Positions 1-64,000 of a DNA stretch of 64,000 nucleotides are shown piece by piece. Source of the stretch: Sphaerisporangium krabiense (GTDB lineage: Bacteria; Actinomycetota; Actinomycetes; Streptosporangiales; Streptosporangiaceae); NCBI RefSeq assembly GCF_014200435.1, contig NZ_JACHBR010000001.1:992001-1056000 (forward strand). Reading direction: 5' to 3'. Made by a program: the position numbers and the translations under genes. Within the stretch, counting starts at the first letter, position 1. The number at the start of each line of letters is the position of its first letter. The notes below the pieces were generated by a model. It was given only the letters and a program-made list of their open reading frames with translations. It ran no database searches and had not been told where the DNA came from.

Positions 1-1
1 C

Positions 2-328
2 GCGGCCGGCGTCCAGGACTTCGCCCAACGTGCGAAGGCCGGACGTCTGCGACAGGACGAGCTCGAAGGCGGCTCCCTCAGCATCACCAACCTCGGGATG
101 TACGGTACCGAAGAGTTCGACGCCATCATCAATCCGCCGCAAGCGGCGATTCTGGCAGTGGGCGCGGCGCGGCAGGAACCTGTCGTCACGAAGGGCAGGT
201 TGACGGTCGGCACCGTGATCCGGGTGACGCTCTCCGTCGATCATCGCCCGGTGGACGGTGTGGTGGCCGCGCAGTGGATGAAGGCTTTCGTGTCGCTCGT
301 GGAGAACCCCTTGCGGACGTTCGTCTGA
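2..328 (+). CDS. 2-oxoacid dehydrogenase acyltransferase (E2), C-terminal part
   Basis: This is the 3-prime end of an acyltransferase gene; its start lies before the window. The frame is open from base 2 and encodes 108 residues of the catalytic domain of lipoyl-dependent E2 enzymes (PDH, KGDH or BCKDH type), including the conserved stretch SITNLGMYG, then INPPQAAILAVGA, and the active-site motif DHRPVDG. In this family the His of that motif acts as general base during acyl transfer from lipoamide to CoA. The family is certain; which 2-oxoacid complex it serves cannot be told from this fragment. No partner E1 or E3 gene follows it. Confidence 0.93.
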   Translation, partial: AAGVQDFAQRAKAGRLRQDELEGGSLSITNLGMYGTEEFDAIINPPQAAILAVGAARQEPVVTKGRLTVGTVIRVTLSVDHRPVDGVVAAQWMKAFVSLVENPLRTFV

Positions 329-555
329 TGCGAACAAACCACGTCGCCGGGCCGACCTCGGACGCTCGCACGGTACCGAACTGCCTGGCGCGGCACCTGC
401 CCTTGCGGTTCTGGCACAGCAGCCCGGAAAGGCGGGCTTTGTGGAGGCCTTGTCCGTGGTCCGGTACCTGCGCGATCACGTAGGAGCTGGACGAGTCGCA
501 TGCGCTTAGCGCCGATGAGCAGCGGCTCACCCGAAACGATCGCAGCCGTGATTCG

Positions 556-1752
556 TCAGACGAGTGTCTCGGCCAGCCAGTCCGCGATGTAGGAAGTGGT
601 GAAGGTCGGGTTGTCGAAGCCCACATGCTCCACGCCGCCCTCTTCAGGGGTGACGATGTGCAGTTCGCGCCGTGAGCTGTTCACCGCGGCGTCGTACTGC
701 TTCTGGGCGAAGAGGGCAGGAATCTGGCGATCGTTCGATCCGTGAATCACCAGGAACGGCATCGTGATCCGGTGACTGTGCTCGGCCATGCTCATGGTTG
801 CCGCGAACGGCGGGAAGTCCTCGGGAGTCTTCAGGCCGAACACCCAGGCGATGTGCTCGGCGAAGTGCGGCACCGATGGTTCGGTCCCCTGACCGCTCTC
901 CTGCCTGTATGCACCGAGCTCAGGCCATGAGTAGATCGCGCCCCAGGCAACGCATGCTTTGAAACGTGATTCGAAAGCGGCGGCACGTGGCGCGTAATAG
1001 CCACCGAGTGACCAGCCGACCACGCCGCACCGGCCGGCATCGCAGTCGTCGCGCGAGGCAAGATAGTCGAGGCCGGCGCCGCCGTACTTCTCGCTCTGAT
1101 AGGAGCCGGTCATGCCGCGCAGCCGGAGAGCTTCACCGGAGCCGGGATGGTCCATGATCAGTGTAGAGATGCCACGCTTGGCGAGCTTTTGCGCGAGCCC
1201 ATTCCCGTAGACCATCTCCTTGGTCGAGTCGAGCCCGTTGAACTCCACCACGCATGGTCGCGGGCCGTCGCCCTCTCCGCGGACGAAGAGCCCGGGAAAG
1301 CTGGTCTCCCGGCCGTTGGCGCTGTACGGGATCTCGACGAACTCGCAGTTCTCGCGCTCGAATTCGACGCTTCGACGGAAGGTGTCGATCACCTTGCGGT
1401 ACAGGTCCTGCCGCCCCGCCGCGCCTGGCCGCTGCATGCGTTCCGCGGTCAGGTAATAGGTGGAGGCACGGCCGAGCTTTTCGCCGGCTGAGATCAGGTG
1501 GCCTGCCTCCTCATCGACCTTTGCCTGTTGGACCAGGCGGTCAGCGACCGTGCACCAGGCCGCGAGGAATGCCGCGGTCGCCGATTCGTCGTTCCCCTCG
1601 GCTTTCGCGGCCTCTACGAGGGGGCGGCACATCTGATCGATCTCGCCGATGCGGGCTCCCGAGACGATCGCGTGGTTGACCGCCATGTTCCAGACGTAGT
1701 TGCCGGCAAAGTATTCGAACACCGCGTAGTCCGTCCTGATAACGAAGATCAC
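556..1752 (-). CDS. alpha/beta hydrolase of the FrsA / pseudooxynicotine-hydrolase type
   Basis: A cytoplasmic alpha/beta hydrolase of about 398 residues with a helical N-terminal lid of some 120 residues, as in 2,6-dihydroxypseudooxynicotine hydrolase and FrsA-like proteins. The nucleophile sits in GWSLGGYY, the acid is probably the Asp of HGSNDRQIP and the base the His of EHVGFDN near the C-terminus. These relatives cleave C-C or ester bonds; the substrate here is unknown. The start is uncertain: I use a GTG just before the FEYFAGNYVWN segment, but no good ribosome site is visible, and an ATG at 1824 would add 24 low-complexity residues. The gene stands alone. Confidence 0.8.
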   Translation of the reverse strand: MIFVIRTDYAVFEYFAGNYVWNMAVNHAIVSGARIGEIDQMCRPLVEAAKAEGNDESATAAFLAAWCTVADRLVQQAKVDEEAGHLISAGEKLGRASTYYLTAERMQRPGAAGRQDLYRKVIDTFRRSVEFERENCEFVEIPYSANGRETSFPGLFVRGEGDGPRPCVVEFNGLDSTKEMVYGNGLAQKLAKRGISTLIMDHPGSGEALRLRGMTGSYQSEKYGGAGLDYLASRDDCDAGRCGVVGWSLGGYYAPRAAAFESRFKACVAWGAIYSWPELGAYRQESGQGTEPSVPHFAEHIAWVFGLKTPEDFPPFAATMSMAEHSHRITMPFLVIHGSNDRQIPALFAQKQYDAAVNSSRRELHIVTPEEGGVEHVGFDNPTFTTSYIADWLAETLV

Positions 1753-2022
1753 CAAGCCCAGGCGTACGCCTGCGGCAAGCCGTCGCAGACCCGGGTCACC
1801 CCAGTGTCGCCGCAGCGGGACCATCCGCCGGCCAGAACTCGGCCACCTGATGGTACGTCGACGAGGCCGGGGCGGAGGAGTACCGCGTGGCTACTTACAG
1901 ACCGCTTGACCCACGGCGAGTGGTCTGCCCCCGTGGCGAAGACCCGGCGATGCTTTCGACTGCCGGCCTTCGACCTCGTCGATGCCTTTCGCGTATCCCG
2001 GTCGCTTCCGCCTGGTCTGATG

Positions 2023-2400
2023 TCATACAGGCGTGAACGGAGTCCAGGTGATGGCGAACACGGCGACCAGCAGCAGCGGAAGGATCTGCACCAACGCGAT
2101 GTCCCTTCGGTGGCGCCGCCACGCCACGGCGGCGATCACCAGCAGGATCAGGGTCACGGTCGCCGATGACGTGTAGGCGACACCAGAACGGAAACTCATT
2201 TCCGCCGACCATTCGGCGGGAGTCGGGTCTGCCCGCCCGTCACACCACACACTGGCTCCGTCACAGAGCTCCCCTCGCGAGTGAGCACTGCTTATGATCC
2301 ATCCCGCCATCACCAGAAGGAGCAGGTCTCCGAGCAGAACCGTGCTCAGCGTCACAACCCGCTTGGTCGCTGGTACTCCCCCGGTTCCTTGATCCCTCAT
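2023..2400 (-). CDS. small membrane protein, function unknown
   Basis: A 125-residue protein with three predicted membrane segments: roughly residues 15-38 (VVTLSTVLLGDLLLLVMAGW), 75-93 (TSSATVTLILLVIAAVAW) and 101-118 (LVQILPLLLVAVFAITW). The loop between the first two holds two Cys residues (ELCDGASVWCDG) and would face outward if the N-terminus is inside. The open frame continues upstream, but that part reads as random GC-rich sequence, so I start at the ATG followed by RDQGTGG. I recognise no family. It faces the secreted peptide gene at 2780 divergently. Confidence 0.6.
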   Translation of the reverse strand: MRDQGTGGVPATKRVVTLSTVLLGDLLLLVMAGWIISSAHSRGELCDGASVWCDGRADPTPAEWSAEMSFRSGVAYTSSATVTLILLVIAAVAWRRHRRDIALVQILPLLLVAVFAITWTPFTPV

Positions 2401-2779
2401 CCTGAGATCGTACGGAAGAGATGCCTCTGCCGGGGGCGCTCCAACTCCAGGATGATCTGAGAGAAGGACCGGCCCTGCCGGGATGGGGGCCGGCCGATGT
2501 CGGCGGTCGCACCACGCCCTCACACGTCGCCGATGTGTCGTAGGTCGTGAAGGTTCGTTCCGGGTCGCTCGGGACGGCGACGACGTGCGTCCAGCGGGTG
2601 AGCGCTCTCCGTCCGAGCCACCGGCGGTCACGACGGTAAAGGGCGGGCAAGCATCTGGCCCGTGCATCATTCGGAGTAGGGCGGATGGTTCGTGGCGGGG
2701 TATGGGGCTAATGTCACTGATATGCATCCGACGTATCCTCCCGTCTCCAAGTGATACGAGAGGGCAGGTGTGCCACCGA
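2401..2779. other. divergent intergenic region
   Basis: No gene is supported here. It must hold the promoters for the membrane protein gene to the left and the secreted peptide gene to the right. The half next to the peptide gene is clearly less GC-rich. I see no convincing inverted repeat. Confidence 0.5.
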
Positions 2780-3157
2780 ATGATTCGTCACCGCGCGGAG
2801 AAACCGCGGACTTCGATGGGCATGAGGGTGTGGTCGGCCATGCCTGCTGTCATTTTGATCTTGGCAGCGGGCGTTCTGGCCTCTTCCCCTGCAAGCGCGG
2901 ACATTGCGGCGATCGCAGAGCACTCCAGAGCCACGTCAACCGACGATCACGGCCCCATCAATATCAACTTGCACGTCGGAAACGGCACCCGCAACAAGAG
3001 TGACATGAGAATCTTCAACATGACCACTCAGCACGGACTGCAGAACGTGACCAGCACCAACGTGAGCGGATTGAGCAATATTCGAAGTTATTCCTGCAGA
3101 AAGACCTCCCGCCTCTGCAACATCTTCCAGAGGCACCGACACCACCATCGCCGATAG
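2780..3157 (+). CDS. small secreted Asn-rich protein
   Basis: A 125-residue precursor with a classical signal peptide: basic start (MIRHRAEKPR), a hydrophobic core (AVILILAAGVLASS) and a likely cleavage after SPASA. The mature part of about 85 residues is rich in Asn, Ser and Thr, with repeated N-x-S/T triplets (NGTRNKS, NMT, NVT, NVS), two Cys 7 apart close to the C-terminus (SYSCRKTSRLCNIF) and a basic His/Arg tail (RHRHHHRR). Codon use is less GC-rich than in neighbouring genes. No family is recognised. The ATG at 2780 was chosen because it gives a complete signal peptide; an ATG at 2816 would also keep one. A hairpin follows the stop codon directly. Confidence 0.62.
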   Translation: MIRHRAEKPRTSMGMRVWSAMPAVILILAAGVLASSPASADIAAIAEHSRATSTDDHGPININLHVGNGTRNKSDMRIFNMTTQHGLQNVTSTNVSGLSNIRSYSCRKTSRLCNIFQRHRHHHRR

Positions 3158-3173
3158 ACCGTCGACTTCAGCC

Positions 3174-3199
3174 CTTGCTCCTCATTCCTGAGGAGCAAG
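3174..3199. terminator. bidirectional hairpin terminator
   Basis: A perfect 11-bp inverted repeat, CTTGCTCCTCA with loop TTCC and TGAGGAGCAAG, lies between the convergent secreted-peptide and GNAT genes and overlaps the stop codon of the latter. Confidence 0.75.
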
Positions 3200-3742
3200 C
3201 CGAACATGAACGTGTCCATCGTGGAGGAACGGTGGTCGAGCAGGAACAATCTCTTCCAGGACGTACCCACACTTTTGCGCCACTCGACAGGAAGCGTAGT
3301 TGTCCACCTGGTGGAGCAACTTAAGACATTCCAATCCTTGCGGCGCAAACGTCTCAAAAGCCCAGGTCGTCAGCGGCTCAAGGGCCCGGCCGGCGATACC
3401 CCGTCCGCGTGCCGTGCGAGTGGTCCAATAACCCACTTCGGCGGAATTCCCGCCGGTGACGCGGCCCTTCAATACCACATTGGCCACCAGGCGAGGGCGA
3501 TCACTTTCCCCCCTCGACTCCACCACGGCGAAGCTCAGCCGGTCGCCGTCATTCCACCCTTTCCTTTGCAGCTCCACCCACCGACGGGCATCCTGCTCAT
3601 CGGTGACGTGAAACCTGGTCCATTGGCGCATGACGGGGTCACGGTAGGCGTCGATCAGCTCAGGGACGTCATCTTCTGTCCAGAGCCGGAGCAAGAGAGA
3701 GGAACCCTCTTCGTCTGGAGGGCCGTGGAGCACGACAGTCAT
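3182..3742 (-). CDS. GNAT-family N-acetyltransferase
   Basis: A 186-residue acetyltransferase of the RimJ/RimL-like branch, which transfers acetyl from acetyl-CoA to an amine. Family signs are LLLRLWTEDDVPELIDAYRDP at the N-terminus, the strand-4 segment AEVGYWTTRTARGRGIAGRAL, which carries the acetyl-CoA pyrophosphate loop (R-G-R-G-I-A), and a C-terminal segment with NYASCRVAQKCGYVLEE. The ATG at 3742 is preceded by a good AAGGAGAG ribosome site; the open frame upstream of it is noise. The substrate is unknown. Confidence 0.85.
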   Translation of the reverse strand: MTVVLHGPPDEEGSSLLLRLWTEDDVPELIDAYRDPVMRQWTRFHVTDEQDARRWVELQRKGWNDGDRLSFAVVESRGESDRPRLVANVVLKGRVTGGNSAEVGYWTTRTARGRGIAGRALEPLTTWAFETFAPQGLECLKLLHQVDNYASCRVAQKCGYVLEEIVPARPPFLHDGHVHVRLAPQE

Positions 3743-4150
3743 GCCTCTCCTTGTCGCCTTCGCAATGGGATGTCCATCTTGCCCCTCCGATGGAGGCGGC
3801 AAATACGCGGCATGGATCCCGGTCCCGGCCTCAAGAGGCAGGGATTTCAGGGCTTGGCTTGTCCGGGCGATCGGCCTCTGTCCAGGGGACGGACATGACG
3901 TGGCCAAGCGGAGGTGGGGAGCAGGTCGGCCGATGACGGGGTGGACGTACTTCCGCTCGTGACGATCAGCCGGGGGCAGCGCCTCGGTGCGACCTCATCG
4001 AAGCCCGCGGCGCCAAGGGGGAGGTCGGGGGTGGCTGTGCGCGCGGTGGGTGACACCTGCCGCCACTTTCACTTTATAGCAGACCGGCGCGCCTCATGAG
4101 GCTTCGGAAAGTGGTTCATACTTGCCCCTCGCGAACCGACCGGACGAGCG
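3743..4150. other. divergent intergenic region upstream of rph
   Basis: No gene is supported in these 408 bases between the GNAT gene and rph. Rifamycin-inactivation genes are often preceded by a rifamycin-associated palindromic element. I did not find a convincing copy: the stretch around 4095-4112 (gaggcttcggaaagtgg) is only loosely palindromic. Confidence 0.4.
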
Positions 4151-6772
4151 ATGGGGGCAACGGAATTGGGTTACGTGACGGCTTTCCAGCAGATCGGCTC
4201 GACGGATGTCGCGGAGGTCGGCGGGAAGGGAGCGCACCTCGGTGAGCTCTCGCGGGTCGACGGCGTCCGCGTGCCGGACGGGTTCTGCGTCACGACGGAG
4301 GCCTTTCAGCGGGTCGTGGGCGAGGTGCCGTCGATCGGCGCTCAGCTCGACCTGCTGTCGCGCGTGACACCGGATGACCACGCGGCGATCCGCGCCCTGA
4401 GCGCGGACATCCGCCGTGTCGTCGAAGGCGTCACGGTGCCCGGCGATCTCGTGGCGGCGATCGGCGGAGCGCTCGCCCGGCTCGGGGAGGGCGACTCCTA
4501 CGCGGTGCGGTCCAGCGCGACGGCCGAGGACCTGCCGACCGCGTCCTTCGCCGGCCAGCAGGACTCGTACCTGAACGTCGTGGGCCTGGAGGAGATCCTT
4601 CTGCACGTCCGGCGGTGCTGGGCCTCGCTGTTCACCGAGCGGGCGGTGACCTACCGGTGCCGTAACGGCTACGACCACCGGAAGGTGCGGATGGCCGTGG
4701 TCGTCCAGCGGATGGTGTTCCCGGACGCGGCCGGGATCCTGTTCACCGCGGATCCCGTGACCTCGAACCGCAAGATCGCCACCGTGGAGGCCGGTTGGGG
4801 GCTGGGCGAGGCGCTCGTCTCCGGTCTGGTCGCCGGGGACGTCTACACGGTGCGCGACGACCAGGTCGTCGGCACGGCGATCGCCACCAAGCCGCGGTCC
4901 GTCCAGGCGTCGCCGGGAGGCGGGACCGAGGACGCGGCGATCGAGCCGGGGCGGCAGACACAGCCGGCTCTGACGGAGGAACAGGTTCTGCGCCTGGTGC
5001 GGCTGGGCCGGCGGATCGAGGCGCACTTCGGGCGGCCCCAGGACATCGAGTGGTGCCTGGCCGGCGACGACTTCCACATCGTCCAGAGCCGGGCGATCAC
5101 CACGCTGTTCCCCGTCCCCGAGACAGACGACCAGGAGAACCACGTCTACGTCTCCGTCGGTCACCAGCAGATGATGACCGACGCGATGAAGCCGCTGGGA
5201 CTGTCCGTGTGGCAGCTGACGACGCCACGGCCGATGCACGAGGCGGGCGGACGGTTGTTCGTCGACGTGGCCCCCATCCTCGCGACACCGGCGGGCCGCG
5301 CCATGCTCATCGGAACCCTGGGGAAGTCCGACCCGCTGATTCGGGACGCGCTCCAGTCGCTCCTGGACCGCGGCGACTTCATCCCCTCGATTTCGGAGGA
5401 GAATCCCGGCGCCGCGCCCGCCGGTGCTCCGGCCGCCCCGATCGAGACCGATCCGGCCGTCGTCACCGAGCTGATCCGAGACAGTGAGGCGTCCGTCGCC
5501 ACCCTGCGGCGCGAGATCCAGGCTCTGTCCGGGCCGGCGCTGCTCGACTTCATCCTGGCCGACATCGCGGAGTTGAAGCGCATCCTGTTCAGTCCGCGCA
5601 GCCATCAGGCGATCATGACGGGGATGGAGGCGGCCTGGTGGCTCAATGACCACCTGGAGACGTGGCTGGGCGAGAAGAACGCGGCCGACGTGCTCACGCA
5701 GTCCGTCGCCCACAACGTCACCTCGGAGATGGGGCTCGCACTCCTCGACGTCGCGGACGTGATCCGGCCGCACGCGGACGTCGTGGCGTTCCTGCACCGG
5801 GTCGTGGACGAAGGCCGCGAGGGCGACGGCTTCCTGGACGAGCTGGCGGGGCTGACGGGCGGACGGGAGGCACGCGACGCCATTCGCGGCTACCTCGACG
5901 AGTACGGCATGCGCTGCGCCGGCGAGATCGACATCACCAGAACCCGCTGGAGCGAGAATCCCGCCACGTTGATGCCCACCATTCTCGGCAATATCAAGAA
6001 CTTCGAGCCGGGCGCCGGCGAGCGACGTTTCGAACAAGGACGCGAGGAGTCACGACGGAAGGAGCAGGAGCTGCTGACGCGACTGCGCGCCCTGCCCGAC
6101 GGGGAGCAGAAGGCCGAGGAGACCAAGCGGATGATCGACCGCGTCCGCACCTTCGCGGGATACCGGGAATACCCCAAGTACGGCATGGTCAGCCGCTACT
6201 TCGCCTACAAGCAGGCATTGCTGCGGGAGGCCGATCGACTCGTCAGGTCCGGCACCCTGCGCGAGAAAGAGGACATCTTCTTCCTCAGGTTCCAGGAATT
6301 GCAGGAAGTGGTGCGCACCAACAAGGTGGACGCCGAACTCGTCCGGGAAAGGCGGGAGGCGTTCCGCACGTACGAGGCGCTCACCCCGCCCCGGATCCTC
6401 ACATCGGACGGCGAGGTCGTCACCGGCCGCTACCGGCGTGACGACGCCCCGCCCGGCGCGCTGCCCGGCCTCCCCGTCTCCGCCGGCACCGTCGAGGGCC
6501 GTGCCCGCGTCGTCACGGACATGGCGCGGGCCGACCTCGAGCCGGGCGACATCCTGGTCACCGCCTACACCGACCCCAGCTGGACCCCCCTGTTCGTCGG
6601 CGTCGCCGGACTGGTGACGGAGGTGGGCGGCCTCATGACACACGGAGCGGTGATCGCCCGCGAGTACGGCCTGCCGGCCGTCGTGGGCGTGGAGCAGGCC
6701 ACCCGGCTGATCCGGGACGGTCAGCGGATCCGCGTCCACGGAACCGAGGGCTACGTCGAGATCCTCGCCTGA
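4151..6772 (+). CDS. rph: rifampicin (rifamycin) phosphotransferase
   Basis: This 873-residue protein inactivates rifamycins by transferring the beta-phosphate of ATP to the C21 hydroxyl of the ansa bridge, releasing AMP and phosphate. It has the three-part layout of the family: an N-terminal ATP-binding domain (VGGKGAHLGELSR near residue 25, SYAVRSSATAEDLPTASFAGQQ near 120), a rifamycin-binding middle domain, and a C-terminal swivelling phosphohistidine domain with GGLMTHGAVIAREYGLP, where His831 is the expected phospho-acceptor. The length matches known RPH enzymes (about 865). Unrelated PEP synthases share the first and last domains but not the middle one. The ATG at 4151 has a weak GGACGAG site upstream. 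Rifamycin resistance is the expected phenotype. Confidence 0.93.
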   Translation: MGATELGYVTAFQQIGSTDVAEVGGKGAHLGELSRVDGVRVPDGFCVTTEAFQRVVGEVPSIGAQLDLLSRVTPDDHAAIRALSADIRRVVEGVTVPGDLVAAIGGALARLGEGDSYAVRSSATAEDLPTASFAGQQDSYLNVVGLEEILLHVRRCWASLFTERAVTYRCRNGYDHRKVRMAVVVQRMVFPDAAGILFTADPVTSNRKIATVEAGWGLGEALVSGLVAGDVYTVRDDQVVGTAIATKPRSVQASPGGGTEDAAIEPGRQTQPALTEEQVLRLVRLGRRIEAHFGRPQDIEWCLAGDDFHIVQSRAITTLFPVPETDDQENHVYVSVGHQQMMTDAMKPLGLSVWQLTTPRPMHEAGGRLFVDVAPILATPAGRAMLIGTLGKSDPLIRDALQSLLDRGDFIPSISEENPGAAPAGAPAAPIETDPAVVTELIRDSEASVATLRREIQALSGPALLDFILADIAELKRILFSPRSHQAIMTGMEAAWWLNDHLETWLGEKNAADVLTQSVAHNVTSEMGLALLDVADVIRPHADVVAFLHRVVDEGREGDGFLDELAGLTGGREARDAIRGYLDEYGMRCAGEIDITRTRWSENPATLMPTILGNIKNFEPGAGERRFEQGREESRRKEQELLTRLRALPDGEQKAEETKRMIDRVRTFAGYREYPKYGMVSRYFAYKQALLREADRLVRSGTLREKEDIFFLRFQELQEVVRTNKVDAELVRERREAFRTYEALTPPRILTSDGEVVTGRYRRDDAPPGALPGLPVSAGTVEGRARVVTDMARADLEPGDILVTAYTDPSWTPLFVGVAGLVTEVGGLMTHGAVIAREYGLPAVVGVEQATRLIRDGQRIRVHGTEGYVEILA

Positions 6773-6860
6773 GCCATCCCGTCGGCAGGGTCGAGGGGTG
6801 CGTTCGGGCCGCCTCGCGCCCGGACGCGATCCGATGGCCTTCATGTTCGCGGGGATGGAC

Positions 6861-6892
6861 CCCTGCGGGCGACCGTGCGGCCGCCCGCGGGG
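6861..6892. terminator. hairpin terminator between rph and the amine oxidase
   Basis: An 11-bp stem (CCCTGCGGGCG against CGCCCGCGGGG, one G-T pair) with a 10-nt loop lies in the gap between the two convergent genes and can serve both. Confidence 0.7.
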
Positions 6893-6931
6893 AGTGCCCC
6901 CCGGCCACCGGTACCTGTCTGTCCTCGCCGC

Positions 6932-8875
6932 TCAGTCGGCGTGGTGAGGGTGGCCCTCGCAGTGGTCGGTCGTGGTGGCGGGGACGTTGAGGGTGGGGTT
7001 GCGGTCGAAGAAGCCGTAGGGCGTCAAGGAGAAGCGGACGTGGTCGACCGGCATCACCGGCCAGTCCTCGGGGCGCGGGAAGTGGGTCACGCCGAAGGTG
7101 TGCCACAGGACGACGTCCTCGCCGTCCAGGGGACGGTCGCCCGCGACGTACGCCGGCAGGCCGTCGCCGCCGGGGTTCTGGTTGACGAACTCGCCGGCCG
7201 CGTACCGCTCCTCGGGCGCGTACCGGGTGACCCACAGGTCCCGGGTGGTGAACGCCGCCCGCGCGGCGATCGACGAGGAGGGGTCGGCCAGCAGCGTCGG
7301 GTTCTGCTCGGCGCGCAGGACGTAGCCGGTCGGCCGGCCGAGCCGGTTGGTGCGCTCGGTGCTCACGACGTGCCAGGTCCGCCCGACCGAGGCGTCCGCG
7401 CTGCGCACCCCCTCGGCCTCGCTCGTGATCCGGGTCCTGGCGTAGCTGAAGGCGTTGCCGTACGGGTTCTCCGGCGAGACCGGCACCCGGACCGCGTCGA
7501 CCTCCTCGACCGCGTTGCGGACGCCGTCGACCATCATGTCGAGGCGAGCGCTGAACAGGTGCTGGTGGAACGGGGCGCCGAGGCCCGGGGCCACCTCGCT
7601 GGCGTAGGGCCACTCTTCCAGCCCGCGGTAGGCCGAGGTGAAGAGGATGCCGGTGAGCTTGGCCTCGCACTCGATCCTGCCGTCGAGGTAGAGGTACCAG
7701 TAGAAGCCGTAGTCGTAGTTGCCGACCGTGGTGAAGAACGAGATCACCAGGCGGCGCTGGCGGCGGACCTCGGCCGAGTTCGGGGTGTAGATGTCGGTGT
7801 GCTTCCAGAGCGTGCCGTAGTCCTCCTCGTGCAGGCAGATCGCGTTGGGGATCCGCTGCACGTCGCCGGCCTCGTCGGCCAGGTCGACATCGACGTAGTG
7901 GATCTCGCCGAGGCAGTCGCAGCCCAGGGTGAGCGAGTTCGCGAACCGGCCGAAGAGGTACTCGCCGGTGTCGAAGTAGTTCTGCCAGAACCGGACCGGC
8001 GCCGGGTCGCCGTACGGCACCACCATCTCGGCGATGGAGGCGCGGTAGACGATCGGACGGACCTCGCCGTCGTGGTCGGGGTCGGCGTAGGCCAGGTGGT
8101 GGAGCACCAGGCCCTCGCGGGCGTCGAACCCGAAGTTGAAGGACCAGTTCGCCCAGGTGATCCGGTCGCCTTCGACCTGGAACGACGGCCCGTCGGGCTG
8201 GGTGATCTCGATGGGCCGGAGGGTCTCCAACGGCGCCGGGCGCCCCTGCGGGAGGTGGAACCTGCTCGGCTCCTCCGGCAGCGGGAAGACGCCGACGTCG
8301 ATGACCTCGGTCGCCTTTCTCCCAACGAGGTCGACGTAGGCGCTCAGCCCGTCCACCGGGTGCGCCCAGATGTGATCGTCGGGGGCGAGGGCGGCGAAGC
8401 AGAGCACCCGGATGATCCGCCTGCCCTCCTCGCCGGGCAGGTCGAAGGCGCCGGCGGAGAGCGGCGCGCATCTCACGTGCTCCGGGGTCAGGCCGCGCTT
8501 GGCGAGCGCGTCGACCCAGGCCGGCTCCTCGGCGAGGATCCCGTCGACCGACACGAACTCCTCGACCAGGATCGGCATCCCGCCGTGGGCGCCGTCGACC
8601 TCGGCGATCGCGGCGACCGCTCCTGCGGTGAGGTCGACGGTCACGTCCCGGGCGGCGCCGGTCGCGGTGTCGAGCAGCAGCACCCGCGCCCGGCGGTCGG
8701 GCCTCGGCCCGGTGCCGGCCCGGAACGCGAGCACCTCCTGCTTGTGCGGCTCCAGCAGGCCGACGTAGACGAAGCGGACGCTCTCGCCGGCGAGGCCCGC
8801 CTCGCGCACCAGGGCGGTGGTGCGTTCGATCTCGGTCGCGGTGAGGCTGGAAACCGGGGTGGTCACGGTGGTCAT
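6932..8875 (-). CDS. copper-containing primary amine oxidase
   Basis: A 647-residue topaquinone enzyme that oxidises primary amines to aldehydes, releasing ammonia and hydrogen peroxide. Key residues are visible: Tyr387 in VGNYDYG, which becomes topaquinone; Asp302 in YFDTGEY, the catalytic base; copper ligands His437 and His439 in FHQHLF; and the third copper His in GVTHFPRPEDWPVMP near residue 600. Its length matches Arthrobacter phenylethylamine and histamine oxidases. No signal peptide, so probably cytoplasmic. The start MTTVTTPV follows GGATCC with only a weak ribosome site. A permease fragment lies directly upstream on the same strand, suggesting an ancestral uptake-plus-oxidation unit. 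Confidence 0.95.
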   Translation of the reverse strand: MTTVTTPVSSLTATEIERTTALVREAGLAGESVRFVYVGLLEPHKQEVLAFRAGTGPRPDRRARVLLLDTATGAARDVTVDLTAGAVAAIAEVDGAHGGMPILVEEFVSVDGILAEEPAWVDALAKRGLTPEHVRCAPLSAGAFDLPGEEGRRIIRVLCFAALAPDDHIWAHPVDGLSAYVDLVGRKATEVIDVGVFPLPEEPSRFHLPQGRPAPLETLRPIEITQPDGPSFQVEGDRITWANWSFNFGFDAREGLVLHHLAYADPDHDGEVRPIVYRASIAEMVVPYGDPAPVRFWQNYFDTGEYLFGRFANSLTLGCDCLGEIHYVDVDLADEAGDVQRIPNAICLHEEDYGTLWKHTDIYTPNSAEVRRQRRLVISFFTTVGNYDYGFYWYLYLDGRIECEAKLTGILFTSAYRGLEEWPYASEVAPGLGAPFHQHLFSARLDMMVDGVRNAVEEVDAVRVPVSPENPYGNAFSYARTRITSEAEGVRSADASVGRTWHVVSTERTNRLGRPTGYVLRAEQNPTLLADPSSSIAARAAFTTRDLWVTRYAPEERYAAGEFVNQNPGGDGLPAYVAGDRPLDGEDVVLWHTFGVTHFPRPEDWPVMPVDHVRFSLTPYGFFDRNPTLNVPATTTDHCEGHPHHAD

Positions 8876-8954
8876 GGGATCCTCTCTCGGGGGACCGCGT
8901 CGTGCCGCTCGGCTCGACGCTCTCGACGACCGTCGCGGAGGCCATGGGCCGCCC

Positions 8955-9165
8955 GGCGCGCAGCGAACCGGGGCTTGGACGAGTGGTCTTCGACGCCCAT
9001 CACGAACTCCCAGCCGGTGAAGGTGCAGAAGAGTGCGATCATGATGACCGCGGCGCAGATGGCCCGCGGGATGGTGCCGGGTCCTTGGCCTCGTCTCGGT
9101 GAACCGCCGCCGACGCGAAGCCGACGAGGGTGAACATCAGCCCCAGTGCGGGGGAGCCGTGACCG
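8955..9165 (-). pseudogene. decayed fragment of an APC-type amino acid/amine permease
   Basis: Translation of the minus strand gives two adjoining pieces in different frames. The first reads ALGLMFTLVGFASAAVHRDEAKDP and the second TIPRAICAAVIMIALFCTFTGWEF, which join across a small deletion near 9070. Together they match the APC-permease signature GFESAAxLGEEAKDPxRTIPRAI that precedes a membrane helix. Only about 50 residues survive out of roughly 450-500, without start or stop. It lies immediately upstream of the amine oxidase, where actinomycetes often carry an intact permease gene. Confidence 0.6.
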
Positions 9166-9913
9166 ATTGTCCCCCAGAAGGACGGCGAGCGCGAGAGGCC
9201 CCGGCCGCCCGGACACAGAACTCATGGCCATCGGGATCGGCCATGACCGTCCAGCCGACCTCGCCCTGGCCGATGTCGATCCGCGTCGCGCCCAGGGAGA
9301 TGAGACGGTCGACCTCCGCCCGCTGATCGCCGTCGACGACGAGGTCGAAATGCAGCCGGTTCTTCCCGCTCTTCGGCATCGGCGGCGGGCCGCCCCAGGT
9401 GATCTTGGGGCCGCCGTGCGGTGAGCGGATCGCGGTCTCCTGGTCCTGGTCCCAGACCAACGGCCAGCCCAGCGCCTCGCTCCAGAAGTACCCGACCTGC
9501 TGCGAACCGTCACACGCGAGAGCTCCGATGAATCCGCAGTCGGCGAGGAAGCCGTTGCCTGGCGCGATGACGCAGAACTCGTTGCCTTCGGGGTCGGCGA
9601 GCACGACATGCCCTTCCTCCGGGCGCTGGCCGACGTCGATGTGCCGGCCGCCGAGCCCGAGCGCCCTCGCCACCGTCCGCCGCTGATCCTCGAGGGACGT
9701 GCTGGTCAGATCGAAGTGCATCAGATTCTGGCCGGCCTTCTCCTCCTGGCTCGCGAGGAACCGGATCCGGAATCCGGTGTCGTCGCCCGGCAGGAGCGCG
9801 ACGCCGTCCTCAGGGTCGTCGACCTGTTCCCAGTCCAGCAGGCCGGCCCAGAAGCGCGCGAGCCGGAGCGGGTCGCGCGCGTCGAAACAGAGCGCGTGGA
9901 GATGACACTTCAT
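9137..9913 (-). CDS. two-domain VOC (glyoxalase/bleomycin-resistance fold) protein
   Basis: A 258-residue protein made of two vicinal-oxygen-chelate domains in tandem, about residues 1-122 and 123-245. Each ends with the typical strand motif: HVVLADPEGNEFCVI in the first and TVMADPDGHEFCVRA in the second. Each also carries a central His strand (NLMHFDLTS and RLHFDLVVD). Such proteins in actinomycetes bind or modify small molecules, but no substrate is suggested here. The ATG at 9913 begins the conserved MKCHLHALCFDARDP segment; the upstream extension of the frame is non-coding in character. Confidence 0.83.
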   Translation of the reverse strand: MKCHLHALCFDARDPLRLARFWAGLLDWEQVDDPEDGVALLPGDDTGFRIRFLASQEEKAGQNLMHFDLTSTSLEDQRRTVARALGLGGRHIDVGQRPEEGHVVLADPEGNEFCVIAPGNGFLADCGFIGALACDGSQQVGYFWSEALGWPLVWDQDQETAIRSPHGGPKITWGGPPPMPKSGKNRLHFDLVVDGDQRAEVDRLISLGATRIDIGQGEVGWTVMADPDGHEFCVRAAGASRARRPSGGQSVTAPPHWG

Positions 9914-10837
9914 TCTGGCCCGTACCTCCGCCGATCCAAAGCCGCAGACAGGGCCCGTCGTCCGCACCCATGGAGAGAACGAGGTCCCGCCGTGCGGACG
10001 GTGAGCACCGGCCATGGTGGCATGCCCGGCGACGGTCCTCCACAGGTTTTGGACGGCGTCGCCCGGCCGGCGGGACGGACACCGCCCGAGACTGCCTGAC
10101 ATGCCCCCTTTCGCGTAGACACGCCGGAGAAGGCGGATATATCACCCCACTGGGCGCTTTACAACATTTCGGCAAATACAACCAGACACGCCGAAGGTGT
10201 CCCTTTTACGCGATCAGCCGCCGGGCCGGCGCCCCTGAACACCGAGCTTGATCCAGATTCATGAGAAAATCTCATAAGCTCCGAAAAACCAGGACTAACA
10301 GAACATCTCCCCATGTACCGCACCATGTGTGCCAGTGACACGAATCTGTCACTCCATCTGCATCTGAGGACTTGCGTCAGCCCTGTCATCAATGATTAGG
10401 TCGTCTACATGACAAGCGTGCCGCCGTGTGCGACAGGTGAGAGTAAGGTCGGATTCACCGTGATTCACCCACGATGGATATCCACCCGGTCCTGATCGTC
10501 GACGACATCTCCACCGAACCGGCTCGAACTGCTTGAACGTAGCGTTACCAGAGAGTTAAGACTCCCCTCGCGTCACCCGCCACCGCCGTGGATCGACATT
10601 CAGTCCGGACATTGGACCGATTCAACCAGTCAAGGCGGGTCAGCAAGGGCACGAATTGGGCCTCGTGCCTCGAATGCCGAGGAACTTGTCCTCTCTCGAC
10701 GTTTCACCGCAGATCACCATTTATTCGCGAGAACCTTTATATGATCGCCCGGGAATTGCATTCACCATGCCCAAATTCCCGGCCGAACGCGATCATATGA
10801 ACGTTTCTCGGCTCCGGATCATTTTGGAGTCCCCTCC
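9914..10837. other. long AT-richer regulatory region ahead of the decarboxylase operon
   Basis: More than 900 bases without a supported gene, less GC-rich than both flanks from about 10,130 onward. It holds several short perfect repeats: ATGAGA-AAA-TCTCAT at 10261-10275, AGTGACA-N6-TGTCACT at 10334-10353, two copies of GATTCACC ten bases apart (10452 and 10462), and the large inverted repeat described separately at 10739-10798. This is an unusual density of regulatory-looking structure for this genome. Confidence 0.55.
10739..10798 (+). promoter_or_regulatory. long inverted repeat in the decarboxylase leader
   Basis: ATATGATCGC followed by CCGGGAATT (10739-10757) is complementary to AATTCCCGG (10774-10782) and GCGATCATAT (10789-10798), giving 19 paired bases with a 16-nt loop and one 6-nt bulge on the 3-prime side. 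It ends 28 bases before the GGAG ribosome site of the decarboxylase gene. There is no T-run, so it is more likely an operator or structured leader than a terminator. Confidence 0.55.
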
Positions 10838-12412
10838 GTGACGAGTTCGCTTTCCGATGTCCAGAGTTCCTTTCCGAAGCCGGCGACCGGTGAAAGCACC
10901 CAGCCACCCACGCCGGCCCTCACCGCGGCCTTCGACCCCGGACGTTTCCACGACGGCGCCGCGGACATCGTCAGCCGCCTGACGACGTATCTGGGTGACC
11001 GGTCGGTCCGGGGACTCGACCTCCAGCACCCGGAGACGCTGCTGAAGGCCGCGCGGGAGCTGATGACCCTCGAACGGCAGGGCATCGCCGACTTCGACGC
11101 CGATCGGGTGAACCAGATCGTCGACCTGTACACGGAGACCGGCATCCCGGTCCACTCACCCGGCTACATGGGGCGGCAGTTCTCCGGCGTGGTGCCACTG
11201 GCCAGCCTCATGGACCTGGTCGGCTCCGTGGTCAACCAGCCTTCCTCCTTCTATGAGGCCGGGCAGCTCCCGAACGTCGCCGAGCGGCTCATGGCCGAGG
11301 AGCTCAACCGGTTCATCGGCTGGGACCGCGACCGGTTCGCCATGGTGACGACCTCCGGGGGCTCCCTGGCCAACATGACCGCGCTGCTGGCCGCCCGCAA
11401 CCGCGCCTTCCCGCAGATCTGGACGGCCGGCGCCGACAGCACGCCCGGGCGCCCCGCCATCGCGGTCAGCGAGGAGGCCCACTACAGCGTGACGCGGGCG
11501 GCGGGCGTGCTCGGCATCGGGGAACGGCAGATCATCCGGCTGCCCGTCGATCGGGCCGGGCGGATACGCCCCGATCTGGCCGCCCCGGTGCTGGACGAGG
11601 CGCACCGGCGTGGCCTGCGACCCTTCTGCCTGGTGGCCTCGGCCGGGACCACGTCGATGGGCGCGTTCGACCCGCTGGAGGAGCTCGCGGCCCTGGCGCG
11701 CCGGTACGGGCTCTGGCTGCACGTGGACGGGGCGCACGGCGCGAGCCTGCTGCTGTCGGACCGGCACCGGCACCGGCTGCGCGGCATCGAGCAGGCCGAC
11801 TCGCTGACCTGGGACGCCCACAAGATGCTGTTCATGCCGGCGCCGTGCACGTTGCTCTTCTACCGCGACAAGGCGGCGGCGCGCGGCGCGTTCCGGCAGC
11901 GTGCCAGCTACGTCTTCGACGACGAACCGGACGTCTACAGCGCCTACGACAGCGCGGACAAGAACTTCGAGTGCACGAAACGTCCGATGATCATGCCGCT
12001 CTGGACGGTCTGGTCGGTCTACGGGCCCGCGCTGTTCGCACAGAAGATCGACCGGCTGTGCGCCGTGACCCGGCAGGCGCACGAGATGGTCGCCGCCGAG
12101 CCGGACTTCGCCGTCGCGCACGAACCGGAGTCGAACATCCTGTGCTTCCGGTACCGGCCGGACGGCCTGGACCCGGCGACCGTGCACCGGCTGCAGCTGG
12201 AGATCCGTAACCGGATCCGGGACGGCGGGCGTTTCTTCATCTCCAAGGTCGACATCGACGGGACGGCGGCGCTGCGCGTGGTGGTCATGAACCACCTGAT
12301 CAACGCCGACCACCTGGCCATGCTCATCACCGAAATCAGGGACATCGGGCAACGGGTGCTGCGCGCGAGCGCCACGGCCCGGCACGACCAGCGCAAGGGG
12401 AGTCATTCATGA
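10838..12412 (+). CDS. PLP-dependent group II amino acid decarboxylase
   Basis: A 524-residue fold-type I enzyme of the glutamate/aromatic/diaminobutyrate decarboxylase superfamily, which converts an amino acid to its amine and CO2. The PLP lysine is Lys329 in TWDAHKMLF; other family marks are TTSGGSLANMTALLAARN (phosphate loop), VASAGTTSMGAFDPLEEL, and LWLHVDGAHGAS with the cofactor Asp. The N-terminal VHSPGYMGRQFSG segment corresponds to the substrate-loop region. I cannot predict the amino acid. It starts at GTG 10838, with GGAG 8 bases upstream. Its stop overlaps the start of the next gene (ATGA), so the two are translationally coupled and head a six-gene operon. Confidence 0.88.
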   Translation: MTSSLSDVQSSFPKPATGESTQPPTPALTAAFDPGRFHDGAADIVSRLTTYLGDRSVRGLDLQHPETLLKAARELMTLERQGIADFDADRVNQIVDLYTETGIPVHSPGYMGRQFSGVVPLASLMDLVGSVVNQPSSFYEAGQLPNVAERLMAEELNRFIGWDRDRFAMVTTSGGSLANMTALLAARNRAFPQIWTAGADSTPGRPAIAVSEEAHYSVTRAAGVLGIGERQIIRLPVDRAGRIRPDLAAPVLDEAHRRGLRPFCLVASAGTTSMGAFDPLEELAALARRYGLWLHVDGAHGASLLLSDRHRHRLRGIEQADSLTWDAHKMLFMPAPCTLLFYRDKAAARGAFRQRASYVFDDEPDVYSAYDSADKNFECTKRPMIMPLWTVWSVYGPALFAQKIDRLCAVTRQAHEMVAAEPDFAVAHEPESNILCFRYRPDGLDPATVHRLQLEIRNRIRDGGRFFISKVDIDGTAALRVVVMNHLINADHLAMLITEIRDIGQRVLRASATARHDQRKGSHS

Positions 12413-13950
12413 CCATGACGGATCTGGACATCGCCGCCGCAGCGGAGCTGGCGGCACGGCTGATCCCGGAGGAGGAGCTGCGGCCCCGCTCCGTGGACGA
12501 CGTCACACGGCTGCCATCGTTCAGCGACAAGCTGGAGGAGTGCGGGCGGCTCATCGGGACCCCGTACTGCGAGTCCCCGCTCGACCTGCAGAACGCGCTG
12601 GTGTTCCGCCGGCTCCAGCAGCTCGTCGGCATCGCCCTGCTCAACCCGCTGTGGCGCGAGCGGCTGCACTACTTCGGGATTCGCGACGCCCCCGCCGACA
12701 TGTCCGAGTGGGAGCGGATCCCGCTCTCGGACAAGACCGTGCAGCGGGACATGTTCATGGGCGCGCGGGCCGGGATGGTCGTGCCGCTCGACCGCGGCGG
12801 GTTCGAGGTGGTCGCGAGCGGCGGCACCGGCGACGGCATGCCCCTGGAGATCGTGTACTCCCTGCGGGAGCTGCGCGACACCTACCGCATCGCCGGGGCG
12901 TTCATGGGCGCCTACCAGCTCGGCCGCTACCTGCGTGGCCCGGCGCCGCGCTGGCTGTTCACCACGCTGGCCGACTACCAGATGTGGAGCAGCGGGACCA
13001 TGGTCGGCGGCGTCCTGTCCCAGGTCCCGGGAGTCAACTACATCGGCGCGGGACCGGTGAGCGCACCGGTGCTGGAGCACATGTTCTCCTACCCCGGTCA
13101 CAAGGCGCTGATGGGCATCACCGCCAGCATCGCGCTGCTGCCCGAACTCGGCGCGGGACTGACGCCGCAGGCCAGGGCGAGCTTCCGGGTCGCCATGTAC
13201 GGCAGCGGCTCCCTTCCGCAGCGCAAGCGCGACGAGCTGCAGGCGTTCTTCCCCAACGTGTCGATCCTCAGCTACTTCGCCGCGACCCAGGCCGAGTGCG
13301 TCGGGCTCCAGCTCGACCACTCCTCGCCGGCGCTCTCCTCCGTGCCGGGGCTGCACCTGGTGGAGATCGTGGACGAGCACGGCCGTGCCGTCGCCGAGGG
13401 CGAGGAGGGCGAGCTGGTCGTCACCCGGCTGCACGCCGACGAGACGCCGCTGCTCCGGCTCAAGCTCGGCGACCGGATGATCCGCCGCCCCGCCCTGGAC
13501 GGGCCGGGGCTGCGCACCGAGCGGTTCGAGTTCGCCGGGCGCACCGCCGACGTGCTGCACCTCAACGACAGCCAGTACTCGGCGACGCTGGCCTACGCCG
13601 CCCTGCGCGCGCGGCTGCGCTCGGCGTCCGGCGTCGACCTGGACCTGGTCGCCCACGAGGTCCAGTTCCACAACCACCGTGAGGACCGGACCCTCACCCT
13701 GCTGGCGGCGGTGGACGACGCCGAGGGCACGAGCGCGGCCGTCGAGCGCACCCTCGGCACGAGCGGGACGCGGCGGCTGTTCACGCAGGCGCTGCCGAGC
13801 TCTCTGTCGCTCTTCAACGACCGGGAGGCGAACGCGGTGGCCATCGAGCAGACCGGATACGAGTTCCGGCTGGTGTTCGTGCCCCCCTCCTCGCCGCAGA
13901 TCGAGCGGACCACCGTCGGCAAAACGCCGCTGGTCAGGGACCGGGGCTGA
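12409..13950 (+). CDS. PaaK-like adenylate-forming enzyme
   Basis: A 513-residue protein of the phenylacetate-CoA ligase branch of the ANL superfamily, which activates a carboxylic acid as acyl-AMP. Diverged core motifs appear in order: VVASGGTGDGMPLEI (ATP loop), YGSGSLPQRKRDEL, ILSYFAATQAE (A5 region), EGELVVTRL followed by LLRLKLGDRM (A7 region, with the ribose-binding Asp), FAGRTADVLHLNDSQYSA (A8 hinge), and a C-terminal VGKTPLV that could supply the catalytic Lys. The motifs are weaker than in true PaaK, so activity and acceptor (CoA, amine or protein) are open. Coupled by ATGA overlap to the decarboxylase; the pairing suggests the amine and the activated acid meet in one product (inference). 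Confidence 0.75.
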   Translation: MTMTDLDIAAAAELAARLIPEEELRPRSVDDVTRLPSFSDKLEECGRLIGTPYCESPLDLQNALVFRRLQQLVGIALLNPLWRERLHYFGIRDAPADMSEWERIPLSDKTVQRDMFMGARAGMVVPLDRGGFEVVASGGTGDGMPLEIVYSLRELRDTYRIAGAFMGAYQLGRYLRGPAPRWLFTTLADYQMWSSGTMVGGVLSQVPGVNYIGAGPVSAPVLEHMFSYPGHKALMGITASIALLPELGAGLTPQARASFRVAMYGSGSLPQRKRDELQAFFPNVSILSYFAATQAECVGLQLDHSSPALSSVPGLHLVEIVDEHGRAVAEGEEGELVVTRLHADETPLLRLKLGDRMIRRPALDGPGLRTERFEFAGRTADVLHLNDSQYSATLAYAALRARLRSASGVDLDLVAHEVQFHNHREDRTLTLLAAVDDAEGTSAAVERTLGTSGTRRLFTQALPSSLSLFNDREANAVAIEQTGYEFRLVFVPPSSPQIERTTVGKTPLVRDRG

Positions 13951-13995
13951 GCACGTGGCGCCCCCCGAGCCCAGGAAATCCGACAAGGAGGATGG

Positions 13996-14502
13996 ATGAA
14001 GCAAAAGGTCAGCATCGTCGTGATGGTCGACGCCGTCGGGGCGTTGTCCGACCGGACGCTGCACAACGGCAACATCTCGCTGATCGATGACAGCGTGGCG
14101 GGGAGCCGGCACCAGGGCACCCCCGACCTCATCACGGCGGTGGTGCCGGGGCAGGTCGTCCAGTGGACGCCGATCCACGTGGACGTGCAGACGCCGGTCG
14201 AGATCCAGGCCATCGAGTTCCTGCCGGGCGCGGCGGTCCCGCCCCCGGCCGACTCGGACGACCCGGCCGTGCCGCCGGCACCGCCCGCACCGGCGTACCC
14301 GGTGGAGCCGCCCCCCGCCGTTCCCGCGCCCGACGCCACGGGTTCCAACGGGCACGAGAACCACGACCTGCTGGTGTGGGAGGGCGTCGTGCCCTACTCC
14401 ATGGTGCCCGGCGTGCCGTACCGGTACCGGCTCTCGCTCAAGCTCCACGAAGGACCCAACAGCGTGCTGCACATCGACTCGCCCGCGCTGCTGCGCGTGT
14501 GA
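13996..14502 (+). CDS. small tandem paralogue 1 of the decarboxylase operon
   Basis: A 168-residue protein without signal peptide or membrane segment. Its N-terminal half (VSIVVMVDAVGALSDRTLHNG, then PDLITAVVPGQVVQWTPI) and its C-terminal end (PYRYRLSLKL, then DSPALLRV) match the three genes that follow. Between them is a Pro/Ala-rich insertion (about residues 77-114) that looks disordered. The predicted fold is mostly beta strand. The AIDA/PixA inclusion-protein family has a similar size and strand pattern, but I cannot show homology. A strong AAGGAGG lies just before the ATG. It begins 45 bases after the adenylating enzyme. Confidence 0.75.
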   Translation: MKQKVSIVVMVDAVGALSDRTLHNGNISLIDDSVAGSRHQGTPDLITAVVPGQVVQWTPIHVDVQTPVEIQAIEFLPGAAVPPPADSDDPAVPPAPPAPAYPVEPPPAVPAPDATGSNGHENHDLLVWEGVVPYSMVPGVPYRYRLSLKLHEGPNSVLHIDSPALLRV

Positions 14503-14527
14503 GCCAGGTTCTGCGAAAGGCGGTTTC

Positions 14528-15310
14528 ATGGCCCAGCAACACGGGATCATCGTGCTGTTCGACGTCGAGAACGCGCTTCGGACGCGGTCGCTCGACGGCA
14601 ACACATACTGGTTCGACAACATGAAGTTCCTCGGTTCGACCGGGGAGGGCACCGGCGATCTGGTGACGATCGTGCCCGGCACCTATTTCCTCGACGGGTC
14701 GCAGGCGACCGAGCAGGTGCTGAACTGGCTGCCCGCGGCGCTGGGGGCGATTCCCCCGACGGTGCCGCGCAACTACCTGGCCGAGCGGGAACGCGCCCAT
14801 GACCAGCGCACGCTGCAGCAGTTGGCCGCGCTCGGCGGCGAGGGCGAGGCGAGCGGCGCCGAGCTCACGCGGCTGAAGCAGCGGGTCGGCAGGCGTCCGC
14901 GCAAGCAGGCCGGCGGGCGCGGCCTCACCGCGACCAAGCTGCTGGACGTCACCGGGAGTACGACCACCAGCGCCGCCGCGTACAACTATCCGGCCCCGGT
15001 GATCACCGACATCACCGGCCAGGCCGTCAGCGAGAAGATCATCTATCCGGCCCAGTACGGGTCGCCCGACATGGTCTACGACGGCTGGTACTGGGCCGCG
15101 ACCGTGGACACGAGCCGGCCGGGGGTCTACCCGTACACGATGCACGTCCAGCTGCACGAGCTGGTCGAGCAGAACAACGAGCTGGTCTGGCAGTCCGTGG
15201 ACCTGACCTGCGAGTCCAGCCTCAAGATCACCAGCGACCCCAAGCGCAACGCCTTCACCGGCGCCGGACTGGGCGTCCTCCCCCTCCCCGCCTTCCCTCC
15301 CGCCGGCTGA
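14528..15310 (+). CDS. small tandem paralogue 2, with a basic insertion
   Basis: At 260 residues this is the longest of the four copies. The shared N-terminal block is IIVLFDVENALRTRSLDGNT with TGDLVTIVPG, and the shared C-terminal block is YWAATVDTSRPGVYPYTMHVQL. Between them, about residues 83-140, is a charged, probably helical insertion (ERERAHDQRTLQQLAALGGE, later KQRVGRRPRKQ) that none of the others has and that could bind nucleic acid or a polyanion (inference). The start is the ATG at 14528 with GAAAGGCGG upstream; a longer open frame before it overlaps the previous gene and is noise. Confidence 0.75.
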   Translation: MAQQHGIIVLFDVENALRTRSLDGNTYWFDNMKFLGSTGEGTGDLVTIVPGTYFLDGSQATEQVLNWLPAALGAIPPTVPRNYLAERERAHDQRTLQQLAALGGEGEASGAELTRLKQRVGRRPRKQAGGRGLTATKLLDVTGSTTTSAAAYNYPAPVITDITGQAVSEKIIYPAQYGSPDMVYDGWYWAATVDTSRPGVYPYTMHVQLHELVEQNNELVWQSVDLTCESSLKITSDPKRNAFTGAGLGVLPLPAFPPAG

Positions 15311-15350
15311 CCCGGCCCGAGCCGGAGCATCTTCGAAACAGAGGAGCCGC

Positions 15351-15809
15351 ATGCCCCCGAGGAACCGCCAGTCCGAACACCGGCCCGCACGGCCTGTGAC
15401 GATCACCGCCGTGGTCGACCCCGTGGCCGCGCTGGCGTCGGAGAACCTGGACGACAACCTCTATCTCTACGACACCAACAAGGCCGCCGGGTCCTCCGGT
15501 TTCGGCACTCCCGAGCTGCACAGCCGGGTCCGCAAGGGCGACACCCTGCTGTGGAACGTGATCCCGCTGGAGTGCGAGACCTACGTGGCCCTCGCCGACA
15601 TCGAGATCGACCCGAAGATCGCCGAGCCCACGCGGAAGGTGTACCCCGACACCGACATCGTGTTCTGGACCGCCGAGGTCAAGCAGGACCTCACCACGCC
15701 GGTGCCCTACCGGCTCTCGTTCCTGCTCGGCACCGTCGCCACGCCGTTCACCCCCACCGCACGGCCGGCCCTCACCGGCCACGCCGACGAAGGAAAGGAA
15801 GGCCGATGA
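15351..15809 (+). CDS. small tandem paralogue 3
   Basis: A 152-residue copy with the block VTITAVVDPVAALASENLDDN, then YLYDTNKAAGSSGFGTPEL and KGDTLLWNVIPLECETYVALADIEI, then FWTAEVKQDLTTPVPYRLSF. It is the most compact version, essentially the common core, with a basic N-terminus (PPRNRQSEHRPARP). A GAGGAG ribosome site precedes the ATG. Its stop codon overlaps the start of paralogue 4 (ATGA), so the last two copies are translationally coupled. No catalytic motif is conserved between the copies, which points to a structural or binding role. Confidence 0.75.
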   Translation: MPPRNRQSEHRPARPVTITAVVDPVAALASENLDDNLYLYDTNKAAGSSGFGTPELHSRVRKGDTLLWNVIPLECETYVALADIEIDPKIAEPTRKVYPDTDIVFWTAEVKQDLTTPVPYRLSFLLGTVATPFTPTARPALTGHADEGKEGR

Positions 15810-16354
15810 CCCAGGCGTACGCGGCCACGGACTTCGCCGACCGCGGCCAGCTCAACTCCGTCCAGCTGAACGTGGTGACCCTCATCGACATGGAGAAGGC
15901 CGCCGCGACCAAGTCCCTGGACGGCTGCCTCTACATGATGGACAACAGCGTCGGCGGGGTCGGGCAGGGCGGCGACCATCTGGAGACCATCTGCAAGCAG
16001 GGGCAGGTGATCAACTGGATCATCCGCCCGATCGACATGCACCGCCGTCCGGACGGCACCTGGCCCCCGATGCCGAAGATCAACAACCTGGTCTTCCTGG
16101 ACATCGAGAAGGGCGACGAGGACGACGTCGCCGAGCGCCGGATCATGACCGAACTCAAGGTCTACGGCGCTCCCGACCGGATGCGCGACCAGTACACCGC
16201 CGTCTACTACTACTGGGCCGGAGCGGTGATGAGCGACGCCAAGCCGGGCGTCTACCGCTACCGGTTCGTCCTGGAGCTGGAGAAGGAACACGGCACCGAC
16301 AAGCTGTACCTGAACTCGGTCCGCTACCCCGCCCTGCGGGTACTGCCCGTCTGA
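15806..16354 (+). CDS. small tandem paralogue 4
   Basis: A 182-residue copy with VVTLIDMEKAAATKSLDGCL, YMMDNSVGGVGQGGDHLETI, KQGQVINWIIRPIDMH, an acidic middle part (IEKGDEDDVAERR) and the terminal block YYWAGAVMSDAKPGVYRYRF followed by YPALRVLPV. Compared with paralogue 3 it has extra loops but the same order of strands. It is the last gene of the operon, followed after 39 bases by a strong hairpin. Confidence 0.75.
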   Translation: MTQAYAATDFADRGQLNSVQLNVVTLIDMEKAAATKSLDGCLYMMDNSVGGVGQGGDHLETICKQGQVINWIIRPIDMHRRPDGTWPPMPKINNLVFLDIEKGDEDDVAERRIMTELKVYGAPDRMRDQYTAVYYYWAGAVMSDAKPGVYRYRFVLELEKEHGTDKLYLNSVRYPALRVLPV

Positions 16355-16393
16355 CGGTCCCCCGGGATCGGCGAACGTGGCGTGGTGAAGACG

Positions 16394-16432
16394 GCCGGTC
16401 ATGGCCACCGCCCGGCGGCGGCCATGACCGGC
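16394..16432 (+). terminator. terminator closing the decarboxylase operon
   Basis: A perfect 13-bp stem (GCCGGTCATGGCC / GGCCATGACCGGC) with a 13-nt loop lies 39 bases after the last paralogue. It separates the operon from the MBL-fold gene downstream. Confidence 0.8.
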
Positions 16433-16499
16433 GGCCCGCGTCCCGTTCGGCTAACGTAGTTCGCACGATGCTCGACGGCGCGGCGAAACGGAGCTGCTC

Positions 16500-17252
16500 A
16501 TGACGACGATCATCACCGTGATCGGCGGTCCGACGGCCCTGCTGGAACTCGGCGGGTTGCGCATCCTCACCGATCCGACCTTCGATCCGCCGGGAGACCA
16601 CTCCGCCGGGCCGCTCACGCTCACCAAGTCCATCGGCCCGGCCCTCTCCTTTGACGACATCGGCCAGGTGGACCTGGTGTTGCTCAGCCACGACCAGCAT
16701 CCCGACAACCTGGACAAGCTGGGCCGCGAGGCGATGTCCGCCGCGCCGCTGACCCTGAGCACACCCGACGCCGCCGCGAACACCGGCGCCACTCCCCTGC
16801 ACCCCTGGGAGCATCACGACGTCGGCCGGGTCCGCGTCACCGCCGTTCCCGCCCTGCACGGCCCGCCGGGGTCGGAGCCCATCGTCGGTCAGGTCACCGG
16901 CTTCGTGCTCACCGGCGCCGGCCTCCCCACCGTCTACGTCAGCGGGGACAACGCGTCGCTGGAGTACGTGGAGCTCATCGCCGGGCGGTTCCCGGCCATC
17001 GACGTCGCGCTGCTGTTCGGCGGCGCCGTCCGCGTCCCCATGCTCGACGAGCGGCTCACCCTGAACGCCGCCGAGATGGTGACCGCCACGCGCCTGCTGA
17101 ACCCCCGGCACGTCGTGCCGCTCCATGTCGAGGGCTGGAGCCACTTCACCGAGAACACGGCGGACGTGCACACCGCCTTCTCCGAGGCCGGCCTCGACCA
17201 CCTGCTCGTCTCCCCCGCTCCGGGGCGGCCGGTCACCTTGACGCCCGCCTGA
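16500..17252 (+). CDS. UlaG-like MBL-fold metal-dependent hydrolase
   Basis: A 250-residue metallo-beta-lactamase-fold protein. The N-terminus (GGPTALLELGGLRILTDPTF) is typical of the UlaG/YtnP-like branch, and the metal motif is SHDQHPDNLD, where normally HxHxDH is found: the two His and the Asp are kept while the last His is Asn. Further ligands are probably in ALHGPP, VSGDN and PLHVEGWSHF. Hydrolysis of a lactone, phosphodiester or similar bond is likely; the substrate is unknown. GGAG precedes the ATG. It has its own transcription unit because a terminator lies before it. Confidence 0.83.
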   Translation: MTTIITVIGGPTALLELGGLRILTDPTFDPPGDHSAGPLTLTKSIGPALSFDDIGQVDLVLLSHDQHPDNLDKLGREAMSAAPLTLSTPDAAANTGATPLHPWEHHDVGRVRVTAVPALHGPPGSEPIVGQVTGFVLTGAGLPTVYVSGDNASLEYVELIAGRFPAIDVALLFGGAVRVPMLDERLTLNAAEMVTATRLLNPRHVVPLHVEGWSHFTENTADVHTAFSEAGLDHLLVSPAPGRPVTLTPA

Positions 17253-17254
17253 CG

Positions 17255-17767
17255 CCGCGCGCTCAGCGGCGGCCGATCGGCTGGAGCACCGAGCCGTTCG
17301 AGGAGTCCACCGAGCTCATCGGCGCCGGCGCGGCGCACCTGTTCGCCGAGATCGACCAGGAGGACACGAACTTCCTCCTGCGCCTGTGGGACGTCGCCCC
17401 GAGCGGCGCCCGCCAACTGATCACCACGGGCTTCCTCAAGGCGTCGCACCGCGAACTGGACGACCGGACGACCGAGGGCAACCCGTACCACCCGCACACC
17501 CGCGCCGTCCCGGTGGAACCCGGAAAGGTCGAGGAGTACGTCCTCCGCCTCTACCCGTTCGCGGCCACACTCCTCCCCGGCCATCGCCTCCTGGCGGAAC
17601 TGTCCAACAACGAGCCCCTATCCGACGCCCACAACTCCCTCCTCCCTCCCGACGCCTTCCACCTCCCGGTAGGCCGCCCGGTCACCCACAAGATCCACCG
17701 CGACGCCGCCCACCCCTCCCGCCTCGTTCTCCCGTTCACGAAGGGCACCACGACGGCGAACAGGTAG
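17255..17767 (+). pseudogene. orphan C-terminal domain of a CocE/NonD family hydrolase
   Basis: The frame is open for about 170 codons right after the MBL gene but has no usable start at its beginning. It reads IGWSTEPFEESTELIGAGAA, then AEIDQEDTNFLLRLWDVAPS, GFLKASHREL and YHPHTRAVPVEPGKVEEYVL. This is the jelly-roll C-terminal domain of X-Pro dipeptidyl-peptidase/cocaine-esterase-like hydrolases, including the typical E-x-D-Q-E-D-T-N and L-K-A-S-H-R elements. The catalytic alpha/beta hydrolase part, about 400 residues, is missing. Most likely a truncated remnant; expression of a start-less domain through the upstream gene is possible but not suggested. Confidence 0.72.
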
Positions 17768-17785
17768 CAGGACACGCGTCCGGCG

Positions 17786-18718
17786 TCAGATGGTGCAGTT
17801 CTTCTGGGCGTCGGTGCGGACTCTGGCGCCGGTGAACTCCTCCAGGATGGCGAGGTTCTCGGGGGCGTAGTTGGTCTGGGTGATCTTGTCGGCGTTGGGG
17901 CCGCCCAGCTTGCCGGTGTAGGGGGCCGACTTCTCCAGCCAGTACGCCGTGCGGAGCCACTGGGTGAGGACCAGGGTGCGGAGTTTCGGCTCGTTCTTGA
18001 TCTTGGTCCAGTAGTCGGGGTGGCGGTCCTTGGCGACGCGGAGGTAGAGGAGGAGGTAGCGCAGGTTGGTGGCGGCGATGTCGCGGGCGTTGCTGGCTCC
18101 GATGCCCTTGATGTACTCCTGGACGACCGTCACGGCGGGCAGGCCCATGAGGCCCGCGTTCAGCTCGGCCAGGACGCCTTGCAGGTGGTACTCGCCCTGG
18201 GTCTGGTCGCGCAGGTAGATGCCGTCCATGGAGTCGCTGAGCCGGTCCTTGATCAGCGGGAGGATCTCCTTGCGGGGGAAGCCGTCGTACAGCGGCACCG
18301 TCGTGTCCTGCCGGGAGGCGTTGATCCAGGCCGCGGTGTACACGTTCCACCTGGTCCGCGCCGGGTCGAGGTCCCACATGTGGGTTTCCTCGTGGATCGC
18401 CACCATCATCGACTCGGCGAACGCCTCGAAGCTGTTCTTCTGCACGAACTGGTTCCAGTACTGGTCCCTGACCTGGGCGACGGCCAGCCCCTGGCCGCTC
18501 GGCCACCGGCGCTGGTACATCGCCTGCAGGGTCTGCATCCAGTTGGCGGAGGTGAACCTCGCCTTGAGGTCGCTCACGTCCGCGGTGGGCTGCGACGGTT
18601 CCTCGTAACAGTAGGGCGCGGCGGAGCGCGTGACAGGCGCCGCGGCGGCGATGGTCGTCGCCGCCGGTGCCAGCGCGAGGAGCACGGTCACGACAGACAG
18701 ACCGCGTGTTCGACTCAC
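17786..18718 (-). CDS. secreted protein with an HExxH zinc-protease motif
   Basis: A 310-residue protein with a Sec signal peptide (SRTRGLSVVTVLLALAPAATTIAAAA). The mature part holds MMVAIHEETHMWDLDPA near residue 108; H-E-E-T-H fits the HExxH zinc motif of metallopeptidases. The rest is mostly helical and rich in Tyr, Trp and Asn, with a C-terminal TDAQKNCTI. I recognise no peptidase family, and a third zinc ligand is not obvious, so the motif may be structural. The GTG at 18718 is chosen because GAGG lies 7 bases before it and it begins the signal peptide; an ATG at 18763 would add 15 residues. Confidence 0.72.
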   Translation of the reverse strand: MSRTRGLSVVTVLLALAPAATTIAAAAPVTRSAAPYCYEEPSQPTADVSDLKARFTSANWMQTLQAMYQRRWPSGQGLAVAQVRDQYWNQFVQKNSFEAFAESMMVAIHEETHMWDLDPARTRWNVYTAAWINASRQDTTVPLYDGFPRKEILPLIKDRLSDSMDGIYLRDQTQGEYHLQGVLAELNAGLMGLPAVTVVQEYIKGIGASNARDIAATNLRYLLLYLRVAKDRHPDYWTKIKNEPKLRTLVLTQWLRTAYWLEKSAPYTGKLGGPNADKITQTNYAPENLAILEEFTGARVRTDAQKNCTI

Positions 18719-18946
18719 CGGGACCTCATTCCCGAGCGGACGCGCCGCCGGCAAGCACGGCACGGACAGCCGCCGCTCTCTTCGTCGTCACGGTGGATGG
18801 TACGGACCGGCGCCTGCCCGCGCCTCATCCCAATTTCGGCATAGCTTCGGCGCACCCCCGGCACGAACGGTGTTGACGGGGGTCACGGCGTCTCATACGT
18901 TCCCCGTGGGTCGTCCTCCGGGCGTCCAGGGATCGCGGAGGGTGCG

Positions 18947-20161
18947 ATGACCGGCGAGCCTGACCGAGACGAGACGTGGCCGGACATCGTCCCGGGCCCC
19001 CTGGGGACGCCGTCCCCGGAGTTCGCCCGCAGGCGGGAGTCGGGGCCGCTGGCGCCCGCGACCCTGCCGAGCGGCGACCGCGTCCCGGTCGCCGTCGGAT
19101 ACGACGACGTGCGGGCCGTGCTGGCCGCGCCCACCGCCAGCCGTAACCTGCGCTCACCGGGGCTGCCGCGGATGGTGAGCGGCACCGCCATGGACGACGA
19201 CCCGGTCTCCCTGATCAACCAGGATCCGCCCGAGCACACCCGCTACCGGCGCATCCTGTCCGGCACGTTCACCCCGCGCAGAAGCGAGCCGTGGCGGCCC
19301 CGCATCGCCACGATCGCGGGGTCGCTCCTCGACGGCCTCGGCGAGGAGTTCGACCTGGTGCAGGCCTACGCGATGCGGATCCCCGGCCAGGTCATCTGCG
19401 AGCTGCTCGGCGTGCCGGCGGGCCATCACGAGCAGTTCATCCGGTGGACCGCCATGTTCCTCACCACCTCCACGGCCACCGAGCAGGCCCGCTATCAGGG
19501 CTACACCGACCTGCTGGCCTACGCCGCCGAGCTGGTCGCCCGGCACCGCCGCACGCCGGGCGAGGACCTGGTCGACCTGCTCATCCAGGCCAGGGACGCG
19601 CAGGACCGGCTGACGGAGGCCGAGGTGGTGAACGCCGTGTACTCGCTGATCACGGCGGGGTACGAGACGACGGCCGCGATGATCTCCCGTGGTGTCCTGC
19701 GGCTGCTCCTGCACCCCGCCCAGTGGGCCGAACTGGTCGCGGATCCGGAGCTCGCGGCCACCGCCGTGGAGGAGGTCCTGCGGTACGACGGCCCGCCCGC
19801 CAACCCCTTCATGCGCCGGATGACACGGGACACCGACATCCCCGGCGGCACCCTTGCCGAGGGCGCCGTCGTGCTGCCGCTCATGAACGCGGCCAACCAT
19901 GACCCGCGCGCGTTCCCCGATCCGTCGAGGTTCGACATCCACCGTTTCGCCGGCCCCGCCCCCCGCGCCCATCTGGCCTTCGGGCACGGCCCGCACCGCT
20001 GCCTCGGCGCCGCCCTGGCGAAGATCGAGCTGACCGAGGCCGTCCGGGCGCTGGCCGTCCGGCGCCCGGCCCTGCGCCTGGCCACCCCGCCCGAGTCGAT
20101 CCCCTGGACCGACGGCCTGGTCCTGCGCCCGCTCACCCTGCACGTCACATCGGCCGGTTGA
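18947..20161 (+). CDS. cytochrome P450
   Basis: A 404-residue soluble bacterial P450 monooxygenase. Visible are the heme loop FGHGPHRCLGAALA with proximal Cys352, the I-helix oxygen motif AGYETT, the K-helix EEVLRYDG (E-x-x-R) and the HTRYRR stretch of the C-helix. It needs a ferredoxin and reductase, and none is adjacent. Its position at the edge of the steroid genes makes a sterol or steroid substrate conceivable, but it lacks the cluster palindrome and sequence alone does not decide. A GGAGGG ribosome site lies before the ATG. Confidence 0.92.
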   Translation: MTGEPDRDETWPDIVPGPLGTPSPEFARRRESGPLAPATLPSGDRVPVAVGYDDVRAVLAAPTASRNLRSPGLPRMVSGTAMDDDPVSLINQDPPEHTRYRRILSGTFTPRRSEPWRPRIATIAGSLLDGLGEEFDLVQAYAMRIPGQVICELLGVPAGHHEQFIRWTAMFLTTSTATEQARYQGYTDLLAYAAELVARHRRTPGEDLVDLLIQARDAQDRLTEAEVVNAVYSLITAGYETTAAMISRGVLRLLLHPAQWAELVADPELAATAVEEVLRYDGPPANPFMRRMTRDTDIPGGTLAEGAVVLPLMNAANHDPRAFPDPSRFDIHRFAGPAPRAHLAFGHGPHRCLGAALAKIELTEAVRALAVRRPALRLATPPESIPWTDGLVLRPLTLHVTSAG

Positions 20162-20194
20162 CGGCGACCTGTTCGTCGAGATTTCCCCAACGCG

Positions 20195-20227
20195 ACGGCC
20201 CCGAAGGCTCTCTGCCTTCGGGGCCGT
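20195..20227. terminator. strong hairpin terminator between P450 and hsaC
   Basis: A perfect 14-bp stem (ACGGCCCCGAAGGC / GCCTTCGGGGCCGT) with loop TCTCT sits between the two convergent genes. Confidence 0.85.
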
Positions 20228-20272
20228 GGTGTGTTCGTCAGGGTGCGGTCGTCCGGGCGGACGGGCGCGAGG

Positions 20273-21160
20273 TCAGCTCCAGTCCCACTTGTGACCCCAG
20301 TAGCTGTCGGCGGTGATCTCCTCGGCGGTGTAGGAGGTCTCGTCGACGAGCATCCCTTCGCAGCCGACCTCCAGGTCCCACCCGCCGGGGGTCCGCACGT
20401 AGAAGGAGACCATCTTGTCGTTGGTGTGCCGGCCCAGCGTCGAGGAGAGGTGGTAGCCCTTCGCCATGACGCGGTCGAGGGCCTGGCCGACCTCGTCGAG
20501 GGTCTCGCACTCGACCATGATGTGCACGAGCGCCGGCGCCTTGAGGTCCGGTGTCGGCATGATCGCCAGGCTGTGGTGGCGGGCGTTGACCCCCATGAAC
20601 CGGATCCGGACCGGGCCGTACTCGGGCGGCGTCGGCAGGCGGAACCCGCCGCGGGGCAGGAAGCCGAGGGTCTCGGCGTAGAACCGGTAGTCGGCCTCCA
20701 GGTCCCGCACCGGCACCACCGCGTGGCCCATGCCGAGCTCACCGCTGACGAAGCGGTTGCCGAACCTCGTCCCGAGCGGGCTGTGGTCCAGCGCGGGACC
20801 GTGGAAGATCTCCAGCCGGGTCCCGCCCGGGGTCTCGAAGGCGATGCCCGCCTCGATCCGGCGGATGTTCGCGTCCTCCTGCGACAGCGGCTTGGTGGCG
20901 ATGCCCGCCGCCTCGACGGCCTCCTGGACCCGCCGCAGCGCCAGATGGTCGCGGACCTCCCATCCGATGGCCTCCACCCGGTCCTCCTCGCCGGGCAGCA
21001 GCACGATGCGGGCGTGCCGCTCGTCCATGCGCAGGTACAGGGCGTCGGATTCCGGCCCGGCGCCTTCGGCGAACCCGATGGTGTCGAAGGCGAACGCGCG
21101 CCACGCGTCCAGGTCGGTCGCCCGGACGCGCACGTAGCCGAGCGCACTGATGTCGGTCAT
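20273..21160 (-). CDS. hsaC: HsaC-like extradiol catechol dioxygenase
   Basis: A 295-residue type I extradiol dioxygenase (two VOC domains). In the 9,10-seco steroid pathway HsaC opens the catecholic ring A of 3,4-DHSA by meta-cleavage. The iron ligands align with those of BphC: His146 (GMGHAVV), His213 (LVHIMVE) and Glu264 (WDLEVGCE); His195 in ARHHSLA is the conserved catalytic His. The second ATG (21160) is used, because AGGAGA lies 7 bases before it but only 1 base before the first ATG (21166). It follows hsaA on the same strand after 54 bases, so the pair is probably one operon. A related biphenyl-type substrate is possible, but the neighbours favour the steroid. Confidence 0.9.
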   Translation of the reverse strand: MTDISALGYVRVRATDLDAWRAFAFDTIGFAEGAGPESDALYLRMDERHARIVLLPGEEDRVEAIGWEVRDHLALRRVQEAVEAAGIATKPLSQEDANIRRIEAGIAFETPGGTRLEIFHGPALDHSPLGTRFGNRFVSGELGMGHAVVPVRDLEADYRFYAETLGFLPRGGFRLPTPPEYGPVRIRFMGVNARHHSLAIMPTPDLKAPALVHIMVECETLDEVGQALDRVMAKGYHLSSTLGRHTNDKMVSFYVRTPGGWDLEVGCEGMLVDETSYTAEEITADSYWGHKWDWS

Positions 21161-21214
21161 GCCCATCTCTCCTGATTCGGTTGAGGTGTTGGTCGAAGGT
21201 CGGCCCGGCGCGGG

Positions 21215-22399
21215 TCAGATCATCATGCGCAGCGCGCCCTGCGGCTCGAGGCCCATCTGCACTTGGGCCGTCGCGTGGTAGGTGGTGCCCGGGATGTGGA
21301 TGGCGTGCTGCAATCCGACGTGCGCGTCGCGCCAGAACCGCTGCAGCGGGTTGCCGCGGCGCACGGCGTTGCCGCCGGAGCGCGCGAAGATCTCGTCGAC
21401 CGCCGAGACCGCCCGCCAGGCGCAGCGGATCTGGTTGCGCCGGACCACGGCCCGGTCCTCGAAGGTGATCGGCTTTCCGGAGTCGGCCAGGTCGTAGAGC
21501 CGGCTGATGCCGTCGAGCAGTTGCAGCCGCGAGGCCTGGATCTCGGAGGCGGCCTCGGAGATGGCGAACAGCGTGTACGGGTCGTCCTTCACCTTCGTGC
21601 CGGCGGCCATCACCCGGTCCCGCTGGTAGTCCAGGTGCGCGGCGAGCGCGCCCTCGCAGATGCCGACCACCGCCGAGGTGATACCCAGCGGGAACATCGA
21701 CCAGAACGGCAGCCTGTACACGGTCTCGGTGCGGCCGGCGCGCTCGGCGGCGATCTCGCCCGCCGCGACCTCCTCGGAGTCGATCGTCCGGTAGGCGGGG
21801 ATGAACGCGCCGTCGACGATGACGTCCTTGCTGCCGGTGCCGCGCAGCCCGATGACGTCCCAGGAGTCCTCGACGATCGTGTAGTCGGAGCGGGGCAGCA
21901 CCACGTGCATCGCCTTCATCGGCTGCGCCGGCCTGCCTTCGGCGTCCCCGACCAGCGCGCCGAGGAAGATCCAGTCGCAGTGGTCGGTGCCCGAGGAGAA
22001 CTGCCAGCGGCCCTTGAGGATGTACCCGCCGTCGGTGGGGGTCGCCACGCCGCTCGGCATGTACGGCGAGGCGATCCACGTGTTGGAGTCGGAGCCCCAC
22101 ACCTCCTGCTGGAGCCTGCGGTCGCACAAGGCCATCTCCCAGGGGTGCACGCCACCGACCCCGCACACCCATCCGGTCGAGCCGCACGCCTTGGCCACCG
22201 CCATCACGGCCTCGGCGAAGTCCCGCGGGTGCGCGGCGTACCCCCCGAAGTCGGTCGGTTGCAGCAGTCGCATCACCCCGGCCTCGCGGATCAGCTTGAC
22301 GCTCTCGTCGGCCAGCCTGCCCAGGCGCTCGGTCTCGTCCGCGACCGCGGCCAGCCGACCGGCGATCTCCTCTACTCGGGAAACAACTTCATGCGCCAT
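21215..22399 (-). CDS. hsaA: HsaA-like flavin-dependent phenol monooxygenase, copy 1
   Basis: A 394-residue protein of the acyl-CoA-dehydrogenase-like monooxygenase group, the same length as mycobacterial HsaA. It hydroxylates 3-HSA to the catechol 3,4-DHSA using reduced flavin delivered by HsaB. Typical segments are [50 protein letters not shown] and the C-terminal GGNAVRRGNPLQRFWRDAHV. The ATG at 22399 has GGAGG 8 bases upstream. Its promoter region carries a copy of the cluster palindrome about 98 bases upstream. A second hsaA lies at 33708. Confidence 0.92.
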   Translation of the reverse strand: MAHEVVSRVEEIAGRLAAVADETERLGRLADESVKLIREAGVMRLLQPTDFGGYAAHPRDFAEAVMAVAKACGSTGWVCGVGGVHPWEMALCDRRLQQEVWGSDSNTWIASPYMPSGVATPTDGGYILKGRWQFSSGTDHCDWIFLGALVGDAEGRPAQPMKAMHVVLPRSDYTIVEDSWDVIGLRGTGSKDVIVDGAFIPAYRTIDSEEVAAGEIAAERAGRTETVYRLPFWSMFPLGITSAVVGICEGALAAHLDYQRDRVMAAGTKVKDDPYTLFAISEAASEIQASRLQLLDGISRLYDLADSGKPITFEDRAVVRRNQIRCAWRAVSAVDEIFARSGGNAVRRGNPLQRFWRDAHVGLQHAIHIPGTTYHATAQVQMGLEPQGALRMMI

Positions 22400-22496
22400 C
22401 AAGGCACCTCCGGACTGGTTCGAGAGGGTCGCGACCCGCCGTCTCTGTGGCGGCCCGCTGACGCTAAGCCGCGTGCGGCGACCTGGTCCACGGCAC

Positions 22497-22513
22497 ATCC
22501 CGCTGGCCGGGAC
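22497..22513. promoter_or_regulatory. cluster palindrome upstream of hsaA copy 1
   Basis: ATCCCGCTGGCCGGGAC matches the repeated 17-bp palindrome of this region (consensus GTCCCGCTGAGCGGGAC) and lies between the tetR stop and the hsaA start. Candidate operator. Confidence 0.6.
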
Positions 22514-22564
22514 TGCGCGAGGAGAACGGCTTACGACGTGGGGAAAGGGGCGCGACCCGCCCGG

Positions 22565-23170
22565 TCAGCGGCCGGAGTACGGCGCGAGGAGCAGCCGGGC
22601 GGCCAGCTCGATGTCGGCCTTCGCCTTCTCGGGCGTGGTCTGGCCGCTGAGCGTGGAGACCAGGGCGCCCCACCAGCAGTGGGCGAGCAGCCGGACCACG
22701 CTCACATCCTGCTCGTTCGGCTTCTCCGCGCCGATGATGCGCAGCAGTATGCGGCCGAGCGCGTCCTTGGTCGGCTCGACGTCGTCCATCGCCGCCGCGA
22801 AGTACTCGGCGGTGGACGCCTGGATCATCGCCGCGGCAAGCACCGGCCGGGCCAGCAGGTGGCGGCTCAGCCCCACCAGCAGTTCGGCGGCCTGGGTGAC
22901 GGGGTCCGTACCCCGTCCACGCGGCCGTCCCGCGTCGAAGGCGCCGACCTCCATCTTGAGGAGGGCGGAGAACAGGGCGTTCTTGGAGGGGAAGTAACGG
23001 TAGAGGGTCGCGATCGCCACGTCGGCGTTCTTGGCGACCTCGTGCATCTGCACGGTTTCGAACTTGTCGCGGGCCCCGAGTTCGGCGGCGGCGCGCAGGA
23101 TGCGTTCGCGCCGGGCGATCTGGCGCTTGGAGGTCGGCGACGCCGGAGCCCGGGGTTCGGCGATTCTCAC
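22565..23170 (-). CDS. TetR-family regulator (KstR-like)
   Basis: A 201-residue TetR regulator. The N-terminal helix-turn-helix is clear (RRERILRAAAELG, then VQMHEVAKNADVAIATLYRYFPSKNALF), and the segment M-x-x-V-A-x-x-A-D-V-A-x-x-T-L-Y-R-Y-F-P-S-K is shared with KstR, the cholesterol-catabolism repressor. The C-terminal domain would bind a steroid or CoA-thioester effector (inference). I do not find the AACnnGTT-type KstR operator here. It starts at GTG 23170 and follows the 70-residue gene and kshA on the same strand. Confidence 0.85.
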   Translation of the reverse strand: MRIAEPRAPASPTSKRQIARRERILRAAAELGARDKFETVQMHEVAKNADVAIATLYRYFPSKNALFSALLKMEVGAFDAGRPRGRGTDPVTQAAELLVGLSRHLLARPVLAAAMIQASTAEYFAAAMDDVEPTKDALGRILLRIIGAEKPNEQDVSVVRLLAHCWWGALVSTLSGQTTPEKAKADIELAARLLLAPYSGR

Positions 23171-23336
23171 CAGGAAACCCCCCGTCCGTTCTTTCCGTCC
23201 ACGCGCGCCGGAACGCCGGGTTCCTGCCGACCACAGGATATCGGCCGTCCAACGGGCATGGGCTCCACCCCGGCGTCGGAGGGGAGCCCATGCCCGGCTC
23301 GCCGCCTCTCGCGGGTGGGCGGCCTGGTCCGTGGTC

Positions 23337-23549
23337 TCAAAGGTCGGGGACCGGGACGGCCCCGAGGCGGACGGAGTTCTCGATGCTGTCGCGCAGTCGC
23401 GTGCAGGTCGGGACGAGGCCGGGCTCGGCGTGCCGGCTCAACTCGACGCACTGCTCGGTGTCGGTGGTCCACTGGACCAGCGTGTGCGCCAGGCTGTTCT
23501 TCTTGACCAGGACGCACGTACCGCAACTGCTGCAGGACACGGGACGCAC
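23337..23549 (-). CDS. 70-residue Cys-rich protein between kshA and tetR
   Basis: A small cytoplasmic protein of 70 residues: SCSSCGTCVLVKKNSLAHTL near the start, then VQWTTDTEQCVEL, and ending PTCTRLRDSIENSVRLG. Five Cys, three of them in a CxxCxxC arrangement at the N-terminus, could bind a metal or iron-sulfur centre. The GTG start at 23549 has GGAG 8 bases upstream, and the gene fits exactly between kshA and tetR in the same direction, which argues that it is real. I recognise no named family; a redox or assembly helper for the Rieske oxygenase is a guess from position. Confidence 0.72.
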   Translation of the reverse strand: MRPVSCSSCGTCVLVKKNSLAHTLVQWTTDTEQCVELSRHAEPGLVPTCTRLRDSIENSVRLGAVPVPDL

Positions 23550-23649
23550 GGGACATCTCCTCGGTTGCGATCGCTGAGGTGTGCGACGGTGACGGCGCGT
23601 CGTCGCGAGGCGCCGTCACCGTCCGAACCGGCCGGGCGGCCGGGATGGG

Positions 23650-24810
23650 CTAGGCCGGGGCCGAGGTGATGGTCCGGCCGGCGGCGATGTTGTCGTCGAC
23701 TTCTTTCTGCCAGAACTGGTTGGCCCGCTCGGTGTCGATCTCGAACTCGAACCGCTGGGTCATCTCCGGGGTGACGTCCTCGACGTCGACGTAGAACTGG
23801 TCGTACCAGCGGCGCAGCTGGTAGACGGGGCCGTCCTCCTCGCACAGCAGCGGGTTGTCGATCTTGGCCTTGTTCTTCCAGATCTCCACGTCCTGCAGGA
23901 AGCCCGTCTCGACGCCCGCCGCGAAGCCCTCCGCCATCGCCTGCGCGTGCTCGTCGGAGATGCCCTGCGGCTTCTTGACCATCGCGCCCCACTGGAGCAC
24001 GAAGCTGGTCGGCGACACCGGGTAGTGGCAGTTGATCAGCACGGACTCGATCGTCTGGTCCCCCACGGTGTTCCACAGGTAGTCGATCATGTACGACGGC
24101 CCGTAGTACGCCGCCTCCGAACGCCCGTCGGTCTTGTCGCCGGAGTAGTTCGTGCCGAGCTGGACGTCGGGACGGGCCCGGCTGTTCATGTTCTGCGCGG
24201 CGATGTGCCCTTCGAAGACGTTCTTGAAGTACGTCGGGAAGGCGTAGTGAATGTAGAAGAAGTGGGCCATGTCCACGACGTTGTCGACGATCTCCCGGCA
24301 GTTGGAGCCCTCGATCTTGATCCGGTTCCACGTCCACGCGGTCCACTCGGACGTGCCCACGCCGGCGATGTCCGGGATCGTCACCTCCGGCGGGGGCGGG
24401 TTGCCCTGCGGGTCGTGCCAGACGAAGAGCTGCGCGTTGCGCTCCAGCGTCAGCCACGTCCTGGTGCGCGCCCGCGGCGGCACCCGGCGGGCGTAGGGGA
24501 TGCTGGTGCACCGGCCGTTGCCCGCCCAGCGCCAGTCGTGGAAGGGGCAGGCGATCGTGTCGCCCTTGATCTCCCCCTGGCTGAGGTCGCCGCCCATGTG
24601 CGGGCAGTAGGCGTTGAGCACCTTGAGTTCACCGGCGCTGTCGGCGAACACCACCAGCTTGGTGCCGAACGCCTCGATCTTGTGCGGTTTGCCGTCCCGG
24701 AACTCGTCCGCCAGGCCGAGACAGTGCCAGCCCCGCGCGTAACGCGCCGGGGGCGGGGCCGCCTCGATCACGCGAATCTCGTCGTCACCGGCGGTGTGTA
24801 GCGACGTCAT
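23650..24810 (-). CDS. kshA: 3-ketosteroid 9-alpha-hydroxylase, oxygenase component
   Basis: A 386-residue Rieske non-heme iron oxygenase, identical in length to mycobacterial KshA. It hydroxylates C9 of 3-ketosteroids; together with 1,2-dehydrogenation this opens ring B. The Rieske ligands are Cys69, His71, Cys88 and His91 (CPHMGGDLSQG...CPFHDW); the mononuclear iron site is in EIVDNVVDMAHFFYIHY. AAGGAG lies 5 bases before the ATG at 24810. The reductase partner KshB is encoded at 37748. The gene heads a kshA, small protein, tetR unit and diverges from an MFS gene. Confidence 0.95.
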   Translation of the reverse strand: MTSLHTAGDDEIRVIEAAPPPARYARGWHCLGLADEFRDGKPHKIEAFGTKLVVFADSAGELKVLNAYCPHMGGDLSQGEIKGDTIACPFHDWRWAGNGRCTSIPYARRVPPRARTRTWLTLERNAQLFVWHDPQGNPPPPEVTIPDIAGVGTSEWTAWTWNRIKIEGSNCREIVDNVVDMAHFFYIHYAFPTYFKNVFEGHIAAQNMNSRARPDVQLGTNYSGDKTDGRSEAAYYGPSYMIDYLWNTVGDQTIESVLINCHYPVSPTSFVLQWGAMVKKPQGISDEHAQAMAEGFAAGVETGFLQDVEIWKNKAKIDNPLLCEEDGPVYQLRRWYDQFYVDVEDVTPEMTQRFEFEIDTERANQFWQKEVDDNIAAGRTITSAPA

Positions 24811-24902
24811 GAAGTCTCCTTGCCGTCCCATGCGCCCGGGCCGAATCTCCCTGCCCGCGGACTTCTCATCATGCGAAGACGGAGGTGTGCGTCACCGCCG
24901 GT

Positions 24903-24919
24903 TTCCCACTGACCGGGAC
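24903..24919. promoter_or_regulatory. cluster palindrome on the kshA side
   Basis: TTCCCACTGACCGGGAC, 93 bases upstream of the kshA start, matches the cluster consensus at 13 or more of 17 positions. Candidate operator for kshA. Confidence 0.5.
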
Positions 24920-24978
24920 CTGCTCTCCCAAAGGGCCGTGCCCCGTCCCGTCGGGCGGGCCGGGCCGGCGACGAGGTC

Positions 24979-24995
24979 GTCCCGCTCGCCGGGAA
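24979..24995. promoter_or_regulatory. cluster palindrome on the MFS side
   Basis: GTCCCGCTCGCCGGGAA ends 78 bases upstream of the MFS gene start. It is the second site in this divergent promoter region. Confidence 0.5.
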
Positions 24996-25073
24996 GCCGG
25001 TTGTGGCGAAGCCGCGGGCGCCGACACCGTGGGGTCGACCGTTCGGGGCGCACGAAGGAGACCCAAGGCCGCC

Positions 25074-26516
25074 ATGACGACTCACCAGATCTTGACCGGG
25101 CCCGGAAGCGAGAAACCGGCACGAGCTCCGGCCGGGGCGAGGCACCCGGTGCGGGTGGCCCTGGTCGTCGCCTTCGCGGCCCTGGTGACCACGCTCAACC
25201 AGACGCTGGTGGTCCCGGTGCTGCCCGGGCTGCCCGCCCGCTTACAGGTGACGCCGTCCGTCGCCGCCTGGCTGGTCACCGCGACGATCATCGCGGGCGC
25301 GGTGGCGCACCCGGTGCTCGGCCGGCTGGGCGACCAGTTCGGGATGCGCAGGATGATGATCGTGGCGCTCTGCGCGATGGTCCTCGGGTCCCTGCTGTGC
25401 ATGGTGAGCGACGACATCGCGGTCCTCATCGCCGGGCGGGCGCTCCAGGGGCTCTCCAGCGCGACGATCCCGCTCGGGATGAGCCTGGTGGCGGTGGTCC
25501 TGGAGCCCCGGCGCCGGGCCGCCGCCATCGCCACCGTCAGCGCGATGATGGGGGTCGGCGGCGCGCTCGGGCTGCCCGCCGCGGGGCTGGTCTCCCGGTT
25601 CTGGGGATTTCACGGCCTGTTCGCCGTCTCGGCGTCCGCGGGCGTCGTCGCGATGGCCGCCCTCCTGCTCGCGGTCCCGGCGCCGCCCCGGCGGGCGCGG
25701 GCACGGCGGGTCGACCTCGCCGGCGCGGCGCTGCTCACCTGCTCGACCGTCGGCCTGCTGGTCGGGCTCGACCGCGGCGGCGAGTGGGGCTGGACCAACG
25801 CGCTGACCATCGCCTGCTTCGCCGCGGCGCTGGTGGCCGGGTGCCTGCTGACCCTGGTGGAGCTCCGCCGCCACGATCCGCTCATCGACCTGAGGGCGGC
25901 GGTGAGCCGCTCGGCCGCCGCGATCAACGGAGGGTCCGTCCTCATTGGTTTCGCGCTGTTCGCGAACTTCCTGGGGATCGTCGGACGCCTCCAGGCCCCG
26001 GCGGCGACCGGGTACGGGCACGGCCTGTCGGTGCTGGCGACCGGCCTGTGCCTGCTGCCCGGAGGGTTGCTGGCGGCGACCGTGGCGCCGCTGTCGGCCA
26101 GGCTGAGCGCGGCCGCCGGCCCGCGGGTGACGATCGTGTCGGGCTGCGCCGTCTCCGCCGCCGGGTTCGCGGCCCAGATCCCGCTGGGGCACGGCGCGCT
26201 GTGGGGGCTGATATGCGTCGTCGCCGTCATCTCGGCGGGCAACGCGATGGTCATGGCGGCCCTGCCCGCGCTGATCCTGCGGGTCACCCCGGAGACGGAC
26301 ATCGGCGTCACGAACGGGCTCAACGCGCTGGCCCGCGCCATCGGCATGTCCGTGAGCAGCGCGGTGTTCGGCATCGTGACGACGGTCCCGGCCGGCGCGG
26401 CGTTCGTGGCGCGTGGCGCGTTCGACGCGTTCACCGTCGCCGGCGGGGTCGCGACGCTGGTCGCCCTCGCCCTTTTCCTCCTGCAGCGCTCCGGGCACGA
26501 CACCGGCCGCGCGTGA
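25074..26516 (+). CDS. MFS transporter (DHA2-like)
   Basis: A 480-residue membrane protein of the major facilitator superfamily, probably 14 helices as in drug:H+ antiporter family 2. The first helix region is VALVVAFAALVTTLNQTLVVPVL, and the loop between helices 2 and 3 holds the MFS motif GRLGDQFGMRRMMI. It may move a steroid, a breakdown product or a toxic side product; position with kshA suggests steroid linkage. ATG 25074 (MTTHQ) is used; the open frame upstream is spurious. It converges on a second MFS gene across a strong terminator. Confidence 0.88.
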   Translation: MTTHQILTGPGSEKPARAPAGARHPVRVALVVAFAALVTTLNQTLVVPVLPGLPARLQVTPSVAAWLVTATIIAGAVAHPVLGRLGDQFGMRRMMIVALCAMVLGSLLCMVSDDIAVLIAGRALQGLSSATIPLGMSLVAVVLEPRRRAAAIATVSAMMGVGGALGLPAAGLVSRFWGFHGLFAVSASAGVVAMAALLLAVPAPPRRARARRVDLAGAALLTCSTVGLLVGLDRGGEWGWTNALTIACFAAALVAGCLLTLVELRRHDPLIDLRAAVSRSAAAINGGSVLIGFALFANFLGIVGRLQAPAATGYGHGLSVLATGLCLLPGGLLAATVAPLSARLSAAAGPRVTIVSGCAVSAAGFAAQIPLGHGALWGLICVVAVISAGNAMVMAALPALILRVTPETDIGVTNGLNALARAIGMSVSSAVFGIVTTVPAGAAFVARGAFDAFTVAGGVATLVALALFLLQRSGHDTGRA

Positions 26517-26524
26517 CGAAGGGA

Positions 26525-26564
26525 GCGGCCGCTCCGCCGATCAGGAGATCGCCGGAGCGGCCGC
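26525..26564. terminator. bidirectional terminator between two MFS genes
   Basis: Two 18-base arms (26525-26542 and 26547-26564) pair at 17 of 18 positions with loop AGGA, between the convergent transporter genes. Confidence 0.85.
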
Positions 26565-26578
26565 CGGGCCCGTGAAGG

Positions 26579-28078
26579 TCAGCGCCTGCCGTCGGGGCCC
26601 GCCGCCACGGTGGCGGCGGACGGCTCGGCCAGGGAATCGGGGAGCGGGTCGATCATCGAGTCCTGCTTGCGGCCGCGCAGGACCGTCGAGGCGAGCAGCA
26701 GTCCGACGACGATCAGGATCCCCATGAACACGGCGCCCGCGTTGATGGAGGACTCGGGGTACAGGACGGTGCCGTCGGGGGTGCGGGTCGCGAACTGCCC
26801 CATGATGACGAACAGGACGACCGGCGTGGTGCTGGCGAAGCCGCTGTAGCTCACCTGCACCATCCCGGCGATGGAGCCCTGCTTGTCGGCCGGGGCTCCG
26901 GCGATGACCAGACCGGGGATCGAGCCGTAGGCCAGGCCCGTGCCGGCGCCCAGGAACAGGGCGGCGACGAGGACCGGCAGGTAGTCACCGTGGTAGAAGC
27001 CGAGGAGCAGACCGCCCACGCCCAGGAGCAGCAGGCCGGTCCGCATCATGGTCGCGCCGCCCACACGGTTGAGCAGCTTGCCGACGACGACGCCCATGAT
27101 CACCGTGGCCACCGCCTGCGGAGCGGTGACCGCCGCGAACTCCGACGCGGTCATCCCCAGGCCGTAGCCGAGCCTGGCCTCGCCCGGCGTCAAGCCGATC
27201 ATGGCGGAGAGCGAGGAGGCGATGGCGGTCGATCCGTACGCCGTGGCGGCGGTCACCGCGGCGAGCACGATCGGCCGGCGGGTGAAGATCCGCAGGTCGA
27301 CGAGGGGATCGGGGAAGTTCAGCGACCGCACGACGAACCCGGCCATGAGCGCCAGGCCGACGACGAACGCGCCGAGCGTGTTGACCGAGCCCCAGCCCCA
27401 GGTGCTGCCGAAGCTGATCCCCAGGAGCACGGTGCCGAGGCCGAAGCCCAGCATGCCGGCGCCGAGGAAGTCGACCCGCGCGGGGACGCGCAGCGGCGTC
27501 TCCTGGGTGGTCGCCAGCAGCAGCGGGGTGAGGATCGCCATCCACAGCACGTCGAAGGCGAACAGGCCGCGGAAGCCCCAGGTGTCGAGCAGCCACCCGA
27601 TGAGGAACGGCGTGCCGATGGAGAACACGCCGGTGCCGGTCATCGTGACCGCGCTGGCCAGGGGCAGGATCCGCCGCGGGTACACATCACGCATCAGGGA
27701 GTAGCTCAGGAACATGGTGGGCAGCACGGCGCCCTGCAGCAGCCGGCCCGCGATGAGGACGCCGAAGGTCGGCGCCACGGTGGAGACGACCGAGCCGACG
27801 GTGCTCACCAGCAGGCAGGCGATCATCATCCGCCGCTTGCCGTGGATGTCGGCCAGCTTCCCCACCAGCGGGCAGAGGATGGCCCCGGAGAGAATGAAGC
27901 CGGTGAGGAGCCAGCCTCCCTGGTCGGTCTTGAAGTGGGTGGTGACGGCCGGCAGCGCCGTCGTGACCAGGCTGTAGCCCAGCGCGGTCCCTTCCAGGAT
28001 CATGACCATCGTCACCGTGGAGAGGACGAGCCGTGGGGTCCACCCGCCCGCCTCCGCCCTTGTGTCTGTCGTACTCAT
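26579..28078 (-). CDS. MFS transporter (DHA2-like)
   Basis: A 499-residue major facilitator protein with about 14 helices. The motif GKLADIHGKRRMMI follows helix 2, and VMILEGTALGYSLVTTALPAV is helix 1. It is related to the transporter at 25074 but clearly distinct, so this is not a recent duplication. ATG 28078 has GGAGG 7 bases upstream. Its neighbour upstream in the same direction is an FAD-dependent dehydrogenase 240 bases away. A weak resemblance to the cluster palindrome (28149-28165) precedes it. Uptake or efflux of steroid-related compounds is an inference from location. Confidence 0.87.
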   Translation of the reverse strand: MSTTDTRAEAGGWTPRLVLSTVTMVMILEGTALGYSLVTTALPAVTTHFKTDQGGWLLTGFILSGAILCPLVGKLADIHGKRRMMIACLLVSTVGSVVSTVAPTFGVLIAGRLLQGAVLPTMFLSYSLMRDVYPRRILPLASAVTMTGTGVFSIGTPFLIGWLLDTWGFRGLFAFDVLWMAILTPLLLATTQETPLRVPARVDFLGAGMLGFGLGTVLLGISFGSTWGWGSVNTLGAFVVGLALMAGFVVRSLNFPDPLVDLRIFTRRPIVLAAVTAATAYGSTAIASSLSAMIGLTPGEARLGYGLGMTASEFAAVTAPQAVATVIMGVVVGKLLNRVGGATMMRTGLLLLGVGGLLLGFYHGDYLPVLVAALFLGAGTGLAYGSIPGLVIAGAPADKQGSIAGMVQVSYSGFASTTPVVLFVIMGQFATRTPDGTVLYPESSINAGAVFMGILIVVGLLLASTVLRGRKQDSMIDPLPDSLAEPSAATVAAGPDGRR

Positions 28079-28318
28079 CGTCTGGCCTCCAGAAGAACGT
28101 GGTGTTTCGTGGATCTCGGCGTGGCCGGGGATCCGGCTCCTCGCACGGGTCCCCGGCGGGGGGATGCGGTTCCTCCTTGGCACCGCGCGGACACCGTGGT
28201 GTCACGCACGTCTTACGGTTGGTGACGGACCGTCCCCGGCGTCGGGGAGCGGTCACCCGAGCCCGGCGCGCTCGCCGGGCCCGGGGAGATCATGGATGGA
28301 TCGCGCCGGCCGGTTCTT

Positions 28319-29776
28319 TCAGGCCGTCGCGACGGCCCGTCCGGCGCGGCGGCCGAAGAAGGTGCTGTCGCCCAGCGAGGTGCCGCTGCAGTACCCCCAG
28401 GACGGGATTCCGCTGGTCGTCCGGCCCGCGGCGAACAGCCCGGGGATCGGGTCGCCCTCGGCGTTGAGGACCTCGCCCCGCGTCGAGGTGTGCAGCCCTC
28501 CGATGGTGAAGACCCCGTACGGCGCCTCCCGCAGGTCCAGCACGCCGTACGGCGGTTCGAGCGGCCGCAGCCACTGCGCCGCCTTGTGCCACTCGGGGTC
28601 CTCGCCCCGCTCGGCGCCGGCGTTGTACACCGCGACGGTGCCGGCGAGGACGCCGGGGGCGATGCCCATCTCCTTCTCCAGCTCGCCGAGGTCGTCGGAG
28701 ACCCAGGTGGGCTGGACGACGTGCTCGGCCAGGCGCGCGGCCTCCTCGTTCGTCGTCTCGTCGTAGAGCAGGAACGCCTTGCGGTCCTGCTGGAACACCG
28801 TCGCCTGCCCCACCCGTCCGGGATAGGTGTCCTCGTTGATGAACCGGTGCCCGCGTCCGTTCAGCAGCAGGGACCGGTACAGCAGGGCGGGGTCGGCGGG
28901 AAAAGCGGCCAGCCCGGCGTCCATGTGCCGGACCGCCGCGCCGACCGCCTGGCCCATGCGGATGCCACGGCCGTCGTCGTTGTCGGTGCCGACCAGGAAG
29001 GTGCCGGTGGCCAGCCTCGGCGCGTGCTGGGACAGCATCGCCGGGTTCGCCGCGAAGCCGCCCGCCGCCAGGACGACCCCGCGCCTGGCCCGCACGAAGT
29101 AGCGCTCGCCGAAGGTGACGACCTCGGCTCCCACGACCCGCTCGCCGTCGACGACGAGCCGCTCGGCACGGGTGTTGTAGCGCACCTCGACCCCGGCGCG
29201 CTCCTGCGTCGCCGTCAGATTCTTGATCAGCATCCAGCCCGCGGACCGCTCGCCGGGCAGCTTGTCCTCCATGTGCACGATGTGGCCGCGGGGAGCGGGC
29301 GGGACCAGGCCGGCGAAGGGGTAGGCGTTCTCCCCGCCGGTGTACATCAGGCCGTACCCGGTCGGCGCCTCCCAGGACGGTTCCGTCCACAACTTGGGCA
29401 CGAACGTGACGCCGCAGCGGACGAGCCAGTCGAAGTGCTCCAGGCTGCCCTCGCAGTAGACGGCGAGCTTGTCCTCGGCGGGGTCCGGCCCGGTGGCGAG
29501 CTTGAGGAAGGCGTACATCGCGTCCACGCTGTCCTCGAAGCCGCACGCCTTCTGCACGGAGGTCCCGCCGCCGAGGTAGATCTCGCCGCCGGACATGGCC
29601 GTGGCGCCGCCCCAGCCGCCCGCGGCGTCCACGACCAGGACCTCGGCCCCGGCCGCCACGGCCTCGATCGACGCGCTCGCTCCGGCGCACCCGTTCCCGG
29701 CGACCAGCACATCGGCCTCGGCGGCCCAGTGGTGGACCCGCGACACCGGCACCGGCGCGGTACTCGCCGTGCTCAC
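28319..29776 (-). CDS. FAD-dependent oxidoreductase, fumarate reductase/KstD-like family
   Basis: A 485-residue flavoprotein of the FAD_binding_2 family. The dinucleotide-binding motif is VLVAGNGCAGASASIEA, followed by the typical GGATAMSGGEIYLGGG; the C-terminal FAD loop is GLFAAGRTTSGIPSWGYCSG. It lacks the YPGPG signature of 3-ketosteroid delta-1-dehydrogenases, so a different oxidation (for example 4(5-alpha)-dehydrogenation or another steroid ring step) is possible; its substrate is open. It starts with GTG after GAGGGGAG. It diverges from the flavoprotein-kstD-ksi operon. Confidence 0.8.
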   Translation of the reverse strand: MSTASTAPVPVSRVHHWAAEADVLVAGNGCAGASASIEAVAAGAEVLVVDAAGGWGGATAMSGGEIYLGGGTSVQKACGFEDSVDAMYAFLKLATGPDPAEDKLAVYCEGSLEHFDWLVRCGVTFVPKLWTEPSWEAPTGYGLMYTGGENAYPFAGLVPPAPRGHIVHMEDKLPGERSAGWMLIKNLTATQERAGVEVRYNTRAERLVVDGERVVGAEVVTFGERYFVRARRGVVLAAGGFAANPAMLSQHAPRLATGTFLVGTDNDDGRGIRMGQAVGAAVRHMDAGLAAFPADPALLYRSLLLNGRGHRFINEDTYPGRVGQATVFQQDRKAFLLYDETTNEEAARLAEHVVQPTWVSDDLGELEKEMGIAPGVLAGTVAVYNAGAERGEDPEWHKAAQWLRPLEPPYGVLDLREAPYGVFTIGGLHTSTRGEVLNAEGDPIPGLFAAGRTTSGIPSWGYCSGTSLGDSTFFGRRAGRAVATA

Positions 29777-29955
29777 GCGCTCCCCTCGCTTCCGGGTTCG
29801 GCGCCGCCGGTCGCGCGGGTCGGCGAATCAGTACCATCCGTGATCAATTTCGGTCTCCGTTCGGCATGGCCTCGCCCTTCACCGGTTGTGCACGGTGAGA
29901 GGCATCCTGTGCTGGCGCCGACGTTAAGAGCACAGTGGGATGAGTCACATGAGGC

Positions 29956-29972
29956 GTCCCGATGAGCGGGAC
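29956..29972. promoter_or_regulatory. cluster palindrome, left site of the flavoprotein region
   Basis: GTCCCGATGAGCGGGAC differs from the cluster consensus at a single base. It lies 180 bases upstream of the left gene and about 80 bases from the next site. Confidence 0.68.
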
Positions 29973-30051
29973 CACGCCGTGCGAAGTCCGTAACACGGGG
30001 CCTGTCCTCCGGCGACGCCGGCCGCCGGCCGCCTGCCCGGCGAACCCGCGC

Positions 30052-30068
30052 GTCCTGCTGAGCGGGAC
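30052..30068. promoter_or_regulatory. cluster palindrome, right site of the flavoprotein region
   Basis: GTCCTGCTGAGCGGGAC differs from the consensus at one base and ends 78 bases before the chosen start at 30147, the same spacing as at the MFS gene. Confidence 0.68.
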
Positions 30069-30146
30069 GACCTCAGGAGCGTCGCGAGCCCGTTGATTAC
30101 CGTCCGGTTACCCGAAAGAGCACGCTCTCCGGAGCCCGGAGGGCCG

Positions 30147-31640
30147 ATGCGGACGGAAGTGACGATGCCGTCATCCCCCCAACGATATGACCGGCAGACC
30201 GATGTGCTGGTCCTCGGCGCGGGCGCGGCGGGTCTCGCCGCCGCCATCTCCGCCCGCGAGGCCGGCGCCGAGGTCCTGATCCTGGAGAAATGCCCGCCCG
30301 AAACCGCGGGCGGCAACACCCGCGTGTCGGGCGGAAGCTGGTTCGAGAACCTCGACGCGGACCAGGCCGCGACCTATCTGCGCAGCCTGTGCGGGGACTT
30401 CCCGCTACCCGAGGCGGTCCTCAGGACCTGGGCGGAGGAGACACGGCACACCACCGGGTGGCTGCGGAGCCTCGGCGCGAACGTGGCCGTGAACGGCGCC
30501 TACACCCCGGAGTTCCCGCACCTCGACGGCGCGGACTGCTACGGCGGCTACCGCAGCGTGGACGGCAGGATGGGCGACCAGCTCCTGTACCGGTTCCTGG
30601 TCGACGCGGCGCTCGCCCACGGCGCCGAGATCCGGTACGCCACGCCCGGCCGGGAGTTGGTCCTCGACGGCGGGGCGGTGACGGGCGTGCTCGCCGAGTC
30701 CGCGGACGGGCCGCTGCGGGTGCGGGCCAGGACCGGCGTGGTGCTGGCGACCGGCGGGTTCGAGAACGACCCCGCCATGGTCCGCGACTACCTGCGGCTG
30801 GCGCCGTGCCCGGTCTGGGGCACCCCGGCGGCCACGGGTGACGGGCATCGGATGGCGCAGAAGGCCGGGGCCGACCTGTGGCACATGGGCAACATGACCG
30901 CGTTCAGCGGCATCCGCGTGCCCGGCTCGGAAACCGGGTTCTTCCTGGCGCCGCCCGCGGCGGGCCACATCTGGGTCGCGCCCGACGGGCGGCGCTTCGT
31001 CGACGAGGCCCCGGCGCTCGGCGGCCACGGCCAGCACCGGATCCGGGGCCGGGACGAGCTGCACCCGGCGCAGCCGGCGTACGTCGTCTTCGACGAGCGC
31101 ACCCGCCGCGCCGGGCCGCTGTGCCCGCCCCGCACCTACCTTCCGGTCGGCTGGAAGGTGCTCATGGAGGGGTACGACTGGAGCCCCGACAACCAGGCCG
31201 AGATCGACCGCGGCTGGATCCGGCGCGCCGAGACCGTCGAAGGGCTGGCCGCCGAGCTGGGCATCGCCCCGGAGGTCCTCGCCGAGACGGTCCGCGACTG
31301 GAACGCGGCCTGCGCCGCCGGCTACGACGCCCGGTTCGGCCGCCGTCCGGAGAGCCTCACCCCGCTGGACCAGGGCCCCTACTACGCGTTCGAGCTGGCC
31401 CCGCTGCTGGGCTGGACCAGCGGCGGGCCGCGCAGGGACGAGCGCTGCCGGGTCCTGGACCCGTTCGGCGCGGCCATCCCCGGCCTGTACGCGGCGGGGT
31501 CGGTGAGCTCCACCTACAGCTGGGCGAAGGACGGCGGGTTCCACATCGCCGACGCGCTCGCCTTCGGACGGGTCGCCGGCCGCACGGCCGCCGCTCCGTC
31601 CGCCGACCTGAACGATCTGGAGGAGATCAATGCCGGTTGA
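30147..31640 (+). CDS. FAD-dependent oxidoreductase, fumarate reductase/KstD-like family
   Basis: A 497-residue flavoprotein. The FAD-binding motif is VLVLGAGAAGLAAAISAREAG with ETAGGNTRVSGGSW after it, and the C-terminal FAD loop is GLYAAGSVSSTYSWAKDGGFHIADALAFG. Like the gene at 28319 it has no YPGPG motif, so it may act on another ring position or on a downstream CoA-ester. Two starts are possible: ATG 30147 with GGAGG 4 bases before it (used here) and ATG 30165. Its 3-prime end overlaps kstD by 11 bases, so it is the first gene of a three-gene operon ending with ksi. Confidence 0.82.
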   Translation: MRTEVTMPSSPQRYDRQTDVLVLGAGAAGLAAAISAREAGAEVLILEKCPPETAGGNTRVSGGSWFENLDADQAATYLRSLCGDFPLPEAVLRTWAEETRHTTGWLRSLGANVAVNGAYTPEFPHLDGADCYGGYRSVDGRMGDQLLYRFLVDAALAHGAEIRYATPGRELVLDGGAVTGVLAESADGPLRVRARTGVVLATGGFENDPAMVRDYLRLAPCPVWGTPAATGDGHRMAQKAGADLWHMGNMTAFSGIRVPGSETGFFLAPPAAGHIWVAPDGRRFVDEAPALGGHGQHRIRGRDELHPAQPAYVVFDERTRRAGPLCPPRTYLPVGWKVLMEGYDWSPDNQAEIDRGWIRRAETVEGLAAELGIAPEVLAETVRDWNAACAAGYDARFGRRPESLTPLDQGPYYAFELAPLLGWTSGGPRRDERCRVLDPFGAAIPGLYAAGSVSSTYSWAKDGGFHIADALAFGRVAGRTAAAPSADLNDLEEINAG

Positions 31641-33174
31641 GTGGGATGAGACGGCCGACGTCTGCGTCGTGGGCTCCGGAGGCGCCGCGCTGACGGCGGC
31701 CTACACCGCGGCGGCGAACGGGGCGCGCACCCTGGTGCTGGAGAAGACCGGGTACTTCGGCGGCACCAGCGCCTACTCGGGGTCGTGCCTGTGGCTGCCC
31801 GGCAACCACGTCCTGCGCCGGGCGGGCGTCGAGGACAGCGTGGCGCGGGGTCTTGAGTACTTCCGGGCCGTCGTCGGCGACCGCACCCCGGCGGCGCTGC
31901 AGGAGGCGTACGTGTCGACGGCGCCCGAGCTGGTGGAGTTCCTGGACCGCGACCCGGTGCTGGAGTTCGAGTTCCTGCCGTTCCCCGACTACTTCACGGC
32001 TCCGGGGCACGCCCCCGGCGGCCGGGGGATCGTCCCCAAGCCGCTGCCCGCGGCCGAGCTCGGCGACAGGCTCGGCCAGGTGCGCCCGCCGGTCTCGGTC
32101 GACCAGTACGGCGTGGCACAGGACCGGGAGACGCTGACCGGGGGTCAGGCCCTCATCGGGCGGCTGCTGCTCGCCCTGGACCGCACCGGGAACGCCACCA
32201 TGCGGACCGGGACGCGGATGCGGTCGCTGGTGGTCGAGGACGGCCGGGTCGCCGGTGTGGAGGTGGAGCACGAGGGCCGCACCCTGTTCGTCCGCGCGGA
32301 ACGCGGCGTGATCCTGGCCGCCGGCGGGTTCGAGCGCGACGCGGAGCTGCGGCGCGAGCTGCAGGGCCTGCCCGGCGCGGACTGGTCCTCGGCGGCGCCC
32401 GGTTCGAACACCGGGGACGCGCTCGCCGCGCTCCGGGCGGCCGGCGCCGCGATCGACCTCACCGACGAGTCGTGGTGGTGCCCGGCCGTGCTGTTCCCCA
32501 ACGGCCACGCCGCCTTCACCCTGGGCCTGCGTGGAGGCGTCTTCGTGAACGCCGCGGGCGAGCGCTTCGCCAACGAGTCCCTGCCGTATGACCGGATGGG
32601 CCACGAGATCCGCGCCGGTCACGCCACCGGCGTGTCGCACCTGCCGGTCTGGTGGATCTTCGACGCCCGCTTCACGAGCACCCCGGGGATCACCCAGCCC
32701 GCGCCCGATCCCGGGACGTTCCAGGCGGCCGGCCTGTGGCGCACCGCCGGCACCCTCACCGGTCTCGCCGAGCTGATCGGCGTGCCCGCCGACGTGCTCG
32801 GCAAGACCGTCACCCGGTTCAACGGGTTCGCCGCCTCCGGCGTGGACGCCGACTTCCACCGCGGCGAGGCCCCCTACGACCGGTTCTTCGCGGCCGGTGA
32901 CGGCCCGAACCCCTCCCTCGTCCCGATCGACCGGGCCCCGTTCCACGCGGTGCAGGTCGTGCTCGGCGACCTCGGCACCAAGGGCGGCGCCCGGATCGGC
33001 GTGGACGCGCAGGTGCTCGGCGAGGACGGCGCCGCGATCCCCGGCCTGTACGCCGTCGGCAACTCGGCCGCCTCGGTCGCCGGGCACGTCTACCCGGGCC
33101 CCGGCGTCCCGCTCGGCTCCGGGATGACCTTCGGGTACCGCGCCGTCAACCGGATCCTGGCGGAGACCCGATGA
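31630..33174 (+). CDS. kstD: 3-ketosteroid delta-1-dehydrogenase
   Basis: A 514-residue FAD enzyme that introduces the 1,2 double bond into ring A of 3-ketosteroids. The FAD motif is CVVGSGGAALTAAYTAAANG, followed by GGTSAYSGSCLWLPGN; the C-terminal signature VLGDLGTKGGARI and HVYPGPGVPLGSGMTFGY is characteristic of KstD, with the Tyr of YPGPG a known active-site residue. Length is normal. It overlaps the upstream flavoprotein gene and the downstream ksi start (ATGA), so translation is coupled. A second KstD is at 38779. Confidence 0.92.
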   Translation: MPVEWDETADVCVVGSGGAALTAAYTAAANGARTLVLEKTGYFGGTSAYSGSCLWLPGNHVLRRAGVEDSVARGLEYFRAVVGDRTPAALQEAYVSTAPELVEFLDRDPVLEFEFLPFPDYFTAPGHAPGGRGIVPKPLPAAELGDRLGQVRPPVSVDQYGVAQDRETLTGGQALIGRLLLALDRTGNATMRTGTRMRSLVVEDGRVAGVEVEHEGRTLFVRAERGVILAAGGFERDAELRRELQGLPGADWSSAAPGSNTGDALAALRAAGAAIDLTDESWWCPAVLFPNGHAAFTLGLRGGVFVNAAGERFANESLPYDRMGHEIRAGHATGVSHLPVWWIFDARFTSTPGITQPAPDPGTFQAAGLWRTAGTLTGLAELIGVPADVLGKTVTRFNGFAASGVDADFHRGEAPYDRFFAAGDGPNPSLVPIDRAPFHAVQVVLGDLGTKGGARIGVDAQVLGEDGAAIPGLYAVGNSAASVAGHVYPGPGVPLGSGMTFGYRAVNRILAETR

Positions 33175-33542
33175 GCACCGAGAAGATCACCGGCGCCGTC
33201 GTCCGTTACCTGGACGCCGTGGCGAACGGAACCGCGGACGACATCGCGGCGTGCTACGCGCCGGACGGGACGCTGGAGGACCCGGTGGGCAGCGAGCCCC
33301 GCCGGGGCCACGCCGCGATCCGCGAGTTCTACGCGGGACTGGCGGGCGCACGGCGGCGCACCGAGCTGCTGGCCATCCGGGTCGCCGGCGACAGCGCCGC
33401 CTTCCACTTCCATGTGCGGACCGAGCTGGCGGACCAGACGTTCGAGGTCGAGCCGATCGACGTGATGACCTTCGACGAGGAGCAGCGGATCACCAGCATG
33501 CGGGCGTTCTGGAGCCCCGGCGACATGCGGGTGGCGCGGTGA
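33171..33542 (+). CDS. ksi: steroid delta-isomerase (ketosteroid isomerase)
   Basis: A 123-residue protein of the NTF2-like fold that moves the double bond of 3-oxo-delta-5-steroids to the conjugated delta-4 position. The catalytic set of classical KSI is present at the right places: Tyr13 in VVRYLDAV, Asp37 in LEDPVGSEP (the proton-shuttling base) and Asp97 in VEPIDVMTF (oxyanion hole). Among the many NTF2-like proteins this makes true isomerase activity likely. It prepares the substrate for the KstD encoded just before it, with which it shares an ATGA overlap. Confidence 0.92.
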   Translation: MSTEKITGAVVRYLDAVANGTADDIAACYAPDGTLEDPVGSEPRRGHAAIREFYAGLAGARRRTELLAIRVAGDSAAFHFHVRTELADQTFEVEPIDVMTFDEEQRITSMRAFWSPGDMRVAR

Positions 33543-33578
33543 CCGCCCGGCGGCGGTGAGGCGGGCTCGTCCCGCGAA

Positions 33579-33608
33579 GAAGCCCGGCACGTCCGCGAGC
33601 CGGGCTTC
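33579..33608. terminator. hairpin terminator between ksi and hsaA copy 2
   Basis: A 10-bp stem GAAGCCCGGC / GCCGGGCTTC with a 10-nt loop lies between convergent operons; a second GCCGGGCTTC arm at 33621-33630 can form an alternative pairing. Confidence 0.75.
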
Positions 33609-33707
33609 GGCTCGCCGCGCGCCGGGCTTCTCCGTCGCCGTGGAGAGGGCGGTCAGGTCGTCGCGGGGCGGGTTCCCGGCCGTCCGGGGTGGACGGCGGA
33701 CCTGCCG

Positions 33708-34928
33708 TCAGACCAGTTGGTCCTCCACGGTGAGGCCGAACTCGCCCTTGCCGTACATGACCAGGGCGCGTTCGACGTCGTTGGCGACGTGCACGCTGCC
33801 CGCGTGCGCGTCCCGCCAGGCCCGCTCGATGGGGTTGCCGCGGGCGAGCGAGTTGCCCCCGGCGGTCTTGAAGAGGATGTCGACCGCCTCCAGCGCCCGC
33901 TCGGTGGCGCGGACCTGGTCCCTGCGGACGCGCAGCCGCAGCTCCATCGGGATCCGCTCCCCCCGGGCGGCGTGCCGGTACACCTCGCGCAGGTTGTGGT
34001 CGGTCTGCAGCACCGCGGCGTCGATCTCCGAGGCGGCCCTGGCCACCGCGACCTGGGCGAACGCGTCCTCGGCGAACCGGCCGCCGCCCAGGCTGAGACG
34101 CACCCGGTCGCGCATGGCGGTGACGTAGGCCCGGTAACACCCGGCCGCGACGCCGACGACGGGAGCGGTGACCGCGTTGGTGAAGACGCTGCCGAACGGC
34201 ATCCGGTAGAGCGGGCCGGTGTTCACCTTCTGCCCGGGGCCGCGCAGCCGCGCCTGCTCGTGGCCGCGCAGGACCCGGTGCCCGGGCACGAACGCCCGCT
34301 CGACGATGATGTCGTTGCTGGCGGTGCCGCGCAGCCCGACCACGTCCCACACGTCCTCGATGGCGTAGTCCGCGCGGGGGACGAGCGCGGTCATGAAGTC
34401 CACCGGCCTGCCGTGGCTCTCCACCACCAGGCCGCCGACCAGCGCCCACGACGCGTACTCGCAGCCGGAGGAGAAGCGCCACCGGCCGGAGAGCTCGTAC
34501 CCGCCCTCCACCGGGACGAGCCGCCCGACGGGGGCGTAGGAGGAGGACACGAGCGCGTCCTGATCCGGGCCCCACACCTCCTCCTGCGCGGCCGGGTGGA
34601 ACAGGCCGAGCTGCCACGGGTGGACGCCGAGCACGGAGACCACCCAGCCCGTGGAGCCGCAGGCCGCGGAGATCTCCCGGACGACCCGGAAGAAGTCGGC
34701 GGGCTCGCGCTCGGCGCCGCCGTGCCTTCTGGGCTGAAGCATCCGGAAGACCCCGGTGCCGAGCAGTTCCCGGATCGACTCCCGCGGCACCCGCCGGTTC
34801 TCGTCCGCAGACGCGGCACGCGCCGCGATGCCCGGCAGCAGCGCGCGGACCGCCGCCAGGACGTCGTCGCCCTCCGGCGGGACGCGTCCCCCACGACGGT
34901 CCCGCACGTGTGCCGCGCCCGCGCTCAT
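33708..34928 (-). CDS. hsaA: HsaA-like flavin-dependent monooxygenase, copy 2
   Basis: A 406-residue paralogue of the HsaA at 21215, with the same landmarks: [50 protein letters not shown] and [20 protein letters not shown]. The two are clearly divergent, so they are old copies and may differ in substrate. It is the last gene of the hsaD-kstD-kshB-hsaE-hsaG-hsaF-hsaA operon; ATG 34928 overlaps the hsaF stop (ATGA). The open frame continues far upstream, antisense-like, and is ignored. Confidence 0.9.
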
Positions 34929-35947
34929 CGCCGTGCCGCGAGGGCGACCGCGATCTCGATGAGCTGGTCCTCCTGGCCGCCGACGAGCTTGCGGCGCCCG
35001 GCCTCGATGAGGATCTCGGCGCCCGACACGCCGTACTTCCTCGCCTGGCGGTCGGCGTGCTTGAGGAAGCTGGAGTAGACCCCGGCGTACCCCATGGTGA
35101 GCGACAGCCGGTCGAGCAGGCACTCGCCGTCCATGACGGGCCGGACGACGTCCTCGGCGGCGTCGATGATCTTCAGGGTGTCGACGCCGGTGCGGATGCC
35201 GAGCTTCTCGGCGACCGCGACGAAGCCCTCCACCGGCGTGTTGCCGGCGCCCGCGCCGAACCTCCGCGTCGAGCCGTCGATCTGCAGCGCCCCCGCCCGC
35301 ACGGCGATCACCGAATTGGCCACGCCGAGGCCGAGGTTCTCGTGGCCGTGGAAGCCGACCTGGGCGTCGGAGCCGAGCTCGGCCACGAGCGCGGCGATCC
35401 GGTCGCCGGTCTCCTCCATGATCAGCGCGCCGGCCGAGTCGACGACGTACACGCACTGGCATCCGGCGTCGGCCATGATGCGGGCCTGCCGGGCCAGGAC
35501 CTCGGGCGGCTGGCTGTGCGCCATCATCAGGAACCCGACCGTCTCCAGGCCGAGCCGCCTGGCCAGGCCGAAGTGCTGGACGGAGATGTCGGCCTCGGTG
35601 CAGTGGGTGGCGATCCTGCAGATGCTCGCGCCGTTGTCGGCGGCCTCGCGGATGTCGTCCTGCAGTCCCAGTCCGGGCAGCATCAGGAACGCGATCCGCG
35701 CGCGCTTCGCCGTCGCCACCGCGGCCTTGATCAGTTCCTGCTCGGGGGTGTGGCTGAAGCCGTAGTTGAACGACGAGCCGCCGAGCCCGTCGCCGTGGGT
35801 GACCTCGATCACCGGCACGCCCGCGTCGTCGAGCGCGGCGACGATGGACCGGACGTGCTCGACCGTGAACTGGTGCTGCTTGGCGTGCGAGCCGTCGCGC
35901 AGCGACGAGTCGGTGATCCGGATGTCGAGGTCGGCGCTGTAAGGCAT
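34925..35947 (-). CDS. hsaF: 4-hydroxy-2-oxovalerate aldolase
   Basis: A 340-residue metal-dependent aldolase of the DmpG/BphI/HsaF family, cleaving 4-hydroxy-2-oxoacids to pyruvate and an aldehyde. The N-terminal [17 protein letters not shown] holds the Arg-Asp pair of the active site, and [16 protein letters not shown] supplies metal-binding His residues. It works as a complex with the acylating aldehyde dehydrogenase encoded just upstream, channelling the aldehyde. The first strand usually reads TDxxLRDG; here it is TDSSLRDG, which is normal. Confidence 0.95.
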
Positions 35948-35966
35948 GGAATGGATCCCCCTGGGA

Positions 35967-36869
35967 CTAGGAGCGCTCGGCGAGCAGGCGCCGCGCGAGG
36001 CCTTCGCCGACCTTGGCGGCGGCGGCGGTCATGATGTCGAGGTTGCCGGAGTACGGCGGGAGGAAGTCGCCCGCGCCCTCGACCTCGATGAACACGGCGA
36101 CCCTGGCGAGCCCGCCGCTCACCGGCGTGGGGTCGTCGAACTGCGGCTCGGCGCGCAGCCGGTATCCGGGCACGTACGACGCCACGACGGCGGCCATCTC
36201 CTTGATCGAGGTCGCGATGGCCTCGCGGTCGGCGTCGGGCGGGATGGCGCAGAACACGGTGTCCTGCATGAGCATCGGCGGCTCCGCCGGGTTGAGGATG
36301 ATGATGGCCTTGCCCTTGCGCGCGCCGCCGATCGTCTCGATGCCCCGCGCGGTGGTGCGGGTGAACTCGTCGATGTTGGCCCGCGTGCCGGGGCCCGCCG
36401 ACGGCGAGGCCACGCTGGCGACGATCTCCGCGTAGGCCACCTCGGTCACCCGGGAGACAGAGTGCACGATCGGGATCGTCGCCTGGCCGCCGCAGGTGAT
36501 CAGGCTGACGTTGGGCGTGTCGAGGTGCGCCCCGAGGTTGACCGCGGGCACCACCGCCGGGCCGAGCGCGGCCGGGGTCAGGTCGACGGCGGGGATGCCG
36601 AGCGCCTCGTACTTGGGCGCGTTCTCCTTGTGCACGTACGCGGAGGTCGCCTCGAACACGATGTCGGGCCGCACGGTCTCGGCGAGCAGCCGGTCGACGC
36701 CATCGGCCGAGGCGATCAGGCCCGCCTCGCCGGCCCGCTTGAGGCCGGGACTGTCCGGATCGATGCCGATCATCCAGCGCGGCTCGATGACGTCGGAACG
36801 GAGCAGCTTGTACATCAGGTCGGTCCCGATGTTGCCCGAACCCACGATCGCGGCGGTCGCCTTGGTCAC
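35967..36869 (-). CDS. hsaG: acylating acetaldehyde/propionaldehyde dehydrogenase
   Basis: A 300-residue NAD-dependent enzyme of the DmpF/BphJ/HsaG family that converts the aldehyde from HsaF to acyl-CoA. The N-terminal NAD motif is [17 protein letters not shown] and the catalytic Cys lies in [16 protein letters not shown]. In steroid breakdown the product is propionyl-CoA. It starts with GTG 36869, with AAGGTG 6 bases before it, 10 bases after hsaE; hsaF follows after 19 bases. Order and spacing match known hsaEGF sets. Confidence 0.95.
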
Positions 36870-36879
36870 GGTGTCACCT

Positions 36880-37680
36880 TCATTCGAATCGAGCGGTCAC
36901 GGAGCCGAGCCCGGCGAACTCGGCGCGGAAGACGTCGGCGGCGCGCGCGTCGACGGCCCGGGTGCAGGACCCGGGGAGGATGACGTGCCCGGCTTCGAGC
37001 TTCACGCCGAAGGAGGCCACCTTCCTGGCCAGCCAGGCGACGGCGGTGGTGGGGTCGCCGAGCACGGCGCTGGTGTTGCCCCTGGTGATCTCGGCGTCCC
37101 CGGCGTACAGCACGACGTCGATGTCGGCGATGTCCATGCCCGCGGCCGTCAGCTCGGCCGGGCTCATCCGGGCCTCGCCGAGGATCACGCCGGCCGAGGA
37201 GGCGTTGTCGGCGATCGTGTCGGCCAGGCGGATCCGCCAGTCCCGGACACGGCTGTCGATCAGTTCGATGCTCGGCACGACGTACTCGGTGGCGGCGAGC
37301 ACGTCCTCCTCGGTGCACCCTTCACCGGGGAGGCTCGCGCCGAGCACGTAGCCGATCTCTACCTCGATGCGGGGGTAGCAGTACCGCCCGGCCGGGATCG
37401 GCGCGTCCTCAGGCAGCACCATCGTGTCGAGCAGATGGCCGTAGTCGGGCTCGTCCACCCCCATCATCCGCTGCATCACCGGGGACGAGAGCCCCACCTT
37501 GTGCCCGTACACCCGGGCCCCGGCGGCGAGGCGGCGGCGGATGTTGATGAGCTGGATCTCGTAGGCGTCCACCACGTCGATGCCGGGGAAGGCATTGGTC
37601 GGCGGTTCGATCGGCACGCGGTCCCGCTCGGCCTCCCAGAGCCGTTCGGCCACGGACGCGCGTTGCGTCCCATCCAGCAT
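36880..37680 (-). CDS. hsaE: 2-hydroxypenta-2,4-dienoate hydratase
   Basis: A 266-residue member of the MhpD/HpcG/HsaE hydratase family that adds water to the 2-hydroxy-dienoate released by HsaD and gives the 4-hydroxy-2-oxoacid used by HsaF. Family signs are [30 protein letters not shown], the metal-site Glu pair in [12 protein letters not shown], and [13 protein letters not shown]. Length and order are normal; 2-oxo-hept-3-ene-dioate hydratases are related, but the neighbours settle the role. Confidence 0.94.
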
Positions 37681-37747
37681 CAGGTCCTCCTGCGGTCGTG
37701 TCCCGCGTCCGCGCCGGGGCGGAGCGGGTGGTCGATGGCGACGGGGC

Positions 37748-38782
37748 TCACCCGTCGTAAGTGATCTTGATGTGGTCGCTGACCGGGGTGGCCTGGCAGG
37801 ACAGGGTCAGCCCGTCGGCGAGGTCCTGGTCGTCGAGGATCGAGTTGCGCTCCAGCGCCACCTCGCCCTCCAGCAGGACACAGGCGCAGGCGCTGCACGA
37901 CCCTTCGCGGCACGAGTACGGCGCCTCCATGCCGGCCGCCAGCATCACGTCGAGCAGCTTGGCGTCCTTCGGCCAGGCCAGCGTCCGCTTCTCGCCGTCG
38001 AGCTCGACCTCCACGGTGCTGCCGGGGCCCGAGGGGTCGATCACCGGCTCGGGCGCGGCGAACGGGTCGGCGGCCAGCGACTCGAAACGCTCGACGTTGA
38101 CCCGCCGCCGCGGCACGCCGAGGCCGGTGAGCACCTGGACGGCGAGGTCCATGAACGGGCCGGGGCCGCAGACGAACGCCTCCCGGCCGGCGTACGGCCG
38201 GGTGAGCGCGGCGAGGGCGGCCGGGGCGGGCAGGCCCTGCACCGACTCCAGCCAGTGGACGACGGTGAGCCGCTCGCCGTGCTCGGCGCTCAGCGCGATC
38301 AGCTCGTCGCGGAAGATCACCGAGCTCTCGTCCCGGTTGGCGTACACCAGGGCGACCGCGCCGGTCCCGGCGCGCAGGCACGACTTGAGGATCGACATGA
38401 CCGGGGTGATGCCGCTGCCGCCGGCCAGCAGCAGCAGGTCCTCGTCCAGCGAGGCGGGGACGAACGTGCCCGCCGGGCGCAGCACCTCCAGCACGTCGCC
38501 CTCGGTGACGTGGTCGCAGATCCAGTTGGACCCGTAGCCGCCCCGGGTGCGCTTCACCGTCACCTTGAGCTTCTCGTCGCACAGCGGGGAGCTGCTCAGG
38601 GAGTAGCAGCGCGCCGCGCCCTCCGGACGGGTGGTCGGCACCCGGATGGTGAGGAACTGGCCCGGCCGGTAGCCGAAGCGGGCGTGGTCGCCGTCGGCGG
38701 GTTCCAGCACCAGCGAGTGCGCGTCGGCGGTCTCCCTGATGACCTCGACGACGCGGGCCCGCAGTGTTCCCGCCCTGGTCAC
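37748..38782 (-). CDS. kshB: 3-ketosteroid 9-alpha-hydroxylase, reductase component
   Basis: A 344-residue electron-transfer protein that passes electrons from NAD(P)H through FAD and a [2Fe-2S] centre to KshA. Domains in order: FAD domain with RCYSLSSSP (about residues 55-65), NAD domain with LLLAGGSGITPVMSIL, and a C-terminal plant-type ferredoxin with YSCREGSCSACACVLLEG and a fourth Cys in LTLSCQA. It starts at GTG 38782, overlapping the stop of the upstream kstD (GTGA). A much longer open frame in the same register upstream is only the shadow of that kstD gene. Confidence 0.93.
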   Translation of the reverse strand: MTRAGTLRARVVEVIRETADAHSLVLEPADGDHARFGYRPGQFLTIRVPTTRPEGAARCYSLSSSPLCDEKLKVTVKRTRGGYGSNWICDHVTEGDVLEVLRPAGTFVPASLDEDLLLLAGGSGITPVMSILKSCLRAGTGAVALVYANRDESSVIFRDELIALSAEHGERLTVVHWLESVQGLPAPAALAALTRPYAGREAFVCGPGPFMDLAVQVLTGLGVPRRRVNVERFESLAADPFAAPEPVIDPSGPGSTVEVELDGEKRTLAWPKDAKLLDVMLAAGMEAPYSCREGSCSACACVLLEGEVALERNSILDDQDLADGLTLSCQATPVSDHIKITYDG

Positions 38783-40452
38783 GTCCGGGACTCCGCGGCG
38801 GCGGTACGGGACCGCAGGGCGGCGTGCCGGGCGGCGATGTACCCGAACACGATGGAGGGGCCGATCGTCGCGCCGGGACCGGCGTACTCGTTGCCCATGA
38901 CCGAGGCGGAGGTGTTGCCGGTGGCGTACAGCCCCTCGATGACCGAGCCGTCGGGCCGCAGCACCCGGCTGTGCTCGTCGCAGACCAGCCCGCCCTTGGT
39001 GCCGAGGTCGCCGGCCTCGACGCGGAAGGCGTAGAACGGCGCCTTGTCGATCACGTCCAGGTTCGGGTTCTTCAGGGTGGGGTCGCCGTAATAGCGGTCG
39101 TAGGCGCTGTCGCCGCGGCCGAAGTCCTCGTCCTTGCCCGCCCTGGCGAACCCGTTGAACCGCTCGACGGTCTCGGTCAGCGCGCCGGCCGGGACGCCGA
39201 TCTTGCCGGCCAGCCCGGCGAGCGTGTCCGCCCGGAAGGCCACGCCCTTGTCGTAGAAGGCGTCCGGGATCGGCATCCCGGGGAGGATCTGCGCGAACGG
39301 GTACCGCGCCCGGGCCTTGGCGTCCATCACGAACCACACGGGCACGTGCCCGCCGTCGAGCTGGTCGTGCACGAAGTTGACGTACGGAGAGGACTCGTTG
39401 GTGAACCGCCGCCCCTCCGAGGACACGATGACCGACGGCGGGATGCACCGCTCCGACACCAGCGGGATGACCGCGCCCGCCGGGTGCCGCACGGCGGGCA
39501 TCCACCAGGCGTCGTCCATCAGGCCGAGGGCCGCGCCGGCCCGCTCCCCCGCCAGGATGCCGTCGCCGGTGTTCTCCGCGGCGCCCATGCCGAAGTCGGC
39601 CTGGCCGCCGTAGGGCAGGTACTTGTCGCGCATCTCCTGGTTGTGGTCGAAACCTCCGGTCGCCAGCAGCACGCCGTACCTGCCGCGGATCCGGACGGTC
39701 TCGCCGTCGCGCCGGGCGACGATGCCGGTGACGACACCGTCCTCGACGACGAGCTCGGTCATCGGCGTCCGCAGCCACAGCGGGATCCGCGCGTCCTTCA
39801 GGACCATCCGCAGCCGGGCGACGAGCGCGCGTCCGCCGGTGGACATGTGGCGGCGGCGGACCAGGTTCGAGGAGACCCGCCAGGCGGCCACGACCGTCGT
39901 CCAGCGGCCGCGCCAGGTTCGCTTGACCATGGCCAGGTCGTGGTAGTCCTTGCTGGTGACCCACAGGCCCAGCGGGCCCTTCATGCCGTTGGGGCGCTGG
40001 TACTTCTCGTCCTCGCCCAGCGCCCGGGTGTCGAAGGGCACCGGCTCGATGGACCGGCCGAGCGGCCTGCCGCCCTCCAGCTCGGGGTGGTAGTCGGCGT
40101 ATCCCTTGGTCCAGAAGAACCGCATCCACTTGCTCTTGGCGAGCAGTTCCATCGCGGCGGGCCCGTTGTCCACGAACGCGTCGAGCCGGGCCGCGGGGAT
40201 CCTGCCCTCGGTCAGCAGGTCGAGGTAGCGGCGGATGGACTCGCGGCTGTCGTCATGGCCCTTGGCCCGCAGGGTGGGGTTGTTGGGAATCCAGACGCCG
40301 CCACCGGAGATCCCGGTGCTGCCGCCGAAGACGGCGCCCTTCTCGACCACCACGGCGGACAGGCCGGCGTCGTGCGCGGTGAGCGCGGCCGTCATGCCAC
40401 CGCCGCCACTGCCGACGACGACGAGGTCGAACTCGTGGTCCCAGCCGCTCAC
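38779..40452 (-). CDS. kstD: 3-ketosteroid delta-1-dehydrogenase, second copy
   Basis: A 557-residue FAD enzyme longer than the KstD at 31630, closer in size to rhodococcal KstD. FAD motif VVVGSGGGGMTAALTAHDAG, then GGSTGISGGGVWIPNN; near the C-terminus VEAGDLGTKGGLVCD and NEYAGPGATIGPSIVFGY. The usual YPGPG reads YAGPG here, with the catalytic Tyr retained. Two divergent KstD enzymes in one cluster usually differ in steroid preference. GTG 40452 overlaps the hsaD stop (GTGA), and its own stop overlaps kshB. Confidence 0.9.
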   Translation of the reverse strand: MSGWDHEFDLVVVGSGGGGMTAALTAHDAGLSAVVVEKGAVFGGSTGISGGGVWIPNNPTLRAKGHDDSRESIRRYLDLLTEGRIPAARLDAFVDNGPAAMELLAKSKWMRFFWTKGYADYHPELEGGRPLGRSIEPVPFDTRALGEDEKYQRPNGMKGPLGLWVTSKDYHDLAMVKRTWRGRWTTVVAAWRVSSNLVRRRHMSTGGRALVARLRMVLKDARIPLWLRTPMTELVVEDGVVTGIVARRDGETVRIRGRYGVLLATGGFDHNQEMRDKYLPYGGQADFGMGAAENTGDGILAGERAGAALGLMDDAWWMPAVRHPAGAVIPLVSERCIPPSVIVSSEGRRFTNESSPYVNFVHDQLDGGHVPVWFVMDAKARARYPFAQILPGMPIPDAFYDKGVAFRADTLAGLAGKIGVPAGALTETVERFNGFARAGKDEDFGRGDSAYDRYYGDPTLKNPNLDVIDKAPFYAFRVEAGDLGTKGGLVCDEHSRVLRPDGSVIEGLYATGNTSASVMGNEYAGPGATIGPSIVFGYIAARHAALRSRTAAAESRT

Positions 40453-41318
40453 CGCTCGGCCTTCCGGGTGAGGAAGGACAGGACGACGCTCTCCCAGGCG
40501 GCCTTCTGCTCGATCATCGCCCAGTGGCCGCAGTCGGGGAAGATGTGCAGCTCGACGTCGGGGATGGCCCGCATCGGCAGGATCGCCATGTCGACCGGGC
40601 TGACGCGGTCGTCGCGGCCCCAGGTGATCAGCGTCTTGGCCTTGATCTTGTGCAGCATCGCCCAGTACGGCGGCGTGTCCGAGACGGCCGCGGCCGCCAT
40701 GGCGGCGGTGAACGCCGCCCTGCCGTACATCCGGCGGGCACTGGCCAGCGTGGCCGGTTCGGTGGCCAGCGCCCAGCGCTCCTCGATCAGCTCCTCGGTG
40801 ATCAGGGACCGGTCGTAGACCATGGAATGCAGCCACTGGACGAGCCGCTCGCGGGTGGGGGCGTCGGTGAACTCCATCAGCAGCTCGATGCCCTCACCGG
40901 GCGACGGGCTGAACAGGTTCCTGCCGACGCCGCCGATCGTGACCAGCCGGCGCACGCGGTCGGGATGGGCGATCGCCACCTGGGCGCCGACCCCGCCGCC
41001 CATGGAGTTGCCGATCACGTCCACCTGCCGCAGCCCGAGTCCGTCGAGGAAGGGGACGACCGCGGCCTGGGCGGCCACCGCGGGATGCAGGTCGGTGGGG
41101 TGGCTGACCCCGAAACCGGGGAACTCCAGGACCAGGCAGCGGAAACGCTCGGCCAGGACCGCGAGGTTGCCGCGGAAGTTCCGCCACCCTGTGACTCCGG
41201 GTCCCGAACCATGCAGAAGCAGCAGCGGCGGGCCGTCGCCGGCCTCGTGGTAGCGCAGCACACCCTGGTCGGTCGCAAGTTCCCGCGCCGTCGAATCATA
41301 GGTCAGCTCGGTGAGCAT
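40449..41318 (-). CDS. hsaD: 4,9-DSHA hydrolase (meta-cleavage product hydrolase)
   Basis: A 289-residue alpha/beta hydrolase that splits the meta-cleavage product of HsaC into 2-hydroxyhexadienoate and the bicyclic propanoate DOHNAA. The oxyanion motif is LLLHGSGPGVTGWRNF, the nucleophile is the Ser in GNSMGGGVG, the acid is in WGRDDRVSP and the base in DCGHWAMIE, all as in BphD/HsaD. It is the first gene of a seven-gene operon and diverges from hsaB. ATG 41318 matches the usual HsaD N-terminus; the longer frame upstream is discarded. Confidence 0.94.
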   Translation of the reverse strand: MLTELTYDSTARELATDQGVLRYHEAGDGPPLLLLHGSGPGVTGWRNFRGNLAVLAERFRCLVLEFPGFGVSHPTDLHPAVAAQAAVVPFLDGLGLRQVDVIGNSMGGGVGAQVAIAHPDRVRRLVTIGGVGRNLFSPSPGEGIELLMEFTDAPTRERLVQWLHSMVYDRSLITEELIEERWALATEPATLASARRMYGRAAFTAAMAAAAVSDTPPYWAMLHKIKAKTLITWGRDDRVSPVDMAILPMRAIPDVELHIFPDCGHWAMIEQKAAWESVVLSFLTRKAER

Positions 41319-41389
41319 TCGTCCGTCCCGTTCATCGGAGTATCGGCTTCGGGGAAGGTAGCCCGCGGAGCCGGGCGAACGGGGCGTCC

Positions 41390-41406
41390 CTCCCGATGAG
41401 TGAGAC
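41390..41406. promoter_or_regulatory. cluster palindrome, hsaD side
   Basis: CTCCCGATGAGTGAGAC keeps the left half of the consensus and part of the right half; it begins 72 bases upstream of hsaD. It is the weakest of the listed sites. Confidence 0.38.
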
Positions 41407-41461
41407 CCGGCCCGCTCCCCGCCCGGAACGGGGCCGCGACACCGGACGGCGCGCGACGGCA

Positions 41462-41478
41462 CTTCCGCTCAGCGGGAT
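41462..41478. promoter_or_regulatory. cluster palindrome, hsaB side
   Basis: CTTCCGCTCAGCGGGAT contains a perfect CCGCT-C-AGCGG core and ends 90 bases before the hsaB start, in the hsaD/hsaB divergent region. Confidence 0.6.
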
Positions 41479-41567
41479 CCGGCCCGGATGGGGCGCCCGA
41501 TGGCCCGTAACTTCGTCACCCCGGGCCGCCGATGGGGCGGCGTCCGACGTTTCCCGAGGTGAACCAC

Positions 41568-42170
41568 ATGACAGCCGAGCCCGCGCTCGTTGTGGAGGCT
41601 AACGGCGTGACCCCTCCAGACCCCACGGAGATGCGGCGGGCGATGAGCCTGTTCGCGAGCGGCGTGACGGTCATCACCGGCATCGACGAGGGAGAGCCGG
41701 TGGGATTCGCGTGCCAGTCGTTCGCGTCGGTGTCGCTCGAACCGCCGCTGATCCTGTTCTGCGCCGGGCACGGGAGCCGGACCTGGCCCAGGATCAGGAA
41801 GTCCGGACGGTTCACCGTGAACGTGCTCGGCGAAGACCAGACCGACCTGTGCGCCCGGTTCGGCTCCGGCGCGGGCAGGAAGTACGACGGGCTCGACTGG
41901 GAGACGTCCCGCTGGGGCACTCCGGTGTTGCCCGGCGCGCTGCTGCGCGTGCACGCCGAGGTCGGCGACGTGCACACCGCCGGGGACCACGATGTCGTGA
42001 TCGGCCGGGTGCTGGAGGTCGAGCGGGGCGCCGAACGGCGTCCCCTGGTGTTCTACCGCGGCCGGTTCGGTGTCGACCACGACGGGGACGCCGATCAGGC
42101 GCTGTTCGCTCCCGGCCTGTGGGGCTGGGCGGACCACTGGGACTGGAACCGCGTGGGCCAGGGGGAGTGA
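41568..42170 (+). CDS. hsaB: flavin reductase component of the HsaAB monooxygenase
   Basis: A 200-residue flavin reductase of the HpaC/HsaB family that supplies reduced FMN or FAD to HsaA. Family segments are MRRAMSLFASGVTVITGI, GFACQSFASVSLEPPLILFCAG (flavin binding) and GRFTVNVLGEDQ. The ATG at 41568 follows GAGGTG. Being the only HsaB-like gene here, it probably serves both HsaA copies. It converges with the iclR gene. Confidence 0.93.
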   Translation: MTAEPALVVEANGVTPPDPTEMRRAMSLFASGVTVITGIDEGEPVGFACQSFASVSLEPPLILFCAGHGSRTWPRIRKSGRFTVNVLGEDQTDLCARFGSGAGRKYDGLDWETSRWGTPVLPGALLRVHAEVGDVHTAGDHDVVIGRVLEVERGAERRPLVFYRGRFGVDHDGDADQALFAPGLWGWADHWDWNRVGQGE

Positions 42171-42182
42171 ACCGGCCGTGCC

Positions 42183-43076
42183 TCACAGCCAGCCGTCGGC
42201 GCCGCCCATGCTGAGCCAGCGGTTCATGGTCTCCGTCGACCAGGTCCGGCCCGGCACCCGGGTGGCCTGACGGGAACGTCCCCGCTGGTCGTCCTCACAG
42301 GAGAAGAGGGCGAGCGACGCCTGCCGGGCGGCGTCCACCACCAACGGGGCGACGTTCTCCAGCGGCGTCTGGCTGTCGCCGACGAGAGAGATGCTCGCCA
42401 CGGGGCCCTCCTGGCCGCGGATCGCCGCGGCCGCGCAGGCGATGGCGGGGAAGCTCTCGCCGCGTTCGAAGGCCAGCCCTTGGCGCCGCCGGATGCGGTG
42501 GAGTTCCTGGTGCAGGGTGCCGATGTCGCCGATCGTCCGGCTGGTGAGCCGGCTGATCCTGTCGCGGACCAGTTCCTCGACCCGCTCGGGCTCCAGCCAG
42601 GCGAGGATCGCCTTGCCCAGCGCGGTGGAGTGCGCCGGGGCCCGGCCGCCGACGCGTGAGGGCACGGCGAGGGCGAAGCGCCCGCCGACCTTGTCCAGGT
42701 AGAAGACCTCCGGGCCGTCCAGGACCGCGAGGTGGACCACCATGCCGGTTCTCATCTGCAGGTCGTGCAGCAGCGGCGCGGCGGCCTCGCGGATCTCCCC
42801 GTGGCTGCCGTCGCCACCGCCGAGCCCGAGGGCCCGCTTGCCCAGGCTGTAGCCGGAGGAGGTGTGCTCCAGCCACTGGAGTCGTACGAGTTGGTCGAGG
42901 ATGCGATGCGCCGTCGAGCGCGGCAGGTGCGTGCACCGGGCCACGTCCTCCAGCGTGAGGTGGGTGAAACGTCCATCGAACGCGTCGATGATCAGCGTCA
43001 TCCGCTCGACCATCGACGGCGGGAGCTCTCGCCGCGCGGACGTCGCTTGGCCTGGCTCGGCAGAGAGAGCGGTCAT
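42183..43076 (-). CDS. IclR-family transcriptional regulator
   Basis: A 297-residue regulator with an N-terminal winged helix-turn-helix (MTLIIDAFDGRFTHLTLEDVARCTHLPRSTAHRILDQL) and a C-terminal IclR effector domain (VGGRAPAHSTALGKAILAW and ERGESFPAIACAAAAI). IclR proteins often sit beside aromatic-catabolism genes they control and bind short palindromes. Because it lies inside the cluster next to hsaB, it is my preferred candidate for the repeated 17-bp palindrome (inference). ATG 43076 is 5 bases from GGGGAG; a GTG directly before it is too close to that site. Confidence 0.9.
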   Translation of the reverse strand: MTALSAEPGQATSARRELPPSMVERMTLIIDAFDGRFTHLTLEDVARCTHLPRSTAHRILDQLVRLQWLEHTSSGYSLGKRALGLGGGDGSHGEIREAAAPLLHDLQMRTGMVVHLAVLDGPEVFYLDKVGGRFALAVPSRVGGRAPAHSTALGKAILAWLEPERVEELVRDRISRLTSRTIGDIGTLHQELHRIRRRQGLAFERGESFPAIACAAAAIRGQEGPVASISLVGDSQTPLENVAPLVVDAARQASLALFSCEDDQRGRSRQATRVPGRTWSTETMNRWLSMGGADGWL

Positions 43077-43499
43077 CACATCTCCCCAGAACTGAAATGA
43101 ATTCTTGTTTTGAATGTAGCAACGAGATGGACATCAGGGAAGAGAGTGAAGAAGATCACAGAAAGCGAGCTTTCGCCGGATTCGTCCCTAGTCGTGAGCT
43201 GCCAACCGCACCCGCCTGCACCCGAGAGGAGTTCCGGGTGGCGGGAAGCGCCCCGCCACGCCGCCTGGGGACGTGTTCCACTGAACTGAATGGGATTCAA
43301 GCCATGTGTAACATCCACCCGGTAGTGCGTCAACGGACACAGAGCCGTCACAGGACCGAAACCAGCCGAGGGCGGCCGGGTACCGCGACCACACTGCCAT
43401 CCACGGGCGCGTTCCGCGCGACGCGAGTCCGAAACCCGAAACGGCGACGGTCCACATCGGAGACCGCCGCACAGTGAACGCCCTTCAGATGTGAGGCTC
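43077..43499. other. intergenic region upstream of iclR
   Basis: These 423 bases hold no supported gene. The part next to iclR is markedly AT-richer and probably contains its promoter. The segment TTCCACTGAACTGAATGGGA at 43269-43288 has a loose likeness to the cluster palindrome; I do not call it a site. Confidence 0.45.
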
Positions 43500-44318
43500 T
43501 CAGCCCGGAGGGCGTGGCCTTTCCTGGCCGCGGGTCCAGGCGGGGTCGCGACGCTCGGCGAAGGCCCGGGGCCCCTCGGCGGCGTCCGCGCTGCCCCCCA
43601 TCACGAACTGGAACATCTCCGCGAAACGCCACTGCTGCTCGACGCTCAGCTCCCGGCCCTCGCGCACGACGCGCTTGATGAACCGCACGGCCAGCGGCGA
43701 GCCCCGCAGGATCTGCCCGACGACCTCGTCGACCTGCGCGTCCAGCCCCGCCGCGTCGTCGGCCAGCGCCTGCACGAGCCCGATCTGGTGCGCCCGCTCC
43801 GCGGTCATCCGCGCGCCCGTCAGGTGCAGCCACAGGGCCTCGCCGAGCGGGACGGCCCGCGACACGTGGGCCAGACCGGCGCCGCCCATCAGGCCGCGGC
43901 GCGGCTCGGGCAGCCCGAACGTGGAGGAGCGGGTCGCGACGCGCAGATCGCACAGCATCGCCAGCTCCAGCCCTCCGCCCAGGCAGTAGCCGTCGATCGC
44001 GGCGACGACCGGCGCGGCGCACCTCGCCACGGCGTCGAACCCGGGAAGCCGGCCCGGGCGGGGGACGTCCGGGTAGGCGCGCGGACCCCGCCGCGCCGCC
44101 CCTCCCCCGGCGTCACGCAGGTCGAACCCGGAGGAGAAGGCCCGCCCGCCCGCACCACTGATCACGATGACGCCGACGCCGTCGTCCGCGTCCAGCTCGG
44201 CCACGACCCGCTCCAGCTCCGCCAGCACCGTCACGCTCAGCGCGTTGTGCACCTCGGGCCTGTTCAGCACCACCCTGGCGCAGCCCGCGTCCCGGTGAAC
44301 GGTCAGTTCGTCTCCCAT
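43500..44318 (-). CDS. enoyl-CoA hydratase/isomerase family protein
   Basis: A 272-residue crotonase-fold protein. The oxyanion-hole segments are GRAFSSGFDLRDAGG and IDGYCLGGGLELAMLCDLRVA, followed by FGLPEPRRGLMGGAG; the second Glu of classic hydratases corresponds to the E in LPEPRRG. It probably hydrates or isomerises an enoyl-CoA from steroid side-chain or ring breakdown; the exact substrate is unknown. GGAGGG lies just before the ATG at 44318. The region upstream carries one cluster palindrome and one strong hairpin. Confidence 0.88.
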   Translation of the reverse strand: MGDELTVHRDAGCARVVLNRPEVHNALSVTVLAELERVVAELDADDGVGVIVISGAGGRAFSSGFDLRDAGGGAARRGPRAYPDVPRPGRLPGFDAVARCAAPVVAAIDGYCLGGGLELAMLCDLRVATRSSTFGLPEPRRGLMGGAGLAHVSRAVPLGEALWLHLTGARMTAERAHQIGLVQALADDAAGLDAQVDEVVGQILRGSPLAVRFIKRVVREGRELSVEQQWRFAEMFQFVMGGSADAAEGPRAFAERRDPAWTRGQERPRPPG

Positions 44319-44344
44319 GCACCCTCCAGGTGTACGCGGCGACA

Positions 44345-44376
44345 GGCGGACCGCGGCGCCCGTGCCGCGGTCCGCC
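44345..44376 (-). terminator. perfect hairpin ahead of the enoyl-CoA hydratase gene
   Basis: GGCGGACCGCGGC / GCCGCGGTCCGCC, a 13-bp perfect stem with a 6-nt loop, lies between the operator-like palindrome and the gene start. It could end read-through from the NmrA-like gene or form the start of the transcript leader. Confidence 0.6.
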
Positions 44377-44430
44377 CCGCCATTCCGCGCGACCCAGTTC
44401 AGCAGCGAACCGCCCCCCGGCGTGCGCCCA

Positions 44431-44447
44431 GTCCCGCTGAGCGGGCG
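44431..44447. promoter_or_regulatory. cluster palindrome upstream of the enoyl-CoA hydratase
   Basis: GTCCCGCTGAGCGGGCG has the full left half and core of the consensus and lies 113 bases upstream of the gene. Confidence 0.62.
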
Positions 44448-44490
44448 TCCCCCGCCCACCCGACGTCCTCGGCGGCGAGCCCGCCCCGTC

Positions 44491-45264
44491 TCAGCGAGCG
44501 CCGGCGGGACGATGAAACGTCACACGAGAGACGACGCTCTCGGCGGGCCTGCCCAGAACCTGTTCCAGATCGGGCGTCTGCCTCTCCAGAGCGCCGGCGC
44601 GCACCTGCGCGGTGAGCCGGCTCATGGGGCCCGAGCCGGTGTCCGGCACTTCGCGGTACGGCACACCCAGCGCCTCGGCGACCTGCGGGTAGCTCCACAC
44701 GGGGCCGGTGAAATCGTAGGCGCGGCCCAGATGCCCCTCGCCGGTCAGGACGTTGGCCGCCGCCTCTGCCAGGTCGGACCGGAATGCCGTGTTCAGACCG
44801 CGGCCTCCGGTGGAGCTGGTCAGCTCCCCGCCGGAGACCCTCGGGACGAACGCGTCGCCGTAGAAGGGGTGCCGCACGATGGTGTACGGCAGGCCGCTGC
44901 GCAGCACGGCCTGCTCGGTGGCGTGATGCGCCTCGGTCATCCCGGTCGGAACGGTGTCGGCGTCCAGGAAGCTGGTGTAGACGATCGCGCCGACGCCCAC
45001 GTCCACCGCCGCGGCGATCGCGGCCAGGTGCTGAGCCGTCCTGCGAGCGGAGTCCAACTCCGGAGACGAGATCAGCAACAGCCTGGCGGCACCGTCGAAC
45101 GCCTCGCGCAGACTCGCCGGGTCGTCATAGTCGCCCCGCCTGACGGTGACCCCCTCAGGCGCCCGCCCCGGATCACGCACCGCCGCGACGACCTCCCCCC
45201 GCCCACGCAACCGTTCAACCACAAGACGCCCGAACGCCCCCGACGCGGCCGAGACAACAATCAT
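44491..45264 (-). CDS. NmrA-like NAD(P)-binding reductase
   Basis: A 257-residue atypical short-chain dehydrogenase of the NmrA/QOR2 group. The N-terminal nucleotide motif is IVVSAASGAFGRLVVERL (GxxGxxG variant), then VVAAVRDPGRAP; IVYTSFLDAD and YTIVRHPFYGDAF follow. Members are NADPH-dependent quinone or azo reductases or redox sensors; the exact role is unknown. It has no cluster palindrome before it and stands 24 bases from the membrane-protein gene on the same strand. Confidence 0.83.
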   Translation of the reverse strand: MIVVSAASGAFGRLVVERLRGRGEVVAAVRDPGRAPEGVTVRRGDYDDPASLREAFDGAARLLLISSPELDSARRTAQHLAAIAAAVDVGVGAIVYTSFLDADTVPTGMTEAHHATEQAVLRSGLPYTIVRHPFYGDAFVPRVSGGELTSSTGGRGLNTAFRSDLAEAAANVLTGEGHLGRAYDFTGPVWSYPQVAEALGVPYREVPDTGSGPMSRLTAQVRAGALERQTPDLEQVLGRPAESVVSRVTFHRPAGAR

Positions 45265-45288
45265 GAGACTCCCTCTGGTCGAGACCCG

Positions 45289-46005
45289 TCACAGTGAACC
45301 GCCGGCGGGCGACGCGACGCCACTCCTTTTCCCGTCCACCAGGGGCGATCCGTCCTGCACCGCCGACCATTCGGCGTCCGGCATGCGGATGAGGGAGACG
45401 CCGACGATGCCGAAGACGAGCAGCAGGAGGACGGGGCCGCCCAGGCCGAGGATGAGGTTCCAGGAGCCGGCGCCGATGAGCCAGATCACGATGCCGGCGA
45501 GTACCCCGGCCGGGAACCACCAACCGGCCCGGCCCGCCCTGGCATAGGCGACGGCGACCAGGACGAGGCCGAGGAAGGAGCCGATCATGCCGGGCAGTTG
45601 CCAGGCGGCGATCATCGCGGGCTGGGCCGCGTCCTGCATCAGCTTCTCGGCCTGGTCGACGGGCAGGTTCTGGAACAGGACGATGTCGAAGAAGTCGGAG
45701 ATCATGAGGCTGGAGAAGTTGATGAGGCCGAGGACGGCCACCACGCCGGCGATGTGGGCGAGCACGACGCCCTTGCGGCGCACCAGGTGGACTAGCCCGA
45801 TGACCCCGGGCACCCAGAGCACCCACGCGTAGTGCAGGAGCGTCGCGCTGACGCCGACCGGGGCCGGGTTGTGCGCGTACACCAGGGGGTCGTCCACGCC
45901 GGGGCGGGTGGGGTCGACGGCCATGCCGAGGAGCAGGCAGAGCGGGGCGAGGACCAGGCTCGCGCCCGCCGCGACGCGGCGGAACGAGTTCGCGTTGGAG
46001 AACAT
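45289..46005 (-). CDS. six-helix membrane protein, function unknown
   Basis: A 238-residue integral membrane protein with about six hydrophobic segments (near residues 10-28, 56-76, 82-104, 137-156, 162-182 and 184-206). It resembles the small DUF-type membrane proteins common near actinomycete two-component systems but I cannot name the family. Its first 22 codons (FRRVAAGASLVLAPL) and the 60 bases before them resemble the start of the secreted peptide gene at 48042, although the products otherwise differ. It diverges from the sensor kinase gene. Confidence 0.7.
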   Translation of the reverse strand: MFSNANSFRRVAAGASLVLAPLCLLLGMAVDPTRPGVDDPLVYAHNPAPVGVSATLLHYAWVLWVPGVIGLVHLVRRKGVVLAHIAGVVAVLGLINFSSLMISDFFDIVLFQNLPVDQAEKLMQDAAQPAMIAAWQLPGMIGSFLGLVLVAVAYARAGRAGWWFPAGVLAGIVIWLIGAGSWNLILGLGGPVLLLLVFGIVGVSLIRMPDAEWSAVQDGSPLVDGKRSGVASPAGGSL

Positions 46006-46041
46006 GCGCCAGACCGTAGAAATCGATGCCCCGTTCCGTCG

Positions 46042-46057
46042 TCAAAGCACTCTTTGA
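46042..46057. promoter_or_regulatory. TCAAAG-N4-CTTTGA palindrome, copy 1
   Basis: TCAAAGCACTCTTTGA is a perfect inverted repeat located exactly 36 bases upstream of the membrane-protein start. In the direction of that gene it contains TTGACG, a possible -35 element. The same element recurs at 48321. Candidate operator of the adjoining response regulator. Confidence 0.6.
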
Positions 46058-46142
46058 TCCGGGGTCCACCTGGAGGCGGAGGATCGGGCGGTACGGGTGG
46101 CCGCCTGGAACGGTACGGCGACGGCCGGGCTAACCTTCGCTC

Positions 46143-47276
46143 ATGTTCCGTCGCCATCCCCCCACGCTCGTCGACTGGCTGGTCGCGGGCGTTGTGGGCC
46201 TGTTCGCGATCGCCGAGGAGGTCAGCGGGCGCACGGCCTCCCCGTCCCGTGAGCACCTCGCGCCGTGGGTCGTGGTCGGCGCCGCGGCCGCGGTCCTGGT
46301 GCTGTTCCGGCGCCGGGCGCCCTTCGCCGTCCTGCTCGTCTACTCCGGCGCGAGCGTCGTCTCGTTCGCCCTGCTGCGCGAGTCCCCCGCCGCGTGGCAG
46401 TTCTACACGCAACTCGTGCTGCTGTTCACGCTGCTGTCGGAGGCGCCGTCGCGCGGCGCCAGGGCCGCCACCGGGATGGCCGCGACCGGGGCCTATCTGT
46501 TCTTCATGTTCACCAACTCCACCCCTCCTCCGGGGTGGGGCGACGTCGCCGTGGGGCTGGTCATGTGCGCGATCGCCGGCGGGGCCGGGGTCGCGGTGCG
46601 ACGCCACCGGGTGCTCGCCGTACAGGCCGCCGAACGCGGGGAGCTGCTCGCCCGCGAGGCCGTGGCGGAGGAGCGGGCCCGTATCGCCCGCGAACTGCAC
46701 GACATCGTGGCGCACAGCGTCAGCGTGATGACGATGCAGGCCGGCGGCGTACGGCTGATGCTCGGCGAGGAGAAGGAACGTGAACGGCGGATGCTCGCCA
46801 CCGTCGAGGAGACGGGCCGGGAGGCCGTCGACGAGCTGCGGCGCATGCTGGGTCTGCTGCGCGGGCCGCACGACGACGGGCTCGACGGGCGGCCCCGGCT
46901 CGACCGGCTGGACGACCTGCTCGACCAGGTCCGCGCGGCCGGGCTGGAGGTGACGCTCGACGTCCAGGGCGAGCCGGTACGGCTGCCCGCGGGACTCGAC
47001 CTGTCCGCCTACCGCATCGTGCAGGAGGCGCTGACCAACACCCTCAAGCACGCGGGCCCGACGAAGGCCGCGGTGACCATCGGATACCACCCGCACGAGC
47101 TGCGCCTGGAGGTGGTGGACCAGGGGCCGCGCGGGACCCCGGCGCGGGCCGGCGTCCGGGAGGGCGGGCACGGCCTGATCGGCATGCGGGAGCGCGCCGC
47201 GCTGTTCCAGGGGACGCTGACCATCGGGCCGCTGGGGTCCGGCGGGTTCGCGGTGCGGGCGGTGCTGCCCCTGTGA
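46143..47276 (+). CDS. sensor histidine kinase (NarL/DesK type)
   Basis: A 377-residue two-component kinase. Four to five membrane helices fill residues 10-155; a short helix leads to the HisKA_3 dimerisation domain, with phospho-acceptor His in RARIARELHDIVAHSVSVM (about residue 193), and the HATPase domain with IVQEALTNTLKHAG (N box) and GHGLIGMRERAALF (G box). The G1 box (VVDQGPRG) is slightly shortened. No large sensor domain is present, so a membrane or lipid signal is likely. The stop overlaps the regulator start (GTGA). Confidence 0.92.
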   Translation: MFRRHPPTLVDWLVAGVVGLFAIAEEVSGRTASPSREHLAPWVVVGAAAAVLVLFRRRAPFAVLLVYSGASVVSFALLRESPAAWQFYTQLVLLFTLLSEAPSRGARAATGMAATGAYLFFMFTNSTPPPGWGDVAVGLVMCAIAGGAGVAVRRHRVLAVQAAERGELLAREAVAEERARIARELHDIVAHSVSVMTMQAGGVRLMLGEEKERERRMLATVEETGREAVDELRRMLGLLRGPHDDGLDGRPRLDRLDDLLDQVRAAGLEVTLDVQGEPVRLPAGLDLSAYRIVQEALTNTLKHAGPTKAAVTIGYHPHELRLEVVDQGPRGTPARAGVREGGHGLIGMRERAALFQGTLTIGPLGSGGFAVRAVLPL

Positions 47277-47950
47277 CCGGGCCCGCCGCGGGCGGCGTCG
47301 GCATCCTCATCGCCGACGACCAGGCGATGATCCGGGCCGGGCTGCGCCTGGTCATCGGCACCCAGCCCGATCTGTCCGTGCTCGGCGAGGCGTCCGACGG
47401 GGAGCGCGCCGTGGAGCTGGCGAGAAGCCTGCGGCCCGACGTGGTGCTCCTCGACATCGCGATGCCGCGCGTGGACGGTTTGGAGGCGGCCCGGCGGATA
47501 CTCGCCGCGCCGGAGCCACCCCGGGTGATCATGCTGACGACGTACGACACCGACGAGAACCTCGACCGCGCGCTGCACTCCGGGGTCAGCGGCTTCCTGC
47601 TCAAGGTGTCGCCGCCCGAGCACCTGTTCGCGGCGATCCGCAGCGCGGCGCGCGGGGACATGCTGCTCGACCCGACCGTCACGCGGCGGGTCATCGACGC
47701 CTACCGCCGGGCCCCCGCGCCCCCCGCGACCGACTCCGGGCTGACCGCGCGGGAGGAGCAGGTGCTCCGCCTCGTCGCGCAGGGCCTGTCCAACGCCGAG
47801 ATCGCCACGGCGCTGTTCATCAGCCACGCCACGGTGAGCACGCACATCAACCGGCTGCTGGCCAAGCTCTCCCTCCGCGACCGCGCCCAGGCCGTCCGAT
47901 ACGCCTACGAGTCGGGCGTCGTCCGCCCCGGCGCCCCCGAGCCGGATTAG
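47273..47950 (+). CDS. NarL/LuxR-family response regulator
   Basis: A 225-residue regulator: receiver domain (residues 7-120) with IADDQAMIRAGLR (acidic pocket), phospho-acceptor Asp in DVVLLDIAMPRVDGLE and the Lys of FLLKVSPPEHL; then a C-terminal LuxR helix-turn-helix (LTAREEQVLRLVAQGLSNAEIATALFISHATVSTHINRLLAKL). It starts with GTG 47273 overlapping the kinase stop. The inverted repeats at 46042 and 48321, on either side of the kinase-regulator pair, are likely targets (inference). Confidence 0.93.
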   Translation: MTGPAAGGVGILIADDQAMIRAGLRLVIGTQPDLSVLGEASDGERAVELARSLRPDVVLLDIAMPRVDGLEAARRILAAPEPPRVIMLTTYDTDENLDRALHSGVSGFLLKVSPPEHLFAAIRSAARGDMLLDPTVTRRVIDAYRRAPAPPATDSGLTAREEQVLRLVAQGLSNAEIATALFISHATVSTHINRLLAKLSLRDRAQAVRYAYESGVVRPGAPEPD

Positions 47951-47988
47951 GCCGGCGGCTCGTCGGCGCCCACGACACACCGGCACGA

Positions 47989-48028
47989 GGCGAGGCCCCC
48001 GAAGCGGTCGCGCTCCGAGGGCCTCGCC
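47989..48028. terminator. hairpin terminator downstream of the two-component system
   Basis: GGCGAGGCCC pairs perfectly with GGGCCTCGCC over a 20-nt loop, and the outer CACACC and GGTGTG can extend it. It lies between the convergent regulator and small-protein genes. Confidence 0.65.
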
Positions 48029-48041
48029 GGTGTGCCGGTCG

Positions 48042-48284
48042 TCACGGGACGTACACGTACCAACGGCCGTTCCGCAGGAAGCAATAACCGCCGGACGCGG
48101 AGGCCGCCACCGAGCACTGGCGCAGGTCCCAGTAAGGGCCGGAGGTGGCCGCCGTGGTGACGGAAGCCTTGGGGGCGGAGGACGGCGCGGTGGCCGCGTG
48201 CGCCGTGACGGGGAGGGCGAGAGCGGCGATGACGAGGCTGGCGCCCACGGCCGCGCGGCGGATCGGATTCACGGTGAACTTCAT
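48042..48284 (-). CDS. small secreted protein with a Cys pair
   Basis: An 80-residue precursor with a Sec signal peptide (PIRRAAVGASLVIAALALPVTAHA) and a mature part of about 50 residues ending in CSVAASASGGYCFLRNGRWYVYVP. The two Cys probably form a disulfide. No family is recognised. Its promoter region and leader resemble those of the membrane protein gene at 45289, so the two are probably co-regulated by the two-component system between them. Confidence 0.68.
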   Translation of the reverse strand: MKFTVNPIRRAAVGASLVIAALALPVTAHAATAPSSAPKASVTTAATSGPYWDLRQCSVAASASGGYCFLRNGRWYVYVP

Positions 48285-48320
48285 GGACTCGAAGGTAGGA
48301 AACCGACCCGTCCCCGGTCG

Positions 48321-48336
48321 TCAAAGCCGTCCTTGA
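48321..48336. promoter_or_regulatory. TCAAAG-N4-CTTTGA palindrome, copy 2
   Basis: TCAAAGCCGTCCTTGA, one mismatch in the inverted repeat, lies exactly 36 bases upstream of the secreted-protein start, the same distance as copy 1. Flanking bases (GTCG before, CGTCCACC after) also match copy 1. Confidence 0.58.
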
Positions 48337-48417
48337 TTCCCCGTCCACCGCCAGGCGGACATCCGTCGGTCGGGACGTCCTCCCCTCGGCCCATCGCCAC
48401 CTGCCACCGCCGACGCC

Positions 48418-49137
48418 TCACAGCCAGTCCTTCTCCGGAGTGGACGCCTTCAGCAGGACGCCGGCGCCTTCCATGACCGGGTCGCCATGGGGCACGCACA
48501 GTGTCTCCACGTCCAGTTCCGCCAGCCTGCGGAAAGACGCGACGGCCTCGTCCCTGGCCACGTTGAACGGGCCGAGGAGCACGCGTCCCTCCGCGGCGGC
48601 GACGTTGTCACCCGGGAAGAGCACGCCGCTGGAAGGCAGATGGAGCGCGACGCTTCCCGGGGTGTGCCCGGGCACGTGCAGGACACGGACGCTCTCCCCC
48701 CAGCCGTCGAGGACGTCGCCGTCGCGCAGTTCCACATCCACCTCCACATGCCGCAGAGGCGGAATGCCCGCCGCGGCGAAGCCCGCCATGACCTGCTCGT
48801 TGAGGACGCGTTCGGCATCGGTGTACGTCGCCTCCGGTTCGGGGCGCAGACCACGGATGACGAAGGCGTCCGCGGCTCCGGCCAGCACGCGCGCGCCGGT
48901 CGCCTCGACCAGATCCGCGGCCGATCCGGTGTGGTCGATGTGGCTGTGGGTCAGCACGATCTGCCGGACGTCCTGGGGCCGGGCACCGAGCCGTGCCAGC
49001 GCGTCGAGGACCTGCGGGGCGGATCCCGGCACACCGGTGTCGATCAGCGCGTACCCGCCGGGTATGCGCACGAGGTAGACGTGTCCGACCGAGAAGGGAA
49101 GCTGCCATATCGCCGGTGTGACCTGAATAGGACGCAT
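48418..49137 (-). CDS. MBL-fold metallohydrolase
   Basis: A 239-residue metallo-beta-lactamase-fold enzyme with an intact metal site: LTHSHIDHTGSAADL (HxHxDH), the His of VPGHTPGSVALHL, the Asp of LFPGDNV and the His of CVPHGDP. This arrangement is typical of the glyoxalase II-like/quorum-quenching lactonase branch; the substrate is unknown. No signal peptide. No linkage to the neighbouring two-component system is evident. Confidence 0.87.
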   Translation of the reverse strand: MRPIQVTPAIWQLPFSVGHVYLVRIPGGYALIDTGVPGSAPQVLDALARLGARPQDVRQIVLTHSHIDHTGSAADLVEATGARVLAGAADAFVIRGLRPEPEATYTDAERVLNEQVMAGFAAAGIPPLRHVEVDVELRDGDVLDGWGESVRVLHVPGHTPGSVALHLPSSGVLFPGDNVAAAEGRVLLGPFNVARDEAVASFRRLAELDVETLCVPHGDPVMEGAGVLLKASTPEKDWL

Positions 49138-49530
49138 GGCGCGACGCTAGAAGACCGGCACGAAATTATCGATGCTTCTCCGCTGAAAGCGGAGCCCCTC
49201 CGCCGAACGCGAAAGCAACCGCCGAACGCGACAGGACCGCGCTATCGGATGCTTGTCACGCGGCGGGGGGTTCGCCGGTCGCGCGGCGCGGGAGTCGCTG
49301 GTCAGACGGCACGAGGTTCGCCCAGGAGTCCTACCGCGAGGGCCGGCTCATCATGGCGCAGGACTGCGACCTGATTCCGCGAACCTACGAGACGAAGAGG
49401 GGCGAGGGCGAACCGGTCGTACGTGCCATGCTCAAGGTGATCGCCCCGATCTCGGGCCGGCTTCTCGCTACGGCCCGGTACGCGAGGGCACCGCCGGGTT
49501 CACTGCGGCACTCGCCCCTCAATGTCGGCA
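49138..49530. other. intergenic region with a short unexplained open frame
   Basis: A plus-strand frame is open across about 49251-49520 and reads SDGTRFAQESYREGRLIMAQ with DCDLIPRTYE. It looks more protein-like than most noise, but it has no start with ribosome site and no family I recognise. It may be a gene remnant; I do not call it a CDS. Confidence 0.3.
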
Positions 49531-50238
49531 TCACCATCTACCGATGTACTCCCGCAGTGGGGCGGGCTTCAGCCCGGCCGCGGCCGCCGCGTCCAGGACC
49601 CTTCGCAGGTCCCCCTCCACGGTCCCGTTGAAGTGCAGCAGGATGATGTCGCCGGCCTTCAGGCGAGGCACCGGGACGGGGTCCGTTCCCCAGGTGGTGA
49701 GATCGTACGTCCACGTGACCAGGGCTTCCGCGCCGCAGGCACGAGCGGTGGTCCGGGTGGTCTCCGAGTACGTCCCGTACGGAGGACGCAGCAGACGCGG
49801 GCTGTCGCCGAACTTGGCGAGATGCTGGTCGCGCGCCCCGCAGATTTCCGCCCGCTGCCCGGCGGCGTCGAGCGTGGACAGGTCGGGGTGGCTGACGCTG
49901 TGATTCTCGACTCGGACAGGTCCATTGTTGAGCAGGGTGCGGAAATAGCCGTCATCGTAGGAGTACGCACCCGGCAGCAGAAACAGCGACGCGGGCACCC
50001 GGCGGTCGAGTAGCAGCTTCGCGGCAGCCGGATCGTGGTTCCAGCCGTCGTCGATGGTGACGAACACGACCGGATCGGCGGTTCCCACGTGGGAGACGAC
50101 CGGAACGGGCTCGGGCCAGGCGGCCGACGACTGCGACACCGACGCGTGCACTGGGCCGGTCATCGCGCCAATGAGCGCTAATGGAACGAGGGCGGCAAGT
50201 GCACCGCGTAGGGCGCAGCACAGCTTTGATCTTGGCAT
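49531..50238 (-). CDS. secreted polysaccharide deacetylase
   Basis: A 235-residue precursor: signal peptide (RSKLCCALRGALAALVPLALIGAMTGPVHA), then a NodB-type carbohydrate esterase 4 domain. Motifs in order: VTIDDGWN (metal-binding Asp pair), HSVSHPDL (H-x3-H metal ligands), RPPYGTY (catalytic Arg region) and IILLHFN (final His). It removes acetyl groups from chitin-like or peptidoglycan sugars outside the cell. ATG 50238 begins the signal peptide; the frame upstream is ignored. A perfect palindrome lies 38 bases upstream. Confidence 0.87.
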   Translation of the reverse strand: MPRSKLCCALRGALAALVPLALIGAMTGPVHASVSQSSAAWPEPVPVVSHVGTADPVVFVTIDDGWNHDPAAAKLLLDRRVPASLFLLPGAYSYDDGYFRTLLNNGPVRVENHSVSHPDLSTLDAAGQRAEICGARDQHLAKFGDSPRLLRPPYGTYSETTRTTARACGAEALVTWTYDLTTWGTDPVPVPRLKAGDIILLHFNGTVEGDLRRVLDAAAAAGLKPAPLREYIGRW

Positions 50239-50804
50239 GGTGCCATATTGGCCTCGGCAAACTGGCCTGTCCATATATAGGTCGGACCTATTCAGTGATC
50301 GGTGCATCTCAATTTGAATGGGTCTAGCGGGCACTCGGGGTCAGCCGGTCTTCGACCAGCCCTAGGAGCTCGGCCTGCTGAACAAGTCGGCGCAGATCAA
50401 AGGCCCGACCGGCCGTGGGTGACTTCCAGGTTCAGGCGGAGGTTTTCCGCTGTGAGAACCCAGATGATCGCGACTCCTAGGTGATTCTTCATCCCGTCGG
50501 GATGGGCTCCTCCAGGATCCGCGCTCTCGCACTGGTGGGTGGGATCGCGACGCTCGGCCACGACGGCGCGGCACGGGTGGGCTCCACACACCTCGACCAC
50601 TACAACCATTTCCTCATCGACCCTGCCCATTCAAGCGGCCGCTCAGAGGTCCGCGCACAAGGATCGAAGTGATCGAGCCCACCCGTGCGGGTCCGTCGTG
50701 GCCGACCACCGTAAGCCCGCCCGGCAAGCGCGCAACCCCCAGTCGCCCGAGAACGACGACCGCCCCAGGTGAACACGCGCGCGGTCACCGGCGGCAGGGA
50801 GTGG
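50239..50804. other. intergenic region, no gene seen
   Basis: These 566 bases between the deacetylase and the DUF4232 protein gene have no supported gene. Apart from the palindrome at 50277 I see only degenerate, low-quality open frames and no insertion-sequence ends. Confidence 0.4.
50277..50291. promoter_or_regulatory. ATAGGTC-G-GACCTAT palindrome upstream of the deacetylase
   Basis: A perfect 15-bp inverted repeat with a single central base, 38 bases upstream of the deacetylase start and in AT-rich surroundings, a typical operator position. GGTC-N-GACC cores are common for GntR-type repressors, but no such gene is nearby. Confidence 0.55.
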
Positions 50805-51290
50805 TCAGCGGAAGGGGGTGGCGTCGATGCGGCCGTCGTCGCAGACGGTGGCGGTGAAGGGGATCTCCAGGTGGGCGACCTCGTCGGGGGGGATGATCAT
50901 GAGGCGGGCGGCGGGTGGGCAGGTCCCCTCGTCGCCGACGGGCATCACGGTCCAGTGCAGGGTGGATCGCGCCGCGCGTCCGGGGCGCAGGGTGACGCGG
51001 TGCGGGACGACGTTCGCCCGGCGGGTTCTGGTGCGAAGGACGTCGCCCTTGGCGTCGATCATGACGAGCCCGACGAAGCCGTAGACCCAGCAGGTCTTGG
51101 CCGAGGTGTTGGTGAACACGAGCGGCACGTACCGCTGGCCGGCCCCGGAGTCGAGCCGGCCGAGGCTCGCCTTGAGCTGGGTCGTACGGCAGCGCGCCGG
51201 AGCGGCGGCCTCCGTGGAGGCCTGGGCCTGGAGGCCGGAACCGGCTACCGCCGCGAGGAGGGCGACGGCCAGGACGAGTGGTGTGCGCAT
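50805..51290 (-). CDS. secreted DUF4232-type protein
   Basis: A 161-residue precursor. Signal peptide MRTPLVLAVALLAAVAGSGLQAQA, then a beta-sandwich domain of the kind annotated as DUF4232 in actinomycetes: RCRTTQLKASLGRLDSGAGQ, YVPLVFTNTSAKTCWVYGFVG and LHWTVMPVGDEGTCPPAARLMI. Four Cys are suited to two disulfides. These proteins are extracellular or lipid-anchored and of unknown function. The start ATG 51290 begins the signal peptide. Confidence 0.78.
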   Translation of the reverse strand: MRTPLVLAVALLAAVAGSGLQAQASTEAAAPARCRTTQLKASLGRLDSGAGQRYVPLVFTNTSAKTCWVYGFVGLVMIDAKGDVLRTRTRRANVVPHRVTLRPGRAARSTLHWTVMPVGDEGTCPPAARLMIIPPDEVAHLEIPFTATVCDDGRIDATPFR

Positions 51291-51544
51291 CTTCACATCA
51301 GGTTGGACGCCTATCTCGGGCGCCTTGTTCGCAGAGGACTCCTCATATCTCGGGTGCAGGGGCCTCTTATTTCTCACGGCGCGACCGTTGTCCGTATCGG
51401 AGCCATGAGGCCCTCTACAAACCTTGTGCGCGGGAAGCCGAAGGATCGTTTCCCCAGAATCGTCGGGAGCACATCGGGCGCTCTCGAACTGGTGTACGAT
51501 TCCGCGGCATCAGGAGCATGGAGTTCGGAATAAGGACTGATCAC

Positions 51545-52429
51545 ATGACCGATCCCCAGAGCCACACCCTCGAGGTGCCCGGCTGTGTTCTCCACTACGA
51601 CGTGCGGGAGGCCGCGGCGGCGAGCGCGGACCCGGTTCTGCTCATGATCGGCTCGCCGATGGACGCGAGCGGGTTCACCGCCCTGGCCGGGCGCTTCCCG
51701 GACCGTACGGTGGTGACCTACGACCCGCGGGGAATCGGGCGGAGCAGGCGCACCGACGGCGCCGACGAGTCGAGTCCTGAGCTGCACGCCGACGATCTGC
51801 GGCTGCTGATCGACGCGCTCGGGGGCGGGCCGGTGGACATCTTCGCCAGCAGCGGCGGCGCCGTCAACGCGCTCGCGCTGGTGGCGCGGCATCCGGAGCA
51901 GGTGCGCACGCTCGTGGCGCACGAACCGCCGGCCGCCCAGACCTTGCCGGATCGGGAGCGGGTGCTGGCCGCGATGGCGGACATCCGCGAGACGTACGAC
52001 CGGGACGGCTTCGGTCCGGCGATGGTGAAGTTCATCGCCGTCACCGGCCTGCGCGGCGAGTTCCCCGCCGACCTCGCCGACCGGCCGGTTCCGAGCCCGG
52101 CCGAGTTCGGCCTGCCCACGCAGGACGACGGCTCCCGCGACGACCCGCTGTTCCGGCAGAACCTGCTGACCTGCGCGAGCCACGAGCACGACTTCGACGC
52201 GCTCCGCGCCGCTTCGACCCGCGTCGTCGTCGGGGTCGGAGCGGAATCGGAGGGCGAGCTGGCCTACCGCGCGGGCGTGGCGGTCGCCGGACGGCTCGGC
52301 ACCAAGCCCGTGATCTTTCCCAGCCACCACAGCGGCTTCGTCGACGTCATGTTCGGCAAGAAGGGAGACCCGGACGCCTTCGCCGCCACGCTGCGTCAGG
52401 CACTGACCGAGGACGGCGGCTCCGTTTGA
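51545..52429 (+). CDS. alpha/beta hydrolase
   Basis: A 294-residue cytoplasmic alpha/beta hydrolase. The nucleophile elbow is DIFASSGGAVNAL; the strand before it, VVTYDPRGIGRSRRTDG, is typical; the acid and base are probably in VVGVGAES and in FPSHHSGFVD. The acid position is atypical, so catalysis is plausible rather than certain. ATG 51545 is used; the frame upstream is non-coding. It diverges from the DUF4232 gene. Confidence 0.82.
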   Translation: MTDPQSHTLEVPGCVLHYDVREAAAASADPVLLMIGSPMDASGFTALAGRFPDRTVVTYDPRGIGRSRRTDGADESSPELHADDLRLLIDALGGGPVDIFASSGGAVNALALVARHPEQVRTLVAHEPPAAQTLPDRERVLAAMADIRETYDRDGFGPAMVKFIAVTGLRGEFPADLADRPVPSPAEFGLPTQDDGSRDDPLFRQNLLTCASHEHDFDALRAASTRVVVGVGAESEGELAYRAGVAVAGRLGTKPVIFPSHHSGFVDVMFGKKGDPDAFAATLRQALTEDGGSV

Positions 52430-52547
52430 GCGACCAGGACCCCACCCGGTAATCCGCCGCCCCGATGGACGCTGGTCCGCCTCGACCGGTCCGCCTCCTC
52501 AGAGGACGTTCCGGTCTCGGGGTGACGGCCATCGGAGGGCGGGTCGA

Positions 52548-53480
52548 TCAGGGCCAGGTCATGGTGATGAGCCGCTGGTAGGTGACGTAGCCCGCGCGGT
52601 GGAAGGCGTTGGCCATGGGGACGTTGCCGACGTCCGTGGCGGCCCGGACGCGGGGTGCGCCCTCGGCGGCGAGGACGCGGGTGCCTTCGGCGAGGATCTC
52701 GTCGATGTGGCCGTTACCGCGGTGGCGGGGCAGGACGCCGATGTAGGCGATGATCGGGTTGTAGTCGTTGCGGGCCGGGAAGACGAACCCGACCGGCTCG
52801 CCGCCCGGCAGGGTCGCGACCCGCCACCAGTCTCGCGGCGTCGGATAGCGGGCGAGTTCGTCCTCGTAGTGCCGGGTCGCCGCCTCCCTGGGCGACATCC
52901 GGGTGAGGTCGTGGCGGCCGTGGGCGTCCAATGTCCCGTCCAGGACCGAGGTCATCAGCGACACGATCTCGTCGCGGCCGGCGAAGGGCCGGAAGGCCAG
53001 CCGTCCGCCGGGCTCGGGCACCGGCGTCCCGGCGCGCCATTCCAGGGAGAGCCGCTCGACGAACAGGCGGGCGCCGGTCCGCTCCAGTGCGGTCATGCGG
53101 GCGTGGACGGCGTGCCGGGTCGCGGTCTTCTCACGCCAGTCGGACGGGGCGAAGCAGATGTATTCGGGCGCGGGCGTCCCGGCCGGCAGGACGCCGGCCA
53201 TGGCCGTCCGCAGGAGCAGTACGCCGGTGTCGAGGTCGCCGGCGTCGTCGAGGTCGAAGACGTCCAGGCAGTACGGCGTGTCGGCGCCCGCCCGCCCCCA
53301 CCAGGCGACACGCCCGGCGAGGCGGTCACCCCGCAGCGCCACCCACATCCATTCGGGACGGCGGCGACCGGCGTCGAGGTCGCCGGCCAGTTCGTCGTTG
53401 AGGACGTAGGGCAGCCGGTTGAAAAGGCCGAGTTCTTCGCGTCCGGTGATCGGGCGCATGGTCAGGTCGTGCTGTTCCAC
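52548..53480 (-). CDS. GNAT-family acetyltransferase (two-domain)
   Basis: A protein of about 310 residues with a C-terminal GNAT domain: VGFVFPARNDYNPIIAYIGVLPRHRGNGHIDEILAEGTRVL contains the acetyl-CoA loop R-H-R-G-N-G, and ATDVGNVPMANAFHRAGYV the C-terminal strand. The N-terminal half (LGLFNRLPYVLNDELAGDL and so on) looks like a degenerate second GNAT fold. GTG 53480 is used because ATG 53459 has no ribosome site, but both are possible. A 17-codon mini-frame lies just upstream. Confidence 0.78.
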   Translation of the reverse strand: MEQHDLTMRPITGREELGLFNRLPYVLNDELAGDLDAGRRRPEWMWVALRGDRLAGRVAWWGRAGADTPYCLDVFDLDDAGDLDTGVLLLRTAMAGVLPAGTPAPEYICFAPSDWREKTATRHAVHARMTALERTGARLFVERLSLEWRAGTPVPEPGGRLAFRPFAGRDEIVSLMTSVLDGTLDAHGRHDLTRMSPREAATRHYEDELARYPTPRDWWRVATLPGGEPVGFVFPARNDYNPIIAYIGVLPRHRGNGHIDEILAEGTRVLAAEGAPRVRAATDVGNVPMANAFHRAGYVTYQRLITMTWP

Positions 53481-53524
53481 GGTCAAGGCACACTCCGGGT
53501 GAGTGCGCCGCGTCCGCGCGAGGG

Positions 53525-53578
53525 TCAGGACAGGTCCGCACCCCGGGAGGACGTCGGCGCGGTGAGCTTGGGGTTCAT
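53525..53578 (-). CDS. 17-residue leader-like peptide upstream of the GNAT gene
   Basis: ATG 53578 has a strong GAGGAGGGACG ribosome site, better than that of the acetyltransferase itself, and encodes MNPKLTAPTSSRGADLS before a stop. It ends 44 bases before the GNAT start. It could be a leader peptide that controls downstream translation or a peptide substrate; the evidence is the ribosome site and position only. Confidence 0.4.
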   Translation of the reverse strand: MNPKLTAPTSSRGADLS

Positions 53579-53750
53579 CGGCTCGTCCCTCCTCTCGTGA
53601 TCGGGCGCCCGGCACGTGTGCCGGGGCGTCTCGCTGAGATTTGTATCCGGGCCGCGGGCGTGTCGGCAACCGGTTTCTCACGACCGTCGCCGGCGCGCAC
53701 GCCGCCCCCTCCGCGTGCGACGGGGCGGCGTGCGGCGAGGACGCCGGGGC

Positions 53751-55376
53751 TCAGGGCAGGGTGCGCAGGTAGGTCGGGGGCTTGCGCACGTGGGCGGCCT
53801 GCTCGAAGGCGTAGCCGAGGGCGATCAGGGTCGGCTCGGAGAGCCGGCCGCCGAAGAAGGTGACGCCGAGCGGCAGCACGCTCCTGGCGTATCCGCCGGG
53901 GACCGTGATCGCCGGGTAGCCGGACATGGCCGAGGGCGAGGAGGAGGCGACGAAATCGGTGAAGTCGTCGCCGTTGGTCAGGCTGGTCACCCAGGCCGCG
54001 TTGTTGGTCGGCGCGAGCACCGCGTCGAGCCGGTTCTCGGCCACCACGGAGTCGATCGCCTTACGGGAGAGCGAGGTCGCCTTCTCCCTGAACGCGCGGT
54101 ACTCGGGGTCGTTCAGGTCGCCGGTGGTCGCCTGCGCCTGTTCGAACAGTTCCTGCCCGAAGTAGCGGAGCTCGGTCGAGGCGTGCCGCTTGTTGAACTC
54201 GATCAGCCCGGCCAGGTCGGCGGGGTGCCGTCCGGGGGTGGCGGCCAGGTAGGCGTTCACGTCGTGCTTGAACTCGGTGAGCAGCGCCGGGTACTCGGCT
54301 TCGCCCGCCTGGTCCATGCCCGCCAGTTCGAGGCCGTCGACGACGGTCGCGCCGCGTGCCCGGAGCGTGGCGACGGCGGCGTCCAGGGCGGCGATGGCCT
54401 CCTGGTTGTCGCCCGCCGCCGAGCGCCAGACGCCGATGCGCTTGCCGGCGAGCGCGCCGGGCTTGAGCGCCTTGAGGTAGTCGCGGTCGCCGTCCCGCAC
54501 GGTGGCCGGGTCGCGCGGGTCCACGCCCTGGATGACCGAGAGCACGGCGGCCGCGTCGGTGACGTTCCTGGTGATCGGGCCCGCGGTGTCCTGGGCCAGG
54601 GACAGCGGCACCACTCCGCCGCGGCTGACCAGGCCGAGCGTGGGCTTGATGCCGACGACGCCGTTGACGCTCGCCGGGCAGACGATCGAGCCGTCGGTCT
54701 CGGTGCCGATGGTGACCGCGGCGAGGCTCGCGGCGACGGCGACCGCCGAGCCGCTGCTCGACCCGCACGGGTTGCGGTCCAGGACGTAGGGGTTGTTGGT
54801 CTGGCCGCCGACACCGCTCCAGCCGCTGGAGGACGGGCTGGACCGGAAGTTGGCCCATTCCGACAGGTTGGCCTTGCCGAGGATCACCGCGCCCGCGTCG
54901 CGCAGCCGCTGGACGAGGAACGCGTCCCGGGCCGGGCGGGCGCCGGTCAGCGCCAGCGAGCCGGCGGTCACGCCGAGCGGTCCCGCGGTGTCGATGTTGT
55001 CCTTGAGCAGGACCGGGATGCCTTCCAGCACGCCGTGCGCGCCGCGGCGGCGCCGCAGGTCGCTCTGCCGCGCCTCCTGGAGGGCGGCGGGGTTGGTGGC
55101 GATGACCGCGTGCAGCAGCGGGTCCACCGCGCGGATGCGGTCGAGGTAGAACCGGGTGAGCGTCACCGCGTCGAAGTGTCCCCGGTCCATGGCGCGCTGC
55201 ATGTCCAGGACGGTCGCGCGGTCGAGGTCGAGGCCGCGCAGGACGGTGCCGGTGGACGCGGTGGTGCTTGAGGAGGGGGGTGCGGCCGCCTCGTGGGCGT
55301 GTGCCGGAGCCGCCACGGACAGCCCCGCGGCGAGTGATAACGCCGCCAGCCATCGCGCGGGATGCGTGAAAGTCAT
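53751..55376 (-). CDS. secreted amidase (amidase signature family)
   Basis: A 541-residue precursor: signal peptide (THPARWLAALSLAAGLSVAAPAHA), then the amidase-signature domain. The Ser-cisSer-Lys triad is visible: Lys in VLLKDNIDT, cis-Ser and nucleophile in GSSSGSAVAVAASL and TETDGSIVCPA. It hydrolyses amide bonds outside the cell, with small aromatic amides or peptide amides as typical substrates. Length is normal for the secreted bacterial branch. It is monocistronic and diverges from the DGPF gene. Confidence 0.9.
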   Translation of the reverse strand: MTFTHPARWLAALSLAAGLSVAAPAHAHEAAAPPSSSTTASTGTVLRGLDLDRATVLDMQRAMDRGHFDAVTLTRFYLDRIRAVDPLLHAVIATNPAALQEARQSDLRRRRGAHGVLEGIPVLLKDNIDTAGPLGVTAGSLALTGARPARDAFLVQRLRDAGAVILGKANLSEWANFRSSPSSSGWSGVGGQTNNPYVLDRNPCGSSSGSAVAVAASLAAVTIGTETDGSIVCPASVNGVVGIKPTLGLVSRGGVVPLSLAQDTAGPITRNVTDAAAVLSVIQGVDPRDPATVRDGDRDYLKALKPGALAGKRIGVWRSAAGDNQEAIAALDAAVATLRARGATVVDGLELAGMDQAGEAEYPALLTEFKHDVNAYLAATPGRHPADLAGLIEFNKRHASTELRYFGQELFEQAQATTGDLNDPEYRAFREKATSLSRKAIDSVVAENRLDAVLAPTNNAAWVTSLTNGDDFTDFVASSSPSAMSGYPAITVPGGYARSVLPLGVTFFGGRLSEPTLIALGYAFEQAAHVRKPPTYLRTLP

Positions 55377-55478
55377 GAACGATCAGCGTAGCGATCGGAC
55401 TCAGAACTGAAAACATTCTTAACTGAAGAGAAGGAAGGCCGCCGTCACCACTCCGGCCCGTCCTCCTCGGCGCGGGAC

Positions 55479-55514
55479 GCGCATTACCTGTCACATGCGC
55501 GTTACCTGTCACAT
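55479..55514. repeat. tandem 18-bp direct repeat
   Basis: GCGCATTACCTGTCACAT and GCGCGTTACCTGTCACAT are adjacent and differ at one base; an inverted relative of the core (AGGTCACAG) follows at 55530. Tandem sites of this size usually bind a regulator. Confidence 0.6.
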
Positions 55515-55557
55515 CGATGGCATAATCCCAGGTCACAGTGGTCCGGCAGAGGGACCC

Positions 55558-55583
55558 GTCGAATTCGGCCCCGCCCGTGCGAC
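55558..55583 (+). promoter_or_regulatory. possible ECF-type promoter of the DGPF-sigma operon
   Basis: GTCGA (55558-55562) and CGAC (55580-55583) are 17 bases apart, resembling the GTCGA / CGAC elements often seen in promoters of ECF sigma factors that regulate themselves. This is pattern matching only. Confidence 0.4.
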
Positions 55584-55677
55584 GTGTAGGTGAAGGCAGG
55601 GGCGAGCGAGCCCCGGCCGACACGGAACGGGGGACGACCCCCGGCCGTGACCACGACGGGAAGAAAGAGAGACGATC

Positions 55678-56019
55678 ATGCGGTTCATGCTGACGACCTG
55701 GGACGACGGCGCCGGCCAGCCGGACGAGGCGATGATGGCGGAGATGGGCGCGTTCATCGAGGAGATGGCCAAGGCCGGCGTCCTGCTGGCGACGGGCGGC
55801 CTGGAGCCGGGCGGCGTGCACATCAGCTCCTCCGGCGGCCAGATCACCGTGACCGACGGCCCGTTCGCCGAGGCCAAGGAGGCCATCGTCGGGTTCGCGC
55901 TGATCGAGACGCGCTCGCGGGAGGAGGCCGTGGAGCTGTCCCGGCGCTTCTGGAAGATCGTCGGCGACGGGCACGGCTACATCCAGCAGGTCTTCGGCCC
56001 CGACCTGGACCCTCGCTGA
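55678..56019 (+). CDS. DGPF (YCII-related) domain protein
   Basis: A 113-residue ferredoxin-like fold protein of the YCII/DGPF group. The name-giving motif is VTDGPFAEAKEAIVGF. DGPF genes are characteristically found next to ECF42 sigma factor genes, and that is the case here: the sigma gene starts 49 bases downstream. The role is not established in the family; it may be the target or a modulator of the sigma factor. Confidence 0.92.
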   Translation: MRFMLTTWDDGAGQPDEAMMAEMGAFIEEMAKAGVLLATGGLEPGGVHISSSGGQITVTDGPFAEAKEAIVGFALIETRSREEAVELSRRFWKIVGDGHGYIQQVFGPDLDPR

Positions 56020-56068
56020 GCCCGCCTGAGGTTGCGGAGCGCGCGGAGGCGGTGCTCTCATCGGTGGC

Positions 56069-58213
56069 GTGACGTCCGGGGACGCCCATCGCGTGATCGA
56101 CGCGGTCTGGAAGCTCGAGTCCGCGAAGATCGTCGCCGGCCTGGCGCGGATGGTCGGCGACGTGGGCCTGGCGGAGGAACTGGCCCAGGAGGCGGTGCTC
56201 GCCGCGCTGGAGCAGTGGCCGGAGTCGGGCACCCCGGACAACCCGGGTGCCTGGCTCACGGCGATCGCCAAGCGCCGCGCCATCGACCACCTGCGCCGGG
56301 AGGACCGCCAGGACCGCGGCCGCGAACGGCTCGCGCACGATCTCGCCACCCGCCCGGACGAGGGCACCCGGGACGTGGACGCCGCCCTGGACGCCCTCGA
56401 CGGGGAGGTCGGCGACGACGTCCTGCGGCTGATGTTCGTCTCCTGCCACCCGGTGCTGTCCACCGAGTCCCGGGTGGCGCTGACGCTACGGCTCGTCGGC
56501 GGCCTGAGCACCGACGAGATCGCGCGGGCCTTCCTCATCTCCGAGGCCGCCGTGGCCCAGCGGATCGTCCGGGCCAAGCGGGCGCTGTCCGAGGCGGGCG
56601 TCCCCTTCGAGGTCCCGGCGGCGCCGGAGCGGGCCGTCCGGCTGGGATCGGTGCTCGACGTCATCTACCTGGTGTTCAACGAGGGGTACGCGGCCACGGC
56701 GGGCGACGACCTGATGCGCCCCTCGCTGTGCCTGGAGGCGCTGCGCCTCGGCCGTGTCCTCGCGGGCCTCGCCCCCGGGGACGCCGAGGTGCACGGCCTC
56801 GCCGCGCTGATGGAGCTCCAGCAGTCGCGCGCGGCGGCGCGCACCGGCCCGTCCGGCGAGCCCGTGCCGCTCCACGAGCAGAACCGGGGCCGCTGGGACC
56901 CGCTGCTGATCCGGCGCGGCTTCGCGGCGCTGCTGCGGGCGCGGGAGGCCGGCGGCCCGCTCGGGCCGTACGTGCTGCAGGCCGCCATCGCCGCGTGCCA
57001 CGCGGGGGCCGGCAGCGCGGCGGACACCGACTGGGCGCGGATCGCGGCGCTCTACGGGGCCCTGGTACAGGTGCTGCCGACCCCGGTCGTCCAGCTCAAC
57101 CGCGCGGTCGCGCTGGCGATGGCCGACGGGCCGCGGGCCGGTCTGGACCTGGCGGACACGCTGGTCGGCGAGCCCGCCATGAAGGGCTACCACCTTCTGC
57201 CGGCCGTGCGCGCGGACCTGCTGGCCCGGCTTGGCCGGCACGCCGAGGCACGCGCCGAGTTCGAGCGGGCCGCGTCCCTGACCCGCAACGGCGCCGAGCG
57301 GGCGATCCTGCTCACGCGTGCGGCGTCCGCCGCGAGGGCCGCCGCGGCGCCCGCGGGCGTCACGCTGGCCGAGGCGGTGCGCGGGTTCCTGGCCCGTCAG
57401 GACCTGAGCGCCGACACCGCGCGCTCGTACGGCAAGACGCTGGCCCGGCTGGGACGCCACCTGGGCGAGGACGTGCCGCTGGCCGAGGTCGCGCCCGCCC
57501 GGGTCGCGGAGGTCTTCGCCGCGGCCTGGGGGACGGCGGCCGGCGCGACGTGGAACCGGCACCGGGCCGCGCTGCGGTCCTTCGCCGCGTGGGCCGCGGA
57601 TCAGGGCTGGACCTCCCCCGACCTCGCGGCCGCCCTGGACCGCAGGCCCGAGCCGCGCGGGCGTACCCTGCCGATCGACCGGGAGCGGCTGGCGGCGCTG
57701 TGGGAGCGTCCCGGGATCGCGCCGCGCGAGCGTGCCCTGTGGCGGCTGCTGTACGAGAGCGCGGCCCCGGCGGAGTGGGCGCTGTCGCTGGACGTGGAGG
57801 ACCTGGACGTCCCCGGCATGCGCGGCCGGGTCAGGGCCAGGGACCGGTGGTTGCGCTGGGAGGCGGGGACGGCCGCGCTCCTGCCTCTTCTGGTGGAGGG
57901 CCGCCACCGCGGCCCGCTGTTCCTCGCCGACCGCAGGCCCGGGCCCGGCCGGGTGCCGCCCGCCGCGGATCTCTGCCCGCACACCGGCCGCGGCCGGCTG
58001 TCGTACGAGCGGGCGGAGTACCTGTTCAAGCGCGCCACCCGGGACCTCGATCCCGGCGGGAACGGGTACACCCTGCGCCGGCTCCGCCACTCCCGCCTGG
58101 CCCACCTGGGGGAGGACGGCTGGCCGGCCCCGATGCTCATGTCCCTGTCGGGGCACGAGAGCATCCGCAGCCTGCACCCCTTCGTCACCCGGGCGACCGG
58201 CGCCACGCCCTGA
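56069..58213 (+). CDS. ECF42-like sigma factor fused to a catalytically dead tyrosine-recombinase domain
   Basis: A 714-residue fusion. Residues 1-170 are an ECF sigma factor (region 2: AEELAQEAVLAALEQWPESG, NPGAWLTAIAKRRAIDHLRR; region 4: LSTDEIARAFLISEAAVAQRI). Residues 185-430 are the helical, TPR-like extension of ECF42 proteins (DVIYLVFNEGYAAT, LNRAVALAMADG). From about 431 a phage-integrase fold follows: core-binding domain (LAEAVRGFLARQDLSADTARSYGKTL) and catalytic-like domain. In it the first Arg is Pro567, the His of H-x-x-R is Arg670 (Arg673 is kept), His696 is kept, and the Tyr nucleophile is Phe705. It therefore should not recombine DNA but might still bind it. GTG 56069 has no strong ribosome site; it may be coupled to the DGPF gene. 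The usual ECF42 length is near 400. Confidence 0.85.
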   Translation: MTSGDAHRVIDAVWKLESAKIVAGLARMVGDVGLAEELAQEAVLAALEQWPESGTPDNPGAWLTAIAKRRAIDHLRREDRQDRGRERLAHDLATRPDEGTRDVDAALDALDGEVGDDVLRLMFVSCHPVLSTESRVALTLRLVGGLSTDEIARAFLISEAAVAQRIVRAKRALSEAGVPFEVPAAPERAVRLGSVLDVIYLVFNEGYAATAGDDLMRPSLCLEALRLGRVLAGLAPGDAEVHGLAALMELQQSRAAARTGPSGEPVPLHEQNRGRWDPLLIRRGFAALLRAREAGGPLGPYVLQAAIAACHAGAGSAADTDWARIAALYGALVQVLPTPVVQLNRAVALAMADGPRAGLDLADTLVGEPAMKGYHLLPAVRADLLARLGRHAEARAEFERAASLTRNGAERAILLTRAASAARAAAAPAGVTLAEAVRGFLARQDLSADTARSYGKTLARLGRHLGEDVPLAEVAPARVAEVFAAAWGTAAGATWNRHRAALRSFAAWAADQGWTSPDLAAALDRRPEPRGRTLPIDRERLAALWERPGIAPRERALWRLLYESAAPAEWALSLDVEDLDVPGMRGRVRARDRWLRWEAGTAALLPLLVEGRHRGPLFLADRRPGPGRVPPAADLCPHTGRGRLSYERAEYLFKRATRDLDPGGNGYTLRRLRHSRLAHLGEDGWPAPMLMSLSGHESIRSLHPFVTRATGATP

Positions 58214-58225
58214 GCGCGGCGGGCG

Positions 58226-58810
58226 CTAGGCGCGCTGGTAGGTGCACACGTTCACGCCCGCGTCGCTGGTGACCGTGGAGACCAGCTTGAGCGTGTGGAG
58301 CACGCCGCCGTCGGGGAAGATCCGCTTGCCGCCGCCGAGCAGCACCGGCATGATCACGAGCCGCAGTTCGTCGAACAGGCCCTCCTGGAGGAGGGTGCGG
58401 GCGAGCGTGGGGCTGCCCATGACGACCAGGTCGCCGCCCTCGGTCTCGCGGAGCTCCCGGATCCGGGCGACGGCCTTGTCGCCGGGGATACGGGTGGTGT
58501 TCCAGGCCTGCTCGCCGTCGCCGAGCGTGTCGGACACGACGTACTTGCGGATCGCGTTCATCTGGTCGGCGAAGGGGTCGCCGGCGCGCTCGGGCCACGC
58601 CGCGGCCATGTTCTCCCAGGTACGGCGCCCGTACAGCAGGGCGTCGGCGTTGGCCAGCGTGCCGGCGAAGGCGCCGCCCACGATCTCGGGGTCGAAGAAC
58701 GGGTGGGTCCAGCCGCCGTGGGCGAAGCCGCCGTCGGTGTCCTCGCCGGGGGCGCCGGGGGCCTGCACGACGCCGTCGAGGCTCATGAACTCCACGATCA
58801 CGATACGCAT
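58226..58810 (-). CDS. RibD C-terminal/dihydrofolate reductase-like protein
   Basis: A 194-residue protein of the dihydrofolate reductase family, RibD-C branch. It contains VIVEFMSLDGVVQAPG at the N-terminus, LLYGRRTWENMAAAW and GGDLVVMGSPTLARTLLQEGLFDELRL, which form the NADPH-binding fold. The biological substrate of this branch is usually unknown. AAGGAG lies 9 bases before ATG 58810; the frame upstream is ignored. A good promoter with an overlapping palindrome precedes it. Confidence 0.87.
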   Translation of the reverse strand: MRIVIVEFMSLDGVVQAPGAPGEDTDGGFAHGGWTHPFFDPEIVGGAFAGTLANADALLYGRRTWENMAAAWPERAGDPFADQMNAIRKYVVSDTLGDGEQAWNTTRIPGDKAVARIRELRETEGGDLVVMGSPTLARTLLQEGLFDELRLVIMPVLLGGGKRIFPDGGVLHTLKLVSTVTSDAGVNVCTYQRA

Positions 58811-58906
58811 GGGACTCGCTCCTTCAGGGGTTGACGGCCGGCGCTCCGCCGGGTTCCGCGGTGCCGCCCGGCGGCCGGTGTCCCGTCCGCCGTCTGGCAT
58901 GGCTCC

Positions 58907-58936
58907 ACCGTAGCTACCGACAAACTTTTTTGTCAA
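58907..58936 (-). promoter_or_regulatory. promoter with overlapping palindrome for the RibD-like gene
   Basis: On the minus strand TTGACA and TACGGT are 18 bases apart, matching housekeeping -35 and -10 elements. GACAAACTTTTTTGTC (58919-58934), a perfect inverted repeat of six-base arms, overlaps the -35 and could be a repressor site. Confidence 0.55.
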
Positions 58937-59058
58937 GCACATCTTCTCTGTCGGTGGTTCGCCCGTGTCCCGGCCGGGCGAAATTCCGGGCCCTTGACGC
59001 CCCCTGTCAGATGGAATAGATCACAGTAAGCCTGTGGATCATCTCCTGGAGGGGCACC

Positions 59059-59811
59059 ATGTCCGACAGAGCGTTGTTACGGCTGGCGGCGCGTGCCGTG
59101 GTGGCCGCGTGCACGATCGGCTCCCTGGTCGCGGTCGGAGCCGTGCCCGCGTCCGCCGACAAAGCGGCGGACAAGCCGCCGCGGACGACCAAGGGCCCGT
59201 GCCACTACACCGAGACGCCCGACGAGCCGGCCGCGCGCAAGGTCCCGCTGCCGCCGGACCCGCACCGCACCCCCACCCGGCGGACCTCCGCCGTGCTCAA
59301 GACCAACCACGGCGACATCGGGCTCACGCTCGACGCGGCCAAGGCGCCGTGCACCGTGCAGAGCTTCGTCCACCTGGTCAAGCACCGGTTCTACGACGCC
59401 ACCTCGTGCCACCGGCTGACCGCCTACGACCGGCTGAAGGTGCTGCAGTGCGGCGACCCGACCTTCACCGGCGAGGGCGGCCCGGGATACCGGTACAAGG
59501 ACGAGCTGCCGACCGACCTGCCGCCGTGGCCGGGCGACACCACCGGCACCCGCAAGACGTACGCGCGCGGCGTGCTGGCGATGGCCAACGCCGGCCCCGA
59601 CACCAACGGCAGCCAGTTCTTCCTGGTCTACGGCGACTCCGGGCTCCTGCCCAACTACACCGTCTTCGGCACGGTCGACGCCGCCGGGCTCGCCGCGCTG
59701 GACCGCATCGCCGCCGGGGGCATCCAGCCGGCGCCGGACGGGCCCACCCCGCCGGTGGACGGCAAGCCCGTGCTCCCCGCCGACATCAGGGACGCCCGCG
59801 TCTGCCACTGA
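59059..59811 (+). CDS. secreted cyclophilin-type peptidyl-prolyl isomerase
   Basis: A 250-residue precursor: signal peptide (LLRLAARAVVAACTIGSLVAVGAVPASA), then a cyclophilin domain. The segments VLKTNHGDIGLTLDAAKAP, FYDATSCHRLTAY, GVLAMANAGPDTNGSQFFLVY and PNYTVFGTV are those of bacterial cyclophilins. It speeds proline isomerisation in exported proteins. The Arg of the usual FHR active-site motif corresponds to CHR here and is kept. GGAGGGG lies just before the ATG. Confidence 0.92.
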   Translation: MSDRALLRLAARAVVAACTIGSLVAVGAVPASADKAADKPPRTTKGPCHYTETPDEPAARKVPLPPDPHRTPTRRTSAVLKTNHGDIGLTLDAAKAPCTVQSFVHLVKHRFYDATSCHRLTAYDRLKVLQCGDPTFTGEGGPGYRYKDELPTDLPPWPGDTTGTRKTYARGVLAMANAGPDTNGSQFFLVYGDSGLLPNYTVFGTVDAAGLAALDRIAAGGIQPAPDGPTPPVDGKPVLPADIRDARVCH

Positions 59812-59864
59812 GCACGCCCGGATATCCGCGTGCGGACGCGGCCGTCCGCGCGCAGACTGAAGCG

Positions 59865-60740
59865 ATGATCGACATCGACGCCGGGCTCGTGCGCGGGCTG
59901 GTCGCCGGGCAGTTCCCCGAGTGGAGCGACCTGCCCGTCGAGCCCGTCCCCCGTCAGGGCTGGGACAACCGGACGTTCCGGCTGGGCCGCGAGCTGTCCG
60001 TACGGCTGCCGAGCCACGAAGTGTACGTGGCCGCGGTCGAGAAGGAGGACCGGTGCCTGCCCGCGCTGGCCGGGCGCCTCCCGGTGCCCGTGCCGGTGCC
60101 GGTCGCGACGGGGCGGCCGGCGGACGCCTACCCGTTCCCCTGGTCGGTACGGCGCTGGCTCGCCGGGGAGACCCTGGACACCGCCGCGCACGTCGACCGG
60201 GCCGGGCTGGCGCGGGATCTCGGCGGGTTCCTCACCGCGCTCCGGGCCGCTCCCACGCGGGAGGGACGGGCCTGCGGGCGGCATTCCTTCTTCCGCGGCT
60301 GCCACCCCAGCGTCTACAGCGACCAGGTGCAACAGGCGCTGGAGGAGCTCGAGGGCGTGGTCGACACCGCCGCCTGCGCGGCCGTCTGGGCGGACGCGCT
60401 CACCACGGCCTGGACGCGCCCCCCGGCGTGGTTCCACGGCGACATCGCCGCGGGCAACCTGCTGGTCGCGGACGGGGCGCTGTCCGCCGTGATCGACTTC
60501 GGCACCTGCGGCGTCGGCGATCCGGCCTGCGATCTGGTGATCGCCTGGACGTACTTCCGCGGCGACGAGCGCAAGCTCTTCCGCGAGTCCGCCGGGCTCC
60601 CGGACGACGCCTGGCGCCGTGCCCGCGGCTGGGCCCTGTGGAAGGCGCTCGCCACCATGTCCGGCCTCTCCAGCCCCGACCCCGGGGGCTTCCAGGCCCG
60701 GGTGCTCCCCCACGTCCTCGACGACCCGGTCATCGCCTGA
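59865..60740 (+). CDS. aminoglycoside phosphotransferase (APH) family kinase
   Basis: A 291-residue kinase-like protein. The catalytic loop is WFHGDIAAGNLL (H-G-D-x4-N) and the metal motif AVIDFGTCGVGDPACDLVIAW (D-F-G). The N-terminal lobe has PRQGWDNRTFRLG in place of the glycine loop. This fold covers antibiotic kinases and many metabolic kinases; there is no sign that favours aminoglycosides. ATG 59865 is used. It stands alone, downstream of the cyclophilin. Confidence 0.87.
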   Translation: MIDIDAGLVRGLVAGQFPEWSDLPVEPVPRQGWDNRTFRLGRELSVRLPSHEVYVAAVEKEDRCLPALAGRLPVPVPVPVATGRPADAYPFPWSVRRWLAGETLDTAAHVDRAGLARDLGGFLTALRAAPTREGRACGRHSFFRGCHPSVYSDQVQQALEELEGVVDTAACAAVWADALTTAWTRPPAWFHGDIAAGNLLVADGALSAVIDFGTCGVGDPACDLVIAWTYFRGDERKLFRESAGLPDDAWRRARGWALWKALATMSGLSSPDPGGFQARVLPHVLDDPVIA

Positions 60741-60743
60741 CGG

Positions 60744-60777
60744 GGCCTCTTCCGGCCGGAACGCGCCGGAAGAGGCC
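60744..60777. terminator. hairpin terminator between convergent genes
   Basis: GGCCTCTTCCGGC / GCCGGAAGAGGCC, a perfect 13-bp stem with an 8-nt loop, between the APH-type kinase and the TAP-like peptidase gene. Confidence 0.82.
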
Positions 60778-60788
60778 ATGAACGGAGG

Positions 60789-62369
60789 TCAGAAGAGCGA
60801 CGGCCAGCCCGGGAGGACGGGCGTGGGGGCGAGGCGAGGCGTTCGCCGGTCGGCGGTCAGCGACGGGAACGGCTCGACGGCGGGACAGCGGGCGCCGGGG
60901 GGCGGGAGCGTGCGGGAGATCAGGTACCGGTCGATCGTGCCGGTCGTGCAGTCACTCCAGCCGTAGATGCCGTGGCCCCAGCCCTCATAGGTGAGCACCC
61001 TGGCGTACTTGCCGAGCTGGCGGGCGGCGCCGAGCGTCCACTGGTAGGGCGACGTCGGCTCGTGCAGCGAGGAGCCGAGCAGCAGGGGAGCGCTGCCGCG
61101 GACCCGCAGGCGCTCCTGGGGGTTCGGGATCGGCGTGGGCTGGGAGAAGCAGACCGGGGTCACCCGGACGTTGACCGGGCCGTACCGCATGTCGGGCGCC
61201 AGCTTGGCCGACCGGCGCAGGATCGCGGTGTACTCCTTGAACGAGGACACGTTGAAGTCGAAGTCCTGGCACAGGATCGGGATCGGGAAGTTCGCCACGG
61301 CGCCGGGTGCGCCGCCGCCCGGCACTCGGGTGGGAAGCGGGAGCGGCAGGGGCGCGCCGGTGTCGAGCGCCGCCATGATGACGGCGAGAAGGTCCCACTC
61401 GGGGAGGTAGAACAGCAGGTGCGCCAGGCTGATCAGTTCGAGCGACGTCACCGGGACCGTCGGCTGGTCCGGGTCGAGCAGCTCGCCGCGGTCGGCGCGG
61501 GCGAGCAGGCGGGCCCAGACGGGACGCACTCCCTCATCGTGCAGGGCGCACCTGTCGGACCGCTCGCACCAGGACGCGAACGCGTCGAACGCGTCCTGCG
61601 CGGCGGCGGCCGTGGTGTCGTAGAACTCCCCGATCCGCAGGCTGTGGTCCATGTTGCCGTCCAGCGCGAGCGCCCGGACGCGGTGCGGGAACATCTCGGC
61701 GTACAGCTGGCCGATCAGCGTGCCGTAGGAGATGCCGTAGTAGGTGAGCTTGTCGTCGCCCACGGCGGCCCGGATCGCGTCGAGGTCGCGGACCACCTCG
61801 CGCGTGTTCACGTGGTCGAAGAGGGGGCCGGTCCTGGCCCGGCAGTCGGCGCGCAGCTTCGCGCTGAGGACGCGCAGCTCCGCGAACTGCGCGGCGTTCT
61901 CGGCGATCGGGTACTGCATGGGGGACAGCAGCTCGGCGGAGCAGACGATGGGGTGGCTGCGCCCCACGCCGCGCGGGTCGAAGCCCACGATGTCGAAGCG
62001 GCGCTGGAGCTCGGCGCTCGGCCAGCCGGGCACGTTCACGACCAGGTCGACGCCGGACCCGCCGGGGCCGCCGGGGTTGATCAGGAGCGAGCCGATCCTG
62101 GCGGCCGGGTCGGTGGCCTTGCGCCGGGCCAGGGCCAGGTCGATCGACGGCCCGCCCGGCCTGCTCCAGTCGATGGGCACCGACAGCGTGCCGCAATCCA
62201 CGGCCGGGTTCTGCTCGCACGGCGACCAGGCGACGGCCGGCGGCCGGGTCGGCGTCGCCGGGGCGGCGGTGGCGGTGGCGGTGGCGGTGGCGGGGACGGA
62301 CGGTAACAGCACGGTGAGGACGAGAAGGGTGATGCCTAACAGGGCTGACAGGGACGGTGTTCTGCGCAA
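60789..62369 (-). CDS. secreted TAP-like alpha/beta hydrolase (tripeptidyl aminopeptidase type)
   Basis: A 526-residue precursor of the secreted aminopeptidase family S33. Signal peptide LSALLGITLLVLTVLLPSVPATA followed by a repeated TATA stretch; the nucleophile is in YYGISYGTLIGQLYAEMF, and GPGGSGVDLVV forms the oxyanion hole. The C-terminal TAP-like lid (TYEGWGHGIYGWSDCTTGTIDRYL) supplies the catalytic His. It releases N-terminal peptides outside the cell. The start is TTG 62369 with a strong GGAGGAAAA site. The coding of the TATA stretch is a run of GGTGGC repeats at 62262-62293. Confidence 0.88.
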   Translation of the reverse strand: MRRTPSLSALLGITLLVLTVLLPSVPATATATATAAPATPTRPPAVAWSPCEQNPAVDCGTLSVPIDWSRPGGPSIDLALARRKATDPAARIGSLLINPGGPGGSGVDLVVNVPGWPSAELQRRFDIVGFDPRGVGRSHPIVCSAELLSPMQYPIAENAAQFAELRVLSAKLRADCRARTGPLFDHVNTREVVRDLDAIRAAVGDDKLTYYGISYGTLIGQLYAEMFPHRVRALALDGNMDHSLRIGEFYDTTAAAAQDAFDAFASWCERSDRCALHDEGVRPVWARLLARADRGELLDPDQPTVPVTSLELISLAHLLFYLPEWDLLAVIMAALDTGAPLPLPLPTRVPGGGAPGAVANFPIPILCQDFDFNVSSFKEYTAILRRSAKLAPDMRYGPVNVRVTPVCFSQPTPIPNPQERLRVRGSAPLLLGSSLHEPTSPYQWTLGAARQLGKYARVLTYEGWGHGIYGWSDCTTGTIDRYLISRTLPPPGARCPAVEPFPSLTADRRTPRLAPTPVLPGWPSLF

Positions 62370-62579
62370 TTTTCCTCCGCGCGGTGAGGGAGTCCCGGCG
62401 CACCGCGCCAGCCCGGGGTACCCAAGGGCCGGACGTCGGATGCGAGGGCTCCTGCGTGCCCGGCTCGATGGTGCGAGCCACCTGAATTCTCCGGCACGCC
62501 ACCCATGCCGACATATAGGGCATTGGGAGGAGATATCACCCCGTAATCCTTCATGAGTCTGACCCGTCCCGCCCCTAAA

Positions 62580-64000
62580 TCATTCCGGCACGTTCCCCGC
62601 GGAGTCGCCCGCCAGGAACGGGGTGGTGACGCCCTCGTACATCAGGTGCGCGACCAGCCCTTCCGTGGCGTGCGGGAGGTTGTGGCAGTGGTCCATCCAG
62701 ATGCCCGGATTGTCGGCCACGAACGCGATGTCGTACGACTCCCCGTTGCCGACCTCCAGCGAGTCCACCCACCACGGCGCGCCCGTCGCCGGGACGCCGT
62801 CGCGGGCGAGCACCACGGCGTGGTGGCCGTGCAGGTGCATGGGGTGGGTCTCGCCGCTGTGGTTCGAGACGCGCATCCGGACCACGTCGCCCTCCGCGAC
62901 CACGAACATCGGCACGTCCGGGTACATGTGCCCGTTGACCGTCCACCACACCCCGGGACGCCCGTCGAGGAAGCCGGGCCGGCGCCCGATGTCGTAGGTG
63001 AACCGCCGGTCGGCCTTGGCCGGGTCGAAGCCGATGGGCGCGGGCTTCCCGTAAGAGAGCAGGTCCAGCGTGGCCGCGGGCCGGGGGACGGCGGGCGCGT
63101 CGGAGGAGCGCGAGCCGAGCACGACGCCGGTCGGGCCGCCGATGTGCACCCGCACCGGGGAGCCGTCCGCGGGCATGGTGACCTCGAAGTCGGCCCTGCC
63201 TCCCGCGGTCACCAGGACGGCGGTGTCGCGCACGGGAGCCGGGCCGTTCAGGTCGGTGCCGTCCACGGCGAGCAGCCGGAACGGCGCGCCGCCCACCCAC
63301 ACCGGCGTCTGGCCGTTCTCGGTGTTGACGACGCGGACGCGCACGCGGTCGCCGGGACGTGCCTCGGCGCGCAGGTCCCCCTCGCGCCCGTTGAGCGTCC
63401 GCGCGCCGTCGTACAGGTGCAGCAGGGCCACGACGTCGGCCGTCCCCGCGGGCGGCGGCGCGGCCGGGGACACCACCAGGGCGCCGAGCAGCCCGCGCCG
63501 CACCTGCTCGTGCGACATCTGGTGGGAGTGGTACCAGAACGTCCCGGCCTGGTCGGCGACGAAGCGGTAGGTGTACGAGCGGCCCGGGGTGACCGCGTCC
63601 TGGGTCACCCCGGCGACGCCGTCCGCCGCGTTCGGCACGTCCACGCCGTGCCAGTGCAGCGTGACGCCGTCCGGCACCGAGGCGTTGACGAGCCGGACCT
63701 CGACGAGCTGCCCGGCGCGGGCGCGGATCACCGGGCCGGGCGACGTGCCGTTCAGCGTGTACCCGTCGACGGACCGGCCGGTGGCCAGCCGGAACCGTTC
63801 GCGCCGCGCGACGAGGGTGACCGCGACGTCGGCCGGGCGGCCGGGGTCGGCGGTGAGCGAGGTGACGCTGCGCGCGCCGCCCGTCGCGCCCGTCCCGTGC
63901 TGGGCGCCGTGTCCCGGCGCGCCGGTCGCCGCGCCGTGTCCGGCCGCCGCGTGGGCCTGGTGGCCGGCGGGGCCGGGCGGACGGCCGCCGTGGTCGGCGT
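62580..64000 (-). CDS. multicopper oxidase, N-terminus outside the window
   Basis: At least 473 residues of a multicopper oxidase; its start lies beyond the right edge. Copper-binding motifs appear in order: LHWHGVDVP, FWYHSHQMS, HPMHLHGHHA and DHCHNLPHATEGL, giving the type 1 and trinuclear sites. Before the oxidase domains, near the window end, is a His/Gly/Ala-rich stretch (HAAAGHGAATGAPGHGAQHG) that may bind copper. Laccase-like or copper-oxidising activity is expected. The last residues end just after LAGDSAGNVPE. Location outside the cell cannot be confirmed without the N-terminus. Confidence 0.92.
   Translation of the reverse strand, partial: ADHGGRPPGPAGHQAHAAAGHGAATGAPGHGAQHGTGATGGARSVTSLTADPGRPADVAVTLVARRERFRLATGRSVDGYTLNGTSPGPVIRARAGQLVEVRLVNASVPDGVTLHWHGVDVPNAADGVAGVTQDAVTPGRSYTYRFVADQAGTFWYHSHQMSHEQVRRGLLGALVVSPAAPPPAGTADVVALLHLYDGARTLNGREGDLRAEARPGDRVRVRVVNTENGQTPVWVGGAPFRLLAVDGTDLNGPAPVRDTAVLVTAGGRADFEVTMPADGSPVRVHIGGPTGVVLGSRSSDAPAVPRPAATLDLLSYGKPAPIGFDPAKADRRFTYDIGRRPGFLDGRPGVWWTVNGHMYPDVPMFVVAEGDVVRMRVSNHSGETHPMHLHGHHAVVLARDGVPATGAPWWVDSLEVGNGESYDIAFVADNPGIWMDHCHNLPHATEGLVAHLMYEGVTTPFLAGDSAGNVPE

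What the first reader, a model, noticed from the sequence alone, without database searches (positions are those of the whole stretch)
10838..16354. Operon of a decarboxylase, a PaaK-like activating enzyme and four tandem paralogous small proteins
Seen directly: six genes in one direction, two ATGA overlaps, all other gaps 50 bases or less, closed by a 13-bp hairpin. The last four genes are divergent copies of one mostly beta-strand module (VD-x-ALxxxxLDxN ... xPGxYxYRxxLxL). A PLP decarboxylase and an acid-activating enzyme in front of four non-catalytic paralogues do not match a pathway I know. The enzymes may make an amide or modify the paralogues, which may assemble into a particle or inclusion (inference). 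This is my best candidate for an undescribed system.
Basis: partly seen in the sequence, partly recalled or inferred. Interest (0 to 1): 0.86.

Follow-up and report, generated by a model that had tools for sequence, protein, structure and literature searches.

The report
Six-gene cassette of unknown product
Two enzymes that look built to make and join small molecules travel with the same four related but distinct small proteins, in the same order, in bacteria of several very different groups, which points to an undescribed system rather than a chance group of genes.

Summary

The survey shows a fixed cassette. In 76 of 77 relatives examined (the 77th contig stops inside gene 2) all six gene families occur in the same order, in Actinomycetota, Pseudomonadota, Bacteroidota, Acidobacteriota, and Cyanobacteriota, Chloroflexota and Aminicenantes MAGs; two Tenacibaculum add a second enzyme pair. 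S2, S3 and S4 are each one side of a branch of their tree. In 22 of 22 cassette genomes tested, the cassette's four are the only S-type proteins found. Seven literature searches list no paper on the set.

Most likely: the enzymes make an amine and an activated acid, probably joined as an amide, and the four proteins form a cytosolic hetero-oligomer that carries, stores or receives the product. The cassette is shown; substrates, product and assembly are inferred.

The parts
10838..12412 (+). DEC: group II PLP-dependent decarboxylase, 524 aa, GTG start
   Evidence: PF00282 E 5.1e-59; human GAD1 3vp6 E 1.4e-65; H215, D297, K329, Y358, R480 invariant in 28 aligned rows
12409..13950 (+). PAAK: PaaK-type acyl-adenylating enzyme, 513 aa, overlaps DEC by ATGA
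13996..14502 (+). S1: acidic MakCD/PixA-type small protein, 168 aa
   Evidence: NF049870 E 1.8e-9; own orthologue family in 76 of 76 complete loci
14528..15310 (+). S2: 260 aa paralogue with a long variable insert and a C-terminal NGFTG..LP-type motif
   Evidence: NF049870 E 2e-10; alignment A5; one side of a branch, SH-aLRT 100
15351..15809 (+). S3: 152 aa paralogue
   Evidence: NF049870 E 2.2e-16; one side of a branch, SH-aLRT 99
15806..16354 (+). S4: 182 aa paralogue, the best conserved of the four; overlaps S3 by ATGA
10732..10805 (.). nested inverted repeat upstream of the operon: possible operator or 5' UTR hairpin
   Evidence: arms 17 and 13 bases; RNA fold of 10720-10837 -49.2 kcal/mol, z -6.37 against 200 shuffles; only partly kept in orthologues, judged by eye
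16394..16432 (.). inverted repeat after the operon, possible transcript end
   Evidence: 19-base arms, 95% complementary, 1-base loop; not called by the terminator scan

Best explanation
This is a self-contained six-gene cassette spread over several phyla (shown), probably by horizontal transfer (inference). DEC decarboxylates an amino acid to an amine or amino acid derivative (class shown by family and intact residues; substrate unknown; an invariant Arg113 in the GYMGRQFSG signature hints at an acidic or anionic substrate: inference). PAAK activates a carboxylic acid as its acyl-adenylate and hands it to an acceptor, most likely the DEC amine, giving an amide (inference). S1-S4 are four separately maintained MakCD/PixA-fold beta-sandwich proteins without signal or membrane segments that form a defined hetero-oligomer, which binds, stores or carries the product (inference from one-of-each conservation and from the dimers known in the family).
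Against: No substrate, product or complex has been observed. PAAK could be a plain CoA ligase: its best structural match is phenylacetate-CoA ligase. The S fold alone says nothing about ligand binding; Bnr1 of the same family is proposed to be a DNA mimic (PMC9060813, passages). MakC/MakD and one lone S-like protein occur without these enzymes, so the fold does not need them. Pairwise identities correlate less between DEC and S4 (0.53 in 21 loci outside the main actinobacterial clade) than between DEC and PAAK (0.90), so the S block and the enzyme block need not touch each other.
Confidence: 0.4

Rival explanations
1. An ordinary small biosynthetic cluster: DEC and PAAK make a CoA thioester or amide, and the S proteins are accessory (self-protection, folding or secretion helpers of the kind discussed for MakC/MakD).
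For: Widespread, sometimes with an aminotransferase or an isochorismatase-like neighbour and on plasmids typed as conjugative. MakC/MakD are discussed as accessory proteins (PMC11484084, discussion).
Against: Four distinct paralogues kept in strict order over such distance is unusual for accessory genes (inference). Among relatives in the order S4 is as well conserved as the enzymes, though less so across phyla. No transporter or regulator belongs to the six.
Confidence: 0.25
2. The two enzymes modify the S proteins: PAAK transfers an activated acid (or couples the DEC amine) onto a residue of one or more S proteins, and the charged proteins assemble.
For: Enzymes and S proteins are never apart in 76 complete loci; no carrier protein is recognised among the six; the structural neighbours GH3 and NatL2 act on acceptors other than a carrier protein (neighbours; their chemistry recalled). 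S4 has an invariant Thr61 and a nearly invariant Cys63 (45 of 47).
Against: No Lys, Cys or Ser is invariant in any S family among 47 rows; Thr61 of S4 is the only invariant residue of the kinds K, C, S, T. ANL enzymes that charge proteins normally use a phosphopantetheine arm (general knowledge), and none is recognised here.
Confidence: 0.17
3. The S proteins are regulators that bind other proteins, as proposed for Bnr1 (a DNA mimic that binds histone-like proteins), and adjust the cell to the small molecule made by the enzymes.
For: S1-S4 of the window are acidic (pI 4.8-5.4), and Bnr1 is an acidic PixA-family protein proposed as a DNA mimic (PMC9060813, passages).
Against: Bnr1's surface charge was modelled, not solved; the S proteins are only moderately acidic and not so in every host (pI under 6 in 31 to 43 of 46 relatives, by family). 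Four regulators per pathway would be unusual.
Confidence: 0.08
4. The S proteins are themselves catalytic or self-processing, as in the structurally similar SO1698 entries, which are titled aspartic peptidase.
Against: 12-14% identity, fold level only; no residue correspondence could be checked; the S4 sequence profile does not find SO1698 at E <= 10.
Confidence: 0.05
5. A defence or conflict module carried on mobile DNA.
For: Patchy spread over phyla and presence on plasmids, in two of them within 10 kb of toxin-antitoxin genes.
Against: PADLOC gives no convincing match to any of the six proteins (best E 1.9e-4, a PLP-fold match); no copy found in viral contigs with PAAK patterns or in phage records with S4.
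Confidence: 0.05

Closest known systems
MakC/MakD of the Vibrio cholerae mak operon (NF049870; 8rqy, 6tct)
   Different: Below the curated cut-off (60 of 110 bits at best). Two copies beside pore-forming toxin genes there; four distinct copies behind two enzymes here, and no toxin family among the matches of the six.
PixA/AidA/Bnr1 inclusion-body family (PF12306; 4lzk, 4pib)
   Different: No PF12306 match for the window's four proteins nor for any of 32 S4 rows; BCAS0292 and aidA form a two-gene operon (PMC9060813, passages).
Group II PLP decarboxylases: GAD, CSAD, PanP, DABA decarboxylase
   Same: Fold family, catalytic residues.
   Different: 28 of 28 rows match the PanP and DABA-decarboxylase models, but the window protein scores far below their cut-offs (176.6 of 606.1 and 175.6 of 900 bits); own R113-Q114-F115-S116 invariant in 28 rows.
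PaaK-type AMP-ligases (PaaK1, BT_0428, NatL2, AjiA1, ClxA) and GH3 amido synthetases
   Different: 10-20% identity, extra N-terminal helices before the part aligned to PaaK1, below the PF00501 cut-off, own LADYQMWSSGTMVGG stretch invariant in 17 rows.

Membership tests
Group II PLP decarboxylase (PF00282) | Score above Pfam gathering cut-off | tested here: met
   200.3 bits against 27
Group II PLP decarboxylase (PF00282) | Schiff-base Lys, PLP-stacking His, PLP-nitrogen Asp, catalytic-loop Tyr, substrate Arg (roles recalled from GAD67) | tested here: met
   K329, H215, D297, Y358, R480 invariant in 28 rows; aligned to GAD1
PanP or L-2,4-diaminobutyrate decarboxylase equivalogs | Score above NCBIfam cut-off | tested here: not met
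   176.6 of 606.1 and 175.6 of 900 bits
ANL superfamily, PaaK type | PaaK-type fold | tested here: met
   [not shown]
ANL superfamily, PaaK type | PF00501 above gathering cut-off | tested here: not met
   17.7 of 29.9 bits
Phenylacetate-CoA ligase (TIGR02155) | Score above NCBIfam cut-off | tested here: not met
   19.5 of 646.3 bits
MakCD (NF049870) | Score above NCBIfam cut-off of 110 bits | tested here: not met
   37.7, 40.8, 60 and 50.3 bits for S1-S4
MakCD / PixA fold | MakC-like beta-sandwich | tested here: met
   [not shown]
PixA (PF12306) | Pfam match | tested here: not met
   none at E <= 1 for S1-S4; 0 of 32 S4 rows at E <= 0.1
PixA inclusion-body proteins | Forms cytoplasmic inclusions | not testable with these tools
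   needs microscopy
Mak-type toxin operon | Pore-forming toxin genes in the unit | tested here: not met
   none of the six products matches such a toxin family; flanks of relatives were not scanned for it
Known anti-phage defence systems (PADLOC) | Model match | tested here: inconclusive
   only weak matches: SspA and DndA to DEC, best E 1.9e-4, and PDC-M15A to S2 at 0.0064

The most novel reading that the evidence does not exclude
The cassette builds a new kind of metabolite-loaded protein assembly: four different PixA-fold subunits form one defined particle or inclusion whose cargo, a small amide or acylated amine, is made by the two enzymes of the same operon; doubling the enzyme pair, as in Tenacibaculum, changes or widens the cargo.
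Probability: 0.25. Interest if true: 0.92.

Novelty: categorically new. Interest (0 to 1): 0.78.

Why it matters
The PixA/AidA/MakCD fold is tied to inclusion bodies, nematode killing, quorum sensing and toxin secretion, yet it has no agreed biochemical function: MakC and MakD are called of unknown function (PMC11484084), PixA proteins poorly understood, and Bnr1 is proposed as a DNA mimic (PMC9060813, passages). This cassette gives the fold a strict enzymatic partner set, which I saw in no paper found here, so the question of what these proteins bind or build becomes testable: find the product of the two enzymes and ask whether the four proteins hold it. It is also a compact conserved unit, in at least six named phyla, present on plasmids of soybean-nodule Bradyrhizobium typed as conjugative, where five of its six proteins are annotated as hypothetical.

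Tried and rejected
Chance neighbours: rejected, since flanking genes are not kept (amine oxidase in 3 and MBL gene in 8 of 20 wider loci) while the six are. Phage origin: a viral-contig scan with PAAK patterns gave one pattern match and no relative; S4 gave no match in phage records. Known defence system: no convincing PADLOC hit. Recent duplication of the S genes: rejected by the tree, where S2, S3 and S4 are each one side of a branch; S1 is not (2 changes, S4 joins within it), and the tree has few columns. Covariation of the upstream hairpin: by eye the core pairs perfectly in the window and L037 but not in L039; a second alignment is spoiled by one row cut at the wrong place (L038), so no claim is made. 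The most frequent neighbour outside Actinomycetota, an isochorismatase-like gene, is in a cluster found in 17 of 77 loci only.

Limits of the survey: the 73 genome loci were found with two exact peptide patterns from PAAK, so PAAK is present by construction, and more distant PAAK relatives without S genes could be missed; DEC and S1-S4 are the tested parts. The surveys share species and are not independent. The S family models were seeded from 30 loci by position, so 46 loci are out of sample in the first round only. In one search a cruder counting rule gave 3 (45 loci) or 2 (1 locus) S domains because neighbouring reading frames overlap; one search replaced it. In one search a recount that kept only ORFs above 60 bits with the general S model found at least four S ORFs in 75 of 77 loci; L128's S2 is weaker (46 bits) but was assigned. 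For the identity correlations L115 and L118 were dropped for truncated DEC, and the 21 loci called outside the main actinobacterial clade include one Actinobacteria MAG, L125. Searches from the S side: NF049870 matched only the window's genome among 296 phylum genomes; the S4 profile matched 2 of 289 and 1 of 274 genomes in two other classes, centres included, one match being a lone S-like protein with no DEC or PAAK within 11 kb. The lack of sequence or Foldseek matches is not taken as proof of a new fold.

Papers: described sets were sought; I saw listings, and opened passages of PMC9060813, PMC10455584 and PMC6127331 (its decarboxylase is UDP-glucuronic acid decarboxylase, unrelated). Of PMC11484084 I read abstract, sections 3.1 and 3.2 and the discussion. 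One search listed mostly unrelated papers. SO1698's paper is not held, and one search listed only an unrelated paper. Only open-licence papers are searchable.
Full report
Observation. The window holds six genes in one direction from 10838 to 16354, with ATGA overlaps at 12409 and 15806 and gaps of 45, 25 and 40 bases elsewhere. Against two congeners (L037, the nearest by PAAK identity, and L038) all six show dN/dS of 0.05 to 0.37, so all are protein-coding genes under constraint. The window lies in a genome of 8.53 Mb. Its genus is probably Sphaerisporangium: the same-genus genomes G074, G187 and G150 have contigs of the same lengths as named Sphaerisporangium records (inference).

Conservation in the order. 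Among 297 genomes of the order, 31, own genome included, carry a PAAK orthologue (68-100% identity, E below 1e-200), and nothing lies between these and background matches of E 1e-10 or weaker. Of the 30 loci returned (own included), 30 of 30 have DEC, PAAK, S1 and S2 in order within the 1.5 kb flanks. The 20 of these that I fetched with wide flanks have all six genes in order, 20 of 20. Other neighbours are not kept. In a sample of 396 genomes of the phylum only the window's own genome matched at E 1e-15, so the cassette is rare.

Plasmids. tblastn of plasmid records with PAAK and with S4 gave the same 7 records: Nonomuraea gerenzanensis (11.85 Mb, chromosome-sized), five Bradyrhizobium and one Sinorhizobium. 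Four of the seven were opened; the three rhizobial ones are annotated with the six adjacent genes in the order DEC, PAAK, S1-S4, and the Nonomuraea stretch, without annotation, holds the same six.

Spread. The scan of one genome per species gave 73 loci. By record title they are 49 Actinomycetota, 12 Pseudomonadota, 7 Bacteroidota, one each of Acidobacteriota, Cyanobacteriota, Chloroflexota and Aminicenantes, and one unnamed bacterium. With the 4 plasmid-collection records this makes 77 loci, all scanned. L137 ends inside PAAK; in the other 76 the families DEC, PAAK, S1, S2, S3, S4 all occur on one strand and the S order is never broken. DEC is cut by the contig end in L115 and L118, and L118's PAAK appears in two frames. 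Each S protein fits its own family by at least 74 bits over any other. A tree of 92 S proteins from 23 loci needs 3 changes between the four kinds, the minimum; S2, S3 and S4 are each one side of a branch (SH-aLRT 100, 99, 99), S1 is not. So the four kinds were most likely distinct before the cassette spread. In the PAAK tree Pseudomonadota fall in several places, which suggests transfer between phyla but does not prove it.

Exclusiveness. In 22 whole genomes with a cassette (22 of the 73 loci, chosen by me) a profile of S4 found four clustered S matches each and nothing else at E <= 0.001; one genome shows five because one gene is split in two matches. In samples of two other classes, centres included, 2 of 289 and 1 of 274 genomes matched: the two centres, which hold cassettes, and one genome with a lone 128-residue S-like protein, around which 11 kb hold no DEC or PAAK. 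The fold therefore exists alone, as AidA and MakC/MakD show, but these four were not seen apart.

Variations that inform function. In both Tenacibaculum loci the DEC-PAAK pair is doubled; in L129 both copies keep the catalytic residues; the L134 copies were not aligned. Three loci (L108, L110, L111) carry a class I/II aminotransferase between PAAK and S1 (PF00155 in 3 of 3). An isochorismatase-like hydrolase cluster is near 17 of 77 loci (PF00857 in 4 of 4 tested). Pairwise identities of DEC and PAAK correlate best (0.90 among 21 loci outside the main actinobacterial clade), S2 with S4 at 0.82, DEC with S4 at 0.53: an enzyme block and an S block.

Mechanism. The simplest reading is a two-step chemistry, decarboxylation and carboxylate activation, whose amine and acid are joined, and a four-part protein assembly that holds or receives the product. 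The chemistry classes are shown by family and residues. The joining, the substrates, the complex and the holding are inference. Among Lys, Cys, Ser and Thr only Thr61 of S4 is invariant in 47 rows, with Cys63 of S4 and Ser48 of S3 nearly so; this leaves a fixed attachment site on S4 possible and makes one on S1-S3 unlikely.

Novelty. Each protein belongs to a known fold family; none passes the curated cut-off of a named functional family except the broad PF00282. The set of six was not found in seven literature searches, seen as listings and covering open-licence papers only. I call it categorically new as a system because I know of no system that pairs these enzymes with four fixed PixA-fold paralogues, with the reservation that the function is unproven.

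Noticed in passing
window 10732-10805: Nested inverted repeat just upstream of the operon; as RNA 10720-10837 folds far better than 200 shuffles (z -6.37), but pairing is only partly kept in orthologues (by eye).
   Followed up: partly
L129 3241-9497 and L134 3241-9506: Two Tenacibaculum loci carry two diverged DEC-PAAK pairs in front of one S1-S4 set.
   Followed up: partly
L108 9570-10733, L110 5021-6205, L111 9554-10756: Class I/II aminotransferase between PAAK and S1 in three bacteria distant by title, whose PAAKs lie in one part of the tree.
   Followed up: partly
L061 14168-14716, L062 13913-14473, L108 13193-13741, L119 11961-12509: Isochorismatase-like hydrolase shortly downstream of S4; the cluster is near 17 of 77 loci.
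   Followed up: partly
window 6932-8875 (-): Copper amine oxidase (PF01179 E 1.2e-155) upstream of the decarboxylase; could act on an amine product, but is in only 3 of 20 wider loci.
   Followed up: no
window 17786-18763 (-): 325-residue predicted protein without any Pfam or NCBIfam match at E <= 1.
   Followed up: no
[not shown]
   Followed up: partly
   Followed up: yes
L061-L063: Copies on large plasmids of nodule-bacterium genera; four of the seven plasmid-collection hits are typed as conjugative.
   Followed up: no
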